Shown here: positions 1 to 64,000 of the stretch, piece after piece | Numbering within the stretch: position 1 is the first letter of the stretch | Layout: each line of letters opens with the position of its first letter | IMG/VR virus record: IMGVR_UViG_3300029982_000016 | Location: 1-64,000 of that record | Origin: a virus | DNA: 64,000 nt | Strand: one strand, 5' to 3' | Made by a program: the position numbers and the translations under genes | Notes under the pieces: generated by a model | The model's database searches: none | Seen by the model: only the letters and a program-made list of their open reading frames with translations | What the model was told of the DNA's origin: nothing

Positions 1-2065
1 TACCCCACAAGTTTGTCAAGGGGTCTATGTACTGGTCGGGGTCAAACTTCTTTTCTTCTTCCTTCAACTGACGCTGAATAGCTTGCCAAGACTGGCTGGA
101 CATGCCGTGAGGTTTCTTCGTCTGACCGCGATAATCTTCCCGCCAACCGGAGGTCTTTGTTTCTGCTGCCGGGTAGCACCAGACCACCTTGAACTCAATG
201 TTTGCAAAGGAATAAGAGTTCTTAAGGTCTAACAGCGCCTCTCGTTTTGCGGCTCGTTCATTTGTAGCATCAATAAGACGGACGTGTTCAGCCCCGCTAT
301 TCCAGTTCTTGATGGGTGCGCCCATCATACGAAATGCTTTACAAACCACGGTGTACCGCTGTGCTTTAACCGCTGAAGTCTTCTCCTGACCCTCAGGTAA
401 TTCATCCACCCCTTCCTCAAGCTGCTCGTTCTTATCGTCATCAGCCTTAAGGTCGGCCACTGGGTCAGTTTCTATCTCGGTGCCCTCGATAACTTCCGTG
501 CCACGCGCATCAACCGCCTCCCCATCATCGGAGGATTCTGGCACTTCTTCTTTGGGTAGCATCTTCCAATTCGTATAGATGGTTGGAACTGGGTAGTTAT
601 CATCCCTCAATTCTCCAACAGAAGGGAAATCAGTGAAAGCAACACAGCGACCATCTGTGAACTTGACAACATATTCGTCTTTCTCGTTTGAATAAAGAGC
701 CATGTCGTCACTTACGGTTGCGACCGGGGTATACTTTTCATCACCCACAAAGATACTTTTGGGGATGCCCTCAGCGTTGGTCATTTTCATCTCAATGTCA
801 TTGTCGAATTTTACGGTAGGAGTGAACTCGACTGACGCCTTCTTATACACCTGATTCAGCAGTTGATTCTTAAAGTTCGGCCCGAAGGGGATTGTCCCTC
901 TTGCCCTGCCCATCGAATCGTACACAATAATGTACAAGGGACTAGGTTGGGATTTAAGGCTACGGTTACGGAAGTTTTTAATGACTGTGCGTGCCTCGTT
1001 GACGGTTGTCTTTGATGGCTTCTCGTAAGTGAGTTCCAGATGACGATGGACTGGTGGTCGCTTGATGTTCTTTCCAGCGGCGGTAACTACCTTGTCGTAG
1101 GTCTCATTGACAAACTCCATGGGCAGCTTGAACGTGCCTTCGAAGGTCTTCACTGTCGGGTCTTTGCTGATAGCCGACTGGGACTTGCTGGAGTCAGCTT
1201 CGCCGGTCATGCCTTTGAAGCAAGTTAGGACGGTGGCGTAGATATGCACAATGATTTTCTCTTCAAAGCCAAGGGAAAGCATGAAAGCTGACATCTCATC
1301 CAACAACACATGAACCCCTTCAGCAACAAGTTCACTCATCGTGGCTGGCTTATCTTCCACAAGGGGAAACTTCAAAGAAAACACAGTAAAATTGGGAATT
1401 CCGAGGTCTAGGGAAATGGTTGCATAGGGGCGTGAATCTCGGATAACCGAAATGTCCAGTGTTCCCGTAGCGGGAGATAGGTATGCAGTCTTATTGTTGG
1501 CGGTAACCATCTTAGCAATAGGTGTCCACTCTTTCGTACTTTTGCTACGGTAGGCTACAAGCTCCATTGGGGCGTCGAACTTAAGTCGAACTTCGTTTTC
1601 AACCTCGCCTATACCTCTATCCAAATTCAACTTCAATGTCTCATGCCAGTCCACCGATTCGTAAGGTACGCTGGCCTTCAACATGAATCGCCCATGATTA
1701 CCGGGAAGGAACTCCTCGGCTGAGTGCTCATCCCACGTCCATGATTCTCCGATGTTTTCCATACGAAGAGCTTCTATCTTGGATAGAGCGACAACACGAT
1801 AAAGGGTTGCGGGAAAAGCCATACCCTCATAAAAATCCACCAGTTGGTCGTAATAGTCCTGTACCTTAGCTGAAACAAGGCCGGTGACCGCCTTATACTT
1901 CTCATCGGGTGTCATCTCATTAAACCCGTCAACAAAATCCTCGGCATCATTAGCATACCAATCGTAGTCCTCACTGAGGTTGAGTACGTCGTACGCAGCC
2001 GAAAACTCATCGAATGCAGGAAAGTCCGAGGTAATAGCGGAGGATTTGTGGAAGTGCTTGCTCAT
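1..2065 (-). CDS. Large tail-region protein, possible ADP-ribosyltransferase-like N-terminus (partial)
   Basis: The reading frame is open from an ATG at 2065 to the left edge, so at least 688 residues are present and the C-terminus is missing. The start has an AGAGAA ribosome site and lies 8 nt after the upstream endonuclease stop. Residues about 88-174 resemble the R-S-E layout of ADP-ribosyltransferases: LYR at 88-90, GESWTWD around 106-112, and an ENE (E156/E158) that could be the ExE motif. Such domains are known in phage head or tail proteins. The remainder is soluble, with an acidic linker near residues 490-550 and no clear transmembrane segment. The fold assignment is inference from a weak motif match. 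A plain structural protein is the alternative. Confidence 0.55.
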   Translation of the reverse strand, partial: MSKHFHKSSAITSDFPAFDEFSAAYDVLNLSEDYDWYANDAEDFVDGFNEMTPDEKYKAVTGLVSAKVQDYYDQLVDFYEGMAFPATLYRVVALSKIEALRMENIGESWTWDEHSAEEFLPGNHGRFMLKASVPYESVDWHETLKLNLDRGIGEVENEVRLKFDAPMELVAYRSKSTKEWTPIAKMVTANNKTAYLSPATGTLDISVIRDSRPYATISLDLGIPNFTVFSLKFPLVEDKPATMSELVAEGVHVLLDEMSAFMLSLGFEEKIIVHIYATVLTCFKGMTGEADSSKSQSAISKDPTVKTFEGTFKLPMEFVNETYDKVVTAAGKNIKRPPVHRHLELTYEKPSKTTVNEARTVIKNFRNRSLKSQPSPLYIIVYDSMGRARGTIPFGPNFKNQLLNQVYKKASVEFTPTVKFDNDIEMKMTNAEGIPKSIFVGDEKYTPVATVSDDMALYSNEKDEYVVKFTDGRCVAFTDFPSVGELRDDNYPVPTIYTNWKMLPKEEVPESSDDGEAVDARGTEVIEGTEIETDPVADLKADDDKNEQLEEGVDELPEGQEKTSAVKAQRYTVVCKAFRMMGAPIKNWNSGAEHVRLIDATNERAAKREALLDLKNSYSFANIEFKVVWCYPAAETKTSGWREDYRGQTKKPHGMSSQSWQAIQRQLKEEEKKFDPDQYIDPLTNLWG

Positions 2066-2073
2066 AATGTTCT

Positions 2074-3252
2074 CTACTTAGATTCCGCTAGGCAAAAACT
2101 ACAGGATTGGTTGACAAAACGGACCACCCTTGACTTAATGGTGGCGAATTCCCAGTGAGGTACGACCAGCAGCGGAATACCTTTGTCTGCGGTGAATCGT
2201 TCTTTTATGTAGTCTCTCTTTTGAACGCCTCCGAAAGCTATTGCAGCCCTTTCTTTCGATATTCCGAAAAATCGGACTGGTGTGTAATGTTGCTGCCCAT
2301 GATACTCAATCAACCCCACCACAACCCCTGACTTCATTAATGCAAAATCAAAAGGTAAGGGATGTCTATCTCTACACTCTAAAAACTTGTATTGCGGCTG
2401 ATAACAAGCTGTAATCGAATCCAGAACATTACGAATGGAACGCTCCCCTCTGGACTCTTTACACTTCGGGCAACCTTGACCTCTCATGTGTTTATCCGGG
2501 CTCTGCTTGTAATCCCCGTGGGTTGGACATGTGATAGATAGTTTTATTAGAGCCCCCGTGTATACCGAGTTCTGATACGTGTACCTTCCTTTGTGTTCTC
2601 GATTGGCCTGTCTAATAAACTCTTCCAAGTTTAAACGACGTGATTCTTCGGCTTTACCCCTCCCACACTTAGGACATCCCTGCCCTTTAAGGTGGTTATT
2701 TGGGGTCTGCTCAAAGTCACCATGTTCGGGGCATGTGATGAAAACTTTGGTGCAGTCGTTGATATAGATAGCATTTGAATAAGAGTATATACACCCATGT
2801 GCTATCGTAGCTCTCTGTATGAAACTCTCTAAGGTGGCACTTCTGGCTTTAGAAGATGCATCATGACCACATTGGGGGCACCCAGAACCTTGAAGGTGAC
2901 TATGGGGTGTTTGCTCGAAATCTCCATGAACTCTACACGTTATTGAAACCCTAGTCAGAGCCGACAAATATCTAGTTTTAGTGTAGGAGTATGCATTACC
3001 ATGCCGCTCTTTAGCTTTTTCAATGAAATTGGATTGAGTGGTGGACGAGGCTGAAATACTACAGTGTCTGCACCCCCTTCCATCAAGATGGTGATTTGCT
3101 CTCTGTATAAAATCTCCATGCTTAAAACACGTAATTATGACTCGGGTTTTACCGTTCACATACTGCGTGTTTCCATAAGCGTACTTGAACCCATGTTTTA
3201 GCTGAGCCCTTTTAATGAACTCCTCTCTCGTAAGTTTTACTCCTTTCGGCAC
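2074..3252 (-). CDS. Free-standing homing endonuclease, Vsr-like/EDxHD type with four zinc-ribbon repeats
   Basis: A 392-aa protein. Four tandem repeats of about 58 residues each follow the pattern F-I-x-x-A...HG...Y-x-Y...ITC-x-x-HGDF...HL-x-G-x-GC-x-x-C and probably bind DNA through zinc. The C-terminal 100 residues (LPFDFAL, GLIEYHGQQHY, QKRDYIKE) match the Vsr/EDxHD nuclease fold seen in phage homing endonucleases. I choose the GTG at 3252 because AGGAG lies 5 nt upstream, overlapping the preceding stop. An upstream in-frame TTG at 3312 would overlap the structural gene by 52 nt and has no such site. It sits between two structural genes without interrupting either, typical of intronless homing. 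Target site unknown. Confidence 0.8.
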   Translation of the reverse strand: MPKGVKLTREEFIKRAQLKHGFKYAYGNTQYVNGKTRVIITCFKHGDFIQRANHHLDGRGCRHCSISASSTTQSNFIEKAKERHGNAYSYTKTRYLSALTRVSITCRVHGDFEQTPHSHLQGSGCPQCGHDASSKARSATLESFIQRATIAHGCIYSYSNAIYINDCTKVFITCPEHGDFEQTPNNHLKGQGCPKCGRGKAEESRRLNLEEFIRQANREHKGRYTYQNSVYTGALIKLSITCPTHGDYKQSPDKHMRGQGCPKCKESRGERSIRNVLDSITACYQPQYKFLECRDRHPLPFDFALMKSGVVVGLIEYHGQQHYTPVRFFGISKERAAIAFGGVQKRDYIKERFTADKGIPLLVVPHWEFATIKSRVVRFVNQSCSFCLAESK

Positions 3253-3260
3253 TATCTCTC

Positions 3261-5879
3261 CTATTCGTACGTATATGACTGGAAAAAATCCCCCCCACTG
3301 ATTTCCCAACAAAGGTCAGTTCTGGGTGAGAGTAACCCCATGGGGTGATTTACATCCCAATTAGAGACTTCGGAAGTCGGATTATTGGTAGAATCAACCA
3401 CCTGAATCCACTTGGCTGGGGTGTTGAGGTAGTTGGAGCCAAGGTATTCCCACAGAACCGTTCCATCATAGGTTGGTACACTTGTTGACGTGCTGAACCC
3501 GACACGGATAGAGGCGTTGCTTTCGTTCTGCAAATCAGAGTTGTAGTTTGCATGAGTGTAAGTCAATGAAACAGTGTTTGGACTGGATGTTGTGTTAATC
3601 GCAACAACTGGCAATGTCAAACCGTTCAGAAAAGTCGCGAATGAAAAGTTGTAGATGGTCAGACTGCTGACCCCGGCTACAAGCCCCATACTGGCTAACC
3701 CACTCGACAGCATTAAAGTAAGGACGTTGCCTGAAATCACCACTGCGTTCGGGGCGTTCGCCACATTGACTGTTGGAGAGGTGGTTCCCCCGACGACAGC
3801 AAGCTCCAGATTGCCGCTGTTATCAATAGCGTACTGCCCCGTATAAAACGAAGTCGTTGGGTTCCACGGTTGAATACCCGCCACATACTGACCATTTGCT
3901 GCCTGATAGTACGCTTGATATACAGAAGGGGCAAACTGTCCCTCGATACCAACCAAGGGAGCCCAGTCGGTTGTTTGTGTTAATGGGTTGTTATTCTCAT
4001 TGCTTTTCAAAGCACGATATAACTGCCACCCGCCCGGTGTCCATACACCATCACTAAAACTACCGGAGGTTGAGACACTCACAGCACGCACAAGCGCACC
4101 CTTGGGGTATGTGATCGAACTATCCCACACCTGTGGACTGCCCTGTAACGTCTGCCAATTTGTTTGGCTCAACGGAGTGAACATCTGACGCCCATAAGAA
4201 GCGAGTGTAGTGTTCGGGTTGCCAACGACGACGATAGGCGCTTGATACAACATAGGGTTGTATGGTGGCTCTTCATATTGCTGGATAATTATTCGAAGTG
4301 TGTCATTGATGCCCGAACCCACGCAATTTACATCTTGATAGTACCCTTGATAATAGGGTTTTTGTGAAGATGACAAGGCAGTGTATGCTGTCGTTGTAAT
4401 TTGCGGAGTGCCGATGTTGATCCACGTCACTCCACCATCTGTGACAGTTCCCTGAAGACTTGAGTTCCAGCTTGGTGTAGAGGAGCCAGAGACCCCTCCC
4501 GTTGTCGCGAGTTGGATGTTTCCATTACTGTCCTGAAGAAGGCTACCTGCAACGTAGTTAGTGTCTGCTATCCATGCAATTACAGGGGTTCCTATATTTG
4601 TCCAAACCACCTGACCGTCTGAAGTAACGGCGTCGAGAACGGTCGTCCATCCCGGTGCCACTGAATCAGAAGTTCCAGCGGTCGTGACTTTTTGAAGGTA
4701 CCCATTGGAGTCCTGAATAATGGTGTTCAAAGCATAATGGGTGTCAGGAGACCACGCAAGTGGGGCTGAAACATACGCTATGAGGCTGTAGTATTGCTGT
4801 TGACTTTCGGCCACCACATTTAGTTGAGCCTGTGTCAGGTATCGAGGGCTGATAAAACAATCAATGTTTTCATCCGCCCCAAAAATGGTGGCGAACTCGA
4901 CGCCAACATGGGCTGGTTTAGCGAGGTCAACTGCACCATACAGGGAATTTGTAATCTGTTGTAACTCTTGTAGACTCTCTACATCAGTGAAGGGATCATC
5001 GCCTCCAACATTGACACTTACGGTCACCGTGTTTCGATAACTCTGATCGTAAAACCCATTTCCAATCTGCTTGTAGAGTTCCTCTACTATAATGTCTTTC
5101 CCCGTGTAAGCATAAATGACATCCTGAATGGATTTAACCGTGGCACCTTCCTGATAGGCCGCGAGAAGGTCGATGAGCATATCACGATACCCGTTTGGGT
5201 ATGCAAGCGTGCTGGGTGCGACGCCACCGCTCGTCCATACTACGGAGCCATCCGTCGTAGTACCGCCTGTGGTGACCGCCCACAGGGGCTCAGTTAACCC
5301 TGTCTGACCGGGGGTGGTCGCTATTTGAACATTCCCATTACTATCGAGGATTGCCTCGTTTAGAATAACCCCTCTATCCGACACCCATTGACCGAATGAG
5401 GAACCAAACGCCCCCGAATCAAACTGAGACAACTGCTGAAAATTACCTGTTACAAACAGGGGGTTAGCATACTCACGTTTGATGTCCGGAGGGGTTAAAT
5501 ATTTGGGGTTTTTTGTAACCACATCGTACGAGTACATATACTCAATACGAGCCAACTCCATGGAAACTGCGCGTAAGAACGACCCCCAAACACTCTGGTC
5601 ATTACGTGTAGTATAGTAGTTCGCCATCGCGTTGATTAGGGATTGATACCGGGCGTCCTCGTATTGTAAGAGGTCTTCCCTGCTCTTCAAATAGTATTGG
5701 TCTTCTTGGGTTACCTCTGGCATTTGAACCCATACTGACGGCGACAGGGAAGGTTCCTGATTTAGAGAACCCGAAGCGGTGCAAATGTAACTAGACCTAC
5801 CATAGGTTACCGCATCTAGGTAGTTATACTGAGTCGTGGATACCCATGCCCCCTGCGAATTGTATAGAGGTGAAGCCAT
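3261..5879 (-). CDS. Baseplate/tail structural protein with repeated 'DSNG' modules
   Basis: An 872-aa protein directly downstream of the J-like gene (9 nt gap), which suggests a partner in the baseplate periphery. The N-terminal 50 residues resemble a carbohydrate-binding module (W..T..Y...DAV.YG...Y.C). Residues about 60-150 (SREDLLQYEDARYQSL, then VWGSFLRAVSMELARIEYMY) look like the helical part of phage tail protein I/baseplate wedge proteins. At least three repeats of about 55 residues carry W...Y..N..I.DSNG.LQ..TT.G...P.W....V.DG.V.W.N.GTP, near residues 166-226, 375-430 and 430-490, with weaker copies after 590. One copy also occurs in the J-like protein. An attachment function for the C-terminal part is inferred. 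Confidence 0.65.
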   Translation of the reverse strand: MASPLYNSQGAWVSTTQYNYLDAVTYGRSSYICTASGSLNQEPSLSPSVWVQMPEVTQEDQYYLKSREDLLQYEDARYQSLINAMANYYTTRNDQSVWGSFLRAVSMELARIEYMYSYDVVTKNPKYLTPPDIKREYANPLFVTGNFQQLSQFDSGAFGSSFGQWVSDRGVILNEAILDSNGNVQIATTPGQTGLTEPLWAVTTGGTTTDGSVVWTSGGVAPSTLAYPNGYRDMLIDLLAAYQEGATVKSIQDVIYAYTGKDIIVEELYKQIGNGFYDQSYRNTVTVSVNVGGDDPFTDVESLQELQQITNSLYGAVDLAKPAHVGVEFATIFGADENIDCFISPRYLTQAQLNVVAESQQQYYSLIAYVSAPLAWSPDTHYALNTIIQDSNGYLQKVTTAGTSDSVAPGWTTVLDAVTSDGQVVWTNIGTPVIAWIADTNYVAGSLLQDSNGNIQLATTGGVSGSSTPSWNSSLQGTVTDGGVTWINIGTPQITTTAYTALSSSQKPYYQGYYQDVNCVGSGINDTLRIIIQQYEEPPYNPMLYQAPIVVVGNPNTTLASYGRQMFTPLSQTNWQTLQGSPQVWDSSITYPKGALVRAVSVSTSGSFSDGVWTPGGWQLYRALKSNENNNPLTQTTDWAPLVGIEGQFAPSVYQAYYQAANGQYVAGIQPWNPTTSFYTGQYAIDNSGNLELAVVGGTTSPTVNVANAPNAVVISGNVLTLMLSSGLASMGLVAGVSSLTIYNFSFATFLNGLTLPVVAINTTSSPNTVSLTYTHANYNSDLQNESNASIRVGFSTSTSVPTYDGTVLWEYLGSNYLNTPAKWIQVVDSTNNPTSEVSNWDVNHPMGLLSPRTDLCWEISGGDFFQSYTYE

Positions 5880-5888
5880 TTACATCCT

Positions 5889-8800
5889 TTAGTTACCGTT
5901 AGTTATATACGAGATTGTGACGTTTCCGGGGGTGACGTACTCGGTGCTAGATAAAATAATGTCACTAGCCCCGCCTGCTCCGTAAACTTGGTAGGTCACG
6001 AAAAATGAGAGAAGGGAAGGATTCTTTACAGTAGCCGGAACCGTGACAATGACTTTTTGGTTATACGCCGAACTCAAAGCTGTCGTCGCATTGATTCGGT
6101 CATTGGTTCCGATAATGTAAAAAGAACCGGCTGAGGACAACGTCGCCGGAGTTGCAGCCGTGGTAAGGAACTGTTGAATCGAATTTGTACGAGTGTATGC
6201 CTGACCCTGATATAGGAGGCCAACAAAGGCTTCAGGTGTACCACCCGAGGGCATTGTGCTATCTGGAAGAACTGGCTTCTGTGTAATGAAACTATTGGCT
6301 GGCGTTGTGCTTCCCGCGAACGCCGGGTCTGAAGACAATGGAATCCACGTGGTTCCAGTCGGAATAACCACACCAATGTCGTAGGAGCCATCACTCTTGG
6401 CACACTTAGTCAGAGGAAGATTGACCGTCTGTACTCCGGTTACTCCCATGACCTGCTGAACAATTTCTGACTGATAAAGAGAGGCATTCGCATTATCCAA
6501 TACGAGGTCTATGGTACTGCGGATAATGGGATCGACAACATCCGCCGAAGCATTCGCCTGTAAAGTCACTGTCATAGAAACATCGACCGGGTTGGCCACC
6601 ATTGCTTTCACAAGAACATCTGCTGCTGCGTGCTTAGTGGTTGCAATCTGATTAGCGAGGATTTCCACAAAGGCTGGATATTCAGTAGCAAATGTGAACG
6701 CCTCAGTAATGAAGTAAGACACGCTTACAGCCGCCCCATCAGGAATACGGGTAGTGCCGATGTTTGCAGCCGACCGAGCAATGGCTGCTGTGCCAGAAAC
6801 TGCGGCTACAACAAGAACATAGTCTTGATTTTCTACCATCACAGTGCCGTTATATGTCACCTTGATGTAACGATTATCATGTGGGATCAGCGCCCCTACA
6901 AGCCCAGTGGATAGTGATAGGTTCACCGTTCCATCTGAATTTAACGTTGCCCCATCCAACGTAAGGGTGGTGTTCCCGTAACTCTCAGGGAGCCACGTGT
7001 TATACACAAATCCTTGGTTGTTCAACGTAGAGAATGCCGTGCCTGATAGAGTCTGAGACTCTCCCGATACAAACGTCAAATTTTCAGCAACTTCAAACTT
7101 GTTGTAAGTAACTAGAATTTGCTGGTTGTTCTGAATTGTACTTCCTGCAACTGTGCCGGTTGTTGCAATCGGGGTTGTGTTCAAACTTGATGTGAACGTT
7201 ACTGTGAAAGACGAACCATTTGAAGAAGTCACCGTCAAAACGGTGGAGGAGGGGAACAGGGTCGCCAATTCAGGTGTGGTTAAATTGTTAACAGTGACAG
7301 TAGCTCCGACCCCGAACAAGTTATTGCATGTAAAAACTGCCTGACTTGATGTCCCTAGAATCTGAATCGCTGTGACCTGCACAGTAACTTGAAGTGGTTT
7401 AATGCCATAGGTGTGGTAGGCTCCTATAGAAGCAAGAGCGTAGTCTGTACCAAAGCCATATAAGGTGGATTGGTCACTAGAAAGAACTGAAACCACGTTA
7501 CCAAGATTCCCGTTAATGTCCACTGTTAGACTCATACCTGAATCAATCGTTACAAAACTACCACTGACTGCGGTTATTGTCTTTGTAGTCGAAGCAGTGG
7601 CGGTGGTTGATACATTGACAAAATCTCCAGCCTGATTAGACCCACCATTCAACAAGAAATCAGAGGTGTGGATTAAGTCGATGAGATTAGACGCCACTGT
7701 ACCTGTTTGACTGGCCTGACCAATAACAGAGTTCACCGCAACCACTGGTTGAAACGCTGGGGCGTCAGTGAGAGGAGATTGGTATCTTGCCAACAATTGG
7801 TAGGTCGTGCTTCCTGATTGGGTAGATAGATTGGAAATAGCCGCCCTATTTGTCGCGGGTGCTCCATTGAGTACCAAAGGAATAGAAATCTGAGATAGTG
7901 GGTCGCCGACAATTTGGTAGGCCAGATCGTTCGGATTCAATATAATATAGCCCCCCACATTATCGAATTGAGCATTCTCTAGGCCAAGATAAAAACTCCC
8001 ATTTGATCCGGTGACAAGAAGCTGCACTCCTTGGTACAGGGGGTATAGAAGAGAGGCAAAATTTGGAATCTGAGCACTTAGCGTGTTCCTATTAAACGAG
8101 TTTAGTGTGATGTACGTTGTAGGAGTCCCAAACGTGCCAGTGTTCTTATATTGAAACCCAACCACTTCATCCTGCTCAGAGAAGCTGATACCTCTCGTAT
8201 AAATATCCACACAACCATACACATGCTTTTGACGAATTGAATCCCAGTCACGGAGCATCTCAGTCGCCCCCGCCGCAACCACAACTGCGGAGGTTATTCC
8301 GGGGGTTTCAAGTGCTGTGGTAAGGTATCCGTTACGTGTACCTGAATCCACCCCTGTTACCGACCGGGTTATGATACGAGAGGCAAAGCTGGAGTTAATT
8401 TCTCTATCCTGTCCGAATGCCGCTGCCACCAAATTTGTGCAGTACCATCCTGAAGGGGCTCCAGAGCCAAGATTATTGATTGTTCCAGACCCTACGTTTG
8501 TGTTACTTCCTGCGGATTGGCAAGAGGCTGGTACGCTTAGTGCCCACCAACCATTGACCGGGTTGTAATACGTGTTAGTAGAGCTTGTCGCTATACTGGC
8601 GGAGCCGGTTGTCACAAAATTTAAAGCTGAAGTCTGTGCGTCAGCTATTGTAGAAACAATGAGGCCGGTAGGAAACACCACCGAAGAAGTTGGTTTGACG
8701 TATGTGTAGAACGTGATGGTTACAACCGAAGAAGTTGCACCAAGGCGGCTGAGACCAGCACGCTCACCAAGTACATCAAACTGACTGTCAATAAATGTTT

Positions 8801-10076
8801 GAGTGTCGGTGGGGTTTAATCCATACGCACGAGAAATTTGCTGCTTCACAGGAGACGAGTTGAATGGGTCGCTGATGCCGTTACCGCTGGCATTATCAAT
8901 TTGAGCAAGACCCGAAACGGATCGACTAACCCGCGAGAACCACTCTCGAACACTCATATTAGAGAGTTCAATCGCTACTGGATCAACCATAAGATCACGA
9001 AGCTCTGAGCGTGGGGACAGGTCTAAATTAGGGTAATTGCGATTGACCTGCGTAATCATCCTTCCGGCTATGTCTTCTTTACGTTGTAGTGCAAGGAAAT
9101 CGGTAAGCTGTACAAGTTTGAGGTTTACATAACCACATGTAACCGGGCCGTTCTGTTGTGATTCAAAGATAGCTTGTGTGCTGGGGTCTTGAATAACCGT
9201 GGAAAGCATCGCATAGAAGATGTCCGCGCCACCAACATCTGTTTGTGGAACATCCACGTAGTTATAGTTGTTCTGCTGAACTGTATTGACCGTCGTTATG
9301 GTTTGAGTTCCCGCCGTGCCGTCATAAGCAGTTGCTGACTGAGTAGCCAACACTGACGTATCTGATCTACTTAGTTGCGAAGGTGGCACAATCCCCCCAT
9401 ACTGGGTGTAAATGGGATTGATGCCATTTGGATCAGTGGACAACATGACGCGAGTTCCGATAGTTCCGGGATAGGTCGGTTCCAACCATTCAACACGACA
9501 GATATTTTGTGCCATGTAAGAACGTACAGCCGAAGGAGGGCCAATAAGAGCCCCTGAGCCACTGACGTACGGGAGTAGGAGAAACTTCAGGGTAGGGGTG
9601 ATGGAGATGTAACCAAGGTTCTCCCACACTACGCCATTGTCAGTTGTAGAGTCACCAACTGTTGTGTTGAAACTTGGAATTGTTGACCCCGAAACTCCCG
9701 CTGTAGTAACAACCTGAACATAACCATTAGGGTCAACCAATCGAAAATTGAGAGCGTAGGTTGTCGCCGCCGCCCAAGAAGGGGCGGTTGGGTCGTAGTT
9801 TCTACCGAGAATCTGAACGGTGAAGTCACCTTGTGTGGGATTGATGGTTATGGTGCCACCAAATTGGTTCTGTCCATTCACCAAAAGAGGGTCTTTGTTA
9901 TAGGTGGTCTGGTTGTATGCGAGGACTTCAACCTGACTTGTATTTGCATCCGCGTAGATGATGTATGGCAGAGCCGTTGTATCGACAGAGATAGAGCTTG
10001 TCTGCCCCTGCGTCGGTGTGGGCAGAACAGGGGTCACTGATGTAAGAGCCGTTAATGTGACATTAGGTGTTGGCAT
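5889..10076 (-). CDS. Baseplate J-like protein (gp6/gpJ-like wedge component)
   Basis: A 1395-aa protein, several times longer than P2 gpJ (about 300 aa). Core baseplate J features are visible. Near residues 550-620 are a GQDREIN..FASR segment and then TGVDSGTRNGYL, and TPGITSAVVV follows. Near residues 1160-1220 is the C-terminal domain with VDVSMTVTLQA, ADVVDPIIRSTI and GVTGVQTVNLPL. J-like proteins form the wedge ring that triggers sheath contraction, so this gene is the main argument for a contractile tail. Extra beta-rich domains fill the middle, and one DSNG-type repeat shared with the next gene lies at about 95-155. The ATG at 10076 abuts the upstream stop. Confidence 0.8.
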   Translation of the reverse strand: MPTPNVTLTALTSVTPVLPTPTQGQTSSISVDTTALPYIIYADANTSQVEVLAYNQTTYNKDPLLVNGQNQFGGTITINPTQGDFTVQILGRNYDPTAPSWAAATTYALNFRLVDPNGYVQVVTTAGVSGSTIPSFNTTVGDSTTDNGVVWENLGYISITPTLKFLLLPYVSGSGALIGPPSAVRSYMAQNICRVEWLEPTYPGTIGTRVMLSTDPNGINPIYTQYGGIVPPSQLSRSDTSVLATQSATAYDGTAGTQTITTVNTVQQNNYNYVDVPQTDVGGADIFYAMLSTVIQDPSTQAIFESQQNGPVTCGYVNLKLVQLTDFLALQRKEDIAGRMITQVNRNYPNLDLSPRSELRDLMVDPVAIELSNMSVREWFSRVSRSVSGLAQIDNASGNGISDPFNSSPVKQQISRAYGLNPTDTQTFIDSQFDVLGERAGLSRLGATSSVVTITFYTYVKPTSSVVFPTGLIVSTIADAQTSALNFVTTGSASIATSSTNTYYNPVNGWWALSVPASCQSAGSNTNVGSGTINNLGSGAPSGWYCTNLVAAAFGQDREINSSFASRIITRSVTGVDSGTRNGYLTTALETPGITSAVVVAAGATEMLRDWDSIRQKHVYGCVDIYTRGISFSEQDEVVGFQYKNTGTFGTPTTYITLNSFNRNTLSAQIPNFASLLYPLYQGVQLLVTGSNGSFYLGLENAQFDNVGGYIILNPNDLAYQIVGDPLSQISIPLVLNGAPATNRAAISNLSTQSGSTTYQLLARYQSPLTDAPAFQPVVAVNSVIGQASQTGTVASNLIDLIHTSDFLLNGGSNQAGDFVNVSTTATASTTKTITAVSGSFVTIDSGMSLTVDINGNLGNVVSVLSSDQSTLYGFGTDYALASIGAYHTYGIKPLQVTVQVTAIQILGTSSQAVFTCNNLFGVGATVTVNNLTTPELATLFPSSTVLTVTSSNGSSFTVTFTSSLNTTPIATTGTVAGSTIQNNQQILVTYNKFEVAENLTFVSGESQTLSGTAFSTLNNQGFVYNTWLPESYGNTTLTLDGATLNSDGTVNLSLSTGLVGALIPHDNRYIKVTYNGTVMVENQDYVLVVAAVSGTAAIARSAANIGTTRIPDGAAVSVSYFITEAFTFATEYPAFVEILANQIATTKHAAADVLVKAMVANPVDVSMTVTLQANASADVVDPIIRSTIDLVLDNANASLYQSEIVQQVMGVTGVQTVNLPLTKCAKSDGSYDIGVVIPTGTTWIPLSSDPAFAGSTTPANSFITQKPVLPDSTMPSGGTPEAFVGLLYQGQAYTRTNSIQQFLTTAATPATLSSAGSFYIIGTNDRINATTALSSAYNQKVIVTVPATVKNPSLLSFFVTYQVYGAGGASDIILSSTEYVTPGNVTISYITNGN

Positions 10077-10853
10077 TTATTGACCTACTAACTGGGATGA
10101 CGTGGTTAAGGCAAAGCTCACGGAGGTCGCATTTGGCGTACCATAAGAGGTTAAGTCTGCCGCAATGGAAATAGAAGTCGGATCAACTGTAGTAGTTTGC
10201 AGGTTTTGTATATCTTTTAACATCTCTTGCGGGTCGAGATGCTGCACAGTCCTTTGAGCCGATTGAATACTTTTCAGATTCTGAAGAGCCGTCATAACTT
10301 GATTCGAAACGTCCGCATCTGTGATTGTCACCCCAAATCTTTTACCCACATAACTCTTAATTGGACAGGTGAATTGGGGGTAGAACCCACACTGAGAGGT
10401 TAGTACCATCTTCAACACCCGTTGAACCATTTTATCGGTGCCGACCGTATGGATAACCGACCCATTGCTGGCTGGCTTAATATCATTCAACTGCCCTGCT
10501 GTCCCACATTTCAAACAAAAGTTCTTGACCGTGATGTAAGAAACCTCAATAAGAGGCACATACCAACGAATCGGTTTGTTAAACATGATTTTGTAGAACT
10601 GGTTAGGGTTGTCGGTCTGGACCCGGTTAATGTCAGGGGTGATTTTGTACCCATAGGTTAGATCATTCGGTTGAATGAGTTGGCCTCCGATATACACCTC
10701 GACCTGATTGACGCCGTTAATTGGGGCACGCATGTTCATGACCACATTACTAGCAACATGCAGCGTCATAAAATCTTCCCAATCAATAACATATCTCTCA
10801 AATGACTGTTGATGGTCACATGGAGCCAACCGAATGTTGAAATCATAACTCAT
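10077..10853 (-). CDS. Putative baseplate-associated protein with Cys pairs
   Basis: A 258-aa protein immediately upstream of the J-like gene. Its start overlaps the upstream stop by one base (TAATG at 10853). No family recognised. The sequence is beta-rich, with an early stretch reading VYIGGQLI and PNDLTYGYKI and a pair FCLKC near residues 112-116. Further Cys residues (QCGFYPQFTCPIKSYVG) follow around 154-170. The C-terminal 60 residues are Ser/Thr/Gln-rich. The tight junctions place it in the same translation unit as the baseplate proteins, so a wedge or connector role is likely but unproven. Confidence 0.5.
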   Translation of the reverse strand: MSYDFNIRLAPCDHQQSFERYVIDWEDFMTLHVASNVVMNMRAPINGVNQVEVYIGGQLIQPNDLTYGYKITPDINRVQTDNPNQFYKIMFNKPIRWYVPLIEVSYITVKNFCLKCGTAGQLNDIKPASNGSVIHTVGTDKMVQRVLKMVLTSQCGFYPQFTCPIKSYVGKRFGVTITDADVSNQVMTALQNLKSIQSAQRTVQHLDPQEMLKDIQNLQTTTVDPTSISIAADLTSYGTPNATSVSFALTTSSQLVGQ

Positions 10854-11548
10854 TAAGTTTCGACGGCTCCTTGTTCCTTGATATTGATTGGCATTCCCAA
10901 TGAGGGGTCAGTATGCATCATCTGTTCTAACTCCCAAGTAGTTGGGGTATCGGCTTGATGGACACGGAAATACGGTTGACCCTTGTACAAACTGTTAATG
11001 TCATCTACTAGAACGGCTACGTACTCAGGTTTCGAGAAATAACTGTTGATTTTTGCCAACAGAGGCTGAAGTGTCTCAGGAGAATCATTATTCGAGGTCG
11101 AGTTCGCCGGTTGGATGAAATCATGAGCGTGCTGAGCCATATCCTCATTCTTCTCGATTAGACACCGCACCTGATTCATGTGAAACACAGCCTCTTCATC
11201 CCGTTGAAGCATGTCCTTGAATCTGGTCTTAACCTTACTCATCATCACCATGGGAAGATGGTCGTTATCATAGGGGTAAGCGAAGTGGCCGTATTGCCCC
11301 GGCTTCCAAAGAGTTTTGGAAAAGGTAGGTGCAAGGTGTTGATCGTTCAACGTGTTGTAATACTGTTCCAACACTCCCGCAGTTTTTCTAAGCTGTTGGG
11401 CTCGAATCTGATAGAACTGGGAGATGGGTGCGAAGTTATTTTGACGATCAGACACCCAAGACTGAAAGGCACTCCACTGACTAGCTGAGAAGTGCCCTAA
11501 AAAATTGAACGGTGGGTGTGCGTACGCATACACGAAACTATCGGACAT
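10853..11548 (-). CDS. Hypothetical tail-module protein
   Basis: A 231-aa soluble, mostly helical protein with no family I recognise. Aromatic residues are frequent near the N-terminus (HPPFNFLGHF, SQWSAFQSW), followed by predicted helices around residues 40-160 and a proline-bearing C-terminus. No transmembrane segment or signal peptide. It lies between an Ig-like giant and baseplate genes with only a 19-nt gap upstream, and overlaps the next start by one base. A structural or assembly role is inferred from position only. Confidence 0.5.
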   Translation of the reverse strand: MSDSFVYAYAHPPFNFLGHFSASQWSAFQSWVSDRQNNFAPISQFYQIRAQQLRKTAGVLEQYYNTLNDQHLAPTFSKTLWKPGQYGHFAYPYDNDHLPMVMMSKVKTRFKDMLQRDEEAVFHMNQVRCLIEKNEDMAQHAHDFIQPANSTSNNDSPETLQPLLAKINSYFSKPEYVAVLVDDINSLYKGQPYFRVHQADTPTTWELEQMMHTDPSLGMPINIKEQGAVET

Positions 11549-11567
11549 ACTGTCGTATTTCTCCTAA

Positions 11568-13787
11568 TTAAGGATGTGTTACGGTGTATACCGTAGTCGA
11601 AGTGTAGCTACAAGTTAGACCACTTACGTTGTCAGTCGCGGTAAACCCAAGATAGTTACCTGCTGGGTCGCCAAGAAACGAATTAGGGTTGAATGTAAAG
11701 GTGAATGTTTGCAGATAACCAGCAGTAGAACCTATAGTGGCTGGAATGGAGGATGTTTGACTTCCCGTTCCGATAGTCCCTGAACCCGAGGCTCCAACTG
11801 GTTGGTATTTGAAAATACAAGTCACTGAATCATTTGTGGCTACTGTAAACACAGTTGCGGTTGCAGTAACTGACGTAGTGGTATATGGATAGGTAGGGCC
11901 AGATGGCGAGACAGAAAAACTCTGAGCACTAGGAGGCAAATACGTGGAACCATTTGCTGTTATAGTCCCAACATTCCCACTAATATAAGTGATAGTGTTA
12001 GTCACAAACGTGTCGCCACTAAGGTAAGTGAGAGTCCCCGACACAGTGAGGCTAACAGTCAAGGTCTGATTTGATGTGGCTAAGGGGGCAGTAAAGGGTA
12101 CGTTCCACCCTGTAAGCCACCCACCGGAATCTAAGTTAGGAGAAGGGCTTCCGGTTGAGGTAGCGCCGGTAATCGAGCAACTACAATTGACTGTGTTTCC
12201 TGTACCAAACGCTCCCTGCTGCTGAGGTGAAAACGCCTTACTCAGTGAGATAACTAACGTATAGCTATTCCCATTGGCTGTAATTGTAGTAGGTGAGATG
12301 GATGCCACTGAAGGATTGTTCATATAATCCACCTCGAAATTAAAGGTGTTCCCCCCCGTTGAACCCGCTGGAACAAAGAGGTCGAAAGAGTTGTTCGAGT
12401 TGTTGAACCAAGCAACATCATCCGCCGTGACGATCAAGCTAGTGGAAAGCACGCGGGATGCACTAGTTGAGTTGGCCGTAGTCCCATTGTAATTCAACGA
12501 GAAGTCAGAGCCGTTATACGACACACCAAATAATCCCTGATAGGCATTGTTATCCGCCGAGGATAGCTGGAATCCGACCGGGGCATACGCTGTTTTATTA
12601 ACCGAGTTTCCATTATAGGTCTGAAATGTGTAAGTGCTGCTGGATGCGCTGTTGTACAAAAGCAAATTACCACTGGTTCCTTCAAGCACAGGGCAGTATG
12701 ATTTCGAGGTATACGTAACCCCTGATATGTTAACCGTCAGAGTGATTGGGCTTCCCGTAAACTGGAAGTTGGTAACTCCACCAGCCGGGGTGATTGTAAG
12801 AACACCAGAAGGGGTGCTGGCAGGAGGAGGAGTGACAACACTGGTGGTTACCGGGTAGTTGGTGGGTACACTATTACCCCCGAATGATGTGGTCGCGTTG
12901 TCAAAACTGAGGCACATAGTACGTCCGCTGTGGTACCAGTAGTCATAATCAACTTCCATCGGATAGATACCCGCTGAAGGGAAGTTGACGCTAATTGAAG
13001 TAACAGGTTCCGGATAGGAGATGTTGTTGTATGGAAACCATGGCAAAAGCGGGAAGCCGCTATATGCGGTCATTGTCTGACCTGCGGGTGGGATGTTACT
13101 CCCTGTGGAATAAAACGGAGCCGAAGCAAAGGGCGTGCCGCCGAATAGTCCACCAATACCCACTAACACTTGGTGCTTGTTTTGCACGTTAATAGTGTGT
13201 GTTCCAGCGGTCGGAACAATTATGTTGCACAAAAACACCGCATTAAAGTTAGTGCTTACAGAAGGGAAAGGGCTGGTCGATCCTACAATACCACCAGTGG
13301 CAGTCAGAGTCTCCCAAGTGAGGGGGTTACTATTACCAATCCCTCCCGCGTCAAGGACCAAGGAGTTACCTACCGCTGAGCCAACATACCCATAGCTGGT
13401 AGAAAGAACCGCCAACCCGTTGCCATTACTGGAGGCTAAGCCTGATTGGATGCCCAAAGATGTGACTGCCGGGTCAGCCGGGTTGAACTTAGGGTAGTTC
13501 TGAATAGCGGTGACCGTATTTGAGTCATTCCACATATAGGCCGTGACCGGGCCAATTTGAATCTGTCCATTTGTGCCCTGCCAACTCACCTCAGCCGAGT
13601 TCGAGGTATAGGCAGTTCCTGCGATGGTCCCACTTCCACTAAGAGTGTCAGTACCCCCGTGAGCCCCAGTGTAGGAGAACGTGGCTGATCCAGTGCCTGT
13701 GGAAGTATTTACCGGCACCGATACAGTGATAGTTTGTGGGTTAACCCCTCCTACCGTGACTGTGACTGTTTCGTATTGAGTACCCAT
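11568..13787 (-). CDS. Ig-like, Ser/Thr/Gly-rich fibre or adhesin protein
   Basis: A 739-aa protein of almost pure beta-sandwich composition: Thr, Ser, Gly, Val and Tyr dominate and charged residues are rare. The N-terminal about 75 residues form one Ig-like unit (GVNPQTITVSVPV, GSGTIAGTAYTS). The middle resembles a carbohydrate-binding or PA14-like shell (TAGTHTINVQNKHQVLVGIG, PMEVDYDYWYHSGR around residues 195-285), and several Ig-like units follow to the end. No signal peptide. It lies 14 nt downstream of the 2158-aa Ig giant, so the two are probably assembled together. A role in surface attachment is inferred. Confidence 0.55.
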   Translation of the reverse strand: MGTQYETVTVTVGGVNPQTITVSVPVNTSTGTGSATFSYTGAHGGTDTLSGSGTIAGTAYTSNSAEVSWQGTNGQIQIGPVTAYMWNDSNTVTAIQNYPKFNPADPAVTSLGIQSGLASSNGNGLAVLSTSYGYVGSAVGNSLVLDAGGIGNSNPLTWETLTATGGIVGSTSPFPSVSTNFNAVFLCNIIVPTAGTHTINVQNKHQVLVGIGGLFGGTPFASAPFYSTGSNIPPAGQTMTAYSGFPLLPWFPYNNISYPEPVTSISVNFPSAGIYPMEVDYDYWYHSGRTMCLSFDNATTSFGGNSVPTNYPVTTSVVTPPPASTPSGVLTITPAGGVTNFQFTGSPITLTVNISGVTYTSKSYCPVLEGTSGNLLLYNSASSSTYTFQTYNGNSVNKTAYAPVGFQLSSADNNAYQGLFGVSYNGSDFSLNYNGTTANSTSASRVLSTSLIVTADDVAWFNNSNNSFDLFVPAGSTGGNTFNFEVDYMNNPSVASISPTTITANGNSYTLVISLSKAFSPQQQGAFGTGNTVNCSCSITGATSTGSPSPNLDSGGWLTGWNVPFTAPLATSNQTLTVSLTVSGTLTYLSGDTFVTNTITYISGNVGTITANGSTYLPPSAQSFSVSPSGPTYPYTTTSVTATATVFTVATNDSVTCIFKYQPVGASGSGTIGTGSQTSSIPATIGSTAGYLQTFTFTFNPNSFLGDPAGNYLGFTATDNVSGLTCSYTSTTVYTVTHP

Positions 13788-13801
13788 TTTTAATATACCT
13801 C

Positions 13802-16800
13802 TTAACTAGTAAGTTGCGTCGGGAATGTGTTGGTCGCGGCGGCACGCAGAGTCCCATCGCTATATACCATCCACTTAAAGGTTCCAGTAACTGTTACACC
13901 AGAATCCACTACCGTAATTCCAAATGAGTTATCTCCAGTAGCTCCCGAAGAGAAAGGGCCAGAGATGCTGATATAAGCAACACCACCCGTCAGCGACACC
14001 ACCGTGGCTGTAAACCCGGAGTTGCTGATCGAGATACCCCCTTGCAAAGCTGACATACTCGTTGTGATTACCCCTGTTGCCACCACATAAAACGAGTAGT
14101 TAGGACGAGGGTTGACAGATGCGGTGTTGCCGGTATCAATAAACCCAAGATAGTTAGTTGATAGACTATCTGTGTAATCAATTCCCGTATACAGTGTAAG
14201 ACCACTGATGAAAGTCAACGACAAAGCTTTATCTACATAAGACCCAATACTGTCAGTTACGCGGAAAGTGATAACCTTTGTGCCAACTTGACTTGTAGCC
14301 CCAGAAATTATCCCGGTGCTTGTTGCCAGACTCAACCCTGATGGAAGCGAGTTGGCTGATACTGGGGAGACCGCCCACGTGTAGGATGGAACCCCACCTG
14401 TTGCCGCCAAAGGTGCAGTGTATGAGACTCCTGCTGTCCCCTGAGCTAACGGAGAGTTAGTTGTGATTTGTAGAGTAGACGCCGAGACAATGAGGCCAAG
14501 GGTAACTTGGTCTATATCAGTGGGGCTTAAACTATCTGCCACTTGGAAAACGACGCTGCCATTAAACGCTGAACCGCTGGTGCCAGAGATTGCCCCTGAG
14601 GAGGATAACGTATAAGGGAATGAAGTTGGCGTGCTCGATATGACGCTCCAAGTAAATGGTGTGTTATATCCTGCGGCAGTCAACTGGTACGGTGTTCCCC
14701 CGTTATAGCTCAATGACACAACACCTTGTGGTAAAGAGGTTGTGGTTATGTGAAGGGTAGACGCTGTGTTAAGAGAAAGCGTTATCGAGGCTGGATTTCC
14801 AATAGCGTCAGTCGCAGAGATAATCACAGGGTAAGAGGTTAATACAGAGGTGGTCGAACCTGAGATAATAGCTGTCACCCCTTGGTCAGCCGAATTGGCC
14901 TGTAACGTGAGGCCAGTCGGGAGGGGGTTTGGGCTGCTCAAATCAACACGCCACGACACAGGAAGATAGGGGACAGGTGCGGTGCCCACTGCCCTCAAAT
15001 TCCCTTGATAAGGAGCGCCACGGTCGATTACACCAACACCTGATGCATCAATGGACATACCACCCTGAGCCCCTGTCTGAAGTGCGAAAGGCTTTGAAGC
15101 GGTGCCTAGACTACTGTCCTGAACTACGACGGTGATGGACGTAACAGTAATAATGCTTGAGGTTGTACCCGAAATGACCCCGGTGGACGCATTGATAGAA
15201 ATACCGGAAAGGGGAAGCTGAGCGCATGTCCAGTTATATGGCGTTGTGCCGCCGACTGCGACAACCTGAAAAGAATAAGGAACACCTATCTGAATTGTAG
15301 GCAACACTGTTGTTTGAATGGTAACAGCGTTGACGATGGTGAAGGGTATAGAGCGTGATGCCGTTACACCTCTTGAATCAGTGACAGTGAAACCAAGGGT
15401 TGTAGTGGAAGCCCCGCCCGTGGGGGTTCCAGACAGCGTACCTGTGCTGGTACTGAATGACATACCTGCGGGTGTGGATGTAATCGACCATGTGTACGGC
15501 TGAGCCGGGGGAGAGAAGGGAATACCCCCAAAGCCTTGAAGCTGGAACGATCCCCCATCGTACGGCTGACCTGTAACTGCCGTTGGCAATGATGAAGTCA
15601 GAATGACCAGTGGGTTAATGTAATCGACAAAGAGGCGATGATATAAGGTGGCCGACTTACCACTAGATGTGGTGAGGCGGAACCAAATATCGAAGTACCC
15701 CGCCTCAGTGGGCGTTCCCACAATTGAAACAAAGTTACCTGAAGGATCAACCAATAAAGAGAGTCCAATAGGTAGACGGCCACGATAGACAGTGCATACA
15801 GTAACAGGGGTAGAGGTAGAGATGGTGCTTGCCCCCGCCGTGATAGCTGTCTGCGTTTGTCCATCCACAATGTTGTCGGTGAGTTGAAAAGCATTGTTTT
15901 GAGTGTCCCATACAATGGTCACTGTGCCTTGAATAACACTGTTAATGTCAATGTACTCAATGATGCTCTGGCCGGTGGCTATCGCGCCGAGGACACCATA
16001 GATCAACATGGTGTTGGAATCAAACGAAAGACCCGTGGGCAGTGATGAGCCAAGTTGAACACGGGCTGTGAGACCCGCGAGATTAACTGTTGGAGAGTTG
16101 AACCAAGGCTTGAGTGGATTCAATCCCACAAAACCCCCAACAATATACGGACGGGTGTTGCATTGTACCGTCCCAATGCTGCTTGTTCCACTATGCGACA
16201 GCAGAGTGTATTCACGAGTGACGGTTGCCACCTGACTGCTACCCTGAAGGATTGGAAGCTGAACAGGTACCTGAATGTTTAGAGACGACGTAGGCGGACC
16301 GGAGACTGTTGCAGCCGGTGAGCCCGAGCCAGTGATAGTTAGTGTTAAGCCATCACTTAAAGTCGTAGTGCTTGGTTGAATTGAGAATCCGGACAGACTG
16401 CCGATGACATCATGAGTTATAGATGTGGTGTCTCCTGAACCCCAAAAATTATCAAAAAACGCTTGAGGAATATACACCGCACTAACCGGGGTTTTCACTC
16501 GGTACTGAACAGGCCCGTGGGCAACAGGAGCGGGAATAGTCCCGCTGCTATCAAGCACTGTGGCATTGAACGAGGCCAGTGTACCAACAGCCGAGGTTGT
16601 GGGGCTAACGATGAATTCGACCTGACCATTAACAAGAGTGACCCCGGAGTCTGTGGGGGAGCTTAGTGTGTATGGATAGTGACCTCCATACACCGGAACA
16701 GCCAACTTGTACTGCTCACTCGCAGAGATGACTGGCTGGTCAACCGGACCGAAAGCAAGAGCGGCAGGAGCTAGACTCATGCTGAAGTTACTCGATGCCT

Positions 16801-19800
16801 TCGCGCTAATGGCATCCGTAACCTGCACAACGAAATTATAAGTCTCGGTGTATCCTGATTCAGGAAACTCTGAGGTATAAGTGCAGGGGACGCCCCCTAA
16901 CACCCCCAAATTAGGGTCGATGGTCATGCCAACCGGAAGAGCCCCCGCCACAATCTCCCAAGTGTAAGGGGCCAACCCACCAGTATTTGAAATTTGAGTG
17001 AGAGTGCCGGGATACCTTGTCCCCACAACCGCAGTGGGGAGAGGAAGGTTAGCAACAATAAGCAAATCGGTTGGAATTGTAAATGTCAGAGTGGTTTCTG
17101 CAATATACGCAGGGCTGCTACTATCCATGCAAGCGAAGGTGACAGGGAACGCACCGAGTGCTGTCGGGGTTCCACTAATCGTACCATCCACATTCATCTT
17201 GAGCCCCGGAGGCAAACCAGTAGCAAACCAACTGTAACCTAAGGTGCCACCAGATGCTTGCATTTTAAACTCTTGCATCGGCTTACCAACATAAGAGGTT
17301 GATGGCAAGGTGATTGTAGTGATAGCCACAGGAGAGGATGAAGTGGCTGAGTTAACCTCAAGAACGTAAATAGGGTCGATCAATTCCTTGGCATGTGGAC
17401 GACCCATCATCGGGAACACATCAATCGCCATGGTGTTGAGCAACGAACTGGCATTAGAGAATCGTGACGTGGCAACCATCAGTTTGAGTTCATTAGTGAC
17501 TGTATCGCGAGCGATAGAACGAACGATCACCTCATACGGCTGGGGCGTAGCTAAGCCGCCTGAGGCATTTACAATTTCAAAACCATTGCTACCGCCGATA
17601 CCAAGCGTGCCGGTTAAATTGTTCTGCGTAGTGGCACCGGGGTTGTACTGTTGGTCAACCACATAAATCTGCTGTGTAAACTGCCGACGTAGCTTTACCG
17701 GAGGGTTTGCTGTACTAAAATCATTTTGAGTTTGAACCACAACGTCCAAAGCGCCGGAGATATTGAATGACTTCGCAACAGAACGTGTGCTAAGTGGCAA
17801 CCACCCGGTCGAAGTGTTATCAGGGAACAAAACTTGCCACGAACCCGCGACATCGTAGTTTGGGTTTAGCGTGATGGTCAGAGTCTGTCCAAGCAGCAGA
17901 TTTGTACTGCTAAGCGTGAGGTTTGCGGCTTGTATAGAAGCAGGGAATACATGACTTGAGTCCCATGGGTTTGAGTTGAGCGCGATGGAAGAGTTGGCGG
18001 TCAGAGCCGTCATATTCATGGCATAGTCACCAACCCCTAACCCCTCTTCAAACACACGAGCGGATGCTGTGCCACCATTTTCAAGGCCGGTGTTGAATAC
18101 CGTAATCAAAGTACCAACAGACGGTGGAGTTTGTAGCGTTATGTTCCACCCTGAATATGCGGTGTACGCTCCATTTACCGTGTAGGGTTGCCAGTTTGCC
18201 GTAAGCTCATAGTTCTCGTCAATAACAGCGATGGTCGGGGCTGGTAGAAGGTTTGTTGCCTGAGCGATGGAACTGGAAATAACAGCCAAAGGCACCGAGT
18301 AAGAGGTACCGTAATAGCTCGTTCCATAGACACTGTACACAGATGATCCCACCTGTTGAACAACAGCGGAAGTGTCGCTAGTCACCGTGACTATCGAGGT
18401 GGATGTGGGAAACCCCTTTGCGAGATATAGGGCCGATGGAGTCCCTGTTGTCCCCCAAGAAATCGTAAATGTGGTATTGTCCTGAACCGAACCGACCGAT
18501 GATGTGGGGTTCGTAATCTGGAGTTGAGAAGCCACTTGAGTGACTGTCATGGTAACGACATTACTATAACTACGCTGATAACCTGCTGCTGTCGCCGCTA
18601 CAACAAACTTGTAAACACCGGGGGTGAGGGCGTTACCCGCAATCTGATTCGAAGTGTTGATGTACAAACCATCAGGTGCCCCGAGAACACCAGTACCAAA
18701 CTCCGAGCCACCAATTAACTCGTACGTGGCTGCAACTGTGGCACTAGTTAAAGCGTTTGTTGCCGACAATTGAATTGGAGAAATGTTAGTGCCAGTGGAT
18801 GTGTTGAGCGTAGAAGATACCCCGCCGACCACCAAGGGGGTGTTACCCAAGCATTCAAACAAGACCTGAGTATACCCTTGACGAGTGGGTGATCCTGATG
18901 GCACATTCGAGGCAGAAATCTGCAACGCCCATTTGTTGCCAATAGCGGTGCCAGAGGGGAACTGGAAAGATACTGTAGTGGTAGGTACACCTGAATCAAT
19001 GGACAGGCCCGTGTTTGTAATGGTTGGGCTGGCAAGCGCCGTTTCTATCGAGGACTGCCCTCCTGCACTAACTGTAAAGTACAAAGTCTCTGAAGAATTG
19101 AAGCCATCAGGAGAGGCCAAAGTGATGGTTAAAGTCTGACCCGCGTATCCAACCACCTTACTTGGCGTTGACCCAAACGGAGGTGTGACTCCCACTTTTA
19201 TAGCAGCCGTGGTGAGCCAACTGGAACTCATCCCACTCGGTCCAAGTTCATTGAAGTTTACAGTCTTAAGCCCACTCGTGACAGGTGCTCCGTGGGCATC
19301 CAGAATTTGAAGATGAACTGCCCCGGTAGAGGTGGTCGATGCGATGCTATAGGTGGCTGATGTGCTGGATAGAGTACCCCCTCCGCTAAGTACAATAGTC
19401 CCGTCGCCTGTTGTCCACTGATACTGCAAAGGGGTAGCAACTGGTGTCCCTGACGCTTGCAGATTGCCGAGAAGCACAGCAACATCAGCATCCACCTCAA
19501 GGAGCCCTGAAGTTGTGTTGAAGTATGCTCCAAGGCCAAAATCCAGCGTACCTGCTTTTTGCGTTTGAGACTGAACCGAGAGGTTAAGCTGATATGCACG
19601 ATCAGGTTCATCATAAAATGAACCGGGTTGATACGCATAAAGAATTAGAGGAACTGTGACCGGAGAGGATGTATCAAGTTGCAACCCCCCAATCAGGTCA
19701 GTGGCCGCAAAGGGGGAATTACCGAAGTGGGGTTCAGAAACGCGAAGTACCAGTTGATCCTCGTTCGAGGTGACAAAATTCAACCCCGTGGGGAGGGTGG

Positions 19801-20278
19801 GAAGAATAAAACTACATTCAGATTGCACTGACTGAGATGGGCCATAACCCAAAATTTCAATGTCGCCCACTGTGCTATCGTACGATGGGATCGTCAGTGT
19901 TGTTCCACTAACTATAGAACTGGCAACCGGAGCAATCGAGAATGGGTTCTTAATCTCTAGGAAGATTGGGAAAGAGACCGCTGGGTTGACCCCATCAGTA
20001 CAGGAAACAAAGAACTCGTAAGGATTAGATTGATACTGGGCTCCCGTAAAAGATAACGTGCAGACTGTACCTGCGGTGTTAACCGCAAGAGTAAACCAAG
20101 AGGGGGTAGCCTCACTCAATGTCCATGTGGCCGTGCCTTGAAGGCCCGTCACGGTAAGCGTGCCAAGGGTTCCTGAGCCCAAGGACACGACACGAACCGC
20201 CAGCCCACTGTTGTTCGAGGCTAGTGGAAGAACCAAATTGGCTTGTGCCGCAAAATTTGCTGTTAATGTAAGGCTCAT
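13802..20278 (-). CDS. Giant tail-associated protein with many putative Ig (He_PIG) repeats
   Basis: A 2158-aa protein, the largest in the window. Repeats of about 90 residues carry the He_PIG hallmark L-P-x-G-[LM]-x-[FIL]...G.[IL].G.P, for example LPPGLKMNVDGTISGTP near residue 1016, LPVGMTID near 1114, LPTGLSFD near 1416 and LPIGLSLL near 1503, with further copies towards the C-terminus separated by ITTSSLP-type linkers. There is no signal peptide, so export is by virion assembly rather than secretion. Ig-like domains on phage virions are known to bind surface glycans weakly. A chain this long could form a whole fibre or a collar. Clean ATG at 20278; 30 nt after the upstream fibre gene. Confidence 0.7.
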   Translation of the reverse strand: MSLTLTANFAAQANLVLPLASNNSGLAVRVVSLGSGTLGTLTVTGLQGTATWTLSEATPSWFTLAVNTAGTVCTLSFTGAQYQSNPYEFFVSCTDGVNPAVSFPIFLEIKNPFSIAPVASSIVSGTTLTIPSYDSTVGDIEILGYGPSQSVQSECSFILPTLPTGLNFVTSNEDQLVLRVSEPHFGNSPFAATDLIGGLQLDTSSPVTVPLILYAYQPGSFYDEPDRAYQLNLSVQSQTQKAGTLDFGLGAYFNTTSGLLEVDADVAVLLGNLQASGTPVATPLQYQWTTGDGTIVLSGGGTLSSTSATYSIASTTSTGAVHLQILDAHGAPVTSGLKTVNFNELGPSGMSSSWLTTAAIKVGVTPPFGSTPSKVVGYAGQTLTITLASPDGFNSSETLYFTVSAGGQSSIETALASPTITNTGLSIDSGVPTTTVSFQFPSGTAIGNKWALQISASNVPSGSPTRQGYTQVLFECLGNTPLVVGGVSSTLNTSTGTNISPIQLSATNALTSATVAATYELIGGSEFGTGVLGAPDGLYINTSNQIAGNALTPGVYKFVVAATAAGYQRSYSNVVTMTVTQVASQLQITNPTSSVGSVQDNTTFTISWGTTGTPSALYLAKGFPTSTSIVTVTSDTSAVVQQVGSSVYSVYGTSYYGTSYSVPLAVISSSIAQATNLLPAPTIAVIDENYELTANWQPYTVNGAYTAYSGWNITLQTPPSVGTLITVFNTGLENGGTASARVFEEGLGVGDYAMNMTALTANSSIALNSNPWDSSHVFPASIQAANLTLSSTNLLLGQTLTITLNPNYDVAGSWQVLFPDNTSTGWLPLSTRSVAKSFNISGALDVVVQTQNDFSTANPPVKLRRQFTQQIYVVDQQYNPGATTQNNLTGTLGIGGSNGFEIVNASGGLATPQPYEVIVRSIARDTVTNELKLMVATSRFSNASSLLNTMAIDVFPMMGRPHAKELIDPIYVLEVNSATSSSPVAITTITLPSTSYVGKPMQEFKMQASGGTLGYSWFATGLPPGLKMNVDGTISGTPTALGAFPVTFACMDSSSPAYIAETTLTFTIPTDLLIVANLPLPTAVVGTRYPGTLTQISNTGGLAPYTWEIVAGALPVGMTIDPNLGVLGGVPCTYTSEFPESGYTETYNFVVQVTDAISAKASSNFSMSLAPAALAFGPVDQPVISASEQYKLAVPVYGGHYPYTLSSPTDSGVTLVNGQVEFIVSPTTSAVGTLASFNATVLDSSGTIPAPVAHGPVQYRVKTPVSAVYIPQAFFDNFWGSGDTTSITHDVIGSLSGFSIQPSTTTLSDGLTLTITGSGSPAATVSGPPTSSLNIQVPVQLPILQGSSQVATVTREYTLLSHSGTSSIGTVQCNTRPYIVGGFVGLNPLKPWFNSPTVNLAGLTARVQLGSSLPTGLSFDSNTMLIYGVLGAIATGQSIIEYIDINSVIQGTVTIVWDTQNNAFQLTDNIVDGQTQTAITAGASTISTSTPVTVCTVYRGRLPIGLSLLVDPSGNFVSIVGTPTEAGYFDIWFRLTTSSGKSATLYHRLFVDYINPLVILTSSLPTAVTGQPYDGGSFQLQGFGGIPFSPPAQPYTWSITSTPAGMSFSTSTGTLSGTPTGGASTTTLGFTVTDSRGVTASRSIPFTIVNAVTIQTTVLPTIQIGVPYSFQVVAVGGTTPYNWTCAQLPLSGISINASTGVISGTTSSIITVTSITVVVQDSSLGTASKPFALQTGAQGGMSIDASGVGVIDRGAPYQGNLRAVGTAPVPYLPVSWRVDLSSPNPLPTGLTLQANSADQGVTAIISGSTTSVLTSYPVIISATDAIGNPASITLSLNTASTLHITTTSLPQGVVSLSYNGGTPYQLTAAGYNTPFTWSVISSTPTSFPYTLSSSGAISGTSGSAFNGSVVFQVADSLSPTDIDQVTLGLIVSASTLQITTNSPLAQGTAGVSYTAPLAATGGVPSYTWAVSPVSANSLPSGLSLATSTGIISGATSQVGTKVITFRVTDSIGSYVDKALSLTFISGLTLYTGIDYTDSLSTNYLGFIDTGNTASVNPRPNYSFYVVATGVITTSMSALQGGISISNSGFTATVVSLTGGVAYISISGPFSSGATGDNSFGITVVDSGVTVTGTFKWMVYSDGTLRAAATNTFPTQLTS

Positions 20279-20308
20279 TTTTTACCTATCTTTGCTTTAT
20301 GTCGTCTA

Positions 20309-23300
20309 TTACCCTAATTGAGTTACAACATTAGAAGAGGTATCGACTACTACCCCTCCATTAAAGGGGTTGATGGTTACTGTTCTTGATAAAACCGAAT
20401 TTGCTGAAAGCAAAGCGCTCCCACTAGTTTGAAAATCTGAAGTAACAACTATGCTGGAGTTGAATTCAACCTGAGCAACCACCGTCGCGCTAACAACATT
20501 TGTCTCTGCCCCAACCGCGTGTGTTTGAAGATTGAGGGTTGAATTACGTTCCCCAACAAAGAAAGAACCGGGAGATGTCGAAACATCTACTGCTAAACTC
20601 ACATTAGAAACTGTAATCTCCGATGAGCTTGCTACCATACCCGTTCCACCATCTGGAAGTGTAATACTGCCTCCATCAAGAATGACGTTGCAGCCTTGAG
20701 AGAATGCCCCGGCTTGAATGTTGTCTTCGAACACACAATCTACAAGATCAACATCTGAGTCGATGGCATAAATGGCCGGGTTGGTGAACCCTTTGAATGT
20801 AAGCCCATTGAAAATAACACGGGTGTTATCCACAAAGAAAGCCGAAGTAGGACCATTACCGAAGCCAGTGAATCCTGTGGCATCTATCACAACTGGATTG
20901 GTCGCCCCAGCTACTGCTGTAATTACCAAGCGCCCTACTTCTTGAATTGTAAAAGCAAGGTTACCCAACGCATAATAAACTGCGGAACGGATGTCGCCAT
21001 CCCCCAAAGCAATTTCTTGGAGGCTTCCCTGAATATCTGAAATCGAGAAAGGTGAATTTGTATCCACAAGCTGGATAGAGCACGGGTCACGGAGGACCGG
21101 AGGCAGCACATCCAACGCTGCTGTGATAGTCAACTTCGGGGTCGCCAAACTTAAACCATCGTTGTTGTCGTTACCTGTAGCATTGTTGACGTATAAAACA
21201 ATCGGGGCTGTGGTTGCTTGAAGATTCTGCCCTAACACAGTACGGGCTACTGGAGGGGTGATAGCAAACCCCACATGAGGTAGTGCTTGGAAAAACCCAC
21301 GACCGCCCCCACCAGAAATGAATTGAATGTCCTTACGAAAATCCTTATTCATAGGCAGGATGAAATCGTTGGTGTGAAGAGGGACTTCGAAGGTGTGCTC
21401 CACATTATCCTGACGCATTGCCACATAGTTAGAGTCAAATAATGAGGCCAACGGAGTGTTTACTAGCGTAGCATCCGGCCAGTTCACCAAAGCTGGAAGC
21501 GTGGTAGAGATAGGGATTTCTCGATTGTATGGATACACATCTTCGAGACCAATAAGTGGTGCGGCTCCCGTTCCGTTAGTGGTAACCAACGCATTGTCGT
21601 CGTTATGGATCACTTCATAATTACGATTCAACACACCTTCACCTTGATAAGGGATGTAACGCTCGACTATCGTCATGCTAGATGATGGGTTGAAGGCGGG
21701 GAGAATCGACCCGCAGAAAAGGAAGGTAGAAGCAGAATAATCTCCAATGAGGATGACTGTGGCGTATGCCCCATTGAAATTCACAGTGGAACATATCGTT
21801 GAATTCAAATTACCGTACTGATCGAGAACCCACATGAGTCGATTGGAATCATCACCGGAGATTCCTTTGATGATGCAGTTGTTCGCGGCCAGCACAATCG
21901 TTGTCAACGTACCGTTAAATTGATTTGACTCTACGATCACACGACTATCCATGGGGAAGTTTGAATCTCCCACATAATTGCCAAACAGCACTGTTTCTTC
22001 AATCTCAGTAACCCCCTTAACCGGGGCGTTGTACACAAGCTGGGCTGTGTCTTGTGCAAGGAAAGTCATGATGAGATTGGAATCGCTTGGTACTGCCTGA
22101 TTGAGAATAGCTACACAGTTTGTCCCCTTCATTGAAAGAGAAGAGACTGTATAGGGGGTTCCTGTTGTCTTATCAACGATACTGATGGGATATAGCCCAT
22201 TTACACCAGAGTTCAAGCCTAAACGACTAAGAAGAAAAGTCGTCGTGCTGTTCACTACTGTTCCAGAAGATGCTGGAACAACGATTCCAATTCTTGTGCC
22301 AAACACAAGATTGGAATACTCAGGGTTATACGTCAGAACACCATACGCCTTAGTCGTCAATGGGGTAGAAAATATCTCATATTCGGAGACCCCATATATG
22401 GGAAGATTCTTACTCAAATCTGAGAGTGTCCCCCCATCCACTGCAATTGGGATTTCCCGCAAATCAGAACCAGAGTTAGCTGGGTACTGAACTCCGAGCG
22501 TGCAATAGATATTCTGAGCGCCGGGGTCAAATGGTGTACCTTGCAAATTCTTGGTAAAGGTCACAGAAACAGCCGAGGTGCCAAGTCCTGTAATTTGTAG
22601 TTGCCCTGACAAGAGGTTAATGGTGGTCTTCACATTGTTAGACACGTTAAACCCTTGCACTATAAGCGACTGAATTATGGCTGGGGATGAGGATGAAGGA
22701 AGTGAGACGGTGAAGATGTCCCCCTGCATCCATGGGCCACTCTGAGAACTCGATGGAGACCAGTAAGATTTCATGCTGGTTGTAATTTGTTTGGACACAT
22801 AAAAGGTGCGTAAGTCTGAACTGAACCCATTCGCAAACCCATCCCAGTTTTTTGATAGGGTATTAGTGTTCGGTATTGCTGTGGGGCTGACCGAGATGTA
22901 GTAGTCCAACGCTGACCCTAAAGCCTCAGCCTTAAGACCGTAACCATCCCCACGTCCAATCGCAATCCTAGAGTTACCTGTGATTAGGTCTACGAACCCC
23001 TCCCGCATAATCTTGTCCAAATCCCATGCATCAAGAGTCACAGTTTGACGAGTGTCCACCACATCATCAGGGAAGATTTGATCGGCGAGTTTGGAATCAA
23101 AACGACCTGAAATACCAGAAGAAAGAAGCCCTGTCACTCCTGATACTGAAGCATCGCCACAACCGAAGATGTTACCCGAAAGGCTAAATGGCCCTGAGTT
23201 GCGCTGGAACATCACAGCTATAGGCATAGCGTAGGTGTACCCATCCATGGTACCTAATGCGTTGGTAACATTACCATCCCCCGCTTGCCAAACCCCCGTA

Positions 23301-24094
23301 TCACCGTTGATGCTTCCCATGTTGGTGAATTGGTATATTGTGTCAACAAATGGGGCTGTGTTAGAAGCGGTTCCTTGCCCATACACAATCTCAGAGGGGA
23401 TAGCACCGGGATCGAGACCAAACTGATACTTCGTAAAATCATAAGTAAGAGCCACACGTTGGATATTGAAACGCCATTGGATTTGAGCACGTTCAGTGGT
23501 CAAGAGGCCAGTTCCTGCGGTTGTCGTCGCAAAAATATCAACAGAGTCATCTGGCATAATCTCTGCATTTGACGGGTCTGGAGATGTGCAACCATACGGG
23601 TAGAAGTATCGAAGCTTACCTACCGGGTCAAGGTAGTATCCAGTAGGCTGTATTGGGTCGAGGGCTTGATACCAAATCTCAAGGAAAATAACATAGATAC
23701 GGGCGTCCTCATTAGCATAACCATTTGCCCAATACACTGGCTGCTGAGAAGGCGCAAGCGTAATGCGATTTTGTGTGAGGTCGGCGGAGTTGAACCCACA
23801 AATTGAAATCACTTCCCCATTGAACAAAACATCAAAAGCTGGGATTACAAACGTATTGGGGATGAAAGGAGTAAAGTTCATCGAGGTGTAAGTCAAGCAC
23901 CCAGATGTTGCTGATTTATCCGCGAGAAGGAGGTGCCGTTTGTAGTCCTGAAGTGTTTGTATAAGATTGACATCAGCATCGCTGATTTGGTGGTCATGTA
24001 ACCCCACCACACAGAGAAGGCTCTTTCCCGCAGCATCAAGGGTTCTTGACACAACAGAGGGGAATTGAAACGAAGGGTTGTCTATGTTTGTCAC
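20309..24094 (-). CDS. Tail fibre/baseplate protein with C-terminal parallel beta-helix
   Basis: A 1261-aa protein starting at a GTG (24094) with AGAGGA upstream and directly abutting the stop of the preceding gene. The N-terminal 350 residues (DYKRHLLLADKSATSG, YVIFLEIWYQAL, DPVGKLRYFYPYG) resemble virion-anchoring regions of DUF4815-type phage fibre proteins. Residues about 960-1200 look like a right-handed parallel beta-helix of the pectate-lyase kind: NNATGNDNNDGLSLATPKLT opens it, then short repeats such as VIFNGLTFKGF and VDLVDCVFEDN follow. This architecture is common in receptor-binding or polysaccharide-degrading spikes. No catalytic residues can be assigned, so enzymatic activity is open. 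Confidence 0.65.
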   Translation of the reverse strand: MTNIDNPSFQFPSVVSRTLDAAGKSLLCVVGLHDHQISDADVNLIQTLQDYKRHLLLADKSATSGCLTYTSMNFTPFIPNTFVIPAFDVLFNGEVISICGFNSADLTQNRITLAPSQQPVYWANGYANEDARIYVIFLEIWYQALDPIQPTGYYLDPVGKLRYFYPYGCTSPDPSNAEIMPDDSVDIFATTTAGTGLLTTERAQIQWRFNIQRVALTYDFTKYQFGLDPGAIPSEIVYGQGTASNTAPFVDTIYQFTNMGSINGDTGVWQAGDGNVTNALGTMDGYTYAMPIAVMFQRNSGPFSLSGNIFGCGDASVSGVTGLLSSGISGRFDSKLADQIFPDDVVDTRQTVTLDAWDLDKIMREGFVDLITGNSRIAIGRGDGYGLKAEALGSALDYYISVSPTAIPNTNTLSKNWDGFANGFSSDLRTFYVSKQITTSMKSYWSPSSSQSGPWMQGDIFTVSLPSSSSPAIIQSLIVQGFNVSNNVKTTINLLSGQLQITGLGTSAVSVTFTKNLQGTPFDPGAQNIYCTLGVQYPANSGSDLREIPIAVDGGTLSDLSKNLPIYGVSEYEIFSTPLTTKAYGVLTYNPEYSNLVFGTRIGIVVPASSGTVVNSTTTFLLSRLGLNSGVNGLYPISIVDKTTGTPYTVSSLSMKGTNCVAILNQAVPSDSNLIMTFLAQDTAQLVYNAPVKGVTEIEETVLFGNYVGDSNFPMDSRVIVESNQFNGTLTTIVLAANNCIIKGISGDDSNRLMWVLDQYGNLNSTICSTVNFNGAYATVILIGDYSASTFLFCGSILPAFNPSSSMTIVERYIPYQGEGVLNRNYEVIHNDDNALVTTNGTGAAPLIGLEDVYPYNREIPISTTLPALVNWPDATLVNTPLASLFDSNYVAMRQDNVEHTFEVPLHTNDFILPMNKDFRKDIQFISGGGGRGFFQALPHVGFAITPPVARTVLGQNLQATTAPIVLYVNNATGNDNNDGLSLATPKLTITAALDVLPPVLRDPCSIQLVDTNSPFSISDIQGSLQEIALGDGDIRSAVYYALGNLAFTIQEVGRLVITAVAGATNPVVIDATGFTGFGNGPTSAFFVDNTRVIFNGLTFKGFTNPAIYAIDSDVDLVDCVFEDNIQAGAFSQGCNVILDGGSITLPDGGTGMVASSSEITVSNVSLAVDVSTSPGSFFVGERNSTLNLQTHAVGAETNVVSATVVAQVEFNSSIVVTSDFQTSGSALLSANSVLSRTVTINPFNGGVVVDTSSNVVTQLG

Positions 24095-24487
24095 TTATTT
24101 ATCCTCTTCAAAAATATGATTCCCACAATCTTTTATCTTTTCAAGTCGAAGGTTAGTTCCAGCGACACTAACCATGTTCCCACAGACGCAGCGGCAGTCC
24201 CACATCATCGCCCGTCCCTTCTTTGTTCTACTTTTCCAAAGTACCAGAAGACAACCAAACCTCCGATTCACTAAACTGTATTTTCTTTCAGCCTTAGCTT
24301 TTTTTAGTTGTAGTCGAGCGCAACCACAGCTTTTAGTTTTCCCTGTTAGTAAATCTTCTTGTCGAATCAGCTTACGCTTTCCACAGCGGCATTGGCATAC
24401 CCATTTAGAGCGCCCTCTATCCATTTCACGATAAAGTGCGACCAAGACCCCAAACTGTTTGCTTGTTAAATCCTTAGCTTCTCGCAT
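24095..24487 (-). CDS. HNH-less DNA-binding protein related to the adjacent homing endonuclease
   Basis: A 130-aa protein with two copies of the zinc-ribbon module W-x-C-x-C-x-CG...(K)SCGC: one reads WVCQCRCGKRKLIR and ends KSCGC, the second reads MWDCRCVCGNMV and ends KDCGN. The same module occurs twice in the neighbouring HNH endonuclease (24494-25231). Unlike that protein it ends without any nuclease domain. The start follows the endonuclease stop by 6 nt, so the pair is co-translated. It could be a decayed duplicate that lost its HNH part or a regulator of the endonuclease. The second copy has lost the last Cys, favouring decay. Confidence 0.6.
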   Translation of the reverse strand: MREAKDLTSKQFGVLVALYREMDRGRSKWVCQCRCGKRKLIRQEDLLTGKTKSCGCARLQLKKAKAERKYSLVNRRFGCLLVLWKSRTKKGRAMMWDCRCVCGNMVSVAGTNLRLEKIKDCGNHIFEEDK

Positions 24488-24493
24488 CTCTAC

Positions 24494-25231
24494 CTAGAAG
24501 ACAATAGTCGGCAAACTGTTTTGGTGTTGGTGAATTTTTCCAACGTGGGCTAAGAACTTTTCTTTACTAACGTTTCGTTTCATCCAATTACATTCCCAAC
24601 AACAAGAAACCACGTTACTTGAGATATACCCCCGCTCATTATCTAGTCGGTCGATACCACTATATGTAAAATCACCATAGTTAAGAGGCTTAGAGTGACA
24701 ATTAGAAGGAGCTTCACCACAATAAAAACAGGAGCCAAGGAACAGCCTGTCTACTTCGGCCTCTGTCAGCCCCCATTCTAACCCTCGTTTTTTAGCTTTT
24801 TGTTTGTAGCAACCTACAACCGAATTCCTCGATGACACACCATAGGAAAGTCGAACCGCAGCCGCAGCTTTTCTTTGACTGACAGCCCGTAAACACCCAC
24901 AGCTTTGAGTACCCCCACTACTAAGTTGGTGCCCAATAACAATAGGGGTGTTTCCACAATCGCAAAGACATTCCCATTTAGAGTTTCCCGTCGTATTAGT
25001 AGAGTGCCATCTTATAACTATCAGCTTACCAAAGCGCTGACCTACTAAGTCTACGCGACGATGTAAACACCCGCAACTTTTGGTAGCGTACAATTCCGTC
25101 CTTCTTATCACTTTCTCAACCCCGCAATCACAATGAACCAACCATGTAGGAATGCCGCTGAGGGTACCCACCCTTTTCAAAACTACTAACTTACCGAAAC
25201 GCTGTCCACTTATATCTATAAACTTACCCAT
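24494..25231 (-). CDS. HNH homing endonuclease with two N-terminal zinc-ribbon DNA-binding modules
   Basis: A 245-aa protein. I choose the ATG at 25231 because AAGGAGAG lies 7 nt upstream; an earlier in-frame start at 25288 has no such site. Residues 1-110 hold two copies of G-Q-R-F-G-K-L...W...CDCG...SCGC. The C-terminal third has an HNH core: CFYCGEAPSN, then SGIDRLDNERGY, then NVVSCCWECNWMKR. This is the common phage-type HNH with paired CxxC zinc ligands. It lies at the border between the minus-strand fibre operon and the plus-strand fibre island, a usual place for selfish endonucleases in phage genomes. Confidence 0.8.
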   Translation of the reverse strand: MGKFIDISGQRFGKLVVLKRVGTLSGIPTWLVHCDCGVEKVIRRTELYATKSCGCLHRRVDLVGQRFGKLIVIRWHSTNTTGNSKWECLCDCGNTPIVIGHQLSSGGTQSCGCLRAVSQRKAAAAVRLSYGVSSRNSVVGCYKQKAKKRGLEWGLTEAEVDRLFLGSCFYCGEAPSNCHSKPLNYGDFTYSGIDRLDNERGYISSNVVSCCWECNWMKRNVSKEKFLAHVGKIHQHQNSLPTIVF

Positions 25232-25326
25232 CGTCTTACTCTCCTTACTTATATATTGAGCAGTTGGTAAATCGGTGGTCGTGAACAAATACTATGACTT
25301 TCAATCTCATTAAGTGAGAGGATTTG
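25232..25326. promoter_or_regulatory. Divergent intergenic region between two fibre modules
   Basis: The 95 nt between the HNH gene (leftward) and the fibre gene at 25327 (rightward) should hold promoters for both. For the rightward gene a TACTAT at 25290-25295 could be a -10 box, but the best upstream TTG (TTGGTA, 25264-25269) is 20 nt away. No convincing leftward promoter was seen. Confidence 0.3.
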
Positions 25327-25923
25327 ATGGCGACCATACCTTACAATTACATCAATCAGTCCATGGTGGCTTCGTGTTTAATCCAACCCAAAGACATCGA
25401 CTCTTTTTATTTCCCAACTAGTCAATCCCACACAGGGTATGCATGGGATGGCACCTTATACTCCGCTGGAGTACAACAGGCTGGGCCAGTGTATGCTTCG
25501 TGGTACTCAGAGGGACAAGGGACATATCGTGGTGTTCTCAAAACTTTTCCACAATCCGGGTTGGTGCTTCTCTCTAAGGTAGCTCTAACTATTCTCGATG
25601 GAAGTAGTTTGCCTATAAATCTGTGGATGCTTTTCCTGCTTCAAAATACGTTGGTAGACCCAACTTCCGCAAGCCCCACAGGGTTTGCCCTCGTGGATAA
25701 CTTCAATAGCGAACTCAATGGGTGGTCCCCTTCCGGGTTAGCCTACGCCGATGGTGTTCTATCAGCCATCTTCACCCCGGATTACGGTAATAAAAGTTTG
25801 GTTTCCTCTGATAGCACCAGCTTTAACGTCAACTCCATTATGGTCATCAACATCGACTTCTCTCAAGACAGAGTGTATCTCGATGTCGCGGTGGACACAA
25901 GTGGCGGGTTGCCAACTTTGTAA
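25327..25923 (+). CDS. Small beta-rich tail fibre-region protein
   Basis: A 198-aa protein; I take the ATG at 25327 with GAGAGG upstream, rather than a TTG one codon earlier. The first 110 residues form an all-beta segment (FYFPTSQSHTGYAWDGT, VLKTFPQSGLVLLSK). The C-terminal part (VDNFNSELNGWSPSG, then MVINIDFSQDR) has a lectin/concanavalin-like look. No signal peptide. It is the first gene of the plus-strand fibre island, 9 nt before the next gene. No family recognised; a virion adhesin or fibre chaperone are both possible. Confidence 0.5.
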   Translation: MATIPYNYINQSMVASCLIQPKDIDSFYFPTSQSHTGYAWDGTLYSAGVQQAGPVYASWYSEGQGTYRGVLKTFPQSGLVLLSKVALTILDGSSLPINLWMLFLLQNTLVDPTSASPTGFALVDNFNSELNGWSPSGLAYADGVLSAIFTPDYGNKSLVSSDSTSFNVNSIMVINIDFSQDRVYLDVAVDTSGGLPTL

Positions 25924-25932
25924 AGGCGTCCA

Positions 25933-27291
25933 ATGTCAGTTAACTTAGTACAAACCGCATCAATCACTAAAAACACATCCACGAGTGTGGTGCTCAATTT
26001 CCCGTCCGTAACCAAGGCCGGGAATTTGTTAGTTATGATTGCGACTACGTATTCGATGCCCGGTGGCATGTCACAATATGTTACTGGGGTGTCTGACTCA
26101 GGATATAACAACTGGAATGCCGTCCAACAGCAATTTGCTAAAGACACCCACTCTCCAAGTGGCACCGGAAGTATCTGTTTGTGGGCTGTTGGAAACGCAA
26201 ACCCAGTCTCAAGCATCGTCGTAAACACTATACCAACCTCATTACTCCAATCTGTTTTTATCTATGAGTTTAGCGGCATTCAACCCACCCCTCTTCCTAT
26301 TGACATTTCCACCATTGGTGCCAACTCCTTAGGCGCTAAAATTCACACCACTGACGTTGGTCGGTTAATTTTGGGTGGTGCGCTTGCTACTTATAGTGGA
26401 ATCATCTCAGGAGCACAATCACCAGCTACAGGTATGCACGTAGGTGTGGCGGGTTCCTACACACTAAAAGGAACTAATTACCATAATTATGTTGGGGATG
26501 GGTACTATCAGTCGGGCACCAGCGGCGATAACCTTCTCTACTTTTCAGGTGTATCAGGGACAAACCCAGCCTCTATCCAATCAATTGTAGTTGCATTCAT
26601 TCAACAAAATGAGGGTGTGGAGGTTCTAACTCTGGCTGAGATATTGACGGTGACTTCCCCCAACCCCGGTAACTTCAGCACCGCGCATGGACTTAACACC
26701 ACCCCTGCCCTAATCGAAGTCATCCCCACATCATCCGGAGCGTTTTGGGCTCAAAACCCAGCGTATGATGGAACTAATATCAACCTCGTAGCATCGGACG
26801 AGGGATTGACCGCCCTTGTTGCCGTGTATGTGTCTTCATTTAGCTCTGATGTAACTGTCCCCATCACTTCTCTCTCTGTCACCTCCCCTGATCCGGGTAA
26901 CTTCACAGTGGCACACAATCTTGGAGTTACTCCATCCTTAATTGAAATTCTTCCCACGTCAAGTGGGGCTATTTGGGCACAAACACAGGTTTATGACGAC
27001 ACACTTATTTATCTTTCAGCCTCTGATATAGGGGTGACCGCAGAGGTTTCTGTCTTCCCGCCAGCTTCACCTTTGAATATTGCGATTCCAGCTACGACAT
27101 TATTTGTGGACTCACCGGCAGGGGGTAATTTCACTGTGACACATGGGCTTGGCAATGTTCCCTCAAGAATCGAAATCCTCTCCACTTCAAACGGGGCGAT
27201 GTGGGCTCAGACACCAGCTTTCGATGGAACCTATATATACCTTGTGGCTTCGGATGAAGCTGTGACTGCACAAATTTCTGTTTACGCTTAG
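25933..27291 (+). CDS. Fibre protein with three C-terminal repeats
   Basis: A 452-aa protein. The first 220 residues form one beta domain (TKAGNLLVMIATTYS, VSDSGYNNWNAV, FIYEFSGIQPTPLPID) of a kind common in phage and bacterial surface proteins. Three repeats of about 75 residues follow from residues 234, 310 and 386, each with SP.PGNF...HGL...P..IE.LPTSSGA.WAQ...YD.T.I.L.ASD.G.TA.V.V. Such H.LG..P..IE units are typical of phage fibre shafts. AAAGG lies upstream of the ATG. The decayed copy at 31493-31928 resembles its N-terminal domain, suggesting fibre genes have been exchanged here. Confidence 0.6.
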   Translation: MSVNLVQTASITKNTSTSVVLNFPSVTKAGNLLVMIATTYSMPGGMSQYVTGVSDSGYNNWNAVQQQFAKDTHSPSGTGSICLWAVGNANPVSSIVVNTIPTSLLQSVFIYEFSGIQPTPLPIDISTIGANSLGAKIHTTDVGRLILGGALATYSGIISGAQSPATGMHVGVAGSYTLKGTNYHNYVGDGYYQSGTSGDNLLYFSGVSGTNPASIQSIVVAFIQQNEGVEVLTLAEILTVTSPNPGNFSTAHGLNTTPALIEVIPTSSGAFWAQNPAYDGTNINLVASDEGLTALVAVYVSSFSSDVTVPITSLSVTSPDPGNFTVAHNLGVTPSLIEILPTSSGAIWAQTQVYDDTLIYLSASDIGVTAEVSVFPPASPLNIAIPATTLFVDSPAGGNFTVTHGLGNVPSRIEILSTSNGAMWAQTPAFDGTYIYLVASDEAVTAQISVYA

Positions 27292-27301
27292 GGAGAATTG
27301 A

Positions 27302-28384
27302 ATGAAAACACTCACCGTTTGGATTGGACTGCTGCTTAGCTCATTTTGTGCTGCGGCTCAACAGCCGCAATCTCCGACAACCCCTATTTACAAAGTTAAC
27401 GCAGAGACCGCCAATGGGGTGGCTCCCGGTTATGCTCCCTGTGCTGATGCCTCCATATCATGCTCTAGCACAACCGGCCTAAACTTATACCTCGGTCCGG
27501 GAACAGTGAACTGCAACGGTGTGATGGTCAGTTATGCTGGGGGAACTCTTGCATTAAACGCAAGTACAACCAACTACATTTATTTAAACACAGCAAGTAG
27601 CTGTGTCCCGGCCAACAAAACGACAGTGTTCACTACCAGTGATATTCCCCTTGCTGTTGTGGTAACAAATGGTAGTCAGGTTACTGCCACCTGTGGCTCT
27701 GGAAGCCAACCTTGTATTACTGATGACCGAACCATATTTACTTACATTCAACCCTCGACCTCATTCGTAATCAACTCCTTTACAGGGTGTAGTGGCACCC
27801 TCGAAATTGGTGCAACAGCAACTAACCCAACGTGCTCTGCTACCTACTCTTCCACACCAACAAGTGCAAGCATTACGAACACCGACAGTGTCGATTCTCC
27901 TCTAGTGTTGACCACCCCATTTACCAGTGGCACCATTGTTGGAAGTTTCCACCACACAGCAGCGGCGACGACTACAATCACCCTCACCGCAATCAGTGGA
28001 GTAACAACAAAAACCGCTACCCTAACTTACACTTGGAACCCTCGCATTTTTGCTGGCATCGGTTCTGCGGGGGCGAGTTCTTCAGTTACAGCATCAGGAA
28101 CAACTGCGGTTCTTAGTACATCTGATGTTTTATCAAGCGCAGGTTTAGGCACAGAAGTTGTAGGTGAGACGTTTTCAGCCCTTCAGCCAAGTGGACAGTC
28201 TATATATTTACTTCTTACAGGAAACACCCATACTTTTGTTGACGTTGGAACAGGGTTTCCTTTAGTGTTTAACGCTCCGACCACTGTAACTTTCGTTAAT
28301 CAAAACGGTTCCACTGTAACCATGTACCTTTACCAGAGCACTAATCTGCTCTATGGAACTTATACCCCTAAGGTGACCAGCTAA
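27302..28384 (+). CDS. Fibre-like protein with N-terminal signal peptide
   Basis: A 360-aa protein opening with a classical signal peptide (MKTLTVWIGLLLSSFCAAAQ; positive N-region, hydrophobic core, AxA-type cleavage near residue 19). The mature part is beta-rich with many Thr/Ser and Cys pairs (PCADASISCSSTTG, CGSGSQPC), which suits an oxidised compartment. Residues 160-240 resemble an Ig-like unit rich in TLTAISG-type turns. GGGAGA lies before the ATG, and its stop overlaps the next start by one base (TAATG). Signal peptides are unusual on virion proteins, so it may act in the periplasm or on the host surface. Confidence 0.55.
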   Translation: MKTLTVWIGLLLSSFCAAAQQPQSPTTPIYKVNAETANGVAPGYAPCADASISCSSTTGLNLYLGPGTVNCNGVMVSYAGGTLALNASTTNYIYLNTASSCVPANKTTVFTTSDIPLAVVVTNGSQVTATCGSGSQPCITDDRTIFTYIQPSTSFVINSFTGCSGTLEIGATATNPTCSATYSSTPTSASITNTDSVDSPLVLTTPFTSGTIVGSFHHTAAATTTITLTAISGVTTKTATLTYTWNPRIFAGIGSAGASSSVTASGTTAVLSTSDVLSSAGLGTEVVGETFSALQPSGQSIYLLLTGNTHTFVDVGTGFPLVFNAPTTVTFVNQNGSTVTMYLYQSTNLLYGTYTPKVTS

Positions 28385-31257
28385 TGAAAAAACTTGCCTC
28401 TATCTTTGTTGCCCTTGTTCTTTCGCTCCTCGGAGTTGTTGTAGTAGGGGCACAGGTATCTGCTCCCCAAATCCCTGTTTCAGGAAATCTAGGCTCTGGC
28501 GGCGTGTTTCCGCTGTTCAATTCTGGCACTATCTCATTCACTGATGCCAGCCACACCATGACTTACCCTGAGACAAGCGCAAGTTTCATCAAATTGACTA
28601 GCTCAGTCACCTTGACCGCCACCCGCAATCTAGTTGCTCCCCTAACCCGTGGGTTTACTTTCACTATTGAGAACAACACAACCGGAGGTCAGTCAATTCT
28701 AGTCACCGGATCATCGGGGTCAGGGGTGACTATTCCCAACGGGCAGACTGTCGTGGTTGTTTGCGACGGGACAAATTACGTGCAAGCCGGAGCAAGTGGC
28801 GGCGGTAGCGGCATCACACAACTAACTGGTGATGTAACTGCTGGACCGGGCTCAGGATCACAAGCTGCAACGTTACCAACAGTTAACAGTAACGTTGGAA
28901 CGTGTGGTGACGCGACTCATGTTGGTCAGGTCACTCTCAATGCAAAAGGACTTGCAACTGCTTGCACTCCCGTGTCCATTACGGCAGGTACTCCTGTCAA
29001 GGTTAATGGTACTAATGTTGGAGGTTCAGCTTCCAACTTCAACAACACCACGCCATCCGCACCGGGTGGTGATGTGCCTGTAATTTTTCAAACCGATGGC
29101 TCGGGTAATGCTAGTGGATATGTCCCCGCCAGTGCGGTCGGGTTGTCTCTTCCAGCCAACACAAATTTTCTTAGTGCAGGCGATTCGAGAAACCTAATCT
29201 CGTCATCCTGCATCACTTCGACTGTAGACCGAGGCTCTATTACTTCAGGATCGGTCACAAGTGGAATCGCAACATTTCAGACTATCAACGGATACGGCTT
29301 CGCCAGTGGACCGTCAGGATTTGTCGGAAGCATCTTAAGGCTGTCTGGATTCACAGGTTCCTACACCGCGTTGAATGGTCAGTTATTCCAGTTCACATCG
29401 GCCAATGGAACAACGCTGGTTGGCCCAGTGACGGGAGTTCCTGATGGTTCAACAGGAAGTGGGAATCAGAATTGTGCCTATAACATGGCTGGATTACTGA
29501 CAGATAGTCCGTACTTGCCTGTATCCAGTTCGGTCGTTAATCTGTCAGTCCCCGACCAATCTATCGCAAACTTAATATCTAACTTTACAACTGAGTTCTC
29601 TCCATACTACCCAGCAACTACTGGTAAATCCGCCACTGTTATATTACAGGCAGGTGTTGCTGAAGCCCTCGGGTGCACAGCAGCATCGACGATTGAATCA
29701 GAGTACACAACTCTTTGGGGATTGTTTGCTGCCAATAATATTCATGTCATGCAAACAAGTATCATTACCGATAACGGATCGATCTATTGCTCTACCGCGC
29801 AAGTCGCGTCAATCGTGCGAACGGTTAATTTATGGCTGAAAGCTCAGACGCCCGCCGGTGTTGTCCAAAATGGATCGGGCGATGTTATCCCCGGTTGGAA
29901 CTACTGGTTTGACGTGGCTCAGGTTTTCCCTAATGCGACTAACGCTCAATACTTCATCAACCCAAGTGGACAGACGCATCTAACTGACCAAGGTAATTTC
30001 CACTATTATTACGGCATTTTGGACGCGCTTTTGTTTGGCGGAGATATACCCGGACCCGAGCTATGCGATCCGAATTCAAATCAGGCATGTTTGGGATACT
30101 CGGTAAATTTCTACAACCAGAGCATCCAAAACAACTTGATGGTTCAAAATTTGACTTATCCCGCTCAACAACTAACTTGGTCAATGAATCAATACGGGAC
30201 TCCAGTTCTTTCGAGCAACGTTGCGGATAGTTCGGGCGGAACGACTACAGTGTACCCACTGGCGTGGTGGAATGGGGCTTCATATACTTTCCCCTATCTA
30301 ACAGGTGGAGTTTGCGGTGGTATAAATGCCACACTTGAGCCCGTTCCCGCTGTTTGTCTGACTGAGGATCAATCGACAGCACATCAATTTGATGTTGGCT
30401 CAACGATTGGTGATACAAGCTACGGAATGGGCTTGAAGTGGATATATCCAAATTTAGCGACTGCCCCAACAGTTAGTTCGTCTTGTACCGGGTTTGCTGT
30501 CGGATATTATCCCGCACGCGACAAAACTATGTCTTACTGCGATGGGTCTACTTGGTCTCAACCTTTCAGCGGCGGTGGTTGCTCTGGTGTCACGGCGGGA
30601 AGCTATACCAATACCAACTTAACGGTGAACTCTTCGGGATGTATCACAGCGGCAGCTAACGGCAGTTCAACGGGACTTACTCTTACTACAACAGGTTCGA
30701 GTGGCGCGGCCACGCTTGTAGGCTCAACGCTTAACATCCCTGTGTATACAGGTGGAGGTGGTTCAGGGGCGCTAACCCAAATTGCTCAATATACTGTCAG
30801 TGGCAGTTCGACTGGTTCGCACACTTTTACATCCATCCCCGGGACCTATTCTCAGTTGATGTTGGTGGTCTCTGGCGGAGCATCGGCAACGGATGCTTTA
30901 TTACTTCAGATAAACGGGGATTCGGGTGCATCCAGTTACGGAACCTCGGGCATCTACAACAACACGAGCAGTAGCGTGACTACTTACGCAAACGGTTCTT
31001 ACGCTCAAATGCTCGTACAACAATCCTTTCCTCAATCGCCGCACAGTTCAACTGTTGTTTGCTATCTAGGCAATTACACTTCCACTTCTTTTTATAAGAC
31101 CGCAACTTGCACTGGGCAAGGATATGGGTCTTTCAATACCACGACAACGGGTGGTGGTGAATGGCTTAATACAAGTGCAGTCACGAGCCTGACGGCTGCA
31201 TTGTTCTCATCAAACTTCACCGCAGGGACAACTCTAACTTTGTATGGAGTGCAATAA
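28384..31257 (+). CDS. Tail fibre-like protein with signal peptide and degenerate SGNH-hydrolase-like domain
   Basis: A 957-aa protein. Residues 1-23 form a signal peptide (MKKLASIFVALVLSLLGVVV, cleavage near VGA-Q). Residues about 140-200 carry the fibre linker LTGDVTAGPGSG...NAKGLATA, known from many phage tail fibres. Residues about 260-545 look like an SGNH esterase: LSAGDSRN (block I serine in GDS), VILQAGVAEA at the block III place, and QTHLTDQG near residue 530 at the usual D-x-x-H. Block III lacks the expected Asn and the Asp of DxxH appears replaced, so activity is doubtful. The C-terminal about 115 residues (IAQYTVSGSS...FTSIPGTYSQLMLVV) are a common fibre tip domain. Confidence 0.65.
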   Translation: MKKLASIFVALVLSLLGVVVVGAQVSAPQIPVSGNLGSGGVFPLFNSGTISFTDASHTMTYPETSASFIKLTSSVTLTATRNLVAPLTRGFTFTIENNTTGGQSILVTGSSGSGVTIPNGQTVVVVCDGTNYVQAGASGGGSGITQLTGDVTAGPGSGSQAATLPTVNSNVGTCGDATHVGQVTLNAKGLATACTPVSITAGTPVKVNGTNVGGSASNFNNTTPSAPGGDVPVIFQTDGSGNASGYVPASAVGLSLPANTNFLSAGDSRNLISSSCITSTVDRGSITSGSVTSGIATFQTINGYGFASGPSGFVGSILRLSGFTGSYTALNGQLFQFTSANGTTLVGPVTGVPDGSTGSGNQNCAYNMAGLLTDSPYLPVSSSVVNLSVPDQSIANLISNFTTEFSPYYPATTGKSATVILQAGVAEALGCTAASTIESEYTTLWGLFAANNIHVMQTSIITDNGSIYCSTAQVASIVRTVNLWLKAQTPAGVVQNGSGDVIPGWNYWFDVAQVFPNATNAQYFINPSGQTHLTDQGNFHYYYGILDALLFGGDIPGPELCDPNSNQACLGYSVNFYNQSIQNNLMVQNLTYPAQQLTWSMNQYGTPVLSSNVADSSGGTTTVYPLAWWNGASYTFPYLTGGVCGGINATLEPVPAVCLTEDQSTAHQFDVGSTIGDTSYGMGLKWIYPNLATAPTVSSSCTGFAVGYYPARDKTMSYCDGSTWSQPFSGGGCSGVTAGSYTNTNLTVNSSGCITAAANGSSTGLTLTTTGSSGAATLVGSTLNIPVYTGGGGSGALTQIAQYTVSGSSTGSHTFTSIPGTYSQLMLVVSGGASATDALLLQINGDSGASSYGTSGIYNNTSSSVTTYANGSYAQMLVQQSFPQSPHSSTVVCYLGNYTSTSFYKTATCTGQGYGSFNTTTTGGGEWLNTSAVTSLTAALFSSNFTAGTTLTLYGVQ

Positions 31258-31282
31258 AAAATTAGACATGAAAGGGAACAAA

Positions 31283-31492
31283 ATGGAAGAATCCCACACC
31301 ACCGAATTAGAAAACCAAATCAGAACCTTAAATCGAATTGTGATCGAGGGCAATGGGGTGCAACCTCTTACAGTTCGTGTGTCCACGCTTGAAAACAAAA
31401 TAAACCTCATTTTAACGGGGATAGGCCTGATCATGGGGGGCCTAATCACCGACATCGTGACGCACATCAACTGGGCAAACGTCCTACGGTGA
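31283..31492 (+). CDS. Small membrane protein with coiled coil and C-terminal TM segment (holin-associated, XhlA-like)
   Basis: A 69-aa protein. I choose the ATG at 31283, 6 nt after AAGGG; two upstream ATGs overlap the fibre gene or lack a site. Residues 1-40 are polar and helical (TELENQIRTLNRIV, then VRVSTLENK), and residues about 42-62 (INLILTGIGLIMGGLITDIV) form one transmembrane helix. This layout fits XhlA-type hemolysin and holin accessory proteins, which help phage lysis. Its position between the fibre genes and, 2.4 kb on, the endolysin supports that reading. Family assignment is tentative. Confidence 0.5.
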   Translation: MEESHTTELENQIRTLNRIVIEGNGVQPLTVRVSTLENKINLILTGIGLIMGGLITDIVTHINWANVLR

Positions 31493-31928
31493 CACGTTCA
31501 GCAAACGAACACCAGCGGTAACTTCCCGTCAAACGTAACGGCGGGTAATGCGATTCTTGTATTGTGCAACGTTCAGACTGGATTAACCGATAGTTTGAGC
31601 AACACATACACTCTTGTTGCCAGTGCCACTTCTGGCTTCTTCCACAACGGGGTGTATCTTGCTACTAACGTTACCGGCGGCGGATGGGGAACCAGTAGTT
31701 GTGCAAACCAACAAACTGCTTTTGAGATTTCAAACCTTGCTGCCTCGTCAACGGTTGATGCAGAGAACATGAATGCCAGTAACTCGGCCAGACTGCCGAT
31801 CTGCATCAGTATAAATCCGAGAGTGGAAGCATTGTCGCGAACTCGACAACACTACTTGTCTTATCGTTCGCTTGAGTGGTGGTGACATTGCCCGTATATT
31901 CAACGGGACAAACTGGGTTTATCAATAA
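31493..31928 (+). pseudogene. Decayed tail-fibre gene with two frameshifts
   Basis: The frame directly after the stop of the membrane protein reads without a start into fibre-like sequence (NTSGNFPSNVTAGNAILVLC, then LTDSLSNTYTLVASA), similar in style to the N-terminal domain of the fibre at 25933. Near 31800 the fibre-like sense moves to a second frame (LHQYKSESGSIVANSTTLL) and near 31865 to a third (VRLSGGDIARIFNGTNWVYQ), ending in TAA at 31926-31928. Each segment reads like a normal fibre domain only in its own frame. No start codon with a ribosome site is present. I read this as the remains of one gene, not three small ones. Confidence 0.6.
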
Positions 31929-31932
31929 TTTT

Positions 31933-31962
31933 TTGACAAATCCAGTTTATCCTTGGTAGTAT
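31933..31962 (+). promoter_or_regulatory. Sigma70-type promoter placing transcript start at the gene's ATG
   Basis: A perfect -35 (TTGACA, 31933-31938), an 18-nt spacer and a -10 TAGTAT (31957-31962). The ATG of the next gene begins 6 nt after the -10 box, where transcription would normally start, so the message would be leaderless. No ribosome site precedes that ATG. Confidence 0.6.
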
Positions 31963-31968
31963 TGAAGT

Positions 31969-32901
31969 ATGGACTTTCCGATTATTTCCGCCCTGCTTCT
32001 TGACGAGAGGTTTAAAGTCAAGTTTGAAACATCGGTCGTAGCCCTCAATGAGGGTATCCAGAGGAAGCATGTCTGGAATGTAGATTACGAAGATGCAAAA
32101 CATTGGCTTGGTCGGGTGTGGGAGGAAGTAAGTAATTCCCTTTATAACCAATACTACCCCTGCGGTGGGAGTGAGATTTACAGGACATGGAGTGACAACG
32201 ACCCCCGTCATAACCTCCCCGTTAATCAACTCAGCTATGCCCCCGGCTATGTTAAAAAACTGAAGGCTGTTAAGAAAGCCCCTGAGTTGAAACCCTACCT
32301 TCAAGCCCTTGAAGAAGCCGCCGTGTTGGCCGAACTACTCAAAACAGTCAAACCATTCATTGTAAAAGGACGCAAGCCATCCGAGAATCCTGTCGAAAAA
32401 GATGTCACCAACACAGGCATCTGCCCCGTCTGCATGAAGCGGCAGAAGCTCACCTTTGATAGCACTTTGGTTGCTCATGGGTATACTAGACCTCGCGACT
32501 GTGGCCATATTGGAATGTGCATGGGGCACGATTACAAAGCGTGGGAATTATCCCCTGATGGGGCGATTGCATTCAAATCAGTGATGGAGACACTCCTTAA
32601 AAATCGGAAGCAATACCTTACCCAGCTACAAGGTAGTGAGATGTCTGAGCTACGCGAGACAGTTCAAATCCACAAAACCTTTGGACGGTATGAGAGTGAA
32701 GAACGTGTCTATCTGAAGGGTTCACGAGAGTATGAACGGCGGCGGGAGACTTTGATTTATACTACTGAAAGTGCGATTCACCACCTCACCACCGACATCG
32801 AAGAAGTCACCGAAAGAATTACGAACTGGAAAGCTCAACCCCTGATGTACGGTGGTGCCGAAACACAGGAGCGGTGGAAGTCCAGACTCAAGAAAGGCTA
32901 G
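31969..32901 (+). CDS. Hypothetical protein with a Cys/His cluster
   Basis: A 310-aa soluble protein with no family I recognise. Residues 1-100 are helical with many Trp and Tyr. A probable zinc site occurs near residues 147-185 (CPVCMKRQ, then CGHIGMCMGHD). The C-terminal 100 residues are strongly charged and helical (LKNRKQYLTQL, KGSREYERRRET, then IEEVTERI), possibly a coiled coil. It follows its own promoter without a ribosome site. The next gene begins 2 nt after its stop and also has Cys pairs, so the two may work together. Nucleic-acid binding is an inference from the cluster. Confidence 0.5.
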   Translation: MDFPIISALLLDERFKVKFETSVVALNEGIQRKHVWNVDYEDAKHWLGRVWEEVSNSLYNQYYPCGGSEIYRTWSDNDPRHNLPVNQLSYAPGYVKKLKAVKKAPELKPYLQALEEAAVLAELLKTVKPFIVKGRKPSENPVEKDVTNTGICPVCMKRQKLTFDSTLVAHGYTRPRDCGHIGMCMGHDYKAWELSPDGAIAFKSVMETLLKNRKQYLTQLQGSEMSELRETVQIHKTFGRYESEERVYLKGSREYERRRETLIYTTESAIHHLTTDIEEVTERITNWKAQPLMYGGAETQERWKSRLKKG

Positions 32902-32903
32902 TG

Positions 32904-33176
32904 ATGGAGAACTGTATTTTTAACGTTGCGTGGTGTGGGAGATGTGCCGCTGAGGCTACTGACGGTCGGTTCTGTGCCAAGCATAAGGCAGAGGTCTGCG
33001 TGGTGTGTGGGGCTCAGGCAACCAAAGAGTGCGACTACGCTGGACAGTTTGTTTGTGGTTCTCCGCTCTGCGACGGCTGTACCTACTTCAATGACCACGC
33101 CAAACCCAGTGGAAACTGGGGCTTTATGAATCACAAGCATATAACCAGAACTTCGATTAAGGAGAATGACGGATGA
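32904..33176 (+). CDS. Small Cys-rich (B-box/zinc-finger-like) protein
   Basis: A 90-aa protein; the ATG at 32904 lies 2 nt after the previous stop, with AAAGG upstream. Eight or more Cys and His residues are spaced as C-G-R-C, F-C-A-K-H, C-V-V-C-G, C-D-Y, F-V-C-G and C-D-G-C, which would bind two zinc ions in a cross-brace like B-box or ZZ-type fingers. The C-terminus is polar. Function unknown. Confidence 0.5.
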   Translation: MENCIFNVAWCGRCAAEATDGRFCAKHKAEVCVVCGAQATKECDYAGQFVCGSPLCDGCTYFNDHAKPSGNWGFMNHKHITRTSIKENDG

Positions 33177-33225
33177 AGTTGTTGATAAACTTAGAGAGAA
33201 GATTGTAGGTATGGAGGCATAGACT

Positions 33226-33384
33226 ATGGACCAACTAGCTAGCCGTATGGTCTGGAACGCTGCCAAGCATGTACTAGAAGCATGGCAATCAGATAGATGG
33301 TCGGATGCGTATGCAGAGGGGCAGATACAAGCATACTATGTGTTGCATCGCTTGTCTCAAGAACTAGACCCCGAGTGGGATTAA
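33226..33384 (+). CDS. Small hypothetical protein (52 aa)
   Basis: The ATG at 33226 has a GGAGG (33213-33217) 8 nt upstream. The product is helical and Trp/Tyr-rich (RMVWNAAKHVLEAWQ, then YYVLHRLSQEL) and acidic at the end. An even shorter frame (33166-33222, 18 codons, overlapping the previous stop) lies just before it and may be only a coupling leader. No family recognised. It is followed 15 nt later by a tRNA gene. Confidence 0.4.
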   Translation: MDQLASRMVWNAAKHVLEAWQSDRWSDAYAEGQIQAYYVLHRLSQELDPEWD

Positions 33385-33399
33385 GGTATTACAAGCTAT

Positions 33400-33476
33400 C
33401 CCCATGTATCCCAACTGGCAGAGGAACCGGACTTAAAATCCGCTCAGTGTGGGTTCGAATCCCACGATGGGGACCA
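33400..33476 (+). tRNA. tRNA with anticodon UAA (Leu codon UUA), short variable loop
   Basis: 77 nt including an encoded CCA. Acceptor CCCCATG pairs with GATGGGG except at position 7. The D-arm is short (TCC/GGA), and the anticodon loop CTTAAAA is held by CCGGA/TCCGC. The T-arm GTGGG-TTCGAAT-CCCAC is perfect. The anticodon would read Leu UUA. The variable loop is only 5 nt, whereas bacterial tRNA-Leu has a long variable arm, so charging by LeuRS is uncertain. Confidence 0.75.
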
Positions 33477-33477
33477 C

Positions 33478-33554
33478 GGGACTGTAACTCAATCGGATAG
33501 AGGACTCGCCTTTTAAGCGTTGAGATGCAGGTTCGAATGGAACAACTCCCCACA
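33478..33554 (+). pseudogene. Degenerate tRNA-Lys (UUU) relic
   Basis: One base after the previous tRNA. Acceptor GGGACTG, a normal D-arm (CTC...GAG) and loop CTTTTAA (anticodon UUU) are present, and the T-loop TTCGAAT is intact. The 3' strand of the T-stem (GGAAC) no longer pairs with GCAGG, the anticodon stem keeps only three pairs, the 3' acceptor strand (AACTCCC) keeps five of seven pairs, and the end reads ACA, not CCA. A coding sequence starts inside the T-loop. Confidence 0.55.
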
Positions 33555-33728
33555 TTTGAACCGGGCGACATTGTTTATTTCTGCGAGGATGAAGCCGAGG
33601 TTGTCCGGGACTGTGACACTACCGTCAGTGTAAAGCAACGCAATGATAATGGTGGCTGGGACCACATGTCTTGGTACAAGGTATTCCTGAAGGAGCCGGT
33701 CAAGCTGGTGCGTAAACGTGAAAACTGA
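33537..33728 (+). CDS. Small hypothetical protein starting inside a tRNA relic
   Basis: A 63-aa protein whose ATG at 33537 overlaps the T-loop of the decayed tRNA-Lys. An in-frame ATG at 33525 is the alternative; AGG 5 nt before 33537 favours the later one. The product looks like a small beta-barrel (FEPGDIVYF, EAEVVRD, TVSVKQRN) as in SH3/KOW-like proteins, with a basic tail. No family recognised. It overlaps the next frame by 11 nt. Confidence 0.45.
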   Translation: MEQLPTFEPGDIVYFCEDEAEVVRDCDTTVSVKQRNDNGGWDHMSWYKVFLKEPVKLVRKREN

Positions 33729-33921
33729 CAGTGAAGTGCGAATTAGCATGACAACAGACGATGAGGTGGTAAAAACCACCAACTGTCCCCGGTGTCATGT
33801 TGAGAAAACAGACGAGTGTTTAGACCTCCGAAACCGCTGGGGAAGCACCCATGTTCCACCCCATCGTGAAAGAATTCAAGTCTGGATAAAGACCCGCAAA
33901 AAGACCTCTACTAACTGCTAA
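33718..33921 (+). CDS. Small Cys/His-containing hypothetical protein
   Basis: A 67-aa frame beginning at a GTG (33718) that overlaps the previous stop; an ATG at 33748 is the alternative. Neither has a strong ribosome site. It contains CPRCHVEKTDEC, a plausible half zinc site, and a basic C-terminus. The tight overlap with its neighbour supports coupling, but the gene is not certain. Confidence 0.35.
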   Translation: MKTDSEVRISMTTDDEVVKTTNCPRCHVEKTDECLDLRNRWGSTHVPPHRERIQVWIKTRKKTSTNC

Positions 33922-33935
33922 GTAGAGGATTGTTT

Positions 33936-34703
33936 ATGGATAACAAAAGTCTGGTCGAACTGTGCGTCAAAATCACAGGAACGTTTGAGGATGGGATTCC
34001 CGCATACGATACACTAGCTGGGAACTCTGATGGCATGGGAATGTCAGCCGGAATTCTGCAATGGAATGCTGGGTCAGGTACACTTCAAGTCCTACTCACC
34101 GATATTGCCGCGACCATGACATGGCCGAAGATGCAAACCTACTTCAAATCCAACATCAAACAATTTGCCTCTTTGCAGCCAGCAGAAGCTATTCAGTGGT
34201 GTATCCAACATTATATTCAAGACGGTACCACCAACGTTGACCCGGCAGCGAAAGTTTGTTGGCAAGCTATGTTAAAGCAACAAGCGTCCATCGATGCTCA
34301 GGTGGCCTACGCGACGAACACTATACTACATCAAGCTCAGGCTCTAGCCCTTCGATTTTTCCCCAACAATGCGAGTAACACCCGTGTCATATCGTTCTTC
34401 TTTGACCTTGTAACTCAGAGCGGAGGGATGAGTAAAGTGGCTCCTCTTGCCCCCGGCGTGGTGCCAAGCATCGTCAATGCCTTGGATTATGCTCAACAAC
34501 ATGACTTGAAGTGTGCAGGAATGTGGGAGCTTGCTGTGCAGAATGATCCGCTGGCGACACAACTACTATACTATGCATACAGCCGCAGTCTACTCTCCAA
34601 CCCTCAATACGTATGGGATACTTTCTCCCGGCGTGGTTCTATTGCGTGTCGAACTGGAATTGTTCACGGCGCGACCGTGAACTTTAGTCAGCTATTGGAT
34701 TAA
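33936..34703 (+). CDS. Putative endolysin (lysozyme/chitosanase-like peptidoglycan hydrolase)
   Basis: A 255-aa protein; ATG at 33936 with AGAGGA upstream. The N-terminal segment SDGMGMSAGILQWNAGSGTL (near residues 28-47) matches the lysozyme-like pattern (N-x-D-G-x-G-x-S-x-G-x-L-Q-W-N...GTL) seen in putative peptidoglycan-active proteins. The remaining helical body (YFKSNIKQFASL, ALRFFPNNASNTR, FFDLVTQSGGM) also fits that fold. No signal peptide, so release would need a holin, possibly the membrane protein at 31283. It ends 4 nt inside the convergent gene. A 25-bp stretch of it (34341-34365) recurs at 35035-35059. Confidence 0.5.
   Translation: MDNKSLVELCVKITGTFEDGIPAYDTLAGNSDGMGMSAGILQWNAGSGTLQVLLTDIAATMTWPKMQTYFKSNIKQFASLQPAEAIQWCIQHYIQDGTTNVDPAAKVCWQAMLKQQASIDAQVAYATNTILHQAQALALRFFPNNASNTRVISFFFDLVTQSGGMSKVAPLAPGVVPSIVNALDYAQQHDLKCAGMWELAVQNDPLATQLLYYAYSRSLLSNPQYVWDTFSRRGSIACRTGIVHGATVNFSQLLD
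34341..34365 (+). repeat. 25-bp perfect direct repeat, copy 1 (inside endolysin gene)
   Basis: Identical over 25 bp to 35035-35059. Here it codes for part of the endolysin body (ALALRFFP region). Flanking bases differ at once on both sides. Confidence 0.85.
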
Positions 34704-35032
34704 CGCTGCTTGTTGTTCCGCTTGTCCTCGGCCTCACGAGCGGTGATCCAACTGGTTTTATATTTGTCCAACCAATCGTTTGATTGAAGTTCTTTGCCGG
34801 TCAGGCGATGTCTGAGTGTCCACCATTCGAGTCCCGTGGCCCCACGCTCTAACATGTTTTTCAATCCGTCGCCGAGGATTCCAATAGCGTTCATGCGGTC
34901 GGCATATACTCCACTGCTTGAGCGTAGGTAGTCTCTCGCATGGACAACCATCGTCACTAAGTGCAGCCGTTCAGACAAGTCCGGTATCATCCGGTCAATA
35001 GTTTCCTGATCCCACTGCTCGTTATATAGCAT
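34700..35032 (-). CDS. Hypothetical protein (110 aa)
   Basis: ATG at 35032 with AAGGG 8 nt upstream; the site lies in the 25-bp repeat. The product is helical and charged, with LSERLHLVTMVVHARDYLRS in the middle and a very basic end (REAEDKRNNKQR). No family recognised. It is the last of three small genes (35414 to 34700) downstream of a large tail gene and overlaps the endolysin end by 4 nt. Confidence 0.5.
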   Translation of the reverse strand: MLYNEQWDQETIDRMIPDLSERLHLVTMVVHARDYLRSSSGVYADRMNAIGILGDGLKNMLERGATGLEWWTLRHRLTGKELQSNDWLDKYKTSWITAREAEDKRNNKQR

Positions 35033-35034
35033 AA

Positions 35035-35059
35035 GCTCTAGCCCTTCGATTTTTCCCCA
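35035..35059 (+). repeat. 25-bp perfect direct repeat, copy 2 (between two small genes)
   Basis: Identical to 34341-34365. On the minus strand it supplies the last codons and stop of the 68-aa gene and the ribosome site of the 110-aa gene. Confidence 0.85.
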
Positions 35060-35244
35060 TCTACGTTTTCCGGGGCCTCTGGCTTCGCAATGAGAGCGTC
35101 GTCCACCGTCTTAACGACTTTGAGTGCCTGACTAAGTTGGTAAACGGCTAAACCTTCATCTGGGTCGATGCCGCTACCGGCGTAAGCACGTATAACGTGC
35201 TGAAGATAGGTAAACAAATCATCCTGCAAAACTAACACTTTCAT
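35038..35244 (-). CDS. Small acidic hypothetical protein (68 aa)
   Basis: ATG at 35244 with a strong GGAGG site. The product is helical (DLFTYLQHVIRAYAG, LAVYQLSQALKVVKTV). The C-terminal GEKSKG lies in the 25-bp repeat, so its present end may have been created by that duplication. Its start overlaps the upstream stop (ATGA). No family recognised. Confidence 0.55.
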   Translation of the reverse strand: MKVLVLQDDLFTYLQHVIRAYAGSGIDPDEGLAVYQLSQALKVVKTVDDALIAKPEAPENVDGEKSKG

Positions 35245-35414
35245 GATTTCCTCCGTCGAAGTTTAGAACAAGTGCAAATATCCTCTAAGCACCCGCTACA
35301 AACTACATAAGGGTCTAAGTAGTTTGAAGCATAATCTATACACTTACGTCCACACTCACACACCTTGGTAGTTGGAATAACCAATACTTCACCGACCAAA
35401 ATAGCATCAGCCAT
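35241..35414 (-). CDS. Small Cys-rich zinc-ribbon-like protein (57 aa)
   Basis: ATG at 35414; TGA overlaps the next ATG as ATGA, a classic coupling junction. Two Cys knuckles are visible (CECGRKC near residue 19 and CSGCLEDICTC near 39), enough for one or two zinc ions, followed by a basic KLRRRKS tail. Probably nucleic-acid or protein binding; function unknown. Confidence 0.5.
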   Translation of the reverse strand: MADAILVGEVLVIPTTKVCECGRKCIDYASNYLDPYVVCSGCLEDICTCSKLRRRKS

Positions 35415-35440
35415 TGTGCCTCACTATCTCTTTAATACCT

Positions 35441-38428
35441 TTAAAAAGTCCCAAGGTTAGTCAAATTTGGAATGTGTGGTTCGTAGATGAACTGGTTCGA
35501 TGCGATAGCACGGCCTACGACCACAACCCATTGACAAGTTGAAATGATGGTAGCATAGTCCTGCGTGAGAACACCACCCACCCCCGCATAAAGCAACCCG
35601 CCGACTGTGAAGCTGGCACTGTCGTACTCATACACACCGCCGTAATAAGTCGCCACAGTAACACTCTCCCCCGTAGTCGCTGACGACAACGAGACGCCAG
35701 TGACAATTGGATAGATAGGGTCGCCACCGTTCGTCTGAACCGTAGTGGGATCAATAGCTGTTACTTTACCATCTGAGCCTACTGCAAGGGCAGTGAGTGG
35801 GACGAGCGTGGCATCTGCTATAAAGGTTCGTGTGGAGCTTGTGCCCGTGTTAGACGGAACACCCGTGCTTGTGCTTGGAACTGTCGTATCTGTGAGCGTA
35901 GCAGTAACGGCGCTTCCGGCAACGATGGTCTGAGATGTAACAAGGTTATGCGTAGCCACCACTGTCATGACATCCCCTTGATTGAAATACGACGTGAGGG
36001 ATATTTGAAGAGAGGTTGGACCTGCTTGAGTACCCTCTGTGGAGGAAGCAGCAAGCACAGTGGCCCCATTCAAAAACACAGTGCCGGTGCGAACGCCAGC
36101 TACCCCTGATCCCCAATTCAATGTTACGTTAACAGCGTAATTACCTGTTGTCTGAATTGTGAAAGTATCAGGGCTCGTAACATTTCCACTCATATCATAG
36201 TTGATATGATCGAAGGACACCTGAAGTCCTGAGGAACCCACCGGCACCACATCAGAGGCTGCATCAACCTCCACCGAGAACCCGACATTTTGAAAACTCT
36301 GGACAATGGCTTGGCTTTGTTGAATCGAATTTTGAATCGCTGTACTTACCGCCGAGGCCATTTCTAATGTCGCCGCATAGCTCAAATTAGTGCGGAGCAT
36401 GGCAACCTGCACTGGAATTGGGAGTTGTTGAATATCCGGACGGCTGAGATATGTGACTGGGTCAAATGAAACACCCGTCCACCCAGTGTTTGTTGGATTA
36501 TTCGTAGTGGTGTAACTCACGTTAGGTACCACAGGGAGTGTAAGCAACTCATCTCCCGGCGTCCAACTACGATTACGTGTGGCAGCATCAGTCTGGAGTT
36601 GATTGTAGATTGTTGGATCACCCAGTGGGTCTATCGCTGAATCCAGAGAAGCTGAATACGTGGCAACAAACTGAATCAGATAAGAGTCTTGAAGCAACAG
36701 AGCTTGTAGGTTCGCATTGAACGTTCTCCAAAACTGTGAGAAGCGGTCAACCTCAGCAGCAACGGCAAACTGGTTGTAAACATACTTGAACTGAGGTCGA
36801 TTTGTGGTATAGCTGGGAGTGTTCTGAATGTTGATAGCTGCAATCGCGATGACTTCTTGCAACACAGCCCCCATGGCGGAAGGAAATGTACAAGGTACCG
36901 GGTAGGTGGCCGTTGTTTCTCCAAGAATTACAGTCGTTGTCGTTGCTGTGTTAATCGCTGTTGACCGATAATCCAAATCAGTACCCGTGAATCCCGAAAC
37001 AAAGTCCCCACTGGCGTAGGCATCCCACGTTGTGTTGCGAGTGTAACCCAGTAGACTGGCTTCAATATATGACAACATCCAGAGAATATTCCCTTGCACA
37101 AATGTCGGATTAGTCGTGAGGTTTGCCAGTAAAGGAATCGCAGTTGGTGTGTCATTAACCGCTGTACTTGGTAGAACACAATTCCAAGGCACAGGATTGT
37201 TAGCCAAATAGTTGAGAGAGGGGATCACAAACGTTGTGTAAGCCGACTGGAAGCTTGACAACCATGTTCCAGCACGCCCTACACGATTGAGATTCAAATA
37301 AAACAACCACTCTGCTGTCATGTTAGGGTCGAAGTTGGATTTAACAATCGTACCCAAATTGATATACTCAGCCAACGCCTTTTGCAAATCGTTGGGAGTT
37401 GAAACGGATCGAGTTTGTGGAACTACACAAACAATATTGTCCTGATACGTTGTCGGCGGCATCTGATAATTAGAGATGATCGTTGTCGGGTCAGGCACCG
37501 AACCAAGCATGGAACTGTTCACATTGAATGGGTTCGGAAATGTAGCCGGTGGCACGGGTGCCGATGCAACTGGGGATAAATACACTGGGACAGAAGTCAG
37601 TGCTTGCATCTGAGCCACTGTTTCATTCCCCGTGGAAATTGTGCCGCTTAGTGGAGGCACAATCAGTGTGGTGCCAAGGTTCAATCCACTGTAAGTTGTG
37701 ACACTCGCAGGAGGGGGTTGATTCGTGAGTCCGGTGGTCGCGCCCGTGCCTGTACTTGGGAGTGTTGGGCTTAACAAGATGCAATGGCTGAAATTAAAAT
37801 TGGACAGCAGTGAGGGAATGGAAGTCAGGTTGCTGAGCTTACCCAAACTCTCTATCGTATTAAGAAGGGTTTCAAAAGAAGATAGAGGCGCGAAGATCAC
37901 CCCGTTCCAATGCCAGATAGTGTCCTTGAGCAAATTAGGTAGAGAGGCCAATGTGGGTAGATGCCAATTGCATATCTGCTGAAGAATATTAGCGAGTGAG
38001 TTTAGGTTTTGGGTTACCAAAGACAACATGCTGGACTCAATACCCTTAAGGATGGCGATGTTCTGAGTGACCGCCATTATAAGACCAGTGATTTCATTCT
38101 GAAACTGATTGATGTCCCGGATGATTGTGCCCGAGTCGGCGACGTATTTAATAGCCCTAGCCGGGTTCGACAATTGCCCATTCACCGCGAGAGAGTTCAC
38201 ACGGGTGTGAATGAGAATCTTTTGCATCAAGTCTTTTTGTTTTTGAGCAAGCCAGTGCTGAGCGTCAGCAATGCTTCTCTCAGCAAAACGTCCCTGCTCC
38301 ATCGCTTGGTGGTAGAACTGCTCGACAGCCGGATCACCAAGAGGGTTTAGACGCTGCACCGCGCCCTTGGCCTTAATCGGCCAGAGTTCAGCAGCTTGCA
38401 AACCCGGTGGCAATCCTGTACTAGACAT
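35441..38428 (-). CDS. Large tail/baseplate structural protein (995 aa)
   Basis: ATG at 38428 with GGGAG upstream. Residues 30-210 are helical with coiled-coil character (AEQGRFAERS-type to LMQKILIHTRV, then LVTQNLNSLANILQQIC). The middle is Pro/Thr/Ser-rich with long helices around residues 330-560. Residues about 700-830 form a C1q/TNF-like beta unit (VGSSGLQVSFDHI, YAVNVTLNWGSGVAGV, VFLNGATVLAASS) as in capsular or fibre heads, and the end is again beta-rich. No catalytic motif. The gene closes the proximal tail cluster, so a baseplate-periphery or fibre-connector role is likely. Confidence 0.5.
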   Translation of the reverse strand: MSSTGLPPGLQAAELWPIKAKGAVQRLNPLGDPAVEQFYHQAMEQGRFAERSIADAQHWLAQKQKDLMQKILIHTRVNSLAVNGQLSNPARAIKYVADSGTIIRDINQFQNEITGLIMAVTQNIAILKGIESSMLSLVTQNLNSLANILQQICNWHLPTLASLPNLLKDTIWHWNGVIFAPLSSFETLLNTIESLGKLSNLTSIPSLLSNFNFSHCILLSPTLPSTGTGATTGLTNQPPPASVTTYSGLNLGTTLIVPPLSGTISTGNETVAQMQALTSVPVYLSPVASAPVPPATFPNPFNVNSSMLGSVPDPTTIISNYQMPPTTYQDNIVCVVPQTRSVSTPNDLQKALAEYINLGTIVKSNFDPNMTAEWLFYLNLNRVGRAGTWLSSFQSAYTTFVIPSLNYLANNPVPWNCVLPSTAVNDTPTAIPLLANLTTNPTFVQGNILWMLSYIEASLLGYTRNTTWDAYASGDFVSGFTGTDLDYRSTAINTATTTTVILGETTATYPVPCTFPSAMGAVLQEVIAIAAINIQNTPSYTTNRPQFKYVYNQFAVAAEVDRFSQFWRTFNANLQALLLQDSYLIQFVATYSASLDSAIDPLGDPTIYNQLQTDAATRNRSWTPGDELLTLPVVPNVSYTTTNNPTNTGWTGVSFDPVTYLSRPDIQQLPIPVQVAMLRTNLSYAATLEMASAVSTAIQNSIQQSQAIVQSFQNVGFSVEVDAASDVVPVGSSGLQVSFDHINYDMSGNVTSPDTFTIQTTGNYAVNVTLNWGSGVAGVRTGTVFLNGATVLAASSTEGTQAGPTSLQISLTSYFNQGDVMTVVATHNLVTSQTIVAGSAVTATLTDTTVPSTSTGVPSNTGTSSTRTFIADATLVPLTALAVGSDGKVTAIDPTTVQTNGGDPIYPIVTGVSLSSATTGESVTVATYYGGVYEYDSASFTVGGLLYAGVGGVLTQDYATIISTCQWVVVVGRAIASNQFIYEPHIPNLTNLGTF

Positions 38429-38437
38429 TCATTAGCT
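38422..38437 (+). repeat. 16-bp direct repeat, copy 1
   Basis: TAGACATTCATTAGCT, identical to 38597-38612. It spans the start codon of the 995-aa gene. The two copies bracket the 52-aa gene. Confidence 0.8.
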
Positions 38438-38448
38438 CCCGCACAGAA

Positions 38449-38607
38449 TCAATCCCTACATGGATTCGTATTTTCATTCAAACTCCATTCGTAACAACTC
38501 CCACTCATATACTCCTCTGTTTTAACCATAACCACGGAGTAATCAAGACTCATCGCGATGAAGCATACCATATCCCTATCGAATTCAACTGCGTAATAGA
38601 CATTCAT
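38449..38607 (-). CDS. Small hypothetical protein (52 aa) between direct repeats
   Basis: The ATG at 38607 overlaps the upstream TAA by one base. The product is acidic (VYYAVEFDRDMVCFIAMSL, TEEYMSGSCYEWSL) and ends with CRD. Upstream and downstream ends carry the same 16-bp sequence, so the gene may have been added between duplicated junctions. No family recognised. Confidence 0.45.
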   Translation of the reverse strand: MNVYYAVEFDRDMVCFIAMSLDYSVVMVKTEEYMSGSCYEWSLNENTNPCRD

Positions 38608-38612
38608 TAGCT
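38597..38612 (+). repeat. 16-bp direct repeat, copy 2
   Basis: TAGACATTCATTAGCT, identical to 38422-38437. It holds the stop of the spike gene and the start of the 52-aa gene. Confidence 0.8.
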
Positions 38613-40913
38613 ATCCTCGTCTGACTGATAGAGTCCTTGATTGTGAACGATGTCTGGGGCCTCAATCGTACACCGCGTCAAGGCTGAGTGAATAATCTTT
38701 TGAGCCGACCTGACCTCATCAGTCTTTGTGATATGACGCAACGTGGTGCATTCAGTGATAAAATCCCCTGTGCATAAATACTGCAAGTTCCCCTTATGTG
38801 TGATGTCGATGTCGCCGTTAATTTCCAAACGGAGTGCCTTACCCTGCTTGTTGGGCTGAATGGTTATCTCGGCACCACCGGCCAGAGCCGCTGTAATGGA
38901 ACGACCGTAGGTGTCCGCTCCAAGAGCCGCTACTATACCTCCGAGAAAGTCAAGCAATAGAGATTGACCATCGGCGTTGGCTCCGACACGCAAAAGAATA
39001 TCTCGCACCGCGTGCAAGTCCACAGAAAGCCCAGTTGCATCGGCCTTCGTTACAGGTTTACCACTCCACGCATAGTACCCTGCAATCTCTGGCATCTGTG
39101 GAGTGCCTACCTGTGTAAGGTCATTAAACCGATACGTGGCATCTCCTGAGGCGTATACCGGACGACCGGGTGAATGTGAGTCGATGCGGCTTGAACTAGT
39201 TGCCGGATAGGCGGTCTTGCCCGGACCGTCCTGATAGCCATTTATCAAATGCTTACGAAGCACAGAAGGATCACGGGCTCCCACACGAGCAACGAGTCCC
39301 CCGTCCAACCCCATACGCAATGAAATGTTCTCCATGCCTGTCTTGTTGGTCAAAACTCCGGCATCTCCAATTCCACACTTAGGGGCCGACCAATAATTAA
39401 GTGTCCTATTCTGTACCGCATCCCCTTTGCTGCGGGTCTGAGTCATCACAGTTCGACCCCGGTTAGGTAGCGAGGTGTCGTCGGCTCCAAGGCGAAGTAT
39501 GGTCTGACCGAGAGCTTGAAGGTCGATGGCGTCTTCTTCATCTCGATTCTTACCTACAATCAGCTTCAGGGAGCCCACAAGATGCCCTTCCAGCGACCGG
39601 CCAGCCCCATGTGGGTGCTCATATCCTCCAGCCAGTGGGATGTTCTCCTTGGGCAGCGTAGCCCCGATTTCAAAGGAGGTGAAGCCCTCCTTGGTAACAT
39701 CGAACCGGGTGGTATTCTGTTCGTAAGGGAATCTCAAAGCGAAAGCCGCAGCCGCGAGACGAGCTTCCACGTGGTCAGTCGATGCATTAACTGTTAGATA
39801 TCCTGACTCAACGTCGGCACCGAAACGTCCAAGTTGGGTGTAGGGGGTGAGAACCGGCTTGAGCACATTACCATACGTGCTTTTGTCGAAGCGGTTGTAA
39901 CCCACCAAGGTGCCTGTTGCGCTTTCAACAATGAACCCACGACGTTGAGGGGTGATTCCTTCATTAAGGGTTGGCCCAAGGGGGGTGCCGGAAACCGGAT
40001 GATCGTAACTTTGGCTGACGAGGTAGGATTCACTATCAAAAGAAATCCCACCCGTGGTTTTAATGGAGGTGCGTGCCCATGGATCAGCCGTCGTGCCTAA
40101 AACAAAATCCAGTAAATCAGTTTGGAGTATCTCTGAAGGTAGAGGGTAATCCAAAGCGTATTCCTGCACACGGGTCATGTTTTCCGTGAAGGGTATTACA
40201 TCCTGCTTCCCACTCAGCGCACGGTCGCTGGGTTGGGCTCCGGGCTGGAGATACACGACAGATTCCTTGGAACCATCCGGGAGGGTGACCGGGGTTACTG
40301 TCGCCGCGTCAGGGCGGCTCACAGAGCCTTGAAAGGTCAACCCTGAGTCTGTGTATGTCACTCGTCGTCCTGTCATCTGCGTCCATTGACGACGATGAAT
40401 GTTGAGCCAGTCTCGGCTCAAATCCTGTGAAGACTTGTCCCAACCACCGTCCTTCTTTTCGGTGTAACCTGAGGACATAGATACGGATTGCTGACCGGGG
40501 TATGCCTTCCGATAGTTTCCCCTCTTACGGACGTTGTACACCGGGGTTTTATCCAGCAGTCGATAACCAATGGCATCCTTAGCGCGTACAGTGTCTGTAA
40601 GGATTGGAGTGACGAGTGCAACCCGCATGTATCCCTTGGTGTACTGAACTGGGAGGCAAAGGTATGTTGAGCCCTCTTCTGGCATGGTTACATCCGTGGA
40701 CTCTCCCGAGTTTGCAACACAAGGAAGGATGTTTACGTCCACTAGAACCGAGTTGGTTCTTAAATCCACTAGACTAACAACTTCGCGCTCCCAGTCCACG
40801 CTCAGAACAGTGGCAGCAAAGGCTTGATATGCCTCTTCTGCGTTGTTCGGAGCACTCGGAGAGTGTAACGGGTCGCGGTAATACTCGGAGTTGTTGTTAA
40901 CCAGTTGCGCCAT
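38607..40913 (-). CDS. Baseplate spike-like protein (gp5/gpV-like OB fold plus stem)
   Basis: A 768-aa protein. Residues about 30-115 look like the OB-fold of phage spike proteins (AFAATVLSVDWEREVV, VDVNILPCVANSG, GSTYLCLPVQYTKG). The C-terminal 100 residues (LRLEINGDIDITHKGNLQYL, then short beta strands ending IEAPDIVHNQGL) fit the repeating beta-helix stem that forms the cell-puncturing needle in gp5/VgrG-like proteins. No lysozyme domain is visible; the transglycosylase domain sits in another hub gene. It lies between hub and outer tail genes, as expected for the spike. Confidence 0.6.
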   Translation of the reverse strand: MAQLVNNNSEYYRDPLHSPSAPNNAEEAYQAFAATVLSVDWEREVVSLVDLRTNSVLVDVNILPCVANSGESTDVTMPEEGSTYLCLPVQYTKGYMRVALVTPILTDTVRAKDAIGYRLLDKTPVYNVRKRGNYRKAYPGQQSVSMSSGYTEKKDGGWDKSSQDLSRDWLNIHRRQWTQMTGRRVTYTDSGLTFQGSVSRPDAATVTPVTLPDGSKESVVYLQPGAQPSDRALSGKQDVIPFTENMTRVQEYALDYPLPSEILQTDLLDFVLGTTADPWARTSIKTTGGISFDSESYLVSQSYDHPVSGTPLGPTLNEGITPQRRGFIVESATGTLVGYNRFDKSTYGNVLKPVLTPYTQLGRFGADVESGYLTVNASTDHVEARLAAAAFALRFPYEQNTTRFDVTKEGFTSFEIGATLPKENIPLAGGYEHPHGAGRSLEGHLVGSLKLIVGKNRDEEDAIDLQALGQTILRLGADDTSLPNRGRTVMTQTRSKGDAVQNRTLNYWSAPKCGIGDAGVLTNKTGMENISLRMGLDGGLVARVGARDPSVLRKHLINGYQDGPGKTAYPATSSSRIDSHSPGRPVYASGDATYRFNDLTQVGTPQMPEIAGYYAWSGKPVTKADATGLSVDLHAVRDILLRVGANADGQSLLLDFLGGIVAALGADTYGRSITAALAGGAEITIQPNKQGKALRLEINGDIDITHKGNLQYLCTGDFITECTTLRHITKTDEVRSAQKIIHSALTRCTIEAPDIVHNQGLYQSDEDS

Positions 40914-40922
40914 ATATACCTA

Positions 40923-43829
40923 TTACTGTGTTGCTGTGTTCGAATTGATTAGTTTACTGATAAACGCCTGATTTTGAGTTGTAGGCTTGGTTGCTGTTGT
41001 GCCGACTACATTAGGGTTGTTCTGTATGGTTCTTGTCGATTGTGGTGTGGAACCAACCCCTGATGGTGTCGAACTACCATCTGCTGTGTTAGTGGAATCA
41101 CTATCCGCAATATTTGTAGCCAATGCAAGAGAACTCCCCGGCTGAGGTGGGATGTTCCCAATAAGAAACGTGTTGGTAGCATTCTCAGTGTTCTGAGCCA
41201 CCGTTGAGAAAAGGAAACTATCGGGTTGTTGATTCGACAGAATATTGGGTTGCTGCTGACCCGGTTTAGGGGTGATGATTTCAAAAGAAACCGACGATGA
41301 CACCTGATTCGATATGTTGTTGAGAGCAGTTAATTGGTTCTGCAAACTCGATGAACTGTCAGTGCTTGGGGTGCTGACACCAGCAAATAGAAACACGTTG
41401 GTTCCAGTTATCTGCTGAGTTTCCTGTGAGGTTGCATTGGTTGTCAGTAACCCGTAATGCGTCTCATACAAAGCCTCTTTAAGGCTCTTCCAACGCCCCC
41501 ATGGAAAGGGGGTGATAAGTTCGTATCCACCCTCATCCGTATAAGGCTGACAAGAAATTATTTTCTGTAAATATGTCATGTTCACCCCACCATTGCTGGT
41601 ATTGGTGTTGGTCGATGACGGTGTAGTGCCCGACGTGCTGCCGCTCGTAGTGTTTGGGGATGACCCGGTTGTTGAAGGGGCGGAGTTAGAGGGGGGTGGA
41701 TCATGCCAGTTGGCCGAAGAGAAGAAGGGGTTCCCTGTTTGGACTGCCTGACCATTTCCATTTTTTCCAAGGGTAGTATCCGCTGCGGTAGAGACATCAT
41801 TCTGTACACGAAAGCTCTTGGTTCTAGTGTCCGCCCGAGTCGCCCATGAGGTGCCATACTGTGACCTACGTGCCGAGACAACCTCCATATCCTCCGCATA
41901 GATGGGTTTAGCTTGAGGTTGTAGCTGAGTGACTGGAACATTCAAAAGATTGACAGCATAATTAGCTGAAGGAAGCCCATCGGCAGTCACCGCAGGACTA
42001 GACGATGGAAGTGTGGGCATGGAAGGTGTGAAAGGATCAGTGGACGCTGTTGATGTGCTGGTGCTGTTCGGTGCTTCTGTCCATTCCATAACAAGGTTTG
42101 GCTGGGTGGTATAAACCACAGGTGGGTTGGTGTATATTGTGTTCTGTTGATTGGTAACATTCGTCTTCACTGAAGGAAACACTGGGCGCTTACGTAGGGT
42201 GTCCAGCATTAGGGTCATCGTGGCCGCGCCCCCATAGGAGTAAGAAATGCTGATGGTCTTGATGTATCCATACATATCTTTATGAGGCAGGTACACTGGA
42301 AAACCAAGTTTCAATTCCGGGCGGAGAGGGATTGTTAAATTGTAAGTTCTCCATCCACGATTAGCACGATTCAATTCACTTACAGCGTAAGCGTACGCAG
42401 CAACTTTATCATTTAGACTCAACCAACCAACGGTACGTGCTGGCTCCTCGCGAAGGCCAAACTTAGCCATCTTAGGGATGTCGATATGAGTGGATGTAGG
42501 ACGCCAAACAGCCGTTGTCGAATCAGATATGAATTTCTGACTGGATTGAACCGATGGTTGAACTGTCATACGAGTGGCCTTGATGGCTTGCTGATCCTCA
42601 GCCTCTGATTCCGACTCAATCTCACTCAAATGAATGATGAATGGGTTGTTCGCATCCGTCAGGTTAGCTGATGTTGGTGTGGTGCTGCTACCACTAGTGG
42701 TGGGTGTGGTGGATGTACCAATATTTGTCACGTCCAAGTTGTATAGCGGTGGTTTGAAAATAATGGTGCCATCGAGGTCTTGAAATCCCTCAAACCCAAT
42801 CAACTGCACAATGGTTCGTATCCTTTCCAATCTGGACACAATACGACCATTGACTAGTTGAATGGAGCCAATGGACATGTCGGGGTGGTACCTTCTAATC
42901 ACGTCCACATAGTAATCCGGGTTAGGCGCATTTTGAGCCAGAATTGAATTTTGGAGTATCCTTGCAGCTTGCATCCGAGGATCGTTTGATCCCTGCGCGT
43001 CGGATGGTGTGTTAGTGATTGTAGTTGTAGCCGCTGGCAAAACAGACCCCATGCTGTACCCAGTGATGTGAACTTCCTTTCGAATGTTAACCAAAATAGG
43101 TTGCCACTTGTTGCAGAATCCTGCTTGAACTGCGTCCTTCCAATCACTCCCCCCGGTCGTAATACCCTGCTGGATAGAGTTCAATTCAAACCCTTCGAAT
43201 GAAATATCTTGCTGGAATTCTGCGGCAAGCATCTCATATGGGTTCATGTGAGATTGGTTGCTTGTCATCGGTGTGACTGGACGTTCCGAGTTAGACATCA
43301 AAGAAGGATTGAGGTCAACATACATGTGTTCCAGTAGGTGCAGAACCCCCAAGCATTGAATTGAAATTTCCAAGAACATACCATTGTCAGTGTGTGACAC
43401 ATGGGAAGTGACTCCCTTGAATACCCTGTAGTAAATGGTATTCCCACCATCACCTGACAGGAAGTAGCCCTTAGCAAACACCTGAACCTCCATCATGGTG
43501 TCGATGAGGTTGTTACCCCCCGGTGATTGAAAAAGGTATTTCGAAAAGTTTGGTACCTGCAAGGTAAAATTCGCTGAAGGGACTAGATTATCCACGTCGT
43601 AAGAAGAAGAAAAATTCTGTACATAATCATTGAAGCTGACGAACGTGTATGGCTGGTTCGCGGTGGTGTTCGTAATATATGGATTAAGCAGATATGTCTT
43701 CCCATCCAAATACACAATAAGGTCGGGGCAGGTCTTAATTATTTCCCGCTCTTGAACGGTCTGATTGATGTTGCGAATCATCCCTTGAGTGGAAGGAGAG
43801 TTTGAAGTTGTCGTCTGTTGATTAGCCAT
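40923..43829 (-). CDS. Baseplate hub-type protein with disordered C-terminus
   Basis: A 968-aa protein, 9 nt upstream of the spike. Residues about 30-320 are compact (VYLDGKTYLLNPYI, FTLQVPNFSKYLF, MEVQVFAKGYFL) and residues about 330-560 include WLSLNDKVAAYAYAV and a PLRPELKLGFPVYLP stretch typical of hub proteins that thread the tube (gp27/gpD-like). The last 350 residues are Thr/Ser/Asn/Gln-rich and probably unstructured. GGAAGAA lies before the ATG. Hub assignment rests on position and weak sequence style. Confidence 0.5.
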   Translation of the reverse strand: MANQQTTTSNSPSTQGMIRNINQTVQEREIIKTCPDLIVYLDGKTYLLNPYITNTTANQPYTFVSFNDYVQNFSSSYDVDNLVPSANFTLQVPNFSKYLFQSPGGNNLIDTMMEVQVFAKGYFLSGDGGNTIYYRVFKGVTSHVSHTDNGMFLEISIQCLGVLHLLEHMYVDLNPSLMSNSERPVTPMTSNQSHMNPYEMLAAEFQQDISFEGFELNSIQQGITTGGSDWKDAVQAGFCNKWQPILVNIRKEVHITGYSMGSVLPAATTTITNTPSDAQGSNDPRMQAARILQNSILAQNAPNPDYYVDVIRRYHPDMSIGSIQLVNGRIVSRLERIRTIVQLIGFEGFQDLDGTIIFKPPLYNLDVTNIGTSTTPTTSGSSTTPTSANLTDANNPFIIHLSEIESESEAEDQQAIKATRMTVQPSVQSSQKFISDSTTAVWRPTSTHIDIPKMAKFGLREEPARTVGWLSLNDKVAAYAYAVSELNRANRGWRTYNLTIPLRPELKLGFPVYLPHKDMYGYIKTISISYSYGGAATMTLMLDTLRKRPVFPSVKTNVTNQQNTIYTNPPVVYTTQPNLVMEWTEAPNSTSTSTASTDPFTPSMPTLPSSSPAVTADGLPSANYAVNLLNVPVTQLQPQAKPIYAEDMEVVSARRSQYGTSWATRADTRTKSFRVQNDVSTAADTTLGKNGNGQAVQTGNPFFSSANWHDPPPSNSAPSTTGSSPNTTSGSTSGTTPSSTNTNTSNGGVNMTYLQKIISCQPYTDEGGYELITPFPWGRWKSLKEALYETHYGLLTTNATSQETQQITGTNVFLFAGVSTPSTDSSSSLQNQLTALNNISNQVSSSVSFEIITPKPGQQQPNILSNQQPDSFLFSTVAQNTENATNTFLIGNIPPQPGSSLALATNIADSDSTNTADGSSTPSGVGSTPQSTRTIQNNPNVVGTTATKPTTQNQAFISKLINSNTATQ

Positions 43830-43841
43830 AGATTCTTCCTA

Positions 43842-45128
43842 TTAAAACAGTGGGCTCTTCTGAGGAAACATCAAATCATTCATTGGTCCGACACCCATGA
43901 TGTCTGTCACAGTAGTTGGGACGTTTGGGGATAAGTCTTCAGAGATAGAAGCAGCGATGGCTGGAGAACCCCCATAGGGTTGATTGGTGGCTGGTGGCCC
44001 GACCATGTTCCCGTTTACGATGCTTGAAGGAGGATAGTAGCGTCCATCGCTTCCAAGCGTAAGACCAACACCAGCAGACTGGCCGCTCGAAAGCTGTGCC
44101 TGAGTCGCTGTTGATGGAGAAGAGAATTGAGCCAAGGCATTGTTGGTTTGGGTTGTATCGGTTTGACCCTCTATTGCACTATAGCTATGCCCACGCTCTA
44201 TGTTGTTCGCAATGCTGTTTTGATAAGGGGATGTAGTGCGGTACCTTTCTTTCCAAACGAAAAAACTCAATGAAAAAGTCAACATGAAAGGTTGAGTAGC
44301 GTCTTGTGAGATGGTAAAGCTATCAAACATCCCCGACCATATAAAATTCCCACACCACAACTCAACATCTTGGTGCATACGAATGCGACGACGGAGATAG
44401 TCCGCTGCCAAAGGCCCCTCGTTGTATTCCTCCCCCTCAAACCAATACCCATTATTCTCAAAAACCTCTTGAAGCTGCATAAGATTACGATATGACACAG
44501 CATAATAAGAGAACTCGTCAGTCGTACCGAGAGAGAAATATGAACCCGCCGATGTGCCTTGCATCGAAACCAAGAAAGTATCCTCACCCCACACACCAAA
44601 CTGCCAGCCGCCACGAGTCATGGACTGAGAGTCCACAGTTTGACGATTGACCGTCAGCGTGGAGGGGTTAGTTAAGAACCTAAACTCCGCTGCTTGACTA
44701 GTGTCTGGTAGCTGAGAACTAGAAAGAACACCACGATGAGGGATACGAATCTTAATGTAATCCACACCATTTTGTAACCGTCGAGCTTCCGACTTTGCGT
44801 AGGTGTAAAAGTCGGTGTCATGAACTGTATTCTGTGGGTGCAATCCGAGAGCTTGTGCAAGTTGCCCTCCCGATGAGGTGAAAAAATTCTGTTGAATCTG
44901 TGTTGCATCCACCATTGTAGGGATTAACCGCTTTTCCGCACGAGTTGGTAGCGGTGAAAGATTTGGCGTTGGACGGATGTCACTAAGGTCATTGACCCCA
45001 CGACTATTCGGATTGGTGGATGTAGCATTTACCGGCGTTTGAGAGGCAGGCGTAGTGGGGGTAATCGTCGGAGAGGGGCTATTCTCCGAAAAAGGTCCGA
45101 TAGGCGTGGTTGTGTTAGATGTTGTCAT
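43842..45128 (-). CDS. Tail/baseplate hub protein, related to the neighbouring transglycosylase protein
   Basis: A 428-aa protein with a Pro/Thr/Ser-rich first 70 residues and a disordered last 120. The core (residues about 140-300) carries VNRQTVDSQSMTRGGWQFG, YAVSYRNLMQLQEVF and FIWSGMFDSFTISQDATQPF, followed by LTFSLSFFVWKERY. The final pattern (YRN...Q...W.G.F......A..PF...FSFSF.V.K) recurs in the C-terminal half of 45132-46490, so the two genes look like paralogues without and with an enzymatic domain. Likely part of the central tail-end complex; function inferred. Confidence 0.5.
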   Translation of the reverse strand: MTTSNTTTPIGPFSENSPSPTITPTTPASQTPVNATSTNPNSRGVNDLSDIRPTPNLSPLPTRAEKRLIPTMVDATQIQQNFFTSSGGQLAQALGLHPQNTVHDTDFYTYAKSEARRLQNGVDYIKIRIPHRGVLSSSQLPDTSQAAEFRFLTNPSTLTVNRQTVDSQSMTRGGWQFGVWGEDTFLVSMQGTSAGSYFSLGTTDEFSYYAVSYRNLMQLQEVFENNGYWFEGEEYNEGPLAADYLRRRIRMHQDVELWCGNFIWSGMFDSFTISQDATQPFMLTFSLSFFVWKERYRTTSPYQNSIANNIERGHSYSAIEGQTDTTQTNNALAQFSSPSTATQAQLSSGQSAGVGLTLGSDGRYYPPSSIVNGNMVGPPATNQPYGGSPAIAASISEDLSPNVPTTVTDIMGVGPMNDLMFPQKSPLF

Positions 45129-45131
45129 AAT

Positions 45132-46490
45132 TTACCTGTCAGGAATGAATTGCTGACCTACCGTTTTCTCCACCTGAAATGTAAATGAGAAGTCCCATTT
45201 GAAAGGATTGCGTGCGTCTATCGTCCACTGAAGGGTCTTAAAGTAACCTTGATACACAAAGTTGCGATAGGACATGAGCACACCGCCGCGAGTGAGTACG
45301 TCATTGTTCCTTCCATTTTTTTGGGCGGAACTCATACCAAGCGTGGGCGACCAAGCCTGTATTCCTGTCCAATCGCGTGAGTTGCCTAAGTCATCTGTGT
45401 ACACATTATTCCAAAACCAAACCGACCCATTCATTTTGAAAAGAGCTAAAAACTCCATGAAGGCATCCTGTGCCGCTACACGAAAAGCATCCGTCTGAGT
45501 GAAGAAGGGGTTTCCTTTGGCTGCATTATTCATGACATCATCGAACGCTTGACCACTGGTAATCAACTTCTTCAAACCATCATTGATAGTGCGGGTGCTG
45601 TAGTAGTCGGTTAAACCAAACTGGTTCATAAAGACTCCAGTCGTGCATTGCCCCTCAATGAGGTCAGCTTGCATACCCCACATCGTAATATGGTGAGCCG
45701 TACGAGTGCGTTGGTGATGGTAAATATGTTTCATTGACCAGTTAACACTCTTCATGGAAGCGTTCAACTGAATCTGAATTGGGTTTCCTGTTTCCCCTTT
45801 GGATGAGAGTAGAAAGCTTTTGTTGTCATGCAGTATGACTTGAAAACTTACGGGTTGTACTTCAGCGCGAAGCCTTGGATTTCCCGTTATCAGACCATAG
45901 TCGTCGTACCACGGTGTGTTGTCCAGCCCTTCTTGGATTACGATCTGTGGCACCAAGGCATTTAGGTCAACATTCTGCGTATTGTTGTTCAATGGTTGAG
46001 CGGCCATACCAGTAACTGGTTGTGTGGCCCACGAAGGGTTGCCACCGGAGTTTGTTCCATCATAAATAGTGCCTCCGCTGTAATCCCCTCCAGCCTTTTG
46101 AAGAACTCCATCTACATATTTAGGGTTGGTGATGCCGTTCTTCATGACGCTACCCGCCCCTGAGTTATATGCAGCGATGGCTTGATAGGTATTTCCATTG
46201 AAGGTATTCATCAACTGCCCAAAATAAGCTGTCCCTGTGGTGACATTATCACCGGGGCTTAAAGACGCCGCGTTAGGAAATGAGCCAGTATTCAACTGCA
46301 TCAAACCATAATCAACACTCCCATTAGAGTTGTAGTTGATGGCATTTGGATTCCCTCCAGACTCTTGCATCATGATCCCCAACAAAATGTTAGGGTCGAT
46401 TTGAGGTCGGGTGGGGTTCGCCGCGTTCCAGTTATTCGCAGCGGAGACCACGGTTTGTTGCGAGTTGGTTACTGTTGATGAGTTAGGCAT
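45132..46490 (-). CDS. Tail hub protein with N-terminal lytic transglycosylase (SLT) domain
   Basis: A 452-aa protein just downstream of the tape measure. Residues 30-130 are a clear SLT/goose-lysozyme-like domain: ILLGIMMQESGGNP with probable catalytic E43, VDYGLMQLN near 66-73 and AIAAYNSGAGSV near 108-119. It would cut glycan strands of peptidoglycan during DNA entry. Residues 180-452 form a structural part shared in pattern with the 428-aa neighbour (YRNFVYQGYFKTLQWTIDA, PFKWDFSFTFQVEK). ATG at 46490, 3 nt after the tape measure stop. Confidence 0.75.
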   Translation of the reverse strand: MPNSSTVTNSQQTVVSAANNWNAANPTRPQIDPNILLGIMMQESGGNPNAINYNSNGSVDYGLMQLNTGSFPNAASLSPGDNVTTGTAYFGQLMNTFNGNTYQAIAAYNSGAGSVMKNGITNPKYVDGVLQKAGGDYSGGTIYDGTNSGGNPSWATQPVTGMAAQPLNNNTQNVDLNALVPQIVIQEGLDNTPWYDDYGLITGNPRLRAEVQPVSFQVILHDNKSFLLSSKGETGNPIQIQLNASMKSVNWSMKHIYHHQRTRTAHHITMWGMQADLIEGQCTTGVFMNQFGLTDYYSTRTINDGLKKLITSGQAFDDVMNNAAKGNPFFTQTDAFRVAAQDAFMEFLALFKMNGSVWFWNNVYTDDLGNSRDWTGIQAWSPTLGMSSAQKNGRNNDVLTRGGVLMSYRNFVYQGYFKTLQWTIDARNPFKWDFSFTFQVEKTVGQQFIPDR

Positions 46491-46493
46491 AGA

Positions 46494-49400
46494 TTACCAA
46501 CCTCCAACGGAGACCCCTGAATTACCAGAAAGATGAGGTGGCGGAGTCTGAACAGGAGCCCCTGCCGGTGCTGGTGTTTGAGTTTTCTGTTCTTTGGCTT
46601 TTCCTGCACCGGGAGTTGCCGCTTGAACTTGTTGTCCACCAACAAGCGTATTGTTTGTCGTCGTAGTAGAGTTGCCACTGTTGACATTACCAACTGTTGG
46701 GGTTTGTGATTTCACTTTAGTCGCTGCTGGAGTGTCTCCTGCTTGCTTCACATCAGGAGGGCCTACCAAAGAGATAACCTTACCTGTGGTTTTGTCATAA
46801 CCGATCCCTGCGTTTCCTTGAGCCCTTTGTTCCGCCGAAAGTCCGGCAAAAGCCCCCCGACCAGTCATCTGTAATTTGAAGTCGTTCATCATTTCCGCTC
46901 TTGCGGCGAAGAACTCGTCGTATTCTTTTTTTCGATCCCCTAAATTTCCGGCTGCTGCAAGAGGCTCAAGTTCTTGTAGACGTTGCTGAATAAATGAAGC
47001 CGATTTACCTTTAGCCGCCCCCTTAGCTGCGGGATCAACCCAATCCCAATTAGTGCCTGATCCATCCGGCTTAATTGAATTGACAATTTGATTTAACAAC
47101 TCAGAATCCGACATCGCTTGGTTGCTGGTCGCAGCCTCTTTTGCAGCAGCGGTCCCTTTAACATCCGCTTTTAACCCCCAGTGACTATCCATGATGTCGA
47201 ACATTTTTTGTAGCCATCCTGCTTTATTGATTAAAGCATCTTCTATACCCTCTAGGTACCCGTTGGTTGTCCTTGTCCCCATAGCCAAATCTGCGTTGTT
47301 CTTCAACACAGTCTCTATTGAATCTTTATGATGATCGTCAAGACTTTTAGTGATTACTGAATCACTGACGGCTCCAGTAAGTGCCCCTCGTTGCATCAAG
47401 GCCACATGGTTTTTCTCTTTCAAAACATTTTTGTCCATAGATTGATACGTCTTTTGGGCTTCACCGGGCTTGTATTGTATACCAAGGGCTGTAAGTTGTT
47501 TTCCATACTCGGCATCAATAGCCTCCTTACCCATTCCCGCTGTGGAGGAAGCCGAAAGCCCATTATAAAACTCATTAACGATAGAGTCAGATATGTCTCC
47601 CACAGCCGCACTTATCCGCAACATCTTATGCGGGTCTAAACCTAAAGGCTCTGACACTTGTTTTTGTAGAAGTGGATTTGTGTTTAATGCTTTTGTAGAA
47701 TTTGTAACAAGCTCTTCAGTGGATGTCCCTGCGGTGTCAAGTACATTGTTCAAATCATTCATTGTTGAGTTCATTCTTGAAAGAGCATTATCATCTGTGA
47801 CCCCCCCTATAGTGGCGGCGTTTAACCTTCCCATCTTCGACGCCTCAGCAGTCGCCATTGCATTTTTTGCATTTAGAAGATTGGGGCCTACAGCAGTTGT
47901 GAATGGATTAGATACCCCCCCTACTTTCTCTTTAATTTCATCAAACCTAGACTTAGCGGTGTCTAAATCTTTGGTCTTTGTTAAATCCAACCCCTTCCAA
48001 ATCTCTTCAGAAGCACCTTGTGGGGCATTCATGTGAGTCAACGCTTGGTCGATGGTGTCTTTATACTTTTTAATTTGTGTGGCAGCGTTGTCTTGCTGAC
48101 TCTTAGCATACCTCTGAAAAGCCGGGTTCGACATTGAGAACATTCCAAATAGACTCTGCTCATCAGTCTGAGGTTTACCCATAAGCGAAGTGAGGTTCTC
48201 TTTCAACTGATCGGCGTCCTCAGTCCCGCTGTTGCCCATAGCACGTAAAAGAGTTGTTACAGTTTCAATAGACTTACCCATACTATCGAACTGCCCGGTA
48301 ACATCATCAAGTAACTCCAGATATTTCCCTGTTGAAAGCCCCGCAGCAGTGATGTCCTTTCCAACAGTCCTGAAAAAAGTTTGTGTACCATCCAAAGTAA
48401 GCTTATAGTTCTGCATCATTTTAAGAGTCTGCTTCGTTCCTTCAACATCACTCAAACCCAGTTCACGAGCCTGTTTCATAGCAATTTCTGCGATGTCCCC
48501 CACCCCGCTATCTCTCATACCTGTGCCTTTGTTAGCAAGCCCGGAAATGTTAACTCCTGACTCTTGCATAGCTTGAGCAACGGCTATATTGCGTTCTGTA
48601 GTGACACCAAACCTGTTTAACCCAAAAGCCCTGAGGTTGTCTTTGGCATTCATCATCCCCTCAAGACCACCATGCTCACCTGTGAATATACCCCCTTTAC
48701 CGAGACTTTTCTCCATCTCTTGGCTCTGCTTAGCTACCGCATCAAAGGTGTCCTTAACAGCAAGCGTACCAGCAATGCCAAGACCAATAGGACCAGCTAG
48801 TTTGGTCAAAGCTCCAGCGCCCAAACTTTCAGCACCCCCAAGTACACCCCCAAGTACACCCCCCACTGCACCCGAACCTCCGGTCTCTTCCATTAACTTA
48901 CCGGCCATTTGGTTTGTAAACCCAAAACCTCCCATTGCATGTGCTGCAATTTTACGATCAATCCAATTACTTGGTCCTTTCCCCTCACTGCCGCCGCTAA
49001 GCATAGTGTCCATCATCAGTTTTTTAGTCTCTGGATGGTTAAATGCCCTCTTCATATCAAAATTACCCTCCCAATCGAAGAAGACATCTGCGTCAGGTCT
49101 CTCCTTTATTTTTTTAATGAGGTTTTTCTTGTTATCCTCCCACTGCGCTTTCTTCTCCGCAGTCTTATCCTCTCGATCTAATTTCACATCATGCGCTCGT
49201 TGTGCCGTCCGCCTTAAATTATGAACACGAGCGCCACCGCGACCCATGACATCATGTATATTCATGAATGCTTGGTTGAGTTTTCCTGTTTTTACAGTGT
49301 TATAGGCGCTGGTTATTTTAACGGTGCTATCTTCTACCGAGTGCATAATGGTTTTAAGTTGCTTAGCGAGTTCCACATCGGATTTTAATGACTTATTTGA

Positions 49401-49850
49401 CTCCCCTTTATGCTTCTCAAGTAGCCTTTCCCCTTCTATCAAATCAGTTTGAACACGCCTAAGATTACGGTGTTCTGTCGTATTTTCTTTAGTGGTCTTC
49501 AAAAGATGCTCAACTTCGCTTCGCATCTTTTGAACCTCTTTTGTAGCCTGTCCAAAGCTTATATTCTGACTTAGCTTCTTCGAAGCTGCAATGATAGACT
49601 TGAGGTTATCCCTCACACTCCCTGTATGGTTCACCAAATCTTCGGCACTAGTTGCTGTTGCTTCAAATGCCTTTTTTTGAAACTCAAAGAATTCCTCCAG
49701 TCTATTAACCAGTTTATCCACTGATTGTGCCATCCGAAGGGCAGCAACAGAAACATCCACAGAAGCTGTGGCTTGTCCAATATTCGCAGCTTCGCCGGGG
49801 GCAGCACTTCCTGTGCTTGTTGTATCGTCAGCAGGTAGGTCTTCGGGCAT
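46494..49850 (-). CDS. Tape measure protein
   Basis: A 1118-aa protein, the longest in the proximal cluster and correctly placed between a chaperone-type gene and the hub. Residues 40-240 are charged helices with coiled-coil character (KLVNRLEEFFEFQKKAFEA, MRSEVEHLLKTTKENT). Residues about 310-370 are a Gly/Ala/Leu-rich hydrophobic segment (GGVLGGVLGGAESLGAG, AGPIGLGIAGTLAVKD), as in tape measures that insert into the host membrane. Repeating helical parts follow, and the last 100 residues are Pro/Gln/Thr-rich. By the usual 0.15 nm per residue, the tail would be near 165 nm long. No peptidase or lysozyme motif seen. Confidence 0.75.
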   Translation of the reverse strand: MPEDLPADDTTSTGSAAPGEAANIGQATASVDVSVAALRMAQSVDKLVNRLEEFFEFQKKAFEATATSAEDLVNHTGSVRDNLKSIIAASKKLSQNISFGQATKEVQKMRSEVEHLLKTTKENTTEHRNLRRVQTDLIEGERLLEKHKGESNKSLKSDVELAKQLKTIMHSVEDSTVKITSAYNTVKTGKLNQAFMNIHDVMGRGGARVHNLRRTAQRAHDVKLDREDKTAEKKAQWEDNKKNLIKKIKERPDADVFFDWEGNFDMKRAFNHPETKKLMMDTMLSGGSEGKGPSNWIDRKIAAHAMGGFGFTNQMAGKLMEETGGSGAVGGVLGGVLGGAESLGAGALTKLAGPIGLGIAGTLAVKDTFDAVAKQSQEMEKSLGKGGIFTGEHGGLEGMMNAKDNLRAFGLNRFGVTTERNIAVAQAMQESGVNISGLANKGTGMRDSGVGDIAEIAMKQARELGLSDVEGTKQTLKMMQNYKLTLDGTQTFFRTVGKDITAAGLSTGKYLELLDDVTGQFDSMGKSIETVTTLLRAMGNSGTEDADQLKENLTSLMGKPQTDEQSLFGMFSMSNPAFQRYAKSQQDNAATQIKKYKDTIDQALTHMNAPQGASEEIWKGLDLTKTKDLDTAKSRFDEIKEKVGGVSNPFTTAVGPNLLNAKNAMATAEASKMGRLNAATIGGVTDDNALSRMNSTMNDLNNVLDTAGTSTEELVTNSTKALNTNPLLQKQVSEPLGLDPHKMLRISAAVGDISDSIVNEFYNGLSASSTAGMGKEAIDAEYGKQLTALGIQYKPGEAQKTYQSMDKNVLKEKNHVALMQRGALTGAVSDSVITKSLDDHHKDSIETVLKNNADLAMGTRTTNGYLEGIEDALINKAGWLQKMFDIMDSHWGLKADVKGTAAAKEAATSNQAMSDSELLNQIVNSIKPDGSGTNWDWVDPAAKGAAKGKSASFIQQRLQELEPLAAAGNLGDRKKEYDEFFAARAEMMNDFKLQMTGRGAFAGLSAEQRAQGNAGIGYDKTTGKVISLVGPPDVKQAGDTPAATKVKSQTPTVGNVNSGNSTTTTNNTLVGGQQVQAATPGAGKAKEQKTQTPAPAGAPVQTPPPHLSGNSGVSVGGW

Positions 49851-49853
49851 TAG

Positions 49854-50486
49854 TTACTCTTCCTTTTCAAACATTTGTTTTACTGAATCTTCAATTATTT
49901 CCTTGCTGGTATCTTCAATCTCCCGCATCACTGTCTCCATAAATCGACGTTCAACTTCAGTCATAATGGTAGAGTCCGGGAATTCCGCCTGATACCGTTT
50001 TTCGATCTTGTCAGAGTGAACCATGGCAATCTTCCAAAGAGTCTGCACCAGTTCTTGCCCCCAACCTAAGATGACATTGCGGAGAACTATTTGAACATCA
50101 CGCTTAACACCATCTACGTCGGTAATAGCCGCCTTTTGCTCCCGAAGGCTTCGAATATCTACCCCATCAATCCAAGATATGGAACGAGAGAGTATTTCCA
50201 CTCGAATGCGTTGAACCCATGCGTATCCCTTAAATTCTTCAGCGGATACGAGAGCGTTAAGTTCTTCATCGGTAGGCATATTAGTGATGCGAAGCCTAAC
50301 GTTTCTACCTGTCCGACTGGTAAAAGTCAAAATCTCTTCATTTTCCTCAACCCCAAACCCCCTTAGACCGGCGATAATATCTTCGATAGAAGTGGGTTTG
50401 TTAACTGGTATAGTGGCTGTTGGAGTGGCTGTTGGAACAGCGGTCTCAATCTTCTCAGAGGGTAATACATAAACGTTGTCTTCCAT
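49854..50486 (-). CDS. Probable tail assembly chaperone
   Basis: A 210-aa protein with AGGAGC before the ATG, 3 nt upstream of the tape measure. After a Pro/Thr-rich N-terminus (residues 12-35), it has a compact mixed domain (VRLRITNMPTDEELNALVS, FKGYAWVQRIRVEILSRSI) and an acidic helical C-terminus (EIIEDSVKQMFEKEE). The position and mixed alpha/beta-then-acidic layout suit a tape-measure chaperone. No slippery frameshift site producing a longer form was seen. The assignment is positional. Confidence 0.45.
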   Translation of the reverse strand: MEDNVYVLPSEKIETAVPTATPTATIPVNKPTSIEDIIAGLRGFGVEENEEILTFTSRTGRNVRLRITNMPTDEELNALVSAEEFKGYAWVQRIRVEILSRSISWIDGVDIRSLREQKAAITDVDGVKRDVQIVLRNVILGWGQELVQTLWKIAMVHSDKIEKRYQAEFPDSTIMTEVERRFMETVMREIEDTSKEIIEDSVKQMFEKEE

Positions 50487-50542
50487 AAAAGCTCCTATTA
50501 GATGAAATAGTTCCTAAAAACTAGCTAAAACTTATGTGTTGT

Positions 50543-50551
50543 TGGTATACT
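50543..50551 (+). promoter_or_regulatory. Extended -10 promoter for the rightward membrane protein gene
   Basis: TGG followed by TATACT (50546-50551) makes an extended -10 element. No good -35 was found. The 16 nt between the -10 and the ATG contain GGAGGAG, so this message would have a short leader with a strong ribosome site. Confidence 0.5.
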
Positions 50552-50567
50552 GTGAGTGGAGGAGTCC

Positions 50568-51134
50568 ATGGAAAACCAAAACCCACAAAATGCGTACTAC
50601 GAAACCATGAACACGGTGTTGACCCCTGTTCAATTTGTTATTGATGGTGTTAAGGGTGTCCTTTTTCTTGTCCTCGTTGTCACCCTCGGTCTTATCTACC
50701 CAATAATCCAGTTGTGCAATGGGGAGCCCTTGTCACTGGCCTCAATCCTCGTTCCGACTTTTACGGTCCTCGCGATTTTCACCTTCTTTTATGCTCCCTT
50801 GTACACCGTTTTCGGTGGGATTATATCCATTGTGATTGCCGCAGCCGAAGGCGATTTCATCATAAAGAACATGTCTAAGGAAGGGGATGTCTCCCTGCTC
50901 TTCGCCTTCCTCATCGTCGGCATCCTGCAACGGTATATCCGCCATCGTTTATTTGACCCACCGAAGGAACCCAAGCCAAAACGATTAAGCATTCAAGAGC
51001 AATTCAACCAAGCAAATCTTGAAGTTTGTACCCATCAATATGACACGATGGATAGAGACGTGAGGGGTTATATGATTGAACGTTATGGTCATGATTACCT
51101 CAAATGGCCTCGACCTTGGCCGTCGCGGTTGTAG
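50568..51134 (+). CDS. Polytopic membrane protein, single rightward gene among tail genes
   Basis: A 188-aa protein; the ATG at 50568 follows GGAGGAG. Three or four hydrophobic segments are visible: near residues 25-47 (GVLFLVLVVTLGLIYPII), 55-80 (LASILVPTFTVLAIFTFFY), 82-100 (TVFGGIISIVIAAAEG) and 112-125 (LLFAFLIVGIL), then a basic soluble tail (PPKEPKPKRLS). The number of helices would suit a holin or a host-membrane modifier, but the length and the tail are unusual. It overlaps the convergent 51100-51300 by 35 nt. Family unknown. Confidence 0.5.
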   Translation: MENQNPQNAYYETMNTVLTPVQFVIDGVKGVLFLVLVVTLGLIYPIIQLCNGEPLSLASILVPTFTVLAIFTFFYAPLYTVFGGIISIVIAAAEGDFIIKNMSKEGDVSLLFAFLIVGILQRYIRHRLFDPPKEPKPKRLSIQEQFNQANLEVCTHQYDTMDRDVRGYMIERYGHDYLKWPRPWPSRL

Positions 51135-51300
51135 TCTCGCTGTACTTTTTGCAGTGTTGTTGGTCAAATGCGGCCATAACCCGCTCATGCTCGTCGGGAT
51201 TATGAATGAAGGCATCAAGTTCTTTGAGTAGGCCGGGAATCGAGTCGTCCCGGTCTAACTCGAAGCCATTTGATACCGAACGTGTGGTGTTGATTTTCAT
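51100..51300 (-). CDS. Small protein (66 aa) sharing a helical motif with its upstream neighbour
   Basis: ATG at 51300 with GAGGAG upstream. Residues 24-50 (GLLKELDAFIHNP, then HERVMAAFDQQH) match a helix in the 366-aa protein encoded just upstream (GMLKELHGMLAND, then HEQLMAKFEKQQ). The C-terminus is Thr/Ala-rich. It probably arose by partial duplication of that gene. It overlaps the end of the opposite membrane-protein gene. Confidence 0.5.
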   Translation of the reverse strand: MKINTTRSVSNGFELDRDDSIPGLLKELDAFIHNPDEHERVMAAFDQQHCKKYSETTTATAKVEAI

Positions 51301-51346
51301 AAATCACTCCTCTACCTTGAGGTTCCTCAAGTCCTTAAAATAAAAA

Positions 51347-52447
51347 TCACTGATACCGCTTTATTCTCTCCACCGGATTGGGTGTGGTCTCCGTCTTACT
51401 GCGGTCAATTGGAGCCGGAGCCATTCTACCTTTTTTAAGGTCTTTCTCCCTTTGACGTACATCAGCATCTGTCTCCACCCGGATGGTCTCTTCATTGATA
51501 CCCGGACCACCGCGACGACGAGACATGGCTTCAATCGCCTTCCTACGCTCCTCGGCTGCGTCAATTTGCTGCTTCTCGAACTTCGCCATAAGCTGCTCAT
51601 GACGGTCGTTCGCCAACATACCATGGAGTTCCTTGAGCATACCTTCACGGGTCTCCAAGTTTTCCGCGTGAGCCCAGCCATCATCGAGGTCAGTAGCCTC
51701 GTGGGATTTGACAAGGCTCTCCCATGGTTCCATACTATTCGCGGCAAGCTGCCGGGATGTCTTTTTCAACTCTGCCGCCAAGGGGTCTACACTCTTTCCT
51801 GCCATAGGACGAACCTGCAAGACGGCGTTCCAGCTTGCATCCAATCGCACCTTTGCTTGCTCCCGGTAGACACACAAAGAAGCCCACAGTCGAGCGTGAT
51901 CCGAAGGCACTAGAATCTTCATAGTGTTCCCATCAGGGAGGTCAATAACTCGATTCTCAAACGATGTAAGACGTGTTCCTTGACCATGCCACAGGTTCTC
52001 GGAGACAAATGTACTGGTGAACGCTGATATATAGGGGAAAAGAGAAATGTCGTAATCAGACATTTTCTGAACTAACATAATCAGATTGCGGAACTCCAAT
52101 GGGCTTAAATCCTCTATCTCTGGTCGAGTAAGAGTTGTAGCCAGAGTAAGAACTGTCACGAGATACTCGTTTGAATCGAACAACCATCGGGACAACCTAC
52201 GACGTTCTGTATGATGAATACCTCTTACCCACCCAATCTGCTTACCTTCAACCAACATAGGCCGGATACGGGCTCCTACCTCAAGAAGCTCATCACAGTT
52301 ATCAACAATAGAGGTGCGGACGGTCTGGATGTATTCACTAGGAGTCTTCTGAGACACCCCCTCATTGATTTTCCGCATCAGGTCTACACCCGATGGGATG
52401 TTGGGGTTTTGCTTAGCTGCATTCCTGAGTTGGTTTTTACTTACCAT
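51347..52447 (-). CDS. Hypothetical tail-assembly-region protein (366 aa)
   Basis: I choose the ATG at 52447, which overlaps the upstream stop and follows GAGGAT; a longer frame starts at 52486 without a site. The sequence is helical and soluble: TVRTSIVDNCDELLEVGARI early, LEFRNLIMLVQKMSDYDISL in the middle. A highly charged C-terminal third carries KFEKQQIDAAEERRKAIEAM and a Pro-rich tail. No family recognised. Position before the chaperone and tape measure suggests a tail-assembly or connector role. Confidence 0.5.
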   Translation of the reverse strand: MVSKNQLRNAAKQNPNIPSGVDLMRKINEGVSQKTPSEYIQTVRTSIVDNCDELLEVGARIRPMLVEGKQIGWVRGIHHTERRRLSRWLFDSNEYLVTVLTLATTLTRPEIEDLSPLEFRNLIMLVQKMSDYDISLFPYISAFTSTFVSENLWHGQGTRLTSFENRVIDLPDGNTMKILVPSDHARLWASLCVYREQAKVRLDASWNAVLQVRPMAGKSVDPLAAELKKTSRQLAANSMEPWESLVKSHEATDLDDGWAHAENLETREGMLKELHGMLANDRHEQLMAKFEKQQIDAAEERRKAIEAMSRRRGGPGINEETIRVETDADVRQREKDLKKGRMAPAPIDRSKTETTPNPVERIKRYQ

Positions 52448-52940
52448 TCTTATCCTCGGTGGCTCTAACTGCCCCACGGTAACCACCCTCTTTACGTTGG
52501 GCGGCGAGTAGGATTCTCTGTTCTAACTCACGGGTCTCAGCTAACTCCTGAGACCCAAACTTAGACTCCATCTCTTGCATCGACCTATCATGAACCACAT
52601 CCTCTTCACCCTCATCCAATTCAACCTGTTTACTATATTGAACAGGCTCCGGGGCACAATACAACATGGATGTAGTAAACTTCCGGGCCGGAGGGAAAGA
52701 GCTCCGCCAAACCTTGAACACTCGGTCCACGTAAGGAGCCGGGATTGCTGCCATCACACGCATAGCTTCTTCAAAACTAGGCTTAATCCCGGAGACCGTC
52801 AACAAAGCGTGAGCCAACAGAATTCGCTGGGGGTCTTTACCCTTCTCAAACTTAATGGCGGCGTGCTCACGCCATCTCATTTTTTTGAACTGAAAGGTAT
52901 AGTTTAGAAGCTTAACTTCAACCTGTTCTAACTGTTCCAT
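52437..52940 (-). CDS. Hypothetical protein (167 aa), first gene of the leftward tail operon
   Basis: Starts at ATG 52940 with no visible ribosome site. The N-terminal 100 residues read like a small tail assembly factor (VEVKLLNYTFQFKKMRWREH, then DPQRILLAHALLTVSG). The C-terminal part is acidic and then basic (VELDEGEEDVVHDR, LEQRILLAAQRKEGG). A similar pairing of a short VKL..YTF.F.K protein with a longer helical one occurs upstream of tape measures in other phages, but I cannot name the family. It faces the replication operon across a 178-nt gap. Confidence 0.45.
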   Translation of the reverse strand: MEQLEQVEVKLLNYTFQFKKMRWREHAAIKFEKGKDPQRILLAHALLTVSGIKPSFEEAMRVMAAIPAPYVDRVFKVWRSSFPPARKFTTSMLYCAPEPVQYSKQVELDEGEEDVVHDRSMQEMESKFGSQELAETRELEQRILLAAQRKEGGYRGAVRATEDKNGK

Positions 52941-53040
52941 ACATCGAATGAACGAAAAGCCGCTTTCTCTAAAATCGCTGTCACCGCACGAACCGAGTAT
53001 TAAGGGTTATTCGGGCACGTACACCCCGACGTAACACTAT

Positions 53041-53069
53041 GGTAGGCAGCTACCCCATCACTGCCTACC
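53041..53069 (+). promoter_or_regulatory. Perfect 9-bp hairpin in the leader of the replication operon
   Basis: GGTAGGCAG (53041-53049) and CTGCCTACC (53061-53069) pair perfectly around an 11-nt loop; TCTCTTTTC follows. It lies in the 178-nt gap between the leftward tail operon and the rightward helicase gene, the only gap of that size there. It could be an attenuator, an RNA-processing site or a binding site for a dimeric protein. The rest of the gap shows no clear promoter. Confidence 0.5.
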
Positions 53070-53118
53070 TCTCTTTTCAATGAAGATGGGGAAGAGAGAC
53101 TATGAATGGGGATTAACA

Positions 53119-54624
53119 ATGCCAGCCTACCTCACTGAGATGGTGTATCGTCTCTGCACCAAAGACCTATACTCCTTTTACCTGCAAAATAAGTCGGCCT
53201 TTCTATGGATAGCCCGACGTTGGGTAGATGGTGATAGGGATGAGACTGTAAACCTTCCTACATTTCGAGCAGTTATACTACACTATCAGAAGCGGCAACG
53301 TTCTCCGGGAAGTGTAGGCGCTCTACTCTATTACGTAACCCACAACACAGACCAGATAAAAGAGTTCAAACAAATTGAGGGGCTCAACGATAACATAACC
53401 CAGTTGGCCGAATATACGTCAGAGAGTGAAGACCTTACTCTGGATAATAACCTATTGTTTGATACCTTACTTGCAACCGCCCGAAAAAGATGGATTGCAA
53501 ATCAATGTAAAGTGGCTGGTGGGATTGCCAATGGTAATGAGACCCCTGACAAGTTAAAAGAGTCAGGACCAGATGCTGCCATCTCATGGCTGCGTGGACA
53601 GCTTGCCCAAGACTTCACCCCTGAGATACCCGCACCCGCAGGTATTCTCCATGAGAAGACACAAACTATTCGCGAGGGAGTGGTTGACCGGCTGAAGGAA
53701 AATAAAGGTGACCGATTCCCTATTGGCCTCCCACATATAGATGAGTGCGTTAAGGTAGGCAAGCAGAATTTGAGGTTCCTTGCCGCATTGGGTATGTCAG
53801 GTGATGGTAAAACCACACTGACAAACTTCATCTGCTACAACTGGCTCAAGCAGGGAGCGCACATTCTTTACTGCTCGACAGAGCATAACCCCCAAGAAAT
53901 TTGGGAGTTCATGGCGTTCCTTCACCAATCGCATCCTGATTATGACTTTGAGTTACCACCCCTAAATGACTGGGATGGAGAAAAAAGCAAAATTACACCG
54001 CAAGACTTAGCCAACCTGAGTCGGATATTGAAAGACATTGAGACTCGGAAGAATTTACCGGGACTCCTCGATTGTCAGCAGTTCCGCGACTGGGATAGTA
54101 TTGTTGACCATCTCAATCAAAACCACAAAGCTAACCAGTATGACATCCTCATCATTGACTATATAGGTCGTTTGGATACTCCGGGTGATGCTCGATTCCG
54201 TGAACAAGCACAAAAGAAGCTTGTGCATGATGTACAAGGACTTACCCGTTCGTTTGATAGCAACAAAGGGCTCGTTGTACTTACCCCTATTCAAGTCAAC
54301 CGTGAAGGCAACAAGAAGGCTCAGAAGGCTGAGGAAGGGGAGGCTCGTTACGATTTGAATGCCATCTCTACCGTCTCTGAGTTCCAACATGATCTTGACC
54401 TGTGTCTTTCTGTCTGGTCGGATGACGACATGAAAATGGGGGACCAGATTGAAATTCAACAGATTAAGCAACGTAAGGGTCGTCGCGCCCCCACAATCAA
54501 AATGATGCTCAACCCAAATAGCGGGGCGTTTGAATATATGAAGGACGGAGTTACTAAACAGGTTGGCGACAATAAATCCCCCGAGACACTCGGGAATTTC
54601 ACTGAGGAAGAGCTTGGAATATGA
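53119..54624 (+). CDS. Replicative DNA helicase, DnaB-like (RecA-fold)
   Basis: A 501-aa protein; I take the ATG at 53119 because GGGGA lies 6-7 nt upstream, while the ATG at 53080 has no site. The N-terminal 170 residues are helical. The RecA-type domain has Walker A GMSGDGKTT near residue 225 (preceded by FLAALG), a YCSTEH segment and Walker B YDILIIDYIGRL near residue 348. QREGN/VLTPIQVNREG near 393 and the late QQIKQRKGRRAP match DnaB H3/H4-type motifs. It unwinds the phage replication fork, probably loaded by the DnaC-like protein at 55713. It overlaps the next gene by 4 nt. Confidence 0.8.
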   Translation: MPAYLTEMVYRLCTKDLYSFYLQNKSAFLWIARRWVDGDRDETVNLPTFRAVILHYQKRQRSPGSVGALLYYVTHNTDQIKEFKQIEGLNDNITQLAEYTSESEDLTLDNNLLFDTLLATARKRWIANQCKVAGGIANGNETPDKLKESGPDAAISWLRGQLAQDFTPEIPAPAGILHEKTQTIREGVVDRLKENKGDRFPIGLPHIDECVKVGKQNLRFLAALGMSGDGKTTLTNFICYNWLKQGAHILYCSTEHNPQEIWEFMAFLHQSHPDYDFELPPLNDWDGEKSKITPQDLANLSRILKDIETRKNLPGLLDCQQFRDWDSIVDHLNQNHKANQYDILIIDYIGRLDTPGDARFREQAQKKLVHDVQGLTRSFDSNKGLVVLTPIQVNREGNKKAQKAEEGEARYDLNAISTVSEFQHDLDLCLSVWSDDDMKMGDQIEIQQIKQRKGRRAPTIKMMLNPNSGAFEYMKDGVTKQVGDNKSPETLGNFTEEELGI

Positions 54625-55178
54625 GCAAGAAAACTACCAACGAATCGGATGCTACTGAGCATAAGTCAGCAGACTTCTGGATGCCGTTTTACATTGGCGA
54701 TTTTCTGGCCGACACAATGCACCTTGATGCGGAGAGCAGTGGAGCATACCTACTGCTTATGCTCCACTGCTGGAAAAGAGGATGCTTACCCAACAACATT
54801 TCAACCCTGATTAGGATTGCTAAACTGTGGAATGATAGAGCCGAAAAAGTGGTTGGTGCAATTCTTGATGAGTATTTTCAACAAGATGGGGAGGGTATGT
54901 GGCATCAGAAGCGAGTGGATAAGGAGAAGGTACGCTCTAAGAAGGCGTCGGAGAAGGCATCAAACGCCGCTAAAGCAAGATGGGGTAAGGATGCTACAGG
55001 TGATGCTCCAAGCATTGCTACGAGCATCGTCCAAGCATATGCTCCAGCCATGCCTTCACATATACATACACATACACAGTCACATATACAGTTAGAATCA
55101 CATTCTAACTTCACCGAAACTGAGCAGGAAAGGGTAGGTAATTTGAGTATTGAGGAAGAAGATGACGAACTTGCCTAA
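54621..55178 (+). CDS. DUF1376-family protein
   Basis: A 185-aa protein. Residues 18-55 fit DUF1376 (FWMPFYIGDFLADT, GAYLLLMLHCWKRG). A Lys/Ala-rich helix near 96-118 (KKASEKASNAAKARWG) is the usual feature after that domain, and a Ser/His/Thr-rich, probably disordered tail follows. DUF1376 proteins sit in replication modules of phages and prophages and are thought to act as primosome or origin factors. It lies between the helicase and the loader, overlapping both neighbours. Confidence 0.75.
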   Translation: MSKKTTNESDATEHKSADFWMPFYIGDFLADTMHLDAESSGAYLLLMLHCWKRGCLPNNISTLIRIAKLWNDRAEKVVGAILDEYFQQDGEGMWHQKRVDKEKVRSKKASEKASNAAKARWGKDATGDAPSIATSIVQAYAPAMPSHIHTHTQSHIQLESHSNFTETEQERVGNLSIEEEDDELA

Positions 55179-55710
55179 AGACCCGGAAGCTACCGACTGT
55201 GTTGTTCACTTCAAGCAACTAATGGGAGTAACAAACCTAATGCCTTGGGTGAAATATATCCGCCCTTTACTTAAAGAGCACAGCCTCACTCCTACTGAAC
55301 TCAAAGAGTTCATGACGTGGGCTGTAACGGAGAACACCTCCGATAATCCTAAATTCTCCTCCGTGGATTATCTGGCGAAAGCCAATGACCCGATGGTGAC
55401 CTTAGTTAAGCACGCCTCTGGTCTCATTAAAGTTTGGAGGGTTAACCAGAAAGGCAAAAAACACACAAGGGTTTCGTCCATCCCGGCTAATGTCTGGTGT
55501 AACACAAAGGCCGATGGTTTTATGGTGGGCTCTGCTGATTACAAGGCGTGTCAGGCCCGAGTGTCTTCTCTTTTCGAAAAAGGGTTGTGTGCTTATGCTG
55601 ATTTTGGGGCTTACTTTCATGCATCCACCGGAGTTGTTTGGGATTGCGAGTTTTTCATATTTACCTCAGATGTTGAGGCCGCTGCGGTATTAAAAAGGGT
55701 GGAAGGTTAG
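55162..55710 (+). CDS. Hypothetical replication-module protein (182 aa)
   Basis: ATG at 55162 with GAGGAAG; its first 17 nt overlap the end of the DUF1376 gene. The N-terminal 75 residues read FKQLMGVTNLMPWVKYIRPL and LTPTELKEFMTWAVTEN, then SVDYLAKANDPM, a layout seen in C-terminal pieces of phage replication initiators. The rest (VWCNTKADGFMV, SLFEKGLCAYADFGAYF) is unfamiliar. It may continue the DUF1376 protein's task as a separate chain. Function unknown. Confidence 0.5.
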   Translation: MTNLPKDPEATDCVVHFKQLMGVTNLMPWVKYIRPLLKEHSLTPTELKEFMTWAVTENTSDNPKFSSVDYLAKANDPMVTLVKHASGLIKVWRVNQKGKKHTRVSSIPANVWCNTKADGFMVGSADYKACQARVSSLFEKGLCAYADFGAYFHASTGVVWDCEFFIFTSDVEAAAVLKRVEG

Positions 55711-55712
55711 TC

Positions 55713-56720
55713 ATGACTGAAGAAGTTAAGCCCCATGAGGGTCTCGATTTTGAAGATGTTTTTCGAGAGGATAAGATAGACGCCGAGGATGAACTGGAAC
55801 GCATCCGCGAAGAGATGGAGCAGGGTACTTTCAAGCCCAACCCTCCTGCCCCCTACTGGCGCACTGTAGAGAGCCCTTATCACCCTGATAATCCTATCTC
55901 TGCTAAAACTTACGATGCTATCATGTTCGGCATAGAACCGTGTTTCCTTTGTAAAGGGACGGGTAAAATACCTGTGGTTCAGACATGGATTGAAGGTGGA
56001 GAAGACACGGGAAGACGCCAAACTGTAAATAAACCCTGCCCTATCGAAGTCAAGATGAAGGAGAAGAGAGACTACCTGAAACGGCTTCTGCCTAGCCGGT
56101 ATCAGCAATCCAACGTGTTATCACTGCTGCCATCTTCCAACTCCAAAATGAGTAGAGAACGTCAAGTGAGGATCATTCGCTTTTTGAGGGACAACCAGAA
56201 CAAGGGTTACTTTTTCTATGGTGCTCCCGGCACGGGAAAGACTACCTACGCTACCGCCTTGGTTAGAAGTGCATTGGAGCGCACTTGGAATGACCATCTC
56301 GAAGATAGGTATGGGTTCAACACTTATGTTGATTCATTCTGGATTCATTACATCAACTGGGATACATACATTCAATCACTGCTGGATTATCAGAACCACC
56401 CTGATGATGCAGATGCCCCCACTCTTTCACCCAACCGTATTCGGAAAAACAAGCAACTCGGTCGAACTTCTTGCGTTGTCATTGAGGAAATTGATAAATC
56501 CCGGTTGACAGAGTTCAAAGCCAACAAGCTGTTTGAGTTGATTTGTGCAATTGATGAAACTGAGGGTCAAATTGTAATAACTACCAACCACCGCAGCAAG
56601 GAAAGTTTTCAAGCGTGGCTGTGCAAAACCGACAACCAAGCTATCAACAATACGGGGGAGCCAGTGTGGCGTCGAATTGTGGACAACTGTGTGGGTATCA
56701 ACTGTAAAGCTATCGAGTAA
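55713..56720 (+). CDS. AAA+ helicase loader, DnaC/IstB-like
   Basis: A 335-aa protein, 2 nt after the preceding gene. A CFLCKGTGK pair near residue 75 with a later Cys suggests a small zinc knuckle. The AAA+ part has Walker A FYGAPGTGKTTYA near residue 169, Walker B-like CVVIEEIDKS near 255 and a sensor-1 QIVITTNHRS near 287. WRRIVDNC near the C-terminus fits the arginine-finger region of DnaC-like loaders. It would load the helicase encoded by 53119. Confidence 0.75.
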   Translation: MTEEVKPHEGLDFEDVFREDKIDAEDELERIREEMEQGTFKPNPPAPYWRTVESPYHPDNPISAKTYDAIMFGIEPCFLCKGTGKIPVVQTWIEGGEDTGRRQTVNKPCPIEVKMKEKRDYLKRLLPSRYQQSNVLSLLPSSNSKMSRERQVRIIRFLRDNQNKGYFFYGAPGTGKTTYATALVRSALERTWNDHLEDRYGFNTYVDSFWIHYINWDTYIQSLLDYQNHPDDADAPTLSPNRIRKNKQLGRTSCVVIEEIDKSRLTEFKANKLFELICAIDETEGQIVITTNHRSKESFQAWLCKTDNQAINNTGEPVWRRIVDNCVGINCKAIE

Positions 56721-56803
56721 GACCCTCGATTTTCTATACAAAATAGAAACATCAGTGGTATTGAGAAAAGTAGCCATTTAAGCCGTGAAGCATAGAGTAC
56801 AAA

Positions 56804-56858
56804 ACTCCAGTCTTACTGCGAAATCGGATAATGAGAGGAAATCGCCAGTAAGTGGAGT
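56804..56858 (+). promoter_or_regulatory. Long leader hairpin upstream of class II ribonucleotide reductase
   Basis: ACTCCA (56804-56809) pairs with TGGAGT (56853-56858), CTTACTG (56812-56818) with CAGTAAG (56846-56852), and CGA (56819-56821) with TCG (56842-56844). The loop of 20 nt contains GAGAGGAAA. It lies 80 nt before the reductase start in a 220-nt non-coding gap. A second AT-rich stem (56731-56749) precedes it. A B12-type or dNTP-type riboswitch is possible, but the usual cobalamin-riboswitch boxes are not recognisable. Confidence 0.5.
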
Positions 56859-56940
56859 CCTTCAATTCCAAACCCTAATTACGCACCACGTCGCGGTAAA
56901 CAATCCGACATTCAACCTTTAAGGAAATCATCGCATACCT

Positions 56941-59190
56941 ATGTCTATCAAGGCTCTTCAGTCTTACACTTTTCATTCCAAATACGCTCGTTACAACTCT
57001 GACTTGAAGCGTAGAGATACATGGAATGAAGCCATCGACCGGGTGCTAGAAATGCACCTATCCCGCTACCCCCAAATCACTGATGAACTAACTTGGGCTT
57101 TTGAACAATCCAAGGCAAAGCGTGTACTTGGGAGTCAACGAGCACTTCAATACGCCGGAGCACCAGCCCTCAGTAAACACGCCCGTGTGTATAACTGCAC
57201 CGTTTCTTATTGTGACCGGCTTCGGTTTTTTCAAGAAGGTTTTTGGTTGCTTCTCTGTGGAGCCGGTGTGGGTTTCTCTGTTCAGCAACACCATATCGCT
57301 AAACTTCCTGACTTCCATTCCAACCTTGTAAATCGTCCTATTCGTGAGTTTGTTATTCCTGACTCCATTGAGGGTTGGGCTGATGCTCTGGGTGTGCTCT
57401 TAGCCACATACCATCCTCATCCTGATTCTCCTGACTGGGCGGGGTTTGAAGTGAAATTCAACTTCGACCTTATTCGTTCAAAGGGTTCGAAACTATCCTC
57501 AGGTGTAGGTAAGGCTCCCGGCTCCGAACCGTTGATGAAATCTCTTGAAGCTATTCGGGAACTGCTTGACCGCTGTGTAGCAAGTGGTCAGACTCGTCTT
57601 CGTTCGATTGATGCTTATGACATCATGATGCACGCCAGTGATGCTGTGCTCAGCGGCGGGGTTCGTCGCTCTGCCACCATCTGTTTGTTTTCACCCAACG
57701 ATGATTTGATGATTAAGGCCAAAACAGGAGATTGGTACTACACCAACCCCCAGCGTGGTCGGTCGAACAACTCAGTCGTGCTCGTTCGAGGTGTTACTAA
57801 TCCGGAGAGTTTTCATGATTTGATGGAGTCGGTACGTCAGTTTGGTGAACCGGGATTTGTCTGGTCGGACTCCACCGAGATAATGTACAACCCGTGTGGT
57901 GAGATTGGGATGTTTCCAGTTGACCTTACCACTGGCCTGTCGGGGTGGGCATTTTGCAACCTTTGCGAGATTAACGGTAAGAAGTGCAAGACGAAGGAAG
58001 ACTTTGCTATTGCTGCTCGTGCTGCTGCCATTATAGGTACTGCACAGGCCGGTTACACAGACTTCTCATATCTTGGGGTGACCACCGAGAATATTGTGCG
58101 TCGTGAGGCTCTTCTAGGTGTTTCCATCACAGGGATGATGGACAGTCCTGAGGTTTTGTTTGATCCAGAGATTCAACGGGAGATGGCAGCACTTGTGGTC
58201 GCAGTCAACAAGGAGATAGCCGCCAAAATTGGTATTCGTCAAGCCGCCCGTTGCACATGTGTTAAGCCAGCCGGGACCACGTCCTGCATCCTTGGGACTT
58301 CTTCAGGTATTCACGCTCACCACTCGAAGCGTTATATCCGTCGTGTACAGGCCAACATGCTTGAAGCCCCACTTCAGTTCTTTCAACAGAGGAACCCACG
58401 TGCGGTTGAGAAAAGTGTCTGGAGTAAAAATGGTACCGACGAGATTATTTCCTTTTGTATTGAAGTCCCTGAGGGGGCAAGAACGAAGAAGGATGTAACC
58501 GCGCTTAAGTTACTGGAGCTTGTCAGTTTGACGCAAAACAACTGGGTCGCCGCAGGGCGTAATCATGAACTCTGCGCTCAATCATTTTTGAGGCATAACG
58601 TTTCGAATACGATCAACGTGAAGCCGAACGAGTGGGATGAGGTGGAAGCATACATCTATGGACACCGCGAGGATTTCGCTGGTATTTCATTGTTATCTAA
58701 CACAGGAGACCTTGACTATCCACAAGCTCCGTTTGTGGCTATTCACACCCCGGCTGAGATTGTGAAGATGTATGGTGACGGCTCTTTGATGGCATCAGGG
58801 TTAATCGTGGATGGTCTTGCCCGGTTTGACGATAACTTGTGGTTGGCTTGTGACTACGTTACTGGTGTCAACACCTTGGATTGTGATTCTATCGCTACCA
58901 CTTCAGATGAGAATGTTGACTTCGAAACTATCGAAGACCGCAGGGCTTATCTGGAATGCTTGGCTAAAGCTGATTGGGTTCGTCGGGCTCGTCAGTTTGC
59001 TGACCGCTATTTCGAGGGAGACAGGAAGCAGATGACCTACTGCCTGAAGGAGGTTCACAACTGGAAGTATTGGTGTGACCTTCAACGTGAGTATGTCGAT
59101 GTGGACTACAAGGAACTCATCGAAGAGGAAGACAACACCAAGCTTCAGGAGACGTTGGCCTGTGCCGGTGGGTTTTGCGAACTGGTTTAA
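56941..59190 (+). CDS. nrdJ: Adenosylcobalamin-dependent ribonucleoside-triphosphate reductase (class II, NrdJ/RTPR type)
   Basis: A 749-aa protein, close to the 739-aa monomeric Lactobacillus leichmannii enzyme. It converts NTPs to dNTPs with a cobalamin-generated thiyl radical. Visible catalytic residues: C86 in VYNCTVSYC (first redox Cys), C319 and E321 in NPCGEIGM (thiyl Cys and Glu), C339 in AFCNLCEIN (second redox Cys), and the C-terminal shuttle pair CAGGFC (C741/C746). GAGVGFSVQ near residue 104 and FSPNDDLM near 255 also fit. It belongs to the replication operon and may be controlled by the leader hairpin at 56804. Oxygen-independent but B12-requiring, so it tells that the host provides cobalamin. 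Confidence 0.9.
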   Translation: MSIKALQSYTFHSKYARYNSDLKRRDTWNEAIDRVLEMHLSRYPQITDELTWAFEQSKAKRVLGSQRALQYAGAPALSKHARVYNCTVSYCDRLRFFQEGFWLLLCGAGVGFSVQQHHIAKLPDFHSNLVNRPIREFVIPDSIEGWADALGVLLATYHPHPDSPDWAGFEVKFNFDLIRSKGSKLSSGVGKAPGSEPLMKSLEAIRELLDRCVASGQTRLRSIDAYDIMMHASDAVLSGGVRRSATICLFSPNDDLMIKAKTGDWYYTNPQRGRSNNSVVLVRGVTNPESFHDLMESVRQFGEPGFVWSDSTEIMYNPCGEIGMFPVDLTTGLSGWAFCNLCEINGKKCKTKEDFAIAARAAAIIGTAQAGYTDFSYLGVTTENIVRREALLGVSITGMMDSPEVLFDPEIQREMAALVVAVNKEIAAKIGIRQAARCTCVKPAGTTSCILGTSSGIHAHHSKRYIRRVQANMLEAPLQFFQQRNPRAVEKSVWSKNGTDEIISFCIEVPEGARTKKDVTALKLLELVSLTQNNWVAAGRNHELCAQSFLRHNVSNTINVKPNEWDEVEAYIYGHREDFAGISLLSNTGDLDYPQAPFVAIHTPAEIVKMYGDGSLMASGLIVDGLARFDDNLWLACDYVTGVNTLDCDSIATTSDENVDFETIEDRRAYLECLAKADWVRRARQFADRYFEGDRKQMTYCLKEVHNWKYWCDLQREYVDVDYKELIEEEDNTKLQETLACAGGFCELV

Positions 59191-59221
59191 CTAAAAACCA
59201 GTATTAACCAGTGAGGATTGA

Positions 59222-59503
59222 ATGGAAACTAATCTACACTTCGTTATAACCAAACTTGATGGCTCCGTGGTTGAGCAGGACATTAAATGTCCTGCTGACG
59301 CGGCTGAAGCAGCCATCAATCAGATGATGGGTCAATATTCTCAAGTGGGTATGTTGAAGAAGGAGGGGGGTAAATTCACCCTTCTTCCACGTAATCAGAT
59401 TGCTCTTGTTGAGGTTGAAATATCTCCCCTTATCGTTGCTTCACCAAGCGAGACAGCCCGTGTAGCTCAGGCGGCAGGTAGCCTTAAGAAAATCATCGCT
59501 TGA
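59222..59503 (+). CDS. Hypothetical protein (93 aa)
   Basis: ATG at 59222 with GTGAGGA upstream, 31 nt after the reductase. A small alpha/beta protein (LHFVITKLDGSVVEQDIKCP, QIALVEVEISPLIVA). No family recognised. Likely co-transcribed with the reductase. Confidence 0.5.
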   Translation: METNLHFVITKLDGSVVEQDIKCPADAAEAAINQMMGQYSQVGMLKKEGGKFTLLPRNQIALVEVEISPLIVASPSETARVAQAAGSLKKIIA

Positions 59504-59538
59504 ACTTTCTGACCCTTTAGCATCAAGAGGTTTACGTG

Positions 59539-59778
59539 ATGAGTGACCCCGGCTTTGAGATTGTCAATCCACAGGAACTGCGAGAAGAGGTATTACTTCA
59601 ACTTCTCGCAGTTTTTGTTCACCGATTTGGTGGAGAAGTTCTTATCTCAGCACACGAATTTGGTATGGTGGAGGGTGTTGGTGTCCTTGCAAAACAATGC
59701 AATGAGGATTATCTAAGACTCCGCTTGGATGAAACTGAGATTATTCTGGAGATGGAAGAGTCTGAACCTGAGAGTTGA
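59539..59778 (+). CDS. Hypothetical acidic protein (79 aa)
   Basis: ATG at 59539 with AGAGG upstream. Mixed alpha/beta with a strongly acidic C-terminus (LDETEIILEMEESEPES); VLLQLLAVFVHRFGGEVLIS suggests a helix-strand unit. Its last 38 nt overlap the convergent gene 59741-60130. No family recognised. Confidence 0.5.
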   Translation: MSDPGFEIVNPQELREEVLLQLLAVFVHRFGGEVLISAHEFGMVEGVGVLAKQCNEDYLRLRLDETEIILEMEESEPES

Positions 59779-60130
59779 TTCTTAGGTCATACTCTGGAAT
59801 CAACGGGTGAATCTCCTCGGCTATCGTGTAAAACACGGAGTAATAACGAACAGGTGTTGTCCATGGACCGAACTCATATTGCCATGCAAAGGCAATAAGG
59901 TTTCCCAACTCCTGCTTTGTTATTTGATGCATCCCCTCCCGCACAATCGCACCCGCGATGATGGAACATACCGAATCATACTCGTCCGAAGGACAACCGA
60001 TCTTCAAAAGCTGTTCTGGGTCGTATTTGTCTACAACCGTTTTGACCACAGCCGTGACAGTTGCCTCGGCCTTCATCATTTCCTCTGTCCAAGCTGCAAA
60101 CCGCTCTTCGCGGGACGATTTAGTGTTCAT
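59741..60130 (-). CDS. Hypothetical protein (129 aa), lone leftward gene in the replication arm
   Basis: ATG at 60130 with no ribosome site but a promoter placing the transcript start within about 10 nt. The product is helical (EEMMKAEATVTAVVKTVVDK, SIIAGAIVREGMHQI), Trp-rich in the middle (FAWQYEFGPWTTP), without membrane segments. It points against its neighbours and has its own promoter, as is common for phage morons or regulators. No family recognised. Confidence 0.5.
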   Translation of the reverse strand: MNTKSSREERFAAWTEEMMKAEATVTAVVKTVVDKYDPEQLLKIGCPSDEYDSVCSIIAGAIVREGMHQITKQELGNLIAFAWQYEFGPWTTPVRYYSVFYTIAEEIHPLIPEYDLRINSQVQTLPSPE

Positions 60131-60136
60131 ACAGTC

Positions 60137-60168
60137 ATAATAACCGAAAATGGAAAATAGCGTGTCAA
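60137..60168 (-). promoter_or_regulatory. Leftward promoter for the 129-aa gene, near-leaderless
   Basis: On the minus strand TTGACA (60168-60163) is followed by GGTTAT after 17 nt or TATTAT after 20 nt (60142-60137). Either choice puts the transcript start within about 10 nt of the ATG at 60130, which has no ribosome site. Confidence 0.45.
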
Positions 60169-60278
60169 GAGGAAAATTTGATAAAATTTTTTGTTGAAAA
60201 TAAAGGGTTTACGTTGGTGAGTTCGATAAACATTACCTTAAAACGTGTATAATCAGAGGTTTAAGGCACCTGTGGGTG

Positions 60279-60284
60279 TATAAT
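60279..60284 (+). promoter_or_regulatory. -10 box TATAAT directly before the metalloprotease ATG
   Basis: A perfect TATAAT (60279-60284) ends 6 nt before the ATG at 60291. A second TATAAT lies 31 nt upstream (60248-60253), both preceded by GTG. No -35 is convincing for either. The nearer one would give a leaderless message. Confidence 0.4.
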
Positions 60285-60290
60285 AAAGAC

Positions 60291-60920
60291 ATGCGAATCG
60301 AACTGAACAACAAAACGCATTGGCGGTCAGACCATATCAAAGCCTTCATCGCACATGTGGCAAAGGATGAGCGGCCTGACTTGTGTAAACGGGGAGCCCC
60401 GGCTCTTCATGTGCGGGTAGTATACACCCGCAATAGTACTGGTAGTAGCTCAGGGTACGCCACGCTTCGGTCAAACTCCATGTGTGTTCGGGTAAGCAAA
60501 CACAACCCGGATAAGGTGGACTTTGCTTTTGTCATTGCTCACGAATTAGCCCACACTCGTGGGGTAGACCACGACAAGATGCGGAACCACCCCCGCTATC
60601 GCCGCTACCCCGGCAAGTACAAGCAGATTTTCGCTTGGGGTGCTGACTTTCCACTGGAGCCGACAACACCCAAGACGACCACAAAGCGTCCGCCGGTCGA
60701 GTTGACGATTATTGAACTGGCGATGAAGTATGGGTTCACGCTGGTGGACCTTGGTGCTGGTGAGTATGAGCTATTCGCCAAAGAGGGGCATCACTTGGGT
60801 AATGGAGCCCATAGCTACATTTGTTGGGGAACACAAGATGTGCGGGAGTCCATTGATGCGTATCAACTGAGTATGGAACCCTGCGAAGAAGACTGCGACT
60901 GCAAACAACAGGAGAGATGA
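60291..60920 (+). CDS. Zinc metalloprotease-like protein (HExxH)
   Basis: A 209-aa protein. Residues about 83-93 read HELAHTRGVDH, the HExxHxxGxxH signature where three His bind zinc and the Glu is catalytic. The preceding DFAFVIAHE strand-helix is typical of metzincin- and SprT-like peptidases. The 80 residues after it are Pro/Thr-rich and then form a small domain (GFTLVDLGAGEYELFAK) ending in a Cys-rich tail (CEEDCDCKQ). There is no signal peptide, so it acts in the host cytoplasm, perhaps against host proteins. Start chosen at 60291, a GTG 15 nt upstream is the alternative. Confidence 0.6.
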   Translation: MRIELNNKTHWRSDHIKAFIAHVAKDERPDLCKRGAPALHVRVVYTRNSTGSSSGYATLRSNSMCVRVSKHNPDKVDFAFVIAHELAHTRGVDHDKMRNHPRYRRYPGKYKQIFAWGADFPLEPTTPKTTTKRPPVELTIIELAMKYGFTLVDLGAGEYELFAKEGHHLGNGAHSYICWGTQDVRESIDAYQLSMEPCEEDCDCKQQER

Positions 60921-60921
60921 C

Positions 60922-61245
60922 ATGTTGAAGTTCTGCTTTGACGACGCCACCAAGCTGCGGCTGAAGACTGTATCCAAGAGCAAACTGACACTGCGGTGTC
61001 CCAAGCACCCACGCTACAACCCTGCACATGGCCGTGGTGCCATTATAGGGCGGTGCCAAGGCTGTGAGTCTGCACTGGAGGGTTACGAGGCTGCTATGAA
61101 TCTGCGGCAAGCTCTAGTGCGGTACGCTGCGGAGACCGAGCGGTTCGAGACTTCCAAGCCTCGAACCCGCAAGACGGTAAAACCCACACCTACTGTAAGT
61201 GAGCAAACACAGGGATGGATAAACGTCATCAAAAATGGCAGGTAG
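60922..61245 (+). CDS. Small zinc-ribbon-like protein (107 aa)
   Basis: ATG at 60922, one base after the protease gene's stop, with GGAGAG upstream. LRCPKHPRY near residue 24 and GRCQGC near 44 could form one zinc ribbon. A basic C-terminus (SKPRTRKTVKPTP) follows. Probably co-expressed with the protease. Function unknown. The 163 nt after it (61246-61408) show only a weak hairpin (CTCC/GGAG with TTTT at 61356-61371) and no convincing gene. Confidence 0.5.
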   Translation: MLKFCFDDATKLRLKTVSKSKLTLRCPKHPRYNPAHGRGAIIGRCQGCESALEGYEAAMNLRQALVRYAAETERFETSKPRTRKTVKPTPTVSEQTQGWINVIKNGR

Positions 61246-61408
61246 TTGCGGTTTCTTCCTCGTTGGTGTACTATGGATTTAATTCGTCAGGTACGCAAAC
61301 CCGCAAGGGTTTCGGGAAGGATTGGACGGCACAGATAAACCTGACTGAACCGTCCCTCCCTCGGGAGTTTTCAAATTTGGTTGTGTTAGCACCTCTGAAT
61401 TGTGTATT

Positions 61409-61561
61409 ATGAATGAGGTGATACTTCTTGGGAAGCAACTGGCGGGGTATTCGAGGGTGAAGTATCGTTTGCAGGCGGGAACCTCGAACCCGGAAAGTGA
61501 AAGTGGAGACAAAAGGCCAATCCATTTCATTGTTGAATTCGATAGCCGATGGTTATCGTAA
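61409..61561 (+). CDS. Small hypothetical protein (50 aa)
   Basis: ATG at 61409, no clear ribosome site. Product MNEVILLGKQL... looks like a short strand-helix peptide ending PIHFIVEFDSRWLS. No family recognised; could be chance. Confidence 0.3.
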   Translation: MNEVILLGKQLAGYSRVKYRLQAGTSNPESESGDKRPIHFIVEFDSRWLS

Positions 61562-61566
61562 GGCAC

Positions 61567-61656
61567 ATGGGGGTTGATTTCCACAACGGGGTGGTGGTAC
61601 TCTCAGTTTATGGGTTCCTCGGAGATACCGGGTTCGATGGTCCGGTTCCAGACTAA
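61567..61656 (+). CDS. Micro-ORF (29 aa)
   Basis: ATG at 61567, with TAAGG 3-7 nt upstream, 5 nt after the previous stop. Hydrophobic then acidic (GVVVLSVYGFLGDTG). Too short for any assignment. Confidence 0.2.
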   Translation: MGVDFHNGVVVLSVYGFLGDTGFDGPVPD

Positions 61657-61763
61657 CGTCAAGCCGAGTTTGGGTGGTGCAACACAGGCAGCACACCGAG
61701 GAATTTCACCTTGTACAGGTGCGTGGGTTGAAACATAAGCTGTGAAAATAAATGAAAAACAGC

Positions 61764-61793
61764 TTGCACAAATTTCAACTTTCTGCGTATTAT
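61764..61793 (+). promoter_or_regulatory. Candidate promoter for the 47-aa gene
   Basis: TTGCAC (61764-61769), 18-nt spacer, TATTAT (61788-61793). The -35 is a weak match. A short leader with AAGGA follows before the ATG at 61814. The 107 nt before it hold no gene. Confidence 0.35.
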
Positions 61794-61813
61794 GTAACAG
61801 AAGGACAAACACC

Positions 61814-61957
61814 ATGACTATCCGTACCAACATTTCGATTAACACCATGGACGCACCGAACACTGGCGTCGTGGGCGTAGTCGTAGCTGTCGCAGCCGCT
61901 GAAGCCGGTTGCGCGGGAGAGGATACCATGGCCTCGGGAGAGATTAAGACTAACTAA
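61814..61957 (+). CDS. Gly/Val/Ala-rich small peptide (47 aa)
   Basis: ATG at 61814 with AAGGA upstream. The middle (TGVVGVVVAVAAAEAGCAG) is small-residue hydrophobic and could be a weak membrane helix or a leader-like peptide; the end is polar. An ATG at 61742 in the same frame has no site. It has its own promoter candidate and a strong terminator 20 nt after its stop, so it forms a monocistronic unit. Function unknown. Confidence 0.45.
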   Translation: MTIRTNISINTMDAPNTGVVGVVVAVAAAEAGCAGEDTMASGEIKTN

Positions 61958-61977
61958 CCAGTCTGAAATCGAAACCG

Positions 61978-62009
61978 AGGCCAGCCGAAAAGGCTGGCCT
62001 TTCGTTTTT
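61978..62009 (+). terminator. Rho-independent terminator
   Basis: AGGCCAGCC (61978-61986), loop GAAAA, GGCTGGCCT (61992-62000), then TTCGTTTTT. A perfect 9-bp GC-rich stem with a T-run ends the rightward protein-coding operon just before the tRNA array. Confidence 0.9.
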
Positions 62010-62021
62010 GCAGTAAAGATT

Positions 62022-62097
62022 GCTCCGGTAGATTAGCGGCTAAATCATCTGCCCTACAAGCAGACTATCGTGGGTTCGAGTCCCACTTGGAGCACCA
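62022..62097 (+). tRNA. tRNA-Val (UAC)
   Basis: 76 nt with encoded CCA. Acceptor GCTCCGG/TTGGAGC with two G-U pairs, D-stem GATT/AATC, anticodon stem TCTGC/GCAGA with loop CCTACAA, T-arm GTGGG-TTCGAGT-CCCAC. Confidence 0.92.
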
Positions 62098-62127
62098 AGT
62101 TTTGGTTTTTGCAGTATTGAAGTATAT

Positions 62128-62202
62128 GCGGCTGTAGTTCAGTGGTAGAACGCTTCCTTGCCAAGGAAGAGGTCGTGGGTTCGAATCCCACCAGCCGCTC
62201 CA
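62128..62202 (+). tRNA. tRNA-Gly (GCC)
   Basis: 75 nt with encoded CCA. Acceptor GCGGCTG/CAGCCGC, D-stem GTTC/GAAC, anticodon stem CTTCC/GGAAG with loop TTGCCAA, T-arm GTGGG-TTCGAAT-CCCAC. The GTTTTTGCAGTA just upstream (62105-62116) repeats the one before tRNA-Val (62004-62015). Confidence 0.92.
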
Positions 62203-62206
62203 AGCT

Positions 62207-62314
62207 CTGGAGCAAGACTCCAGTCCACAAGACTGGGTAAGTTTACTTCGAGGGGCGCGGGTGGTGCCCCGGCGTGAGCCAAAGCCACCAAGATTTTTAA
62301 TCCCGGCCAGCCGG
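62207..62314 (+). ncRNA. Structured non-coding segment between tRNA-Gly and tRNA-Ala
   Basis: Several hairpins in 108 nt: CTGGAG/CTCCAG (62207-62212 with 62218-62223), CCAGTC/GACTGG (62220-62225 with 62231-62236), GGGGCGC/GTGCCCC (62252-62258 with 62264-62270), and GGC-GTGA-GCC (62271-62280), then a CCGG/CCGG stem to 62314. The first two share four bases and cannot form together. No complete tRNA cloverleaf could be drawn. Confidence 0.4.
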
Positions 62315-62339
62315 TGATTACATGATGTTTGACAATATT

Positions 62340-62418
62340 GGGCCGTGGAAATGCTAGGAGTGTTTATCTGTCTTGCACACAGAATATCAGCAGAGTTCAA
62401 ATCTCTGACGGTCCACCA
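62340..62418 (+). tRNA. tRNA-Ala (UGC)
   Basis: 79 nt with encoded CCA. Acceptor GGGCCGT/ACGGTCC includes the G3-U70 pair that marks alanine tRNAs. Anticodon stem TCTGT/ACAGA with loop CTTGCAC; T-arm CAGAG-TTCAAAT-CTCTG. The D-stem is weak (AAA/TTT) and the variable loop 7 nt. Confidence 0.85.
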
Positions 62419-62487
62419 AATTTGAAACCGAGGTCGAACAATTACCTCACCGTTTCTCTCGATGGTTTGTACCACAAGGAGAAAACG

Positions 62488-62832
62488 ATGGAAGTATTTG
62501 TAGATAGGTTCGGCAGCGTTGAGGATGTATGCGACCAGTTCAATATTGGTCAGGATGAATTGAAGGATGCGTTGGTCTACGCAGCGGTGTATAGCTACGA
62601 GGACTATTCGGGTTCGGCATTCGTTCTGTTCGAGAAGGACGGGAAGCTGTTCTCAGTAAGTGGCGGTCACTGCTCTTGCTACGGCTTGGAGGGTCAGTGG
62701 ACGCCTGAGGAAGAGAACTGGGAGACCATTTTGCACTGGTTGGATAAGGGTGAGATGTTCAATGAGTTCTCGGACGAGATGCGTGCTTACCTTCGTAGCG
62801 TGGCAGTACAGCGCACGTCGGCAGTACAGTAA
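62488..62832 (+). CDS. Conserved phage protein with HCSCYGLEGQW motif (114 aa)
   Basis: ATG at 62488 with AAGGAG 6 nt upstream. N-terminal helix (SVEDVCDQFNIGQDEL), then FVLFEKDGKLFSVSGGHCSC and YGLEGQWTPEE, an acidic C-terminus. I recognise the HCSCYGLEGQW-type block from small phage proteins of unknown function. It lies inside the tRNA array, between tRNA-Ala and the large non-coding RNA region. Confidence 0.65.
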   Translation: MEVFVDRFGSVEDVCDQFNIGQDELKDALVYAAVYSYEDYSGSAFVLFEKDGKLFSVSGGHCSCYGLEGQWTPEEENWETILHWLDKGEMFNEFSDEMRAYLRSVAVQRTSAVQ

Positions 62833-62840
62833 CAGCTTCG

Positions 62841-63475
62841 GCCTCGGTTTCATTAAGTATGCACTAGACTGGACAATCGCGACGTGGCGCAATACCACTT
62901 CGAGGAAGTTCGGAGCACCACAGAGCAGCGTATAGGGTAACACCCTAGCACACTTGTTCGGGGACGTAGCGTAAGGGGACGCAGCTATACGTCTGGTTGA
63001 TTTCCACCAACCCTATGGGAACAACCCGTCCGATGTTGAGTGTGACGATTAGAGCAACAGAGACGAGCCGATTAAATTCGGGTGAAACGGGCAATCTCTA
63101 CGCGGTGCAACCTCAAATAGGCCGACAGGTACTGCTCGTACCGTTATGAATCGGCGGGTTGGGGGCTAGAGCCAGACGGTAACGGCTGGCCGAGACGAAT
63201 GATTGTACAGGAGGGGTAACCCTCTGGACAGAACTCCGGCTATAAGTCTAGTGCAGAGTTTTAAGCGGGGTGACACCTACCGAGTCCTGCGGACTAAAGT
63301 GGTGTGGCACGGCGGAGAGGCGTCGAGAAATTGAGGAGATATGTGGAGGTACTATTTCTGGTGGCGGAGTTGGTCTTTTGGAAAGACCTTCCGATTGAAC
63401 AGTTCTCTTATGTGGGGATGTAGCTCATATGAGAGCTACCGATTCGGACCACTGGAGGTACGAAAATATCTCTGA
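62841..63475 (+). ncRNA. Large structured non-coding RNA candidate (about 635 nt) in the tRNA array
   Basis: No credible reading frame on either strand. An 11-bp perfect long-range pair (62860-62870 with 63245-63255) closes a first domain. Inside lie GTGG/CCAC (62884-62898), TAGGGT/ACCCTA (62933-62947), GACGTA/TACGTC (62963-62993) enclosing GCGT/ACGC, GGTTG/CAACC (62995-63012), GCCGA/TCGGC enclosing GGTAC/GTACC (63121-63155), GCCAG/CTGGC (63171-63190) and a GTAA tetraloop on GAGGG/CCCTC (63211-63224). A second domain is closed by GAGATAT/ATATCTC (63336-63342 with 63466-63472) around GGTCTTT/AAAGACC (63372-63388) and GTAGCTC/GAGCTAC (63420-63439). Position among phage tRNAs and length fit GOLLD- or ROOL-like giant RNAs. 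Exact ends unknown. Confidence 0.6.
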
Positions 63476-63481
63476 TTCAAA

Positions 63482-63555
63482 GCGGGTATAGCCAAGCGGT
63501 AAGGCAACAGGCTTCCACCCTGTCACCGTCAGTTCAAATCTGACTATCCGCTCCA
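63482..63555 (+). tRNA. tRNA-Gly (UCC)
   Basis: 74 nt with encoded CCA and U73. Acceptor GCGGGTA/TATCCGC, D-stem GCC/GGC, anticodon stem ACAGG/CCTGT with loop CTTCCAC, T-arm GTCAG-TTCAAAT-CTGAC. Begins 7 nt after the large RNA region. Confidence 0.9.
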
Positions 63556-63573
63556 AGTTTTGTTGGTGTTATA

Positions 63574-63649
63574 GGCGATGTGGCGAAGTGGTTAACGCGG
63601 CGGTCTGCAAAACCGTTATGCATGGGTTCGAATCCCATCATCGCCTCCA
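63574..63649 (+). tRNA. tRNA-Cys (GCA)
   Basis: 76 nt with encoded CCA. Acceptor GGCGATG/CATCGCC, anticodon stem GCGGT/ACCGT with loop CTGCAAA, T-arm ATGGG-TTCGAAT-CCCAT. The discriminator is U73, a cysteine identity base. Confidence 0.92.
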
Positions 63650-63665
63650 ATTTGAAAGGAGAGCG

Positions 63666-63875
63666 ATGAAGATTAACTTCGATGCCGACATGAGAAGCGT
63701 TCATACCCGACTGGCTGGTGAAGAGAACAACATTCGCCTCAGTCCTGAGCAGTGGCAAGAGTTTGTTGCAATGTTGGAAAGGCCAACACAGCCGAATGAG
63801 AATTTACGTCTGCTGTTGACGGAGCCCTCGGTATTAGAAAGGATAAATATGCTGAACAGTGGCAAAAGGTTTTGA
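63666..63875 (+). CDS. DUF1778/TacA-like antitoxin-type small protein (69 aa)
   Basis: ATG at 63666 with AAAGGAGA upstream. Residues 26-52 (LSPEQWQEFVAMLERP, then PNENLRLLLTE) match the C-terminal pattern of DUF1778 antitoxins (L-s...W..F...L..P..pn..L..LL). The N-terminal part is short and shows no sure ribbon-helix-helix. No GNAT toxin lies next to it; tRNAs flank it on both sides. TacA partners acetylate tRNAs, so a countermeasure role is thinkable, but this is inference. Confidence 0.5.
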   Translation: MKINFDADMRSVHTRLAGEENNIRLSPEQWQEFVAMLERPTQPNENLRLLLTEPSVLERINMLNSGKRF

Positions 63876-63883
63876 TGTTTTAG

Positions 63884-63958
63884 GGGCCTGTAACTCAGTG
63901 GGAGAGTGCTTCCATGGCATGGAAGAAGTCGAGGGTTCAATCCCCTCTAGGTCCACCA
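63884..63958 (+). tRNA. tRNA-Ala (GGC)
   Basis: 75 nt with encoded CCA. Acceptor GGGCCTG/TAGGTCC with G3-U70, D-stem ACTC/GAGT, anticodon stem CTTCC/GGAAG with loop ATGGCAT, T-arm GAGGG-TTCAATC-CCCTC. Second alanine tRNA in the array. Confidence 0.92.
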
Positions 63959-63977
63959 AATTTTAGTAGAGGATGTG

Positions 63978-64000
63978 ATGCCGGAGAGTTCCCTTCGGGT
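63978..64000 (+). CDS. Possible start of a further gene at the right edge (partial)
   Basis: AGAGGA is followed by an ATG at 63978 and an open frame to the edge. Only seven codons are visible. Confidence 0.2.

Follow-up and report, generated by a model that had tools for sequence, protein, structure and literature searches.

The main part of a folded, non-coding stretch in the tRNA cluster of a phage is, judged from its sequence, a phage-borne gene encoding RNase P RNA, a ribozyme that in bacteria trims the precursors of tRNAs. The stretch lies in a window of 64,000 nucleotides (positions 1 to 64,000 of IMG/VR record IMGVR_UViG_3300029982_000016). When the whole window was searched against 4227 Rfam families, RNaseP_bact_a (RF00010; curated gathering cutoff 100 bits) matched at 62861-63258 with 162.5 bits (E 1.5e-50). 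This match covered the complete model (positions 1-367) and was the top match of its clan at this place, and of the 81 model pairs for which both positions carry a letter, the window RNA forms 74.

A sequence-only reading had put forward about 635 nt here as a candidate giant RNA with two long-range closures. Both closures are exactly complementary: a perfect 11 bp stem joins 62860-62870 (TGCACTAGACT) to 63245-63255 (AGTCTAGTGCA), and a perfect 7 bp stem joins 63336-63342 (GAGATAT) to 63466-63472 (ATATCTC). The model alignment identifies the 11-bp closure as helix P1 of the RNase P RNA. The reading was also right that the stretch is flanked by a small ORF and tRNA-Gly (ORF list, ARAGORN), and that it lacks a credible gene; the ORF list contains no convincing ORF, on which ground protein coding was ruled out. 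Dense folding was borne out against dinucleotide shuffles, with z-scores of -2.8 for 62856-63260 (0/100 shuffles) and -4.0 for 63257-63481 (0/200 shuffles), and the GTAA motifs are present in hairpin loops of the RNase P RNA, P8 and P18 by our reading. A large structured non-coding RNA does lie inside the phage tRNA array, and its core helices P4 and P6 covary among phage homologues. The single 635-nt RNA did not survive: the region is structured, but as far as can be shown it holds two neighbouring elements, the RNase P RNA (about 62860-63258) followed by a distinct one of ~150 nt (Table 1).

Table 1. Features of the RNase P RNA locus (window coordinates)
Feature	Position	Strand	Basis
Upstream tRNAs Val(tac), Gly(gcc), Ala(tgc)	62022-62418	+	ARAGORN
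Small ORF upstream of the RNase P RNA	62488-62832	+	ORF list; alternative TTG start 62329
Class A RNase P RNA gene (rnpB-like), full length	62861-63258	+	RF00010; model pairing
Helix P1, 5' strand	62860-62870	+	Sequence and model alignment; partner 63245-63255
Catalytic helix P4, 5' strand	62907-62915	+	8/8 pairs; covaries in phage homologues
Pseudoknot P6, 5' strand (GAGC)	62923-62926	+	4/4 pairs with 63134-63137
Enlarged specificity-domain arm	62948-63046	+	Model alignment; 88 nt longer than model; fold z -1.9
Pseudoknot P6, 3' strand in loop L17 (GCUC)	63134-63137	+	Pairing; covariation
Helix P4, 3' strand	63234-63241	+	Pairing; covariation
Helix P1, 3' strand	63245-63255	+	Sequence and model alignment
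Folded element closed by 63336-63342/63466-63472	63330-63478	+	z -4.5, 0/200 shuffles
Downstream tRNAs Gly(tcc), Cys(gca), Ala(ggc)	63482-63958	+	ARAGORN; tRNA-Gly is 63482-63555

Catalytic core and specificity domain

The window RNA resembles bacterial class A RNase P RNA (rnpB) in its full-length model match with helices P1-P5 and P7-P11, in a P4 helix with a bulged U, in the P6 pseudoknot and in the conserved GAGGAA and ACAGAA blocks. It differs from it in being phage-encoded in a tRNA array, without an RnpA gene on the contig, and in structure: 43 model positions are absent, one arm has gained 88 nt, and four P4 pairs are changed on both sides.

The P4 and P6 pairs are outside the Rfam model pairs, and their numbering was verified against the E. 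coli K-12 rnpB sequence. We compared them in 16 phage RNase P RNAs, gathered through pattern scans and relatives. The bulged U of P4 (62910 in the window), which corresponds to E. coli U69, is kept in 16/16 of these RNAs, and 100% of the P4 and P6 cells with letters on both sides are paired, where it should be noted that the 3' strand of P4 was the best-pairing ACAGAA site (a choice that favours pairing, within the limits set by the anchor), that the 3' strand of P6 was searched as the complement of the 5' strand, and that the P6 partner of L009 was not located and was scored as N. Changes on both sides occur in 7/12 P4 and P6 pairs, and P6 itself comes as GAGC/GCUC, GAAC/GUUC and GGGC/GCCC. 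Counting cells as sequences rather than as independent events, we observed 29 double-change cells versus 8.2 +- 2.1 after shuffling (0/500 shuffles) and <=5 when the partner strand was slid. At the level of sequence, the catalytic core is shown to be intact and covarying in the phage RNAs.

Relative to E. coli, the window P4 has changed both partners of 67-359 (A-U to G-C), 68-358 (G-C to U.G), 71-356 (C-G to G-C) and 73-354 (G-C to A-U). The change of C71-G356 to G-C was rejected as a hallmark of phages because it is also common in Peptostreptococcaceae and Acidimicrobiia. The U at P4 position 68, which the window shares with L051 and L058, is absent from the matches in these two groups.

The specificity domain is both reduced and enlarged. 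In the RF00010 alignment, the 43 model positions that follow GGGTGAAA are absent from the window RNA; we take them to be P13 and P14, and the same P13/P14-like part is lost in L050, L009, L024 and L051 (0-1 nt left). By the model alignment the window RNA therefore lacks P13/P14 as a class A feature. Since these helices are peripheral, we treat it as a class A variant and not as an outsider, and because the P13/P14-like positions are missing, its efficiency may be low. The enlarged arm is P12 by our reading. In bacteria, a GGU in L15 binds the CCA end of the tRNA, in a motif that varies among them; at the corresponding place, the window has GGGCAA and L051 has CGGTAAA. A separate observation was made in L054 (1531-2256, minus strand; record G039, 138.6 kb), where an HNH endonuclease-like ORF (Pfam HNH, E 6e-6) interrupts another phage RNase P RNA gene within a peripheral specificity-domain loop; L028 has a similar RNA without the HNH ORF.

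Phage setting, relatives and the neighbouring element

Contamination of the window with host DNA was rejected on the basis of its phage genes, the tRNA array, the terminase in G008 and the lack of 16S rRNA. The window encodes Baseplate_J, a DnaB-like helicase, a DnaC-like loader and ribonucleotide reductase, and a terminase is present in G008 (67 kb; identical across the 3.5 kb compared) as well as in relatives. The phrog_2 terminase was found in 7/22 records, G000 not among them. No 16S rRNA match was obtained in 22 records, in a search that was not fully sensitive, as the control was detected in just 9/14 genomes.

The array runs past the window end and comprises 17 tRNAs in ~6 kb. The amino acids decoded over its length (L034 2023-7829, window 62022 onward) are limited to Val, Gly, Ala, Cys, Asp and Glu, with more than one tRNA for several of these. 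The small ORF, when read from 62329, had no Pfam match and belonged to no known family; the DNA from tRNA-Ala through this ORF to the RNase P RNA is 69% identical in L050.

Relatives of 100, 184 and 231 kb, found via their ribonucleotide reductase, likewise have an RNase P RNA among their tRNAs. The order Val-Gly-Ala-RNaseP-Gly-Cys-Ala is kept in the 184 and 231 kb contigs, and in the 100 kb relative the two Gly tRNAs are swapped. RF00010 matches above gathering in or near tRNA arrays were obtained at L003, L006, L009, L011, L012, L015, L018, L020, L024, L025, L028, L031-L033, L050-L052, L186-L188 and L190, on contigs of up to 318 kb, with L018/L031, L020/L032, L186/L188 and L051/L052 being near-duplicates within this list. 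Matches without nearby tRNAs (e.g. L004, L005, L008, L013), which may be bacterial DNA, were left uncounted, and L189 was left out as a pattern match with no RF00010 match above gathering. At about ten phage loci a tRNA lies 0-11 nt from an end of the RNase P RNA, and L186 and L015 have such a close tRNA at either end; the distance is <=4 nt, or there is slight overlap, in L003, L009, L012, L020, L024, L033 and L186. A tmRNA is also carried by L020, L025, L032 and L187. A reduced form of ~200 nt occurs in L055 and L056 (1501-1714 in each, on contigs of 296 and 476 kb), with a score of 48.9 bits, which is below gathering, a fully paired P4 and A-U at position 71. A pattern made from the L17 region had no match in viral contigs. 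In an RNase P RNA tree, weakly supported and including few bacteria, the phage sequences were not grouped.

Five queries against INPHARED for a cultured phage with an RNase P RNA gave an assembly listed as Salmonella and other matches that were likewise unsuitable, namely 'Acinetobacter phage MD-2021a' contigs and unannotated faecal contigs. Microcystis phage MaAM05 (MW495066.1; L063 3965-4364) has a full class A RNase P RNA with 251.8 bits that adjoins fabI, engB, mtgA and glyS. We set it aside as a phage example because these bacterial neighbour genes made us suspect bacterial DNA in the record, a contamination that is possible.

The second folded element of the window, at 63330-63478, had no Rfam match, and a pattern derived from it matched only the near-identical contig L011. 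ARAGORN with relaxed cutoffs gave chance-level calls only in 63260-63480, and a tRNA or tmRNA was rejected there. In L050 the next tRNA follows ~55 nt past the RNase P RNA, which is too short for an element of such size, and in L051 the interval is occupied by a different sequence. The latter (~1836-1953) is tRNA-like: it has a normal T arm and an acceptor GAGTGCT/GGCACTC, and its D loop apparently contains a hairpin insert.

Proposed role, alternatives and meaning

The explanation that we favour, and consider likely from the sequences at hand, is that the phage encodes its own class A ribozyme in the tRNA array, which would recruit host RnpA to mature polycistronic phage tRNAs. The RNase P RNA would be co-transcribed with the tRNAs of the array, and its ends would be made partly by tRNA processing, as tRNAs abut the RNA in several phages; with a tRNA directly downstream, the 3' end of the RNase P RNA would be generated by RNase P itself. 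Phage RNA and host RnpA would then assemble into a hybrid holoenzyme and cleave the 5' leaders from phage pre-tRNAs, and the gain might be more RNase P capacity for the phage tRNA load, or capacity that is kept when the host supply is limiting. In favour of this explanation are the RF00010 score far over the cutoff, the full pairing and covariation of P4 and P6, the conserved placement among tRNAs in the three large relatives and the close spacing of tRNAs to RNase P ends. The contigs also carry phage genes, and no RnpA was found in 24 records (none at E<=1 in 21; the control was detected in 10/14 genomes), an absence that is not proof because the records are classed linear by IMG/VR and may be fragments. 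Against it stand the missing P13/P14-like positions and the fact that T4 seems to manage with host RNase P RNA: this RNA is stable in T4 infection and was suggested to possibly serve phage tRNA processing (PMC9697503), a result that agrees with a dependence on the enzyme of the host.

The altered specificity domain and the failure to find a phage RnpA gene would also fit a decoy, a phage RNA that binds host RnpA, starves host RNase P and slows the host tRNA supply. We regard this as unlikely, since a decoy has no need of the intact P4 with its bulged U that all the phage RNAs compared have kept, and since the RNA is located in phage tRNA arrays, which need RNase P themselves. Equally unlikely, in our estimate, is a changed specificity, by which the enzyme would serve phage mRNAs or odd phage tRNAs and not the general tRNA supply; the reduced and enlarged parts of the specificity domain and the odd tRNA-like sequence of L051 point in this direction, but the core is that of an ordinary RNase P. 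The strong sequence variation between phages and the weakly supported tree without a phage grouping would fit a relic, a recently captured and functionless host gene hitch-hiking in the tRNA array. This we consider quite improbable because P4 and P6 covary through compensatory changes, and the gene is kept in diverged relatives. The least tenable explanation is a GOLLD/ROOL-type or new giant RNA across all 635 nt: GOLLD and ROOL are large structured RNAs of phages that often lie close to tRNA islands (PMC12286853), and the window RNA is like them in size, dense structure and setting, but neither covariance model matches (nothing at gathering in the whole window, at E<=1 within 61000-64000 or at E<=10 within 63255-63485), RF00010 covers the first 398 nt, and the second element would not fit before the next tRNA of L050. 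The proposal of a new ornate class is refuted for 62861-63258 by the RF00010 match, and only 63330-63478 stays without a class.

RNase P belongs to the small number of near-universal ribozymes; it counts as a housekeeping enzyme of the cell, and phages are generally assumed to depend on the host version. An RNase P RNA of their own resembles the other translation genes of huge phages (tRNAs, tmRNA, tRNA synthetases, CCA-adding enzyme), in that translation supply is taken over. The huge-phage survey reported tRNAs and tmRNAs, for which alone its methods list finders, and RNase P RNA is unmentioned in its main text (PMC7162821); megaphages have been recognised partly by tRNAs and a tmRNA as the sole RNAs detected (PMC8172020). 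We found no earlier report of a phage-encoded RNase P RNA in open-licence full texts, a body of literature outside which most subscription papers and preprints fall, and we provisionally regard it as a new observation.

Altogether, our data suggest that some large phages come with a tRNA-processing ribozyme of their own. The broader proposition is that several large-phage lineages carry RNase P ribozymes, some near 200 nt, that are embedded in tRNA arrays, matured by tRNA processing and combined with host RnpA, taking over or re-aiming tRNA maturation as an undescribed viral hybrid RNase P; we hold this to be evenly balanced between true and false. If true, viruses would be able to take over the first step of tRNA maturation, and natural divergent and miniature RNase P RNAs would become available for structure-function work. 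For annotation, an RNase P RNA match would be no proof of cellular DNA, and the need of big phages for private tRNA processing would become testable.
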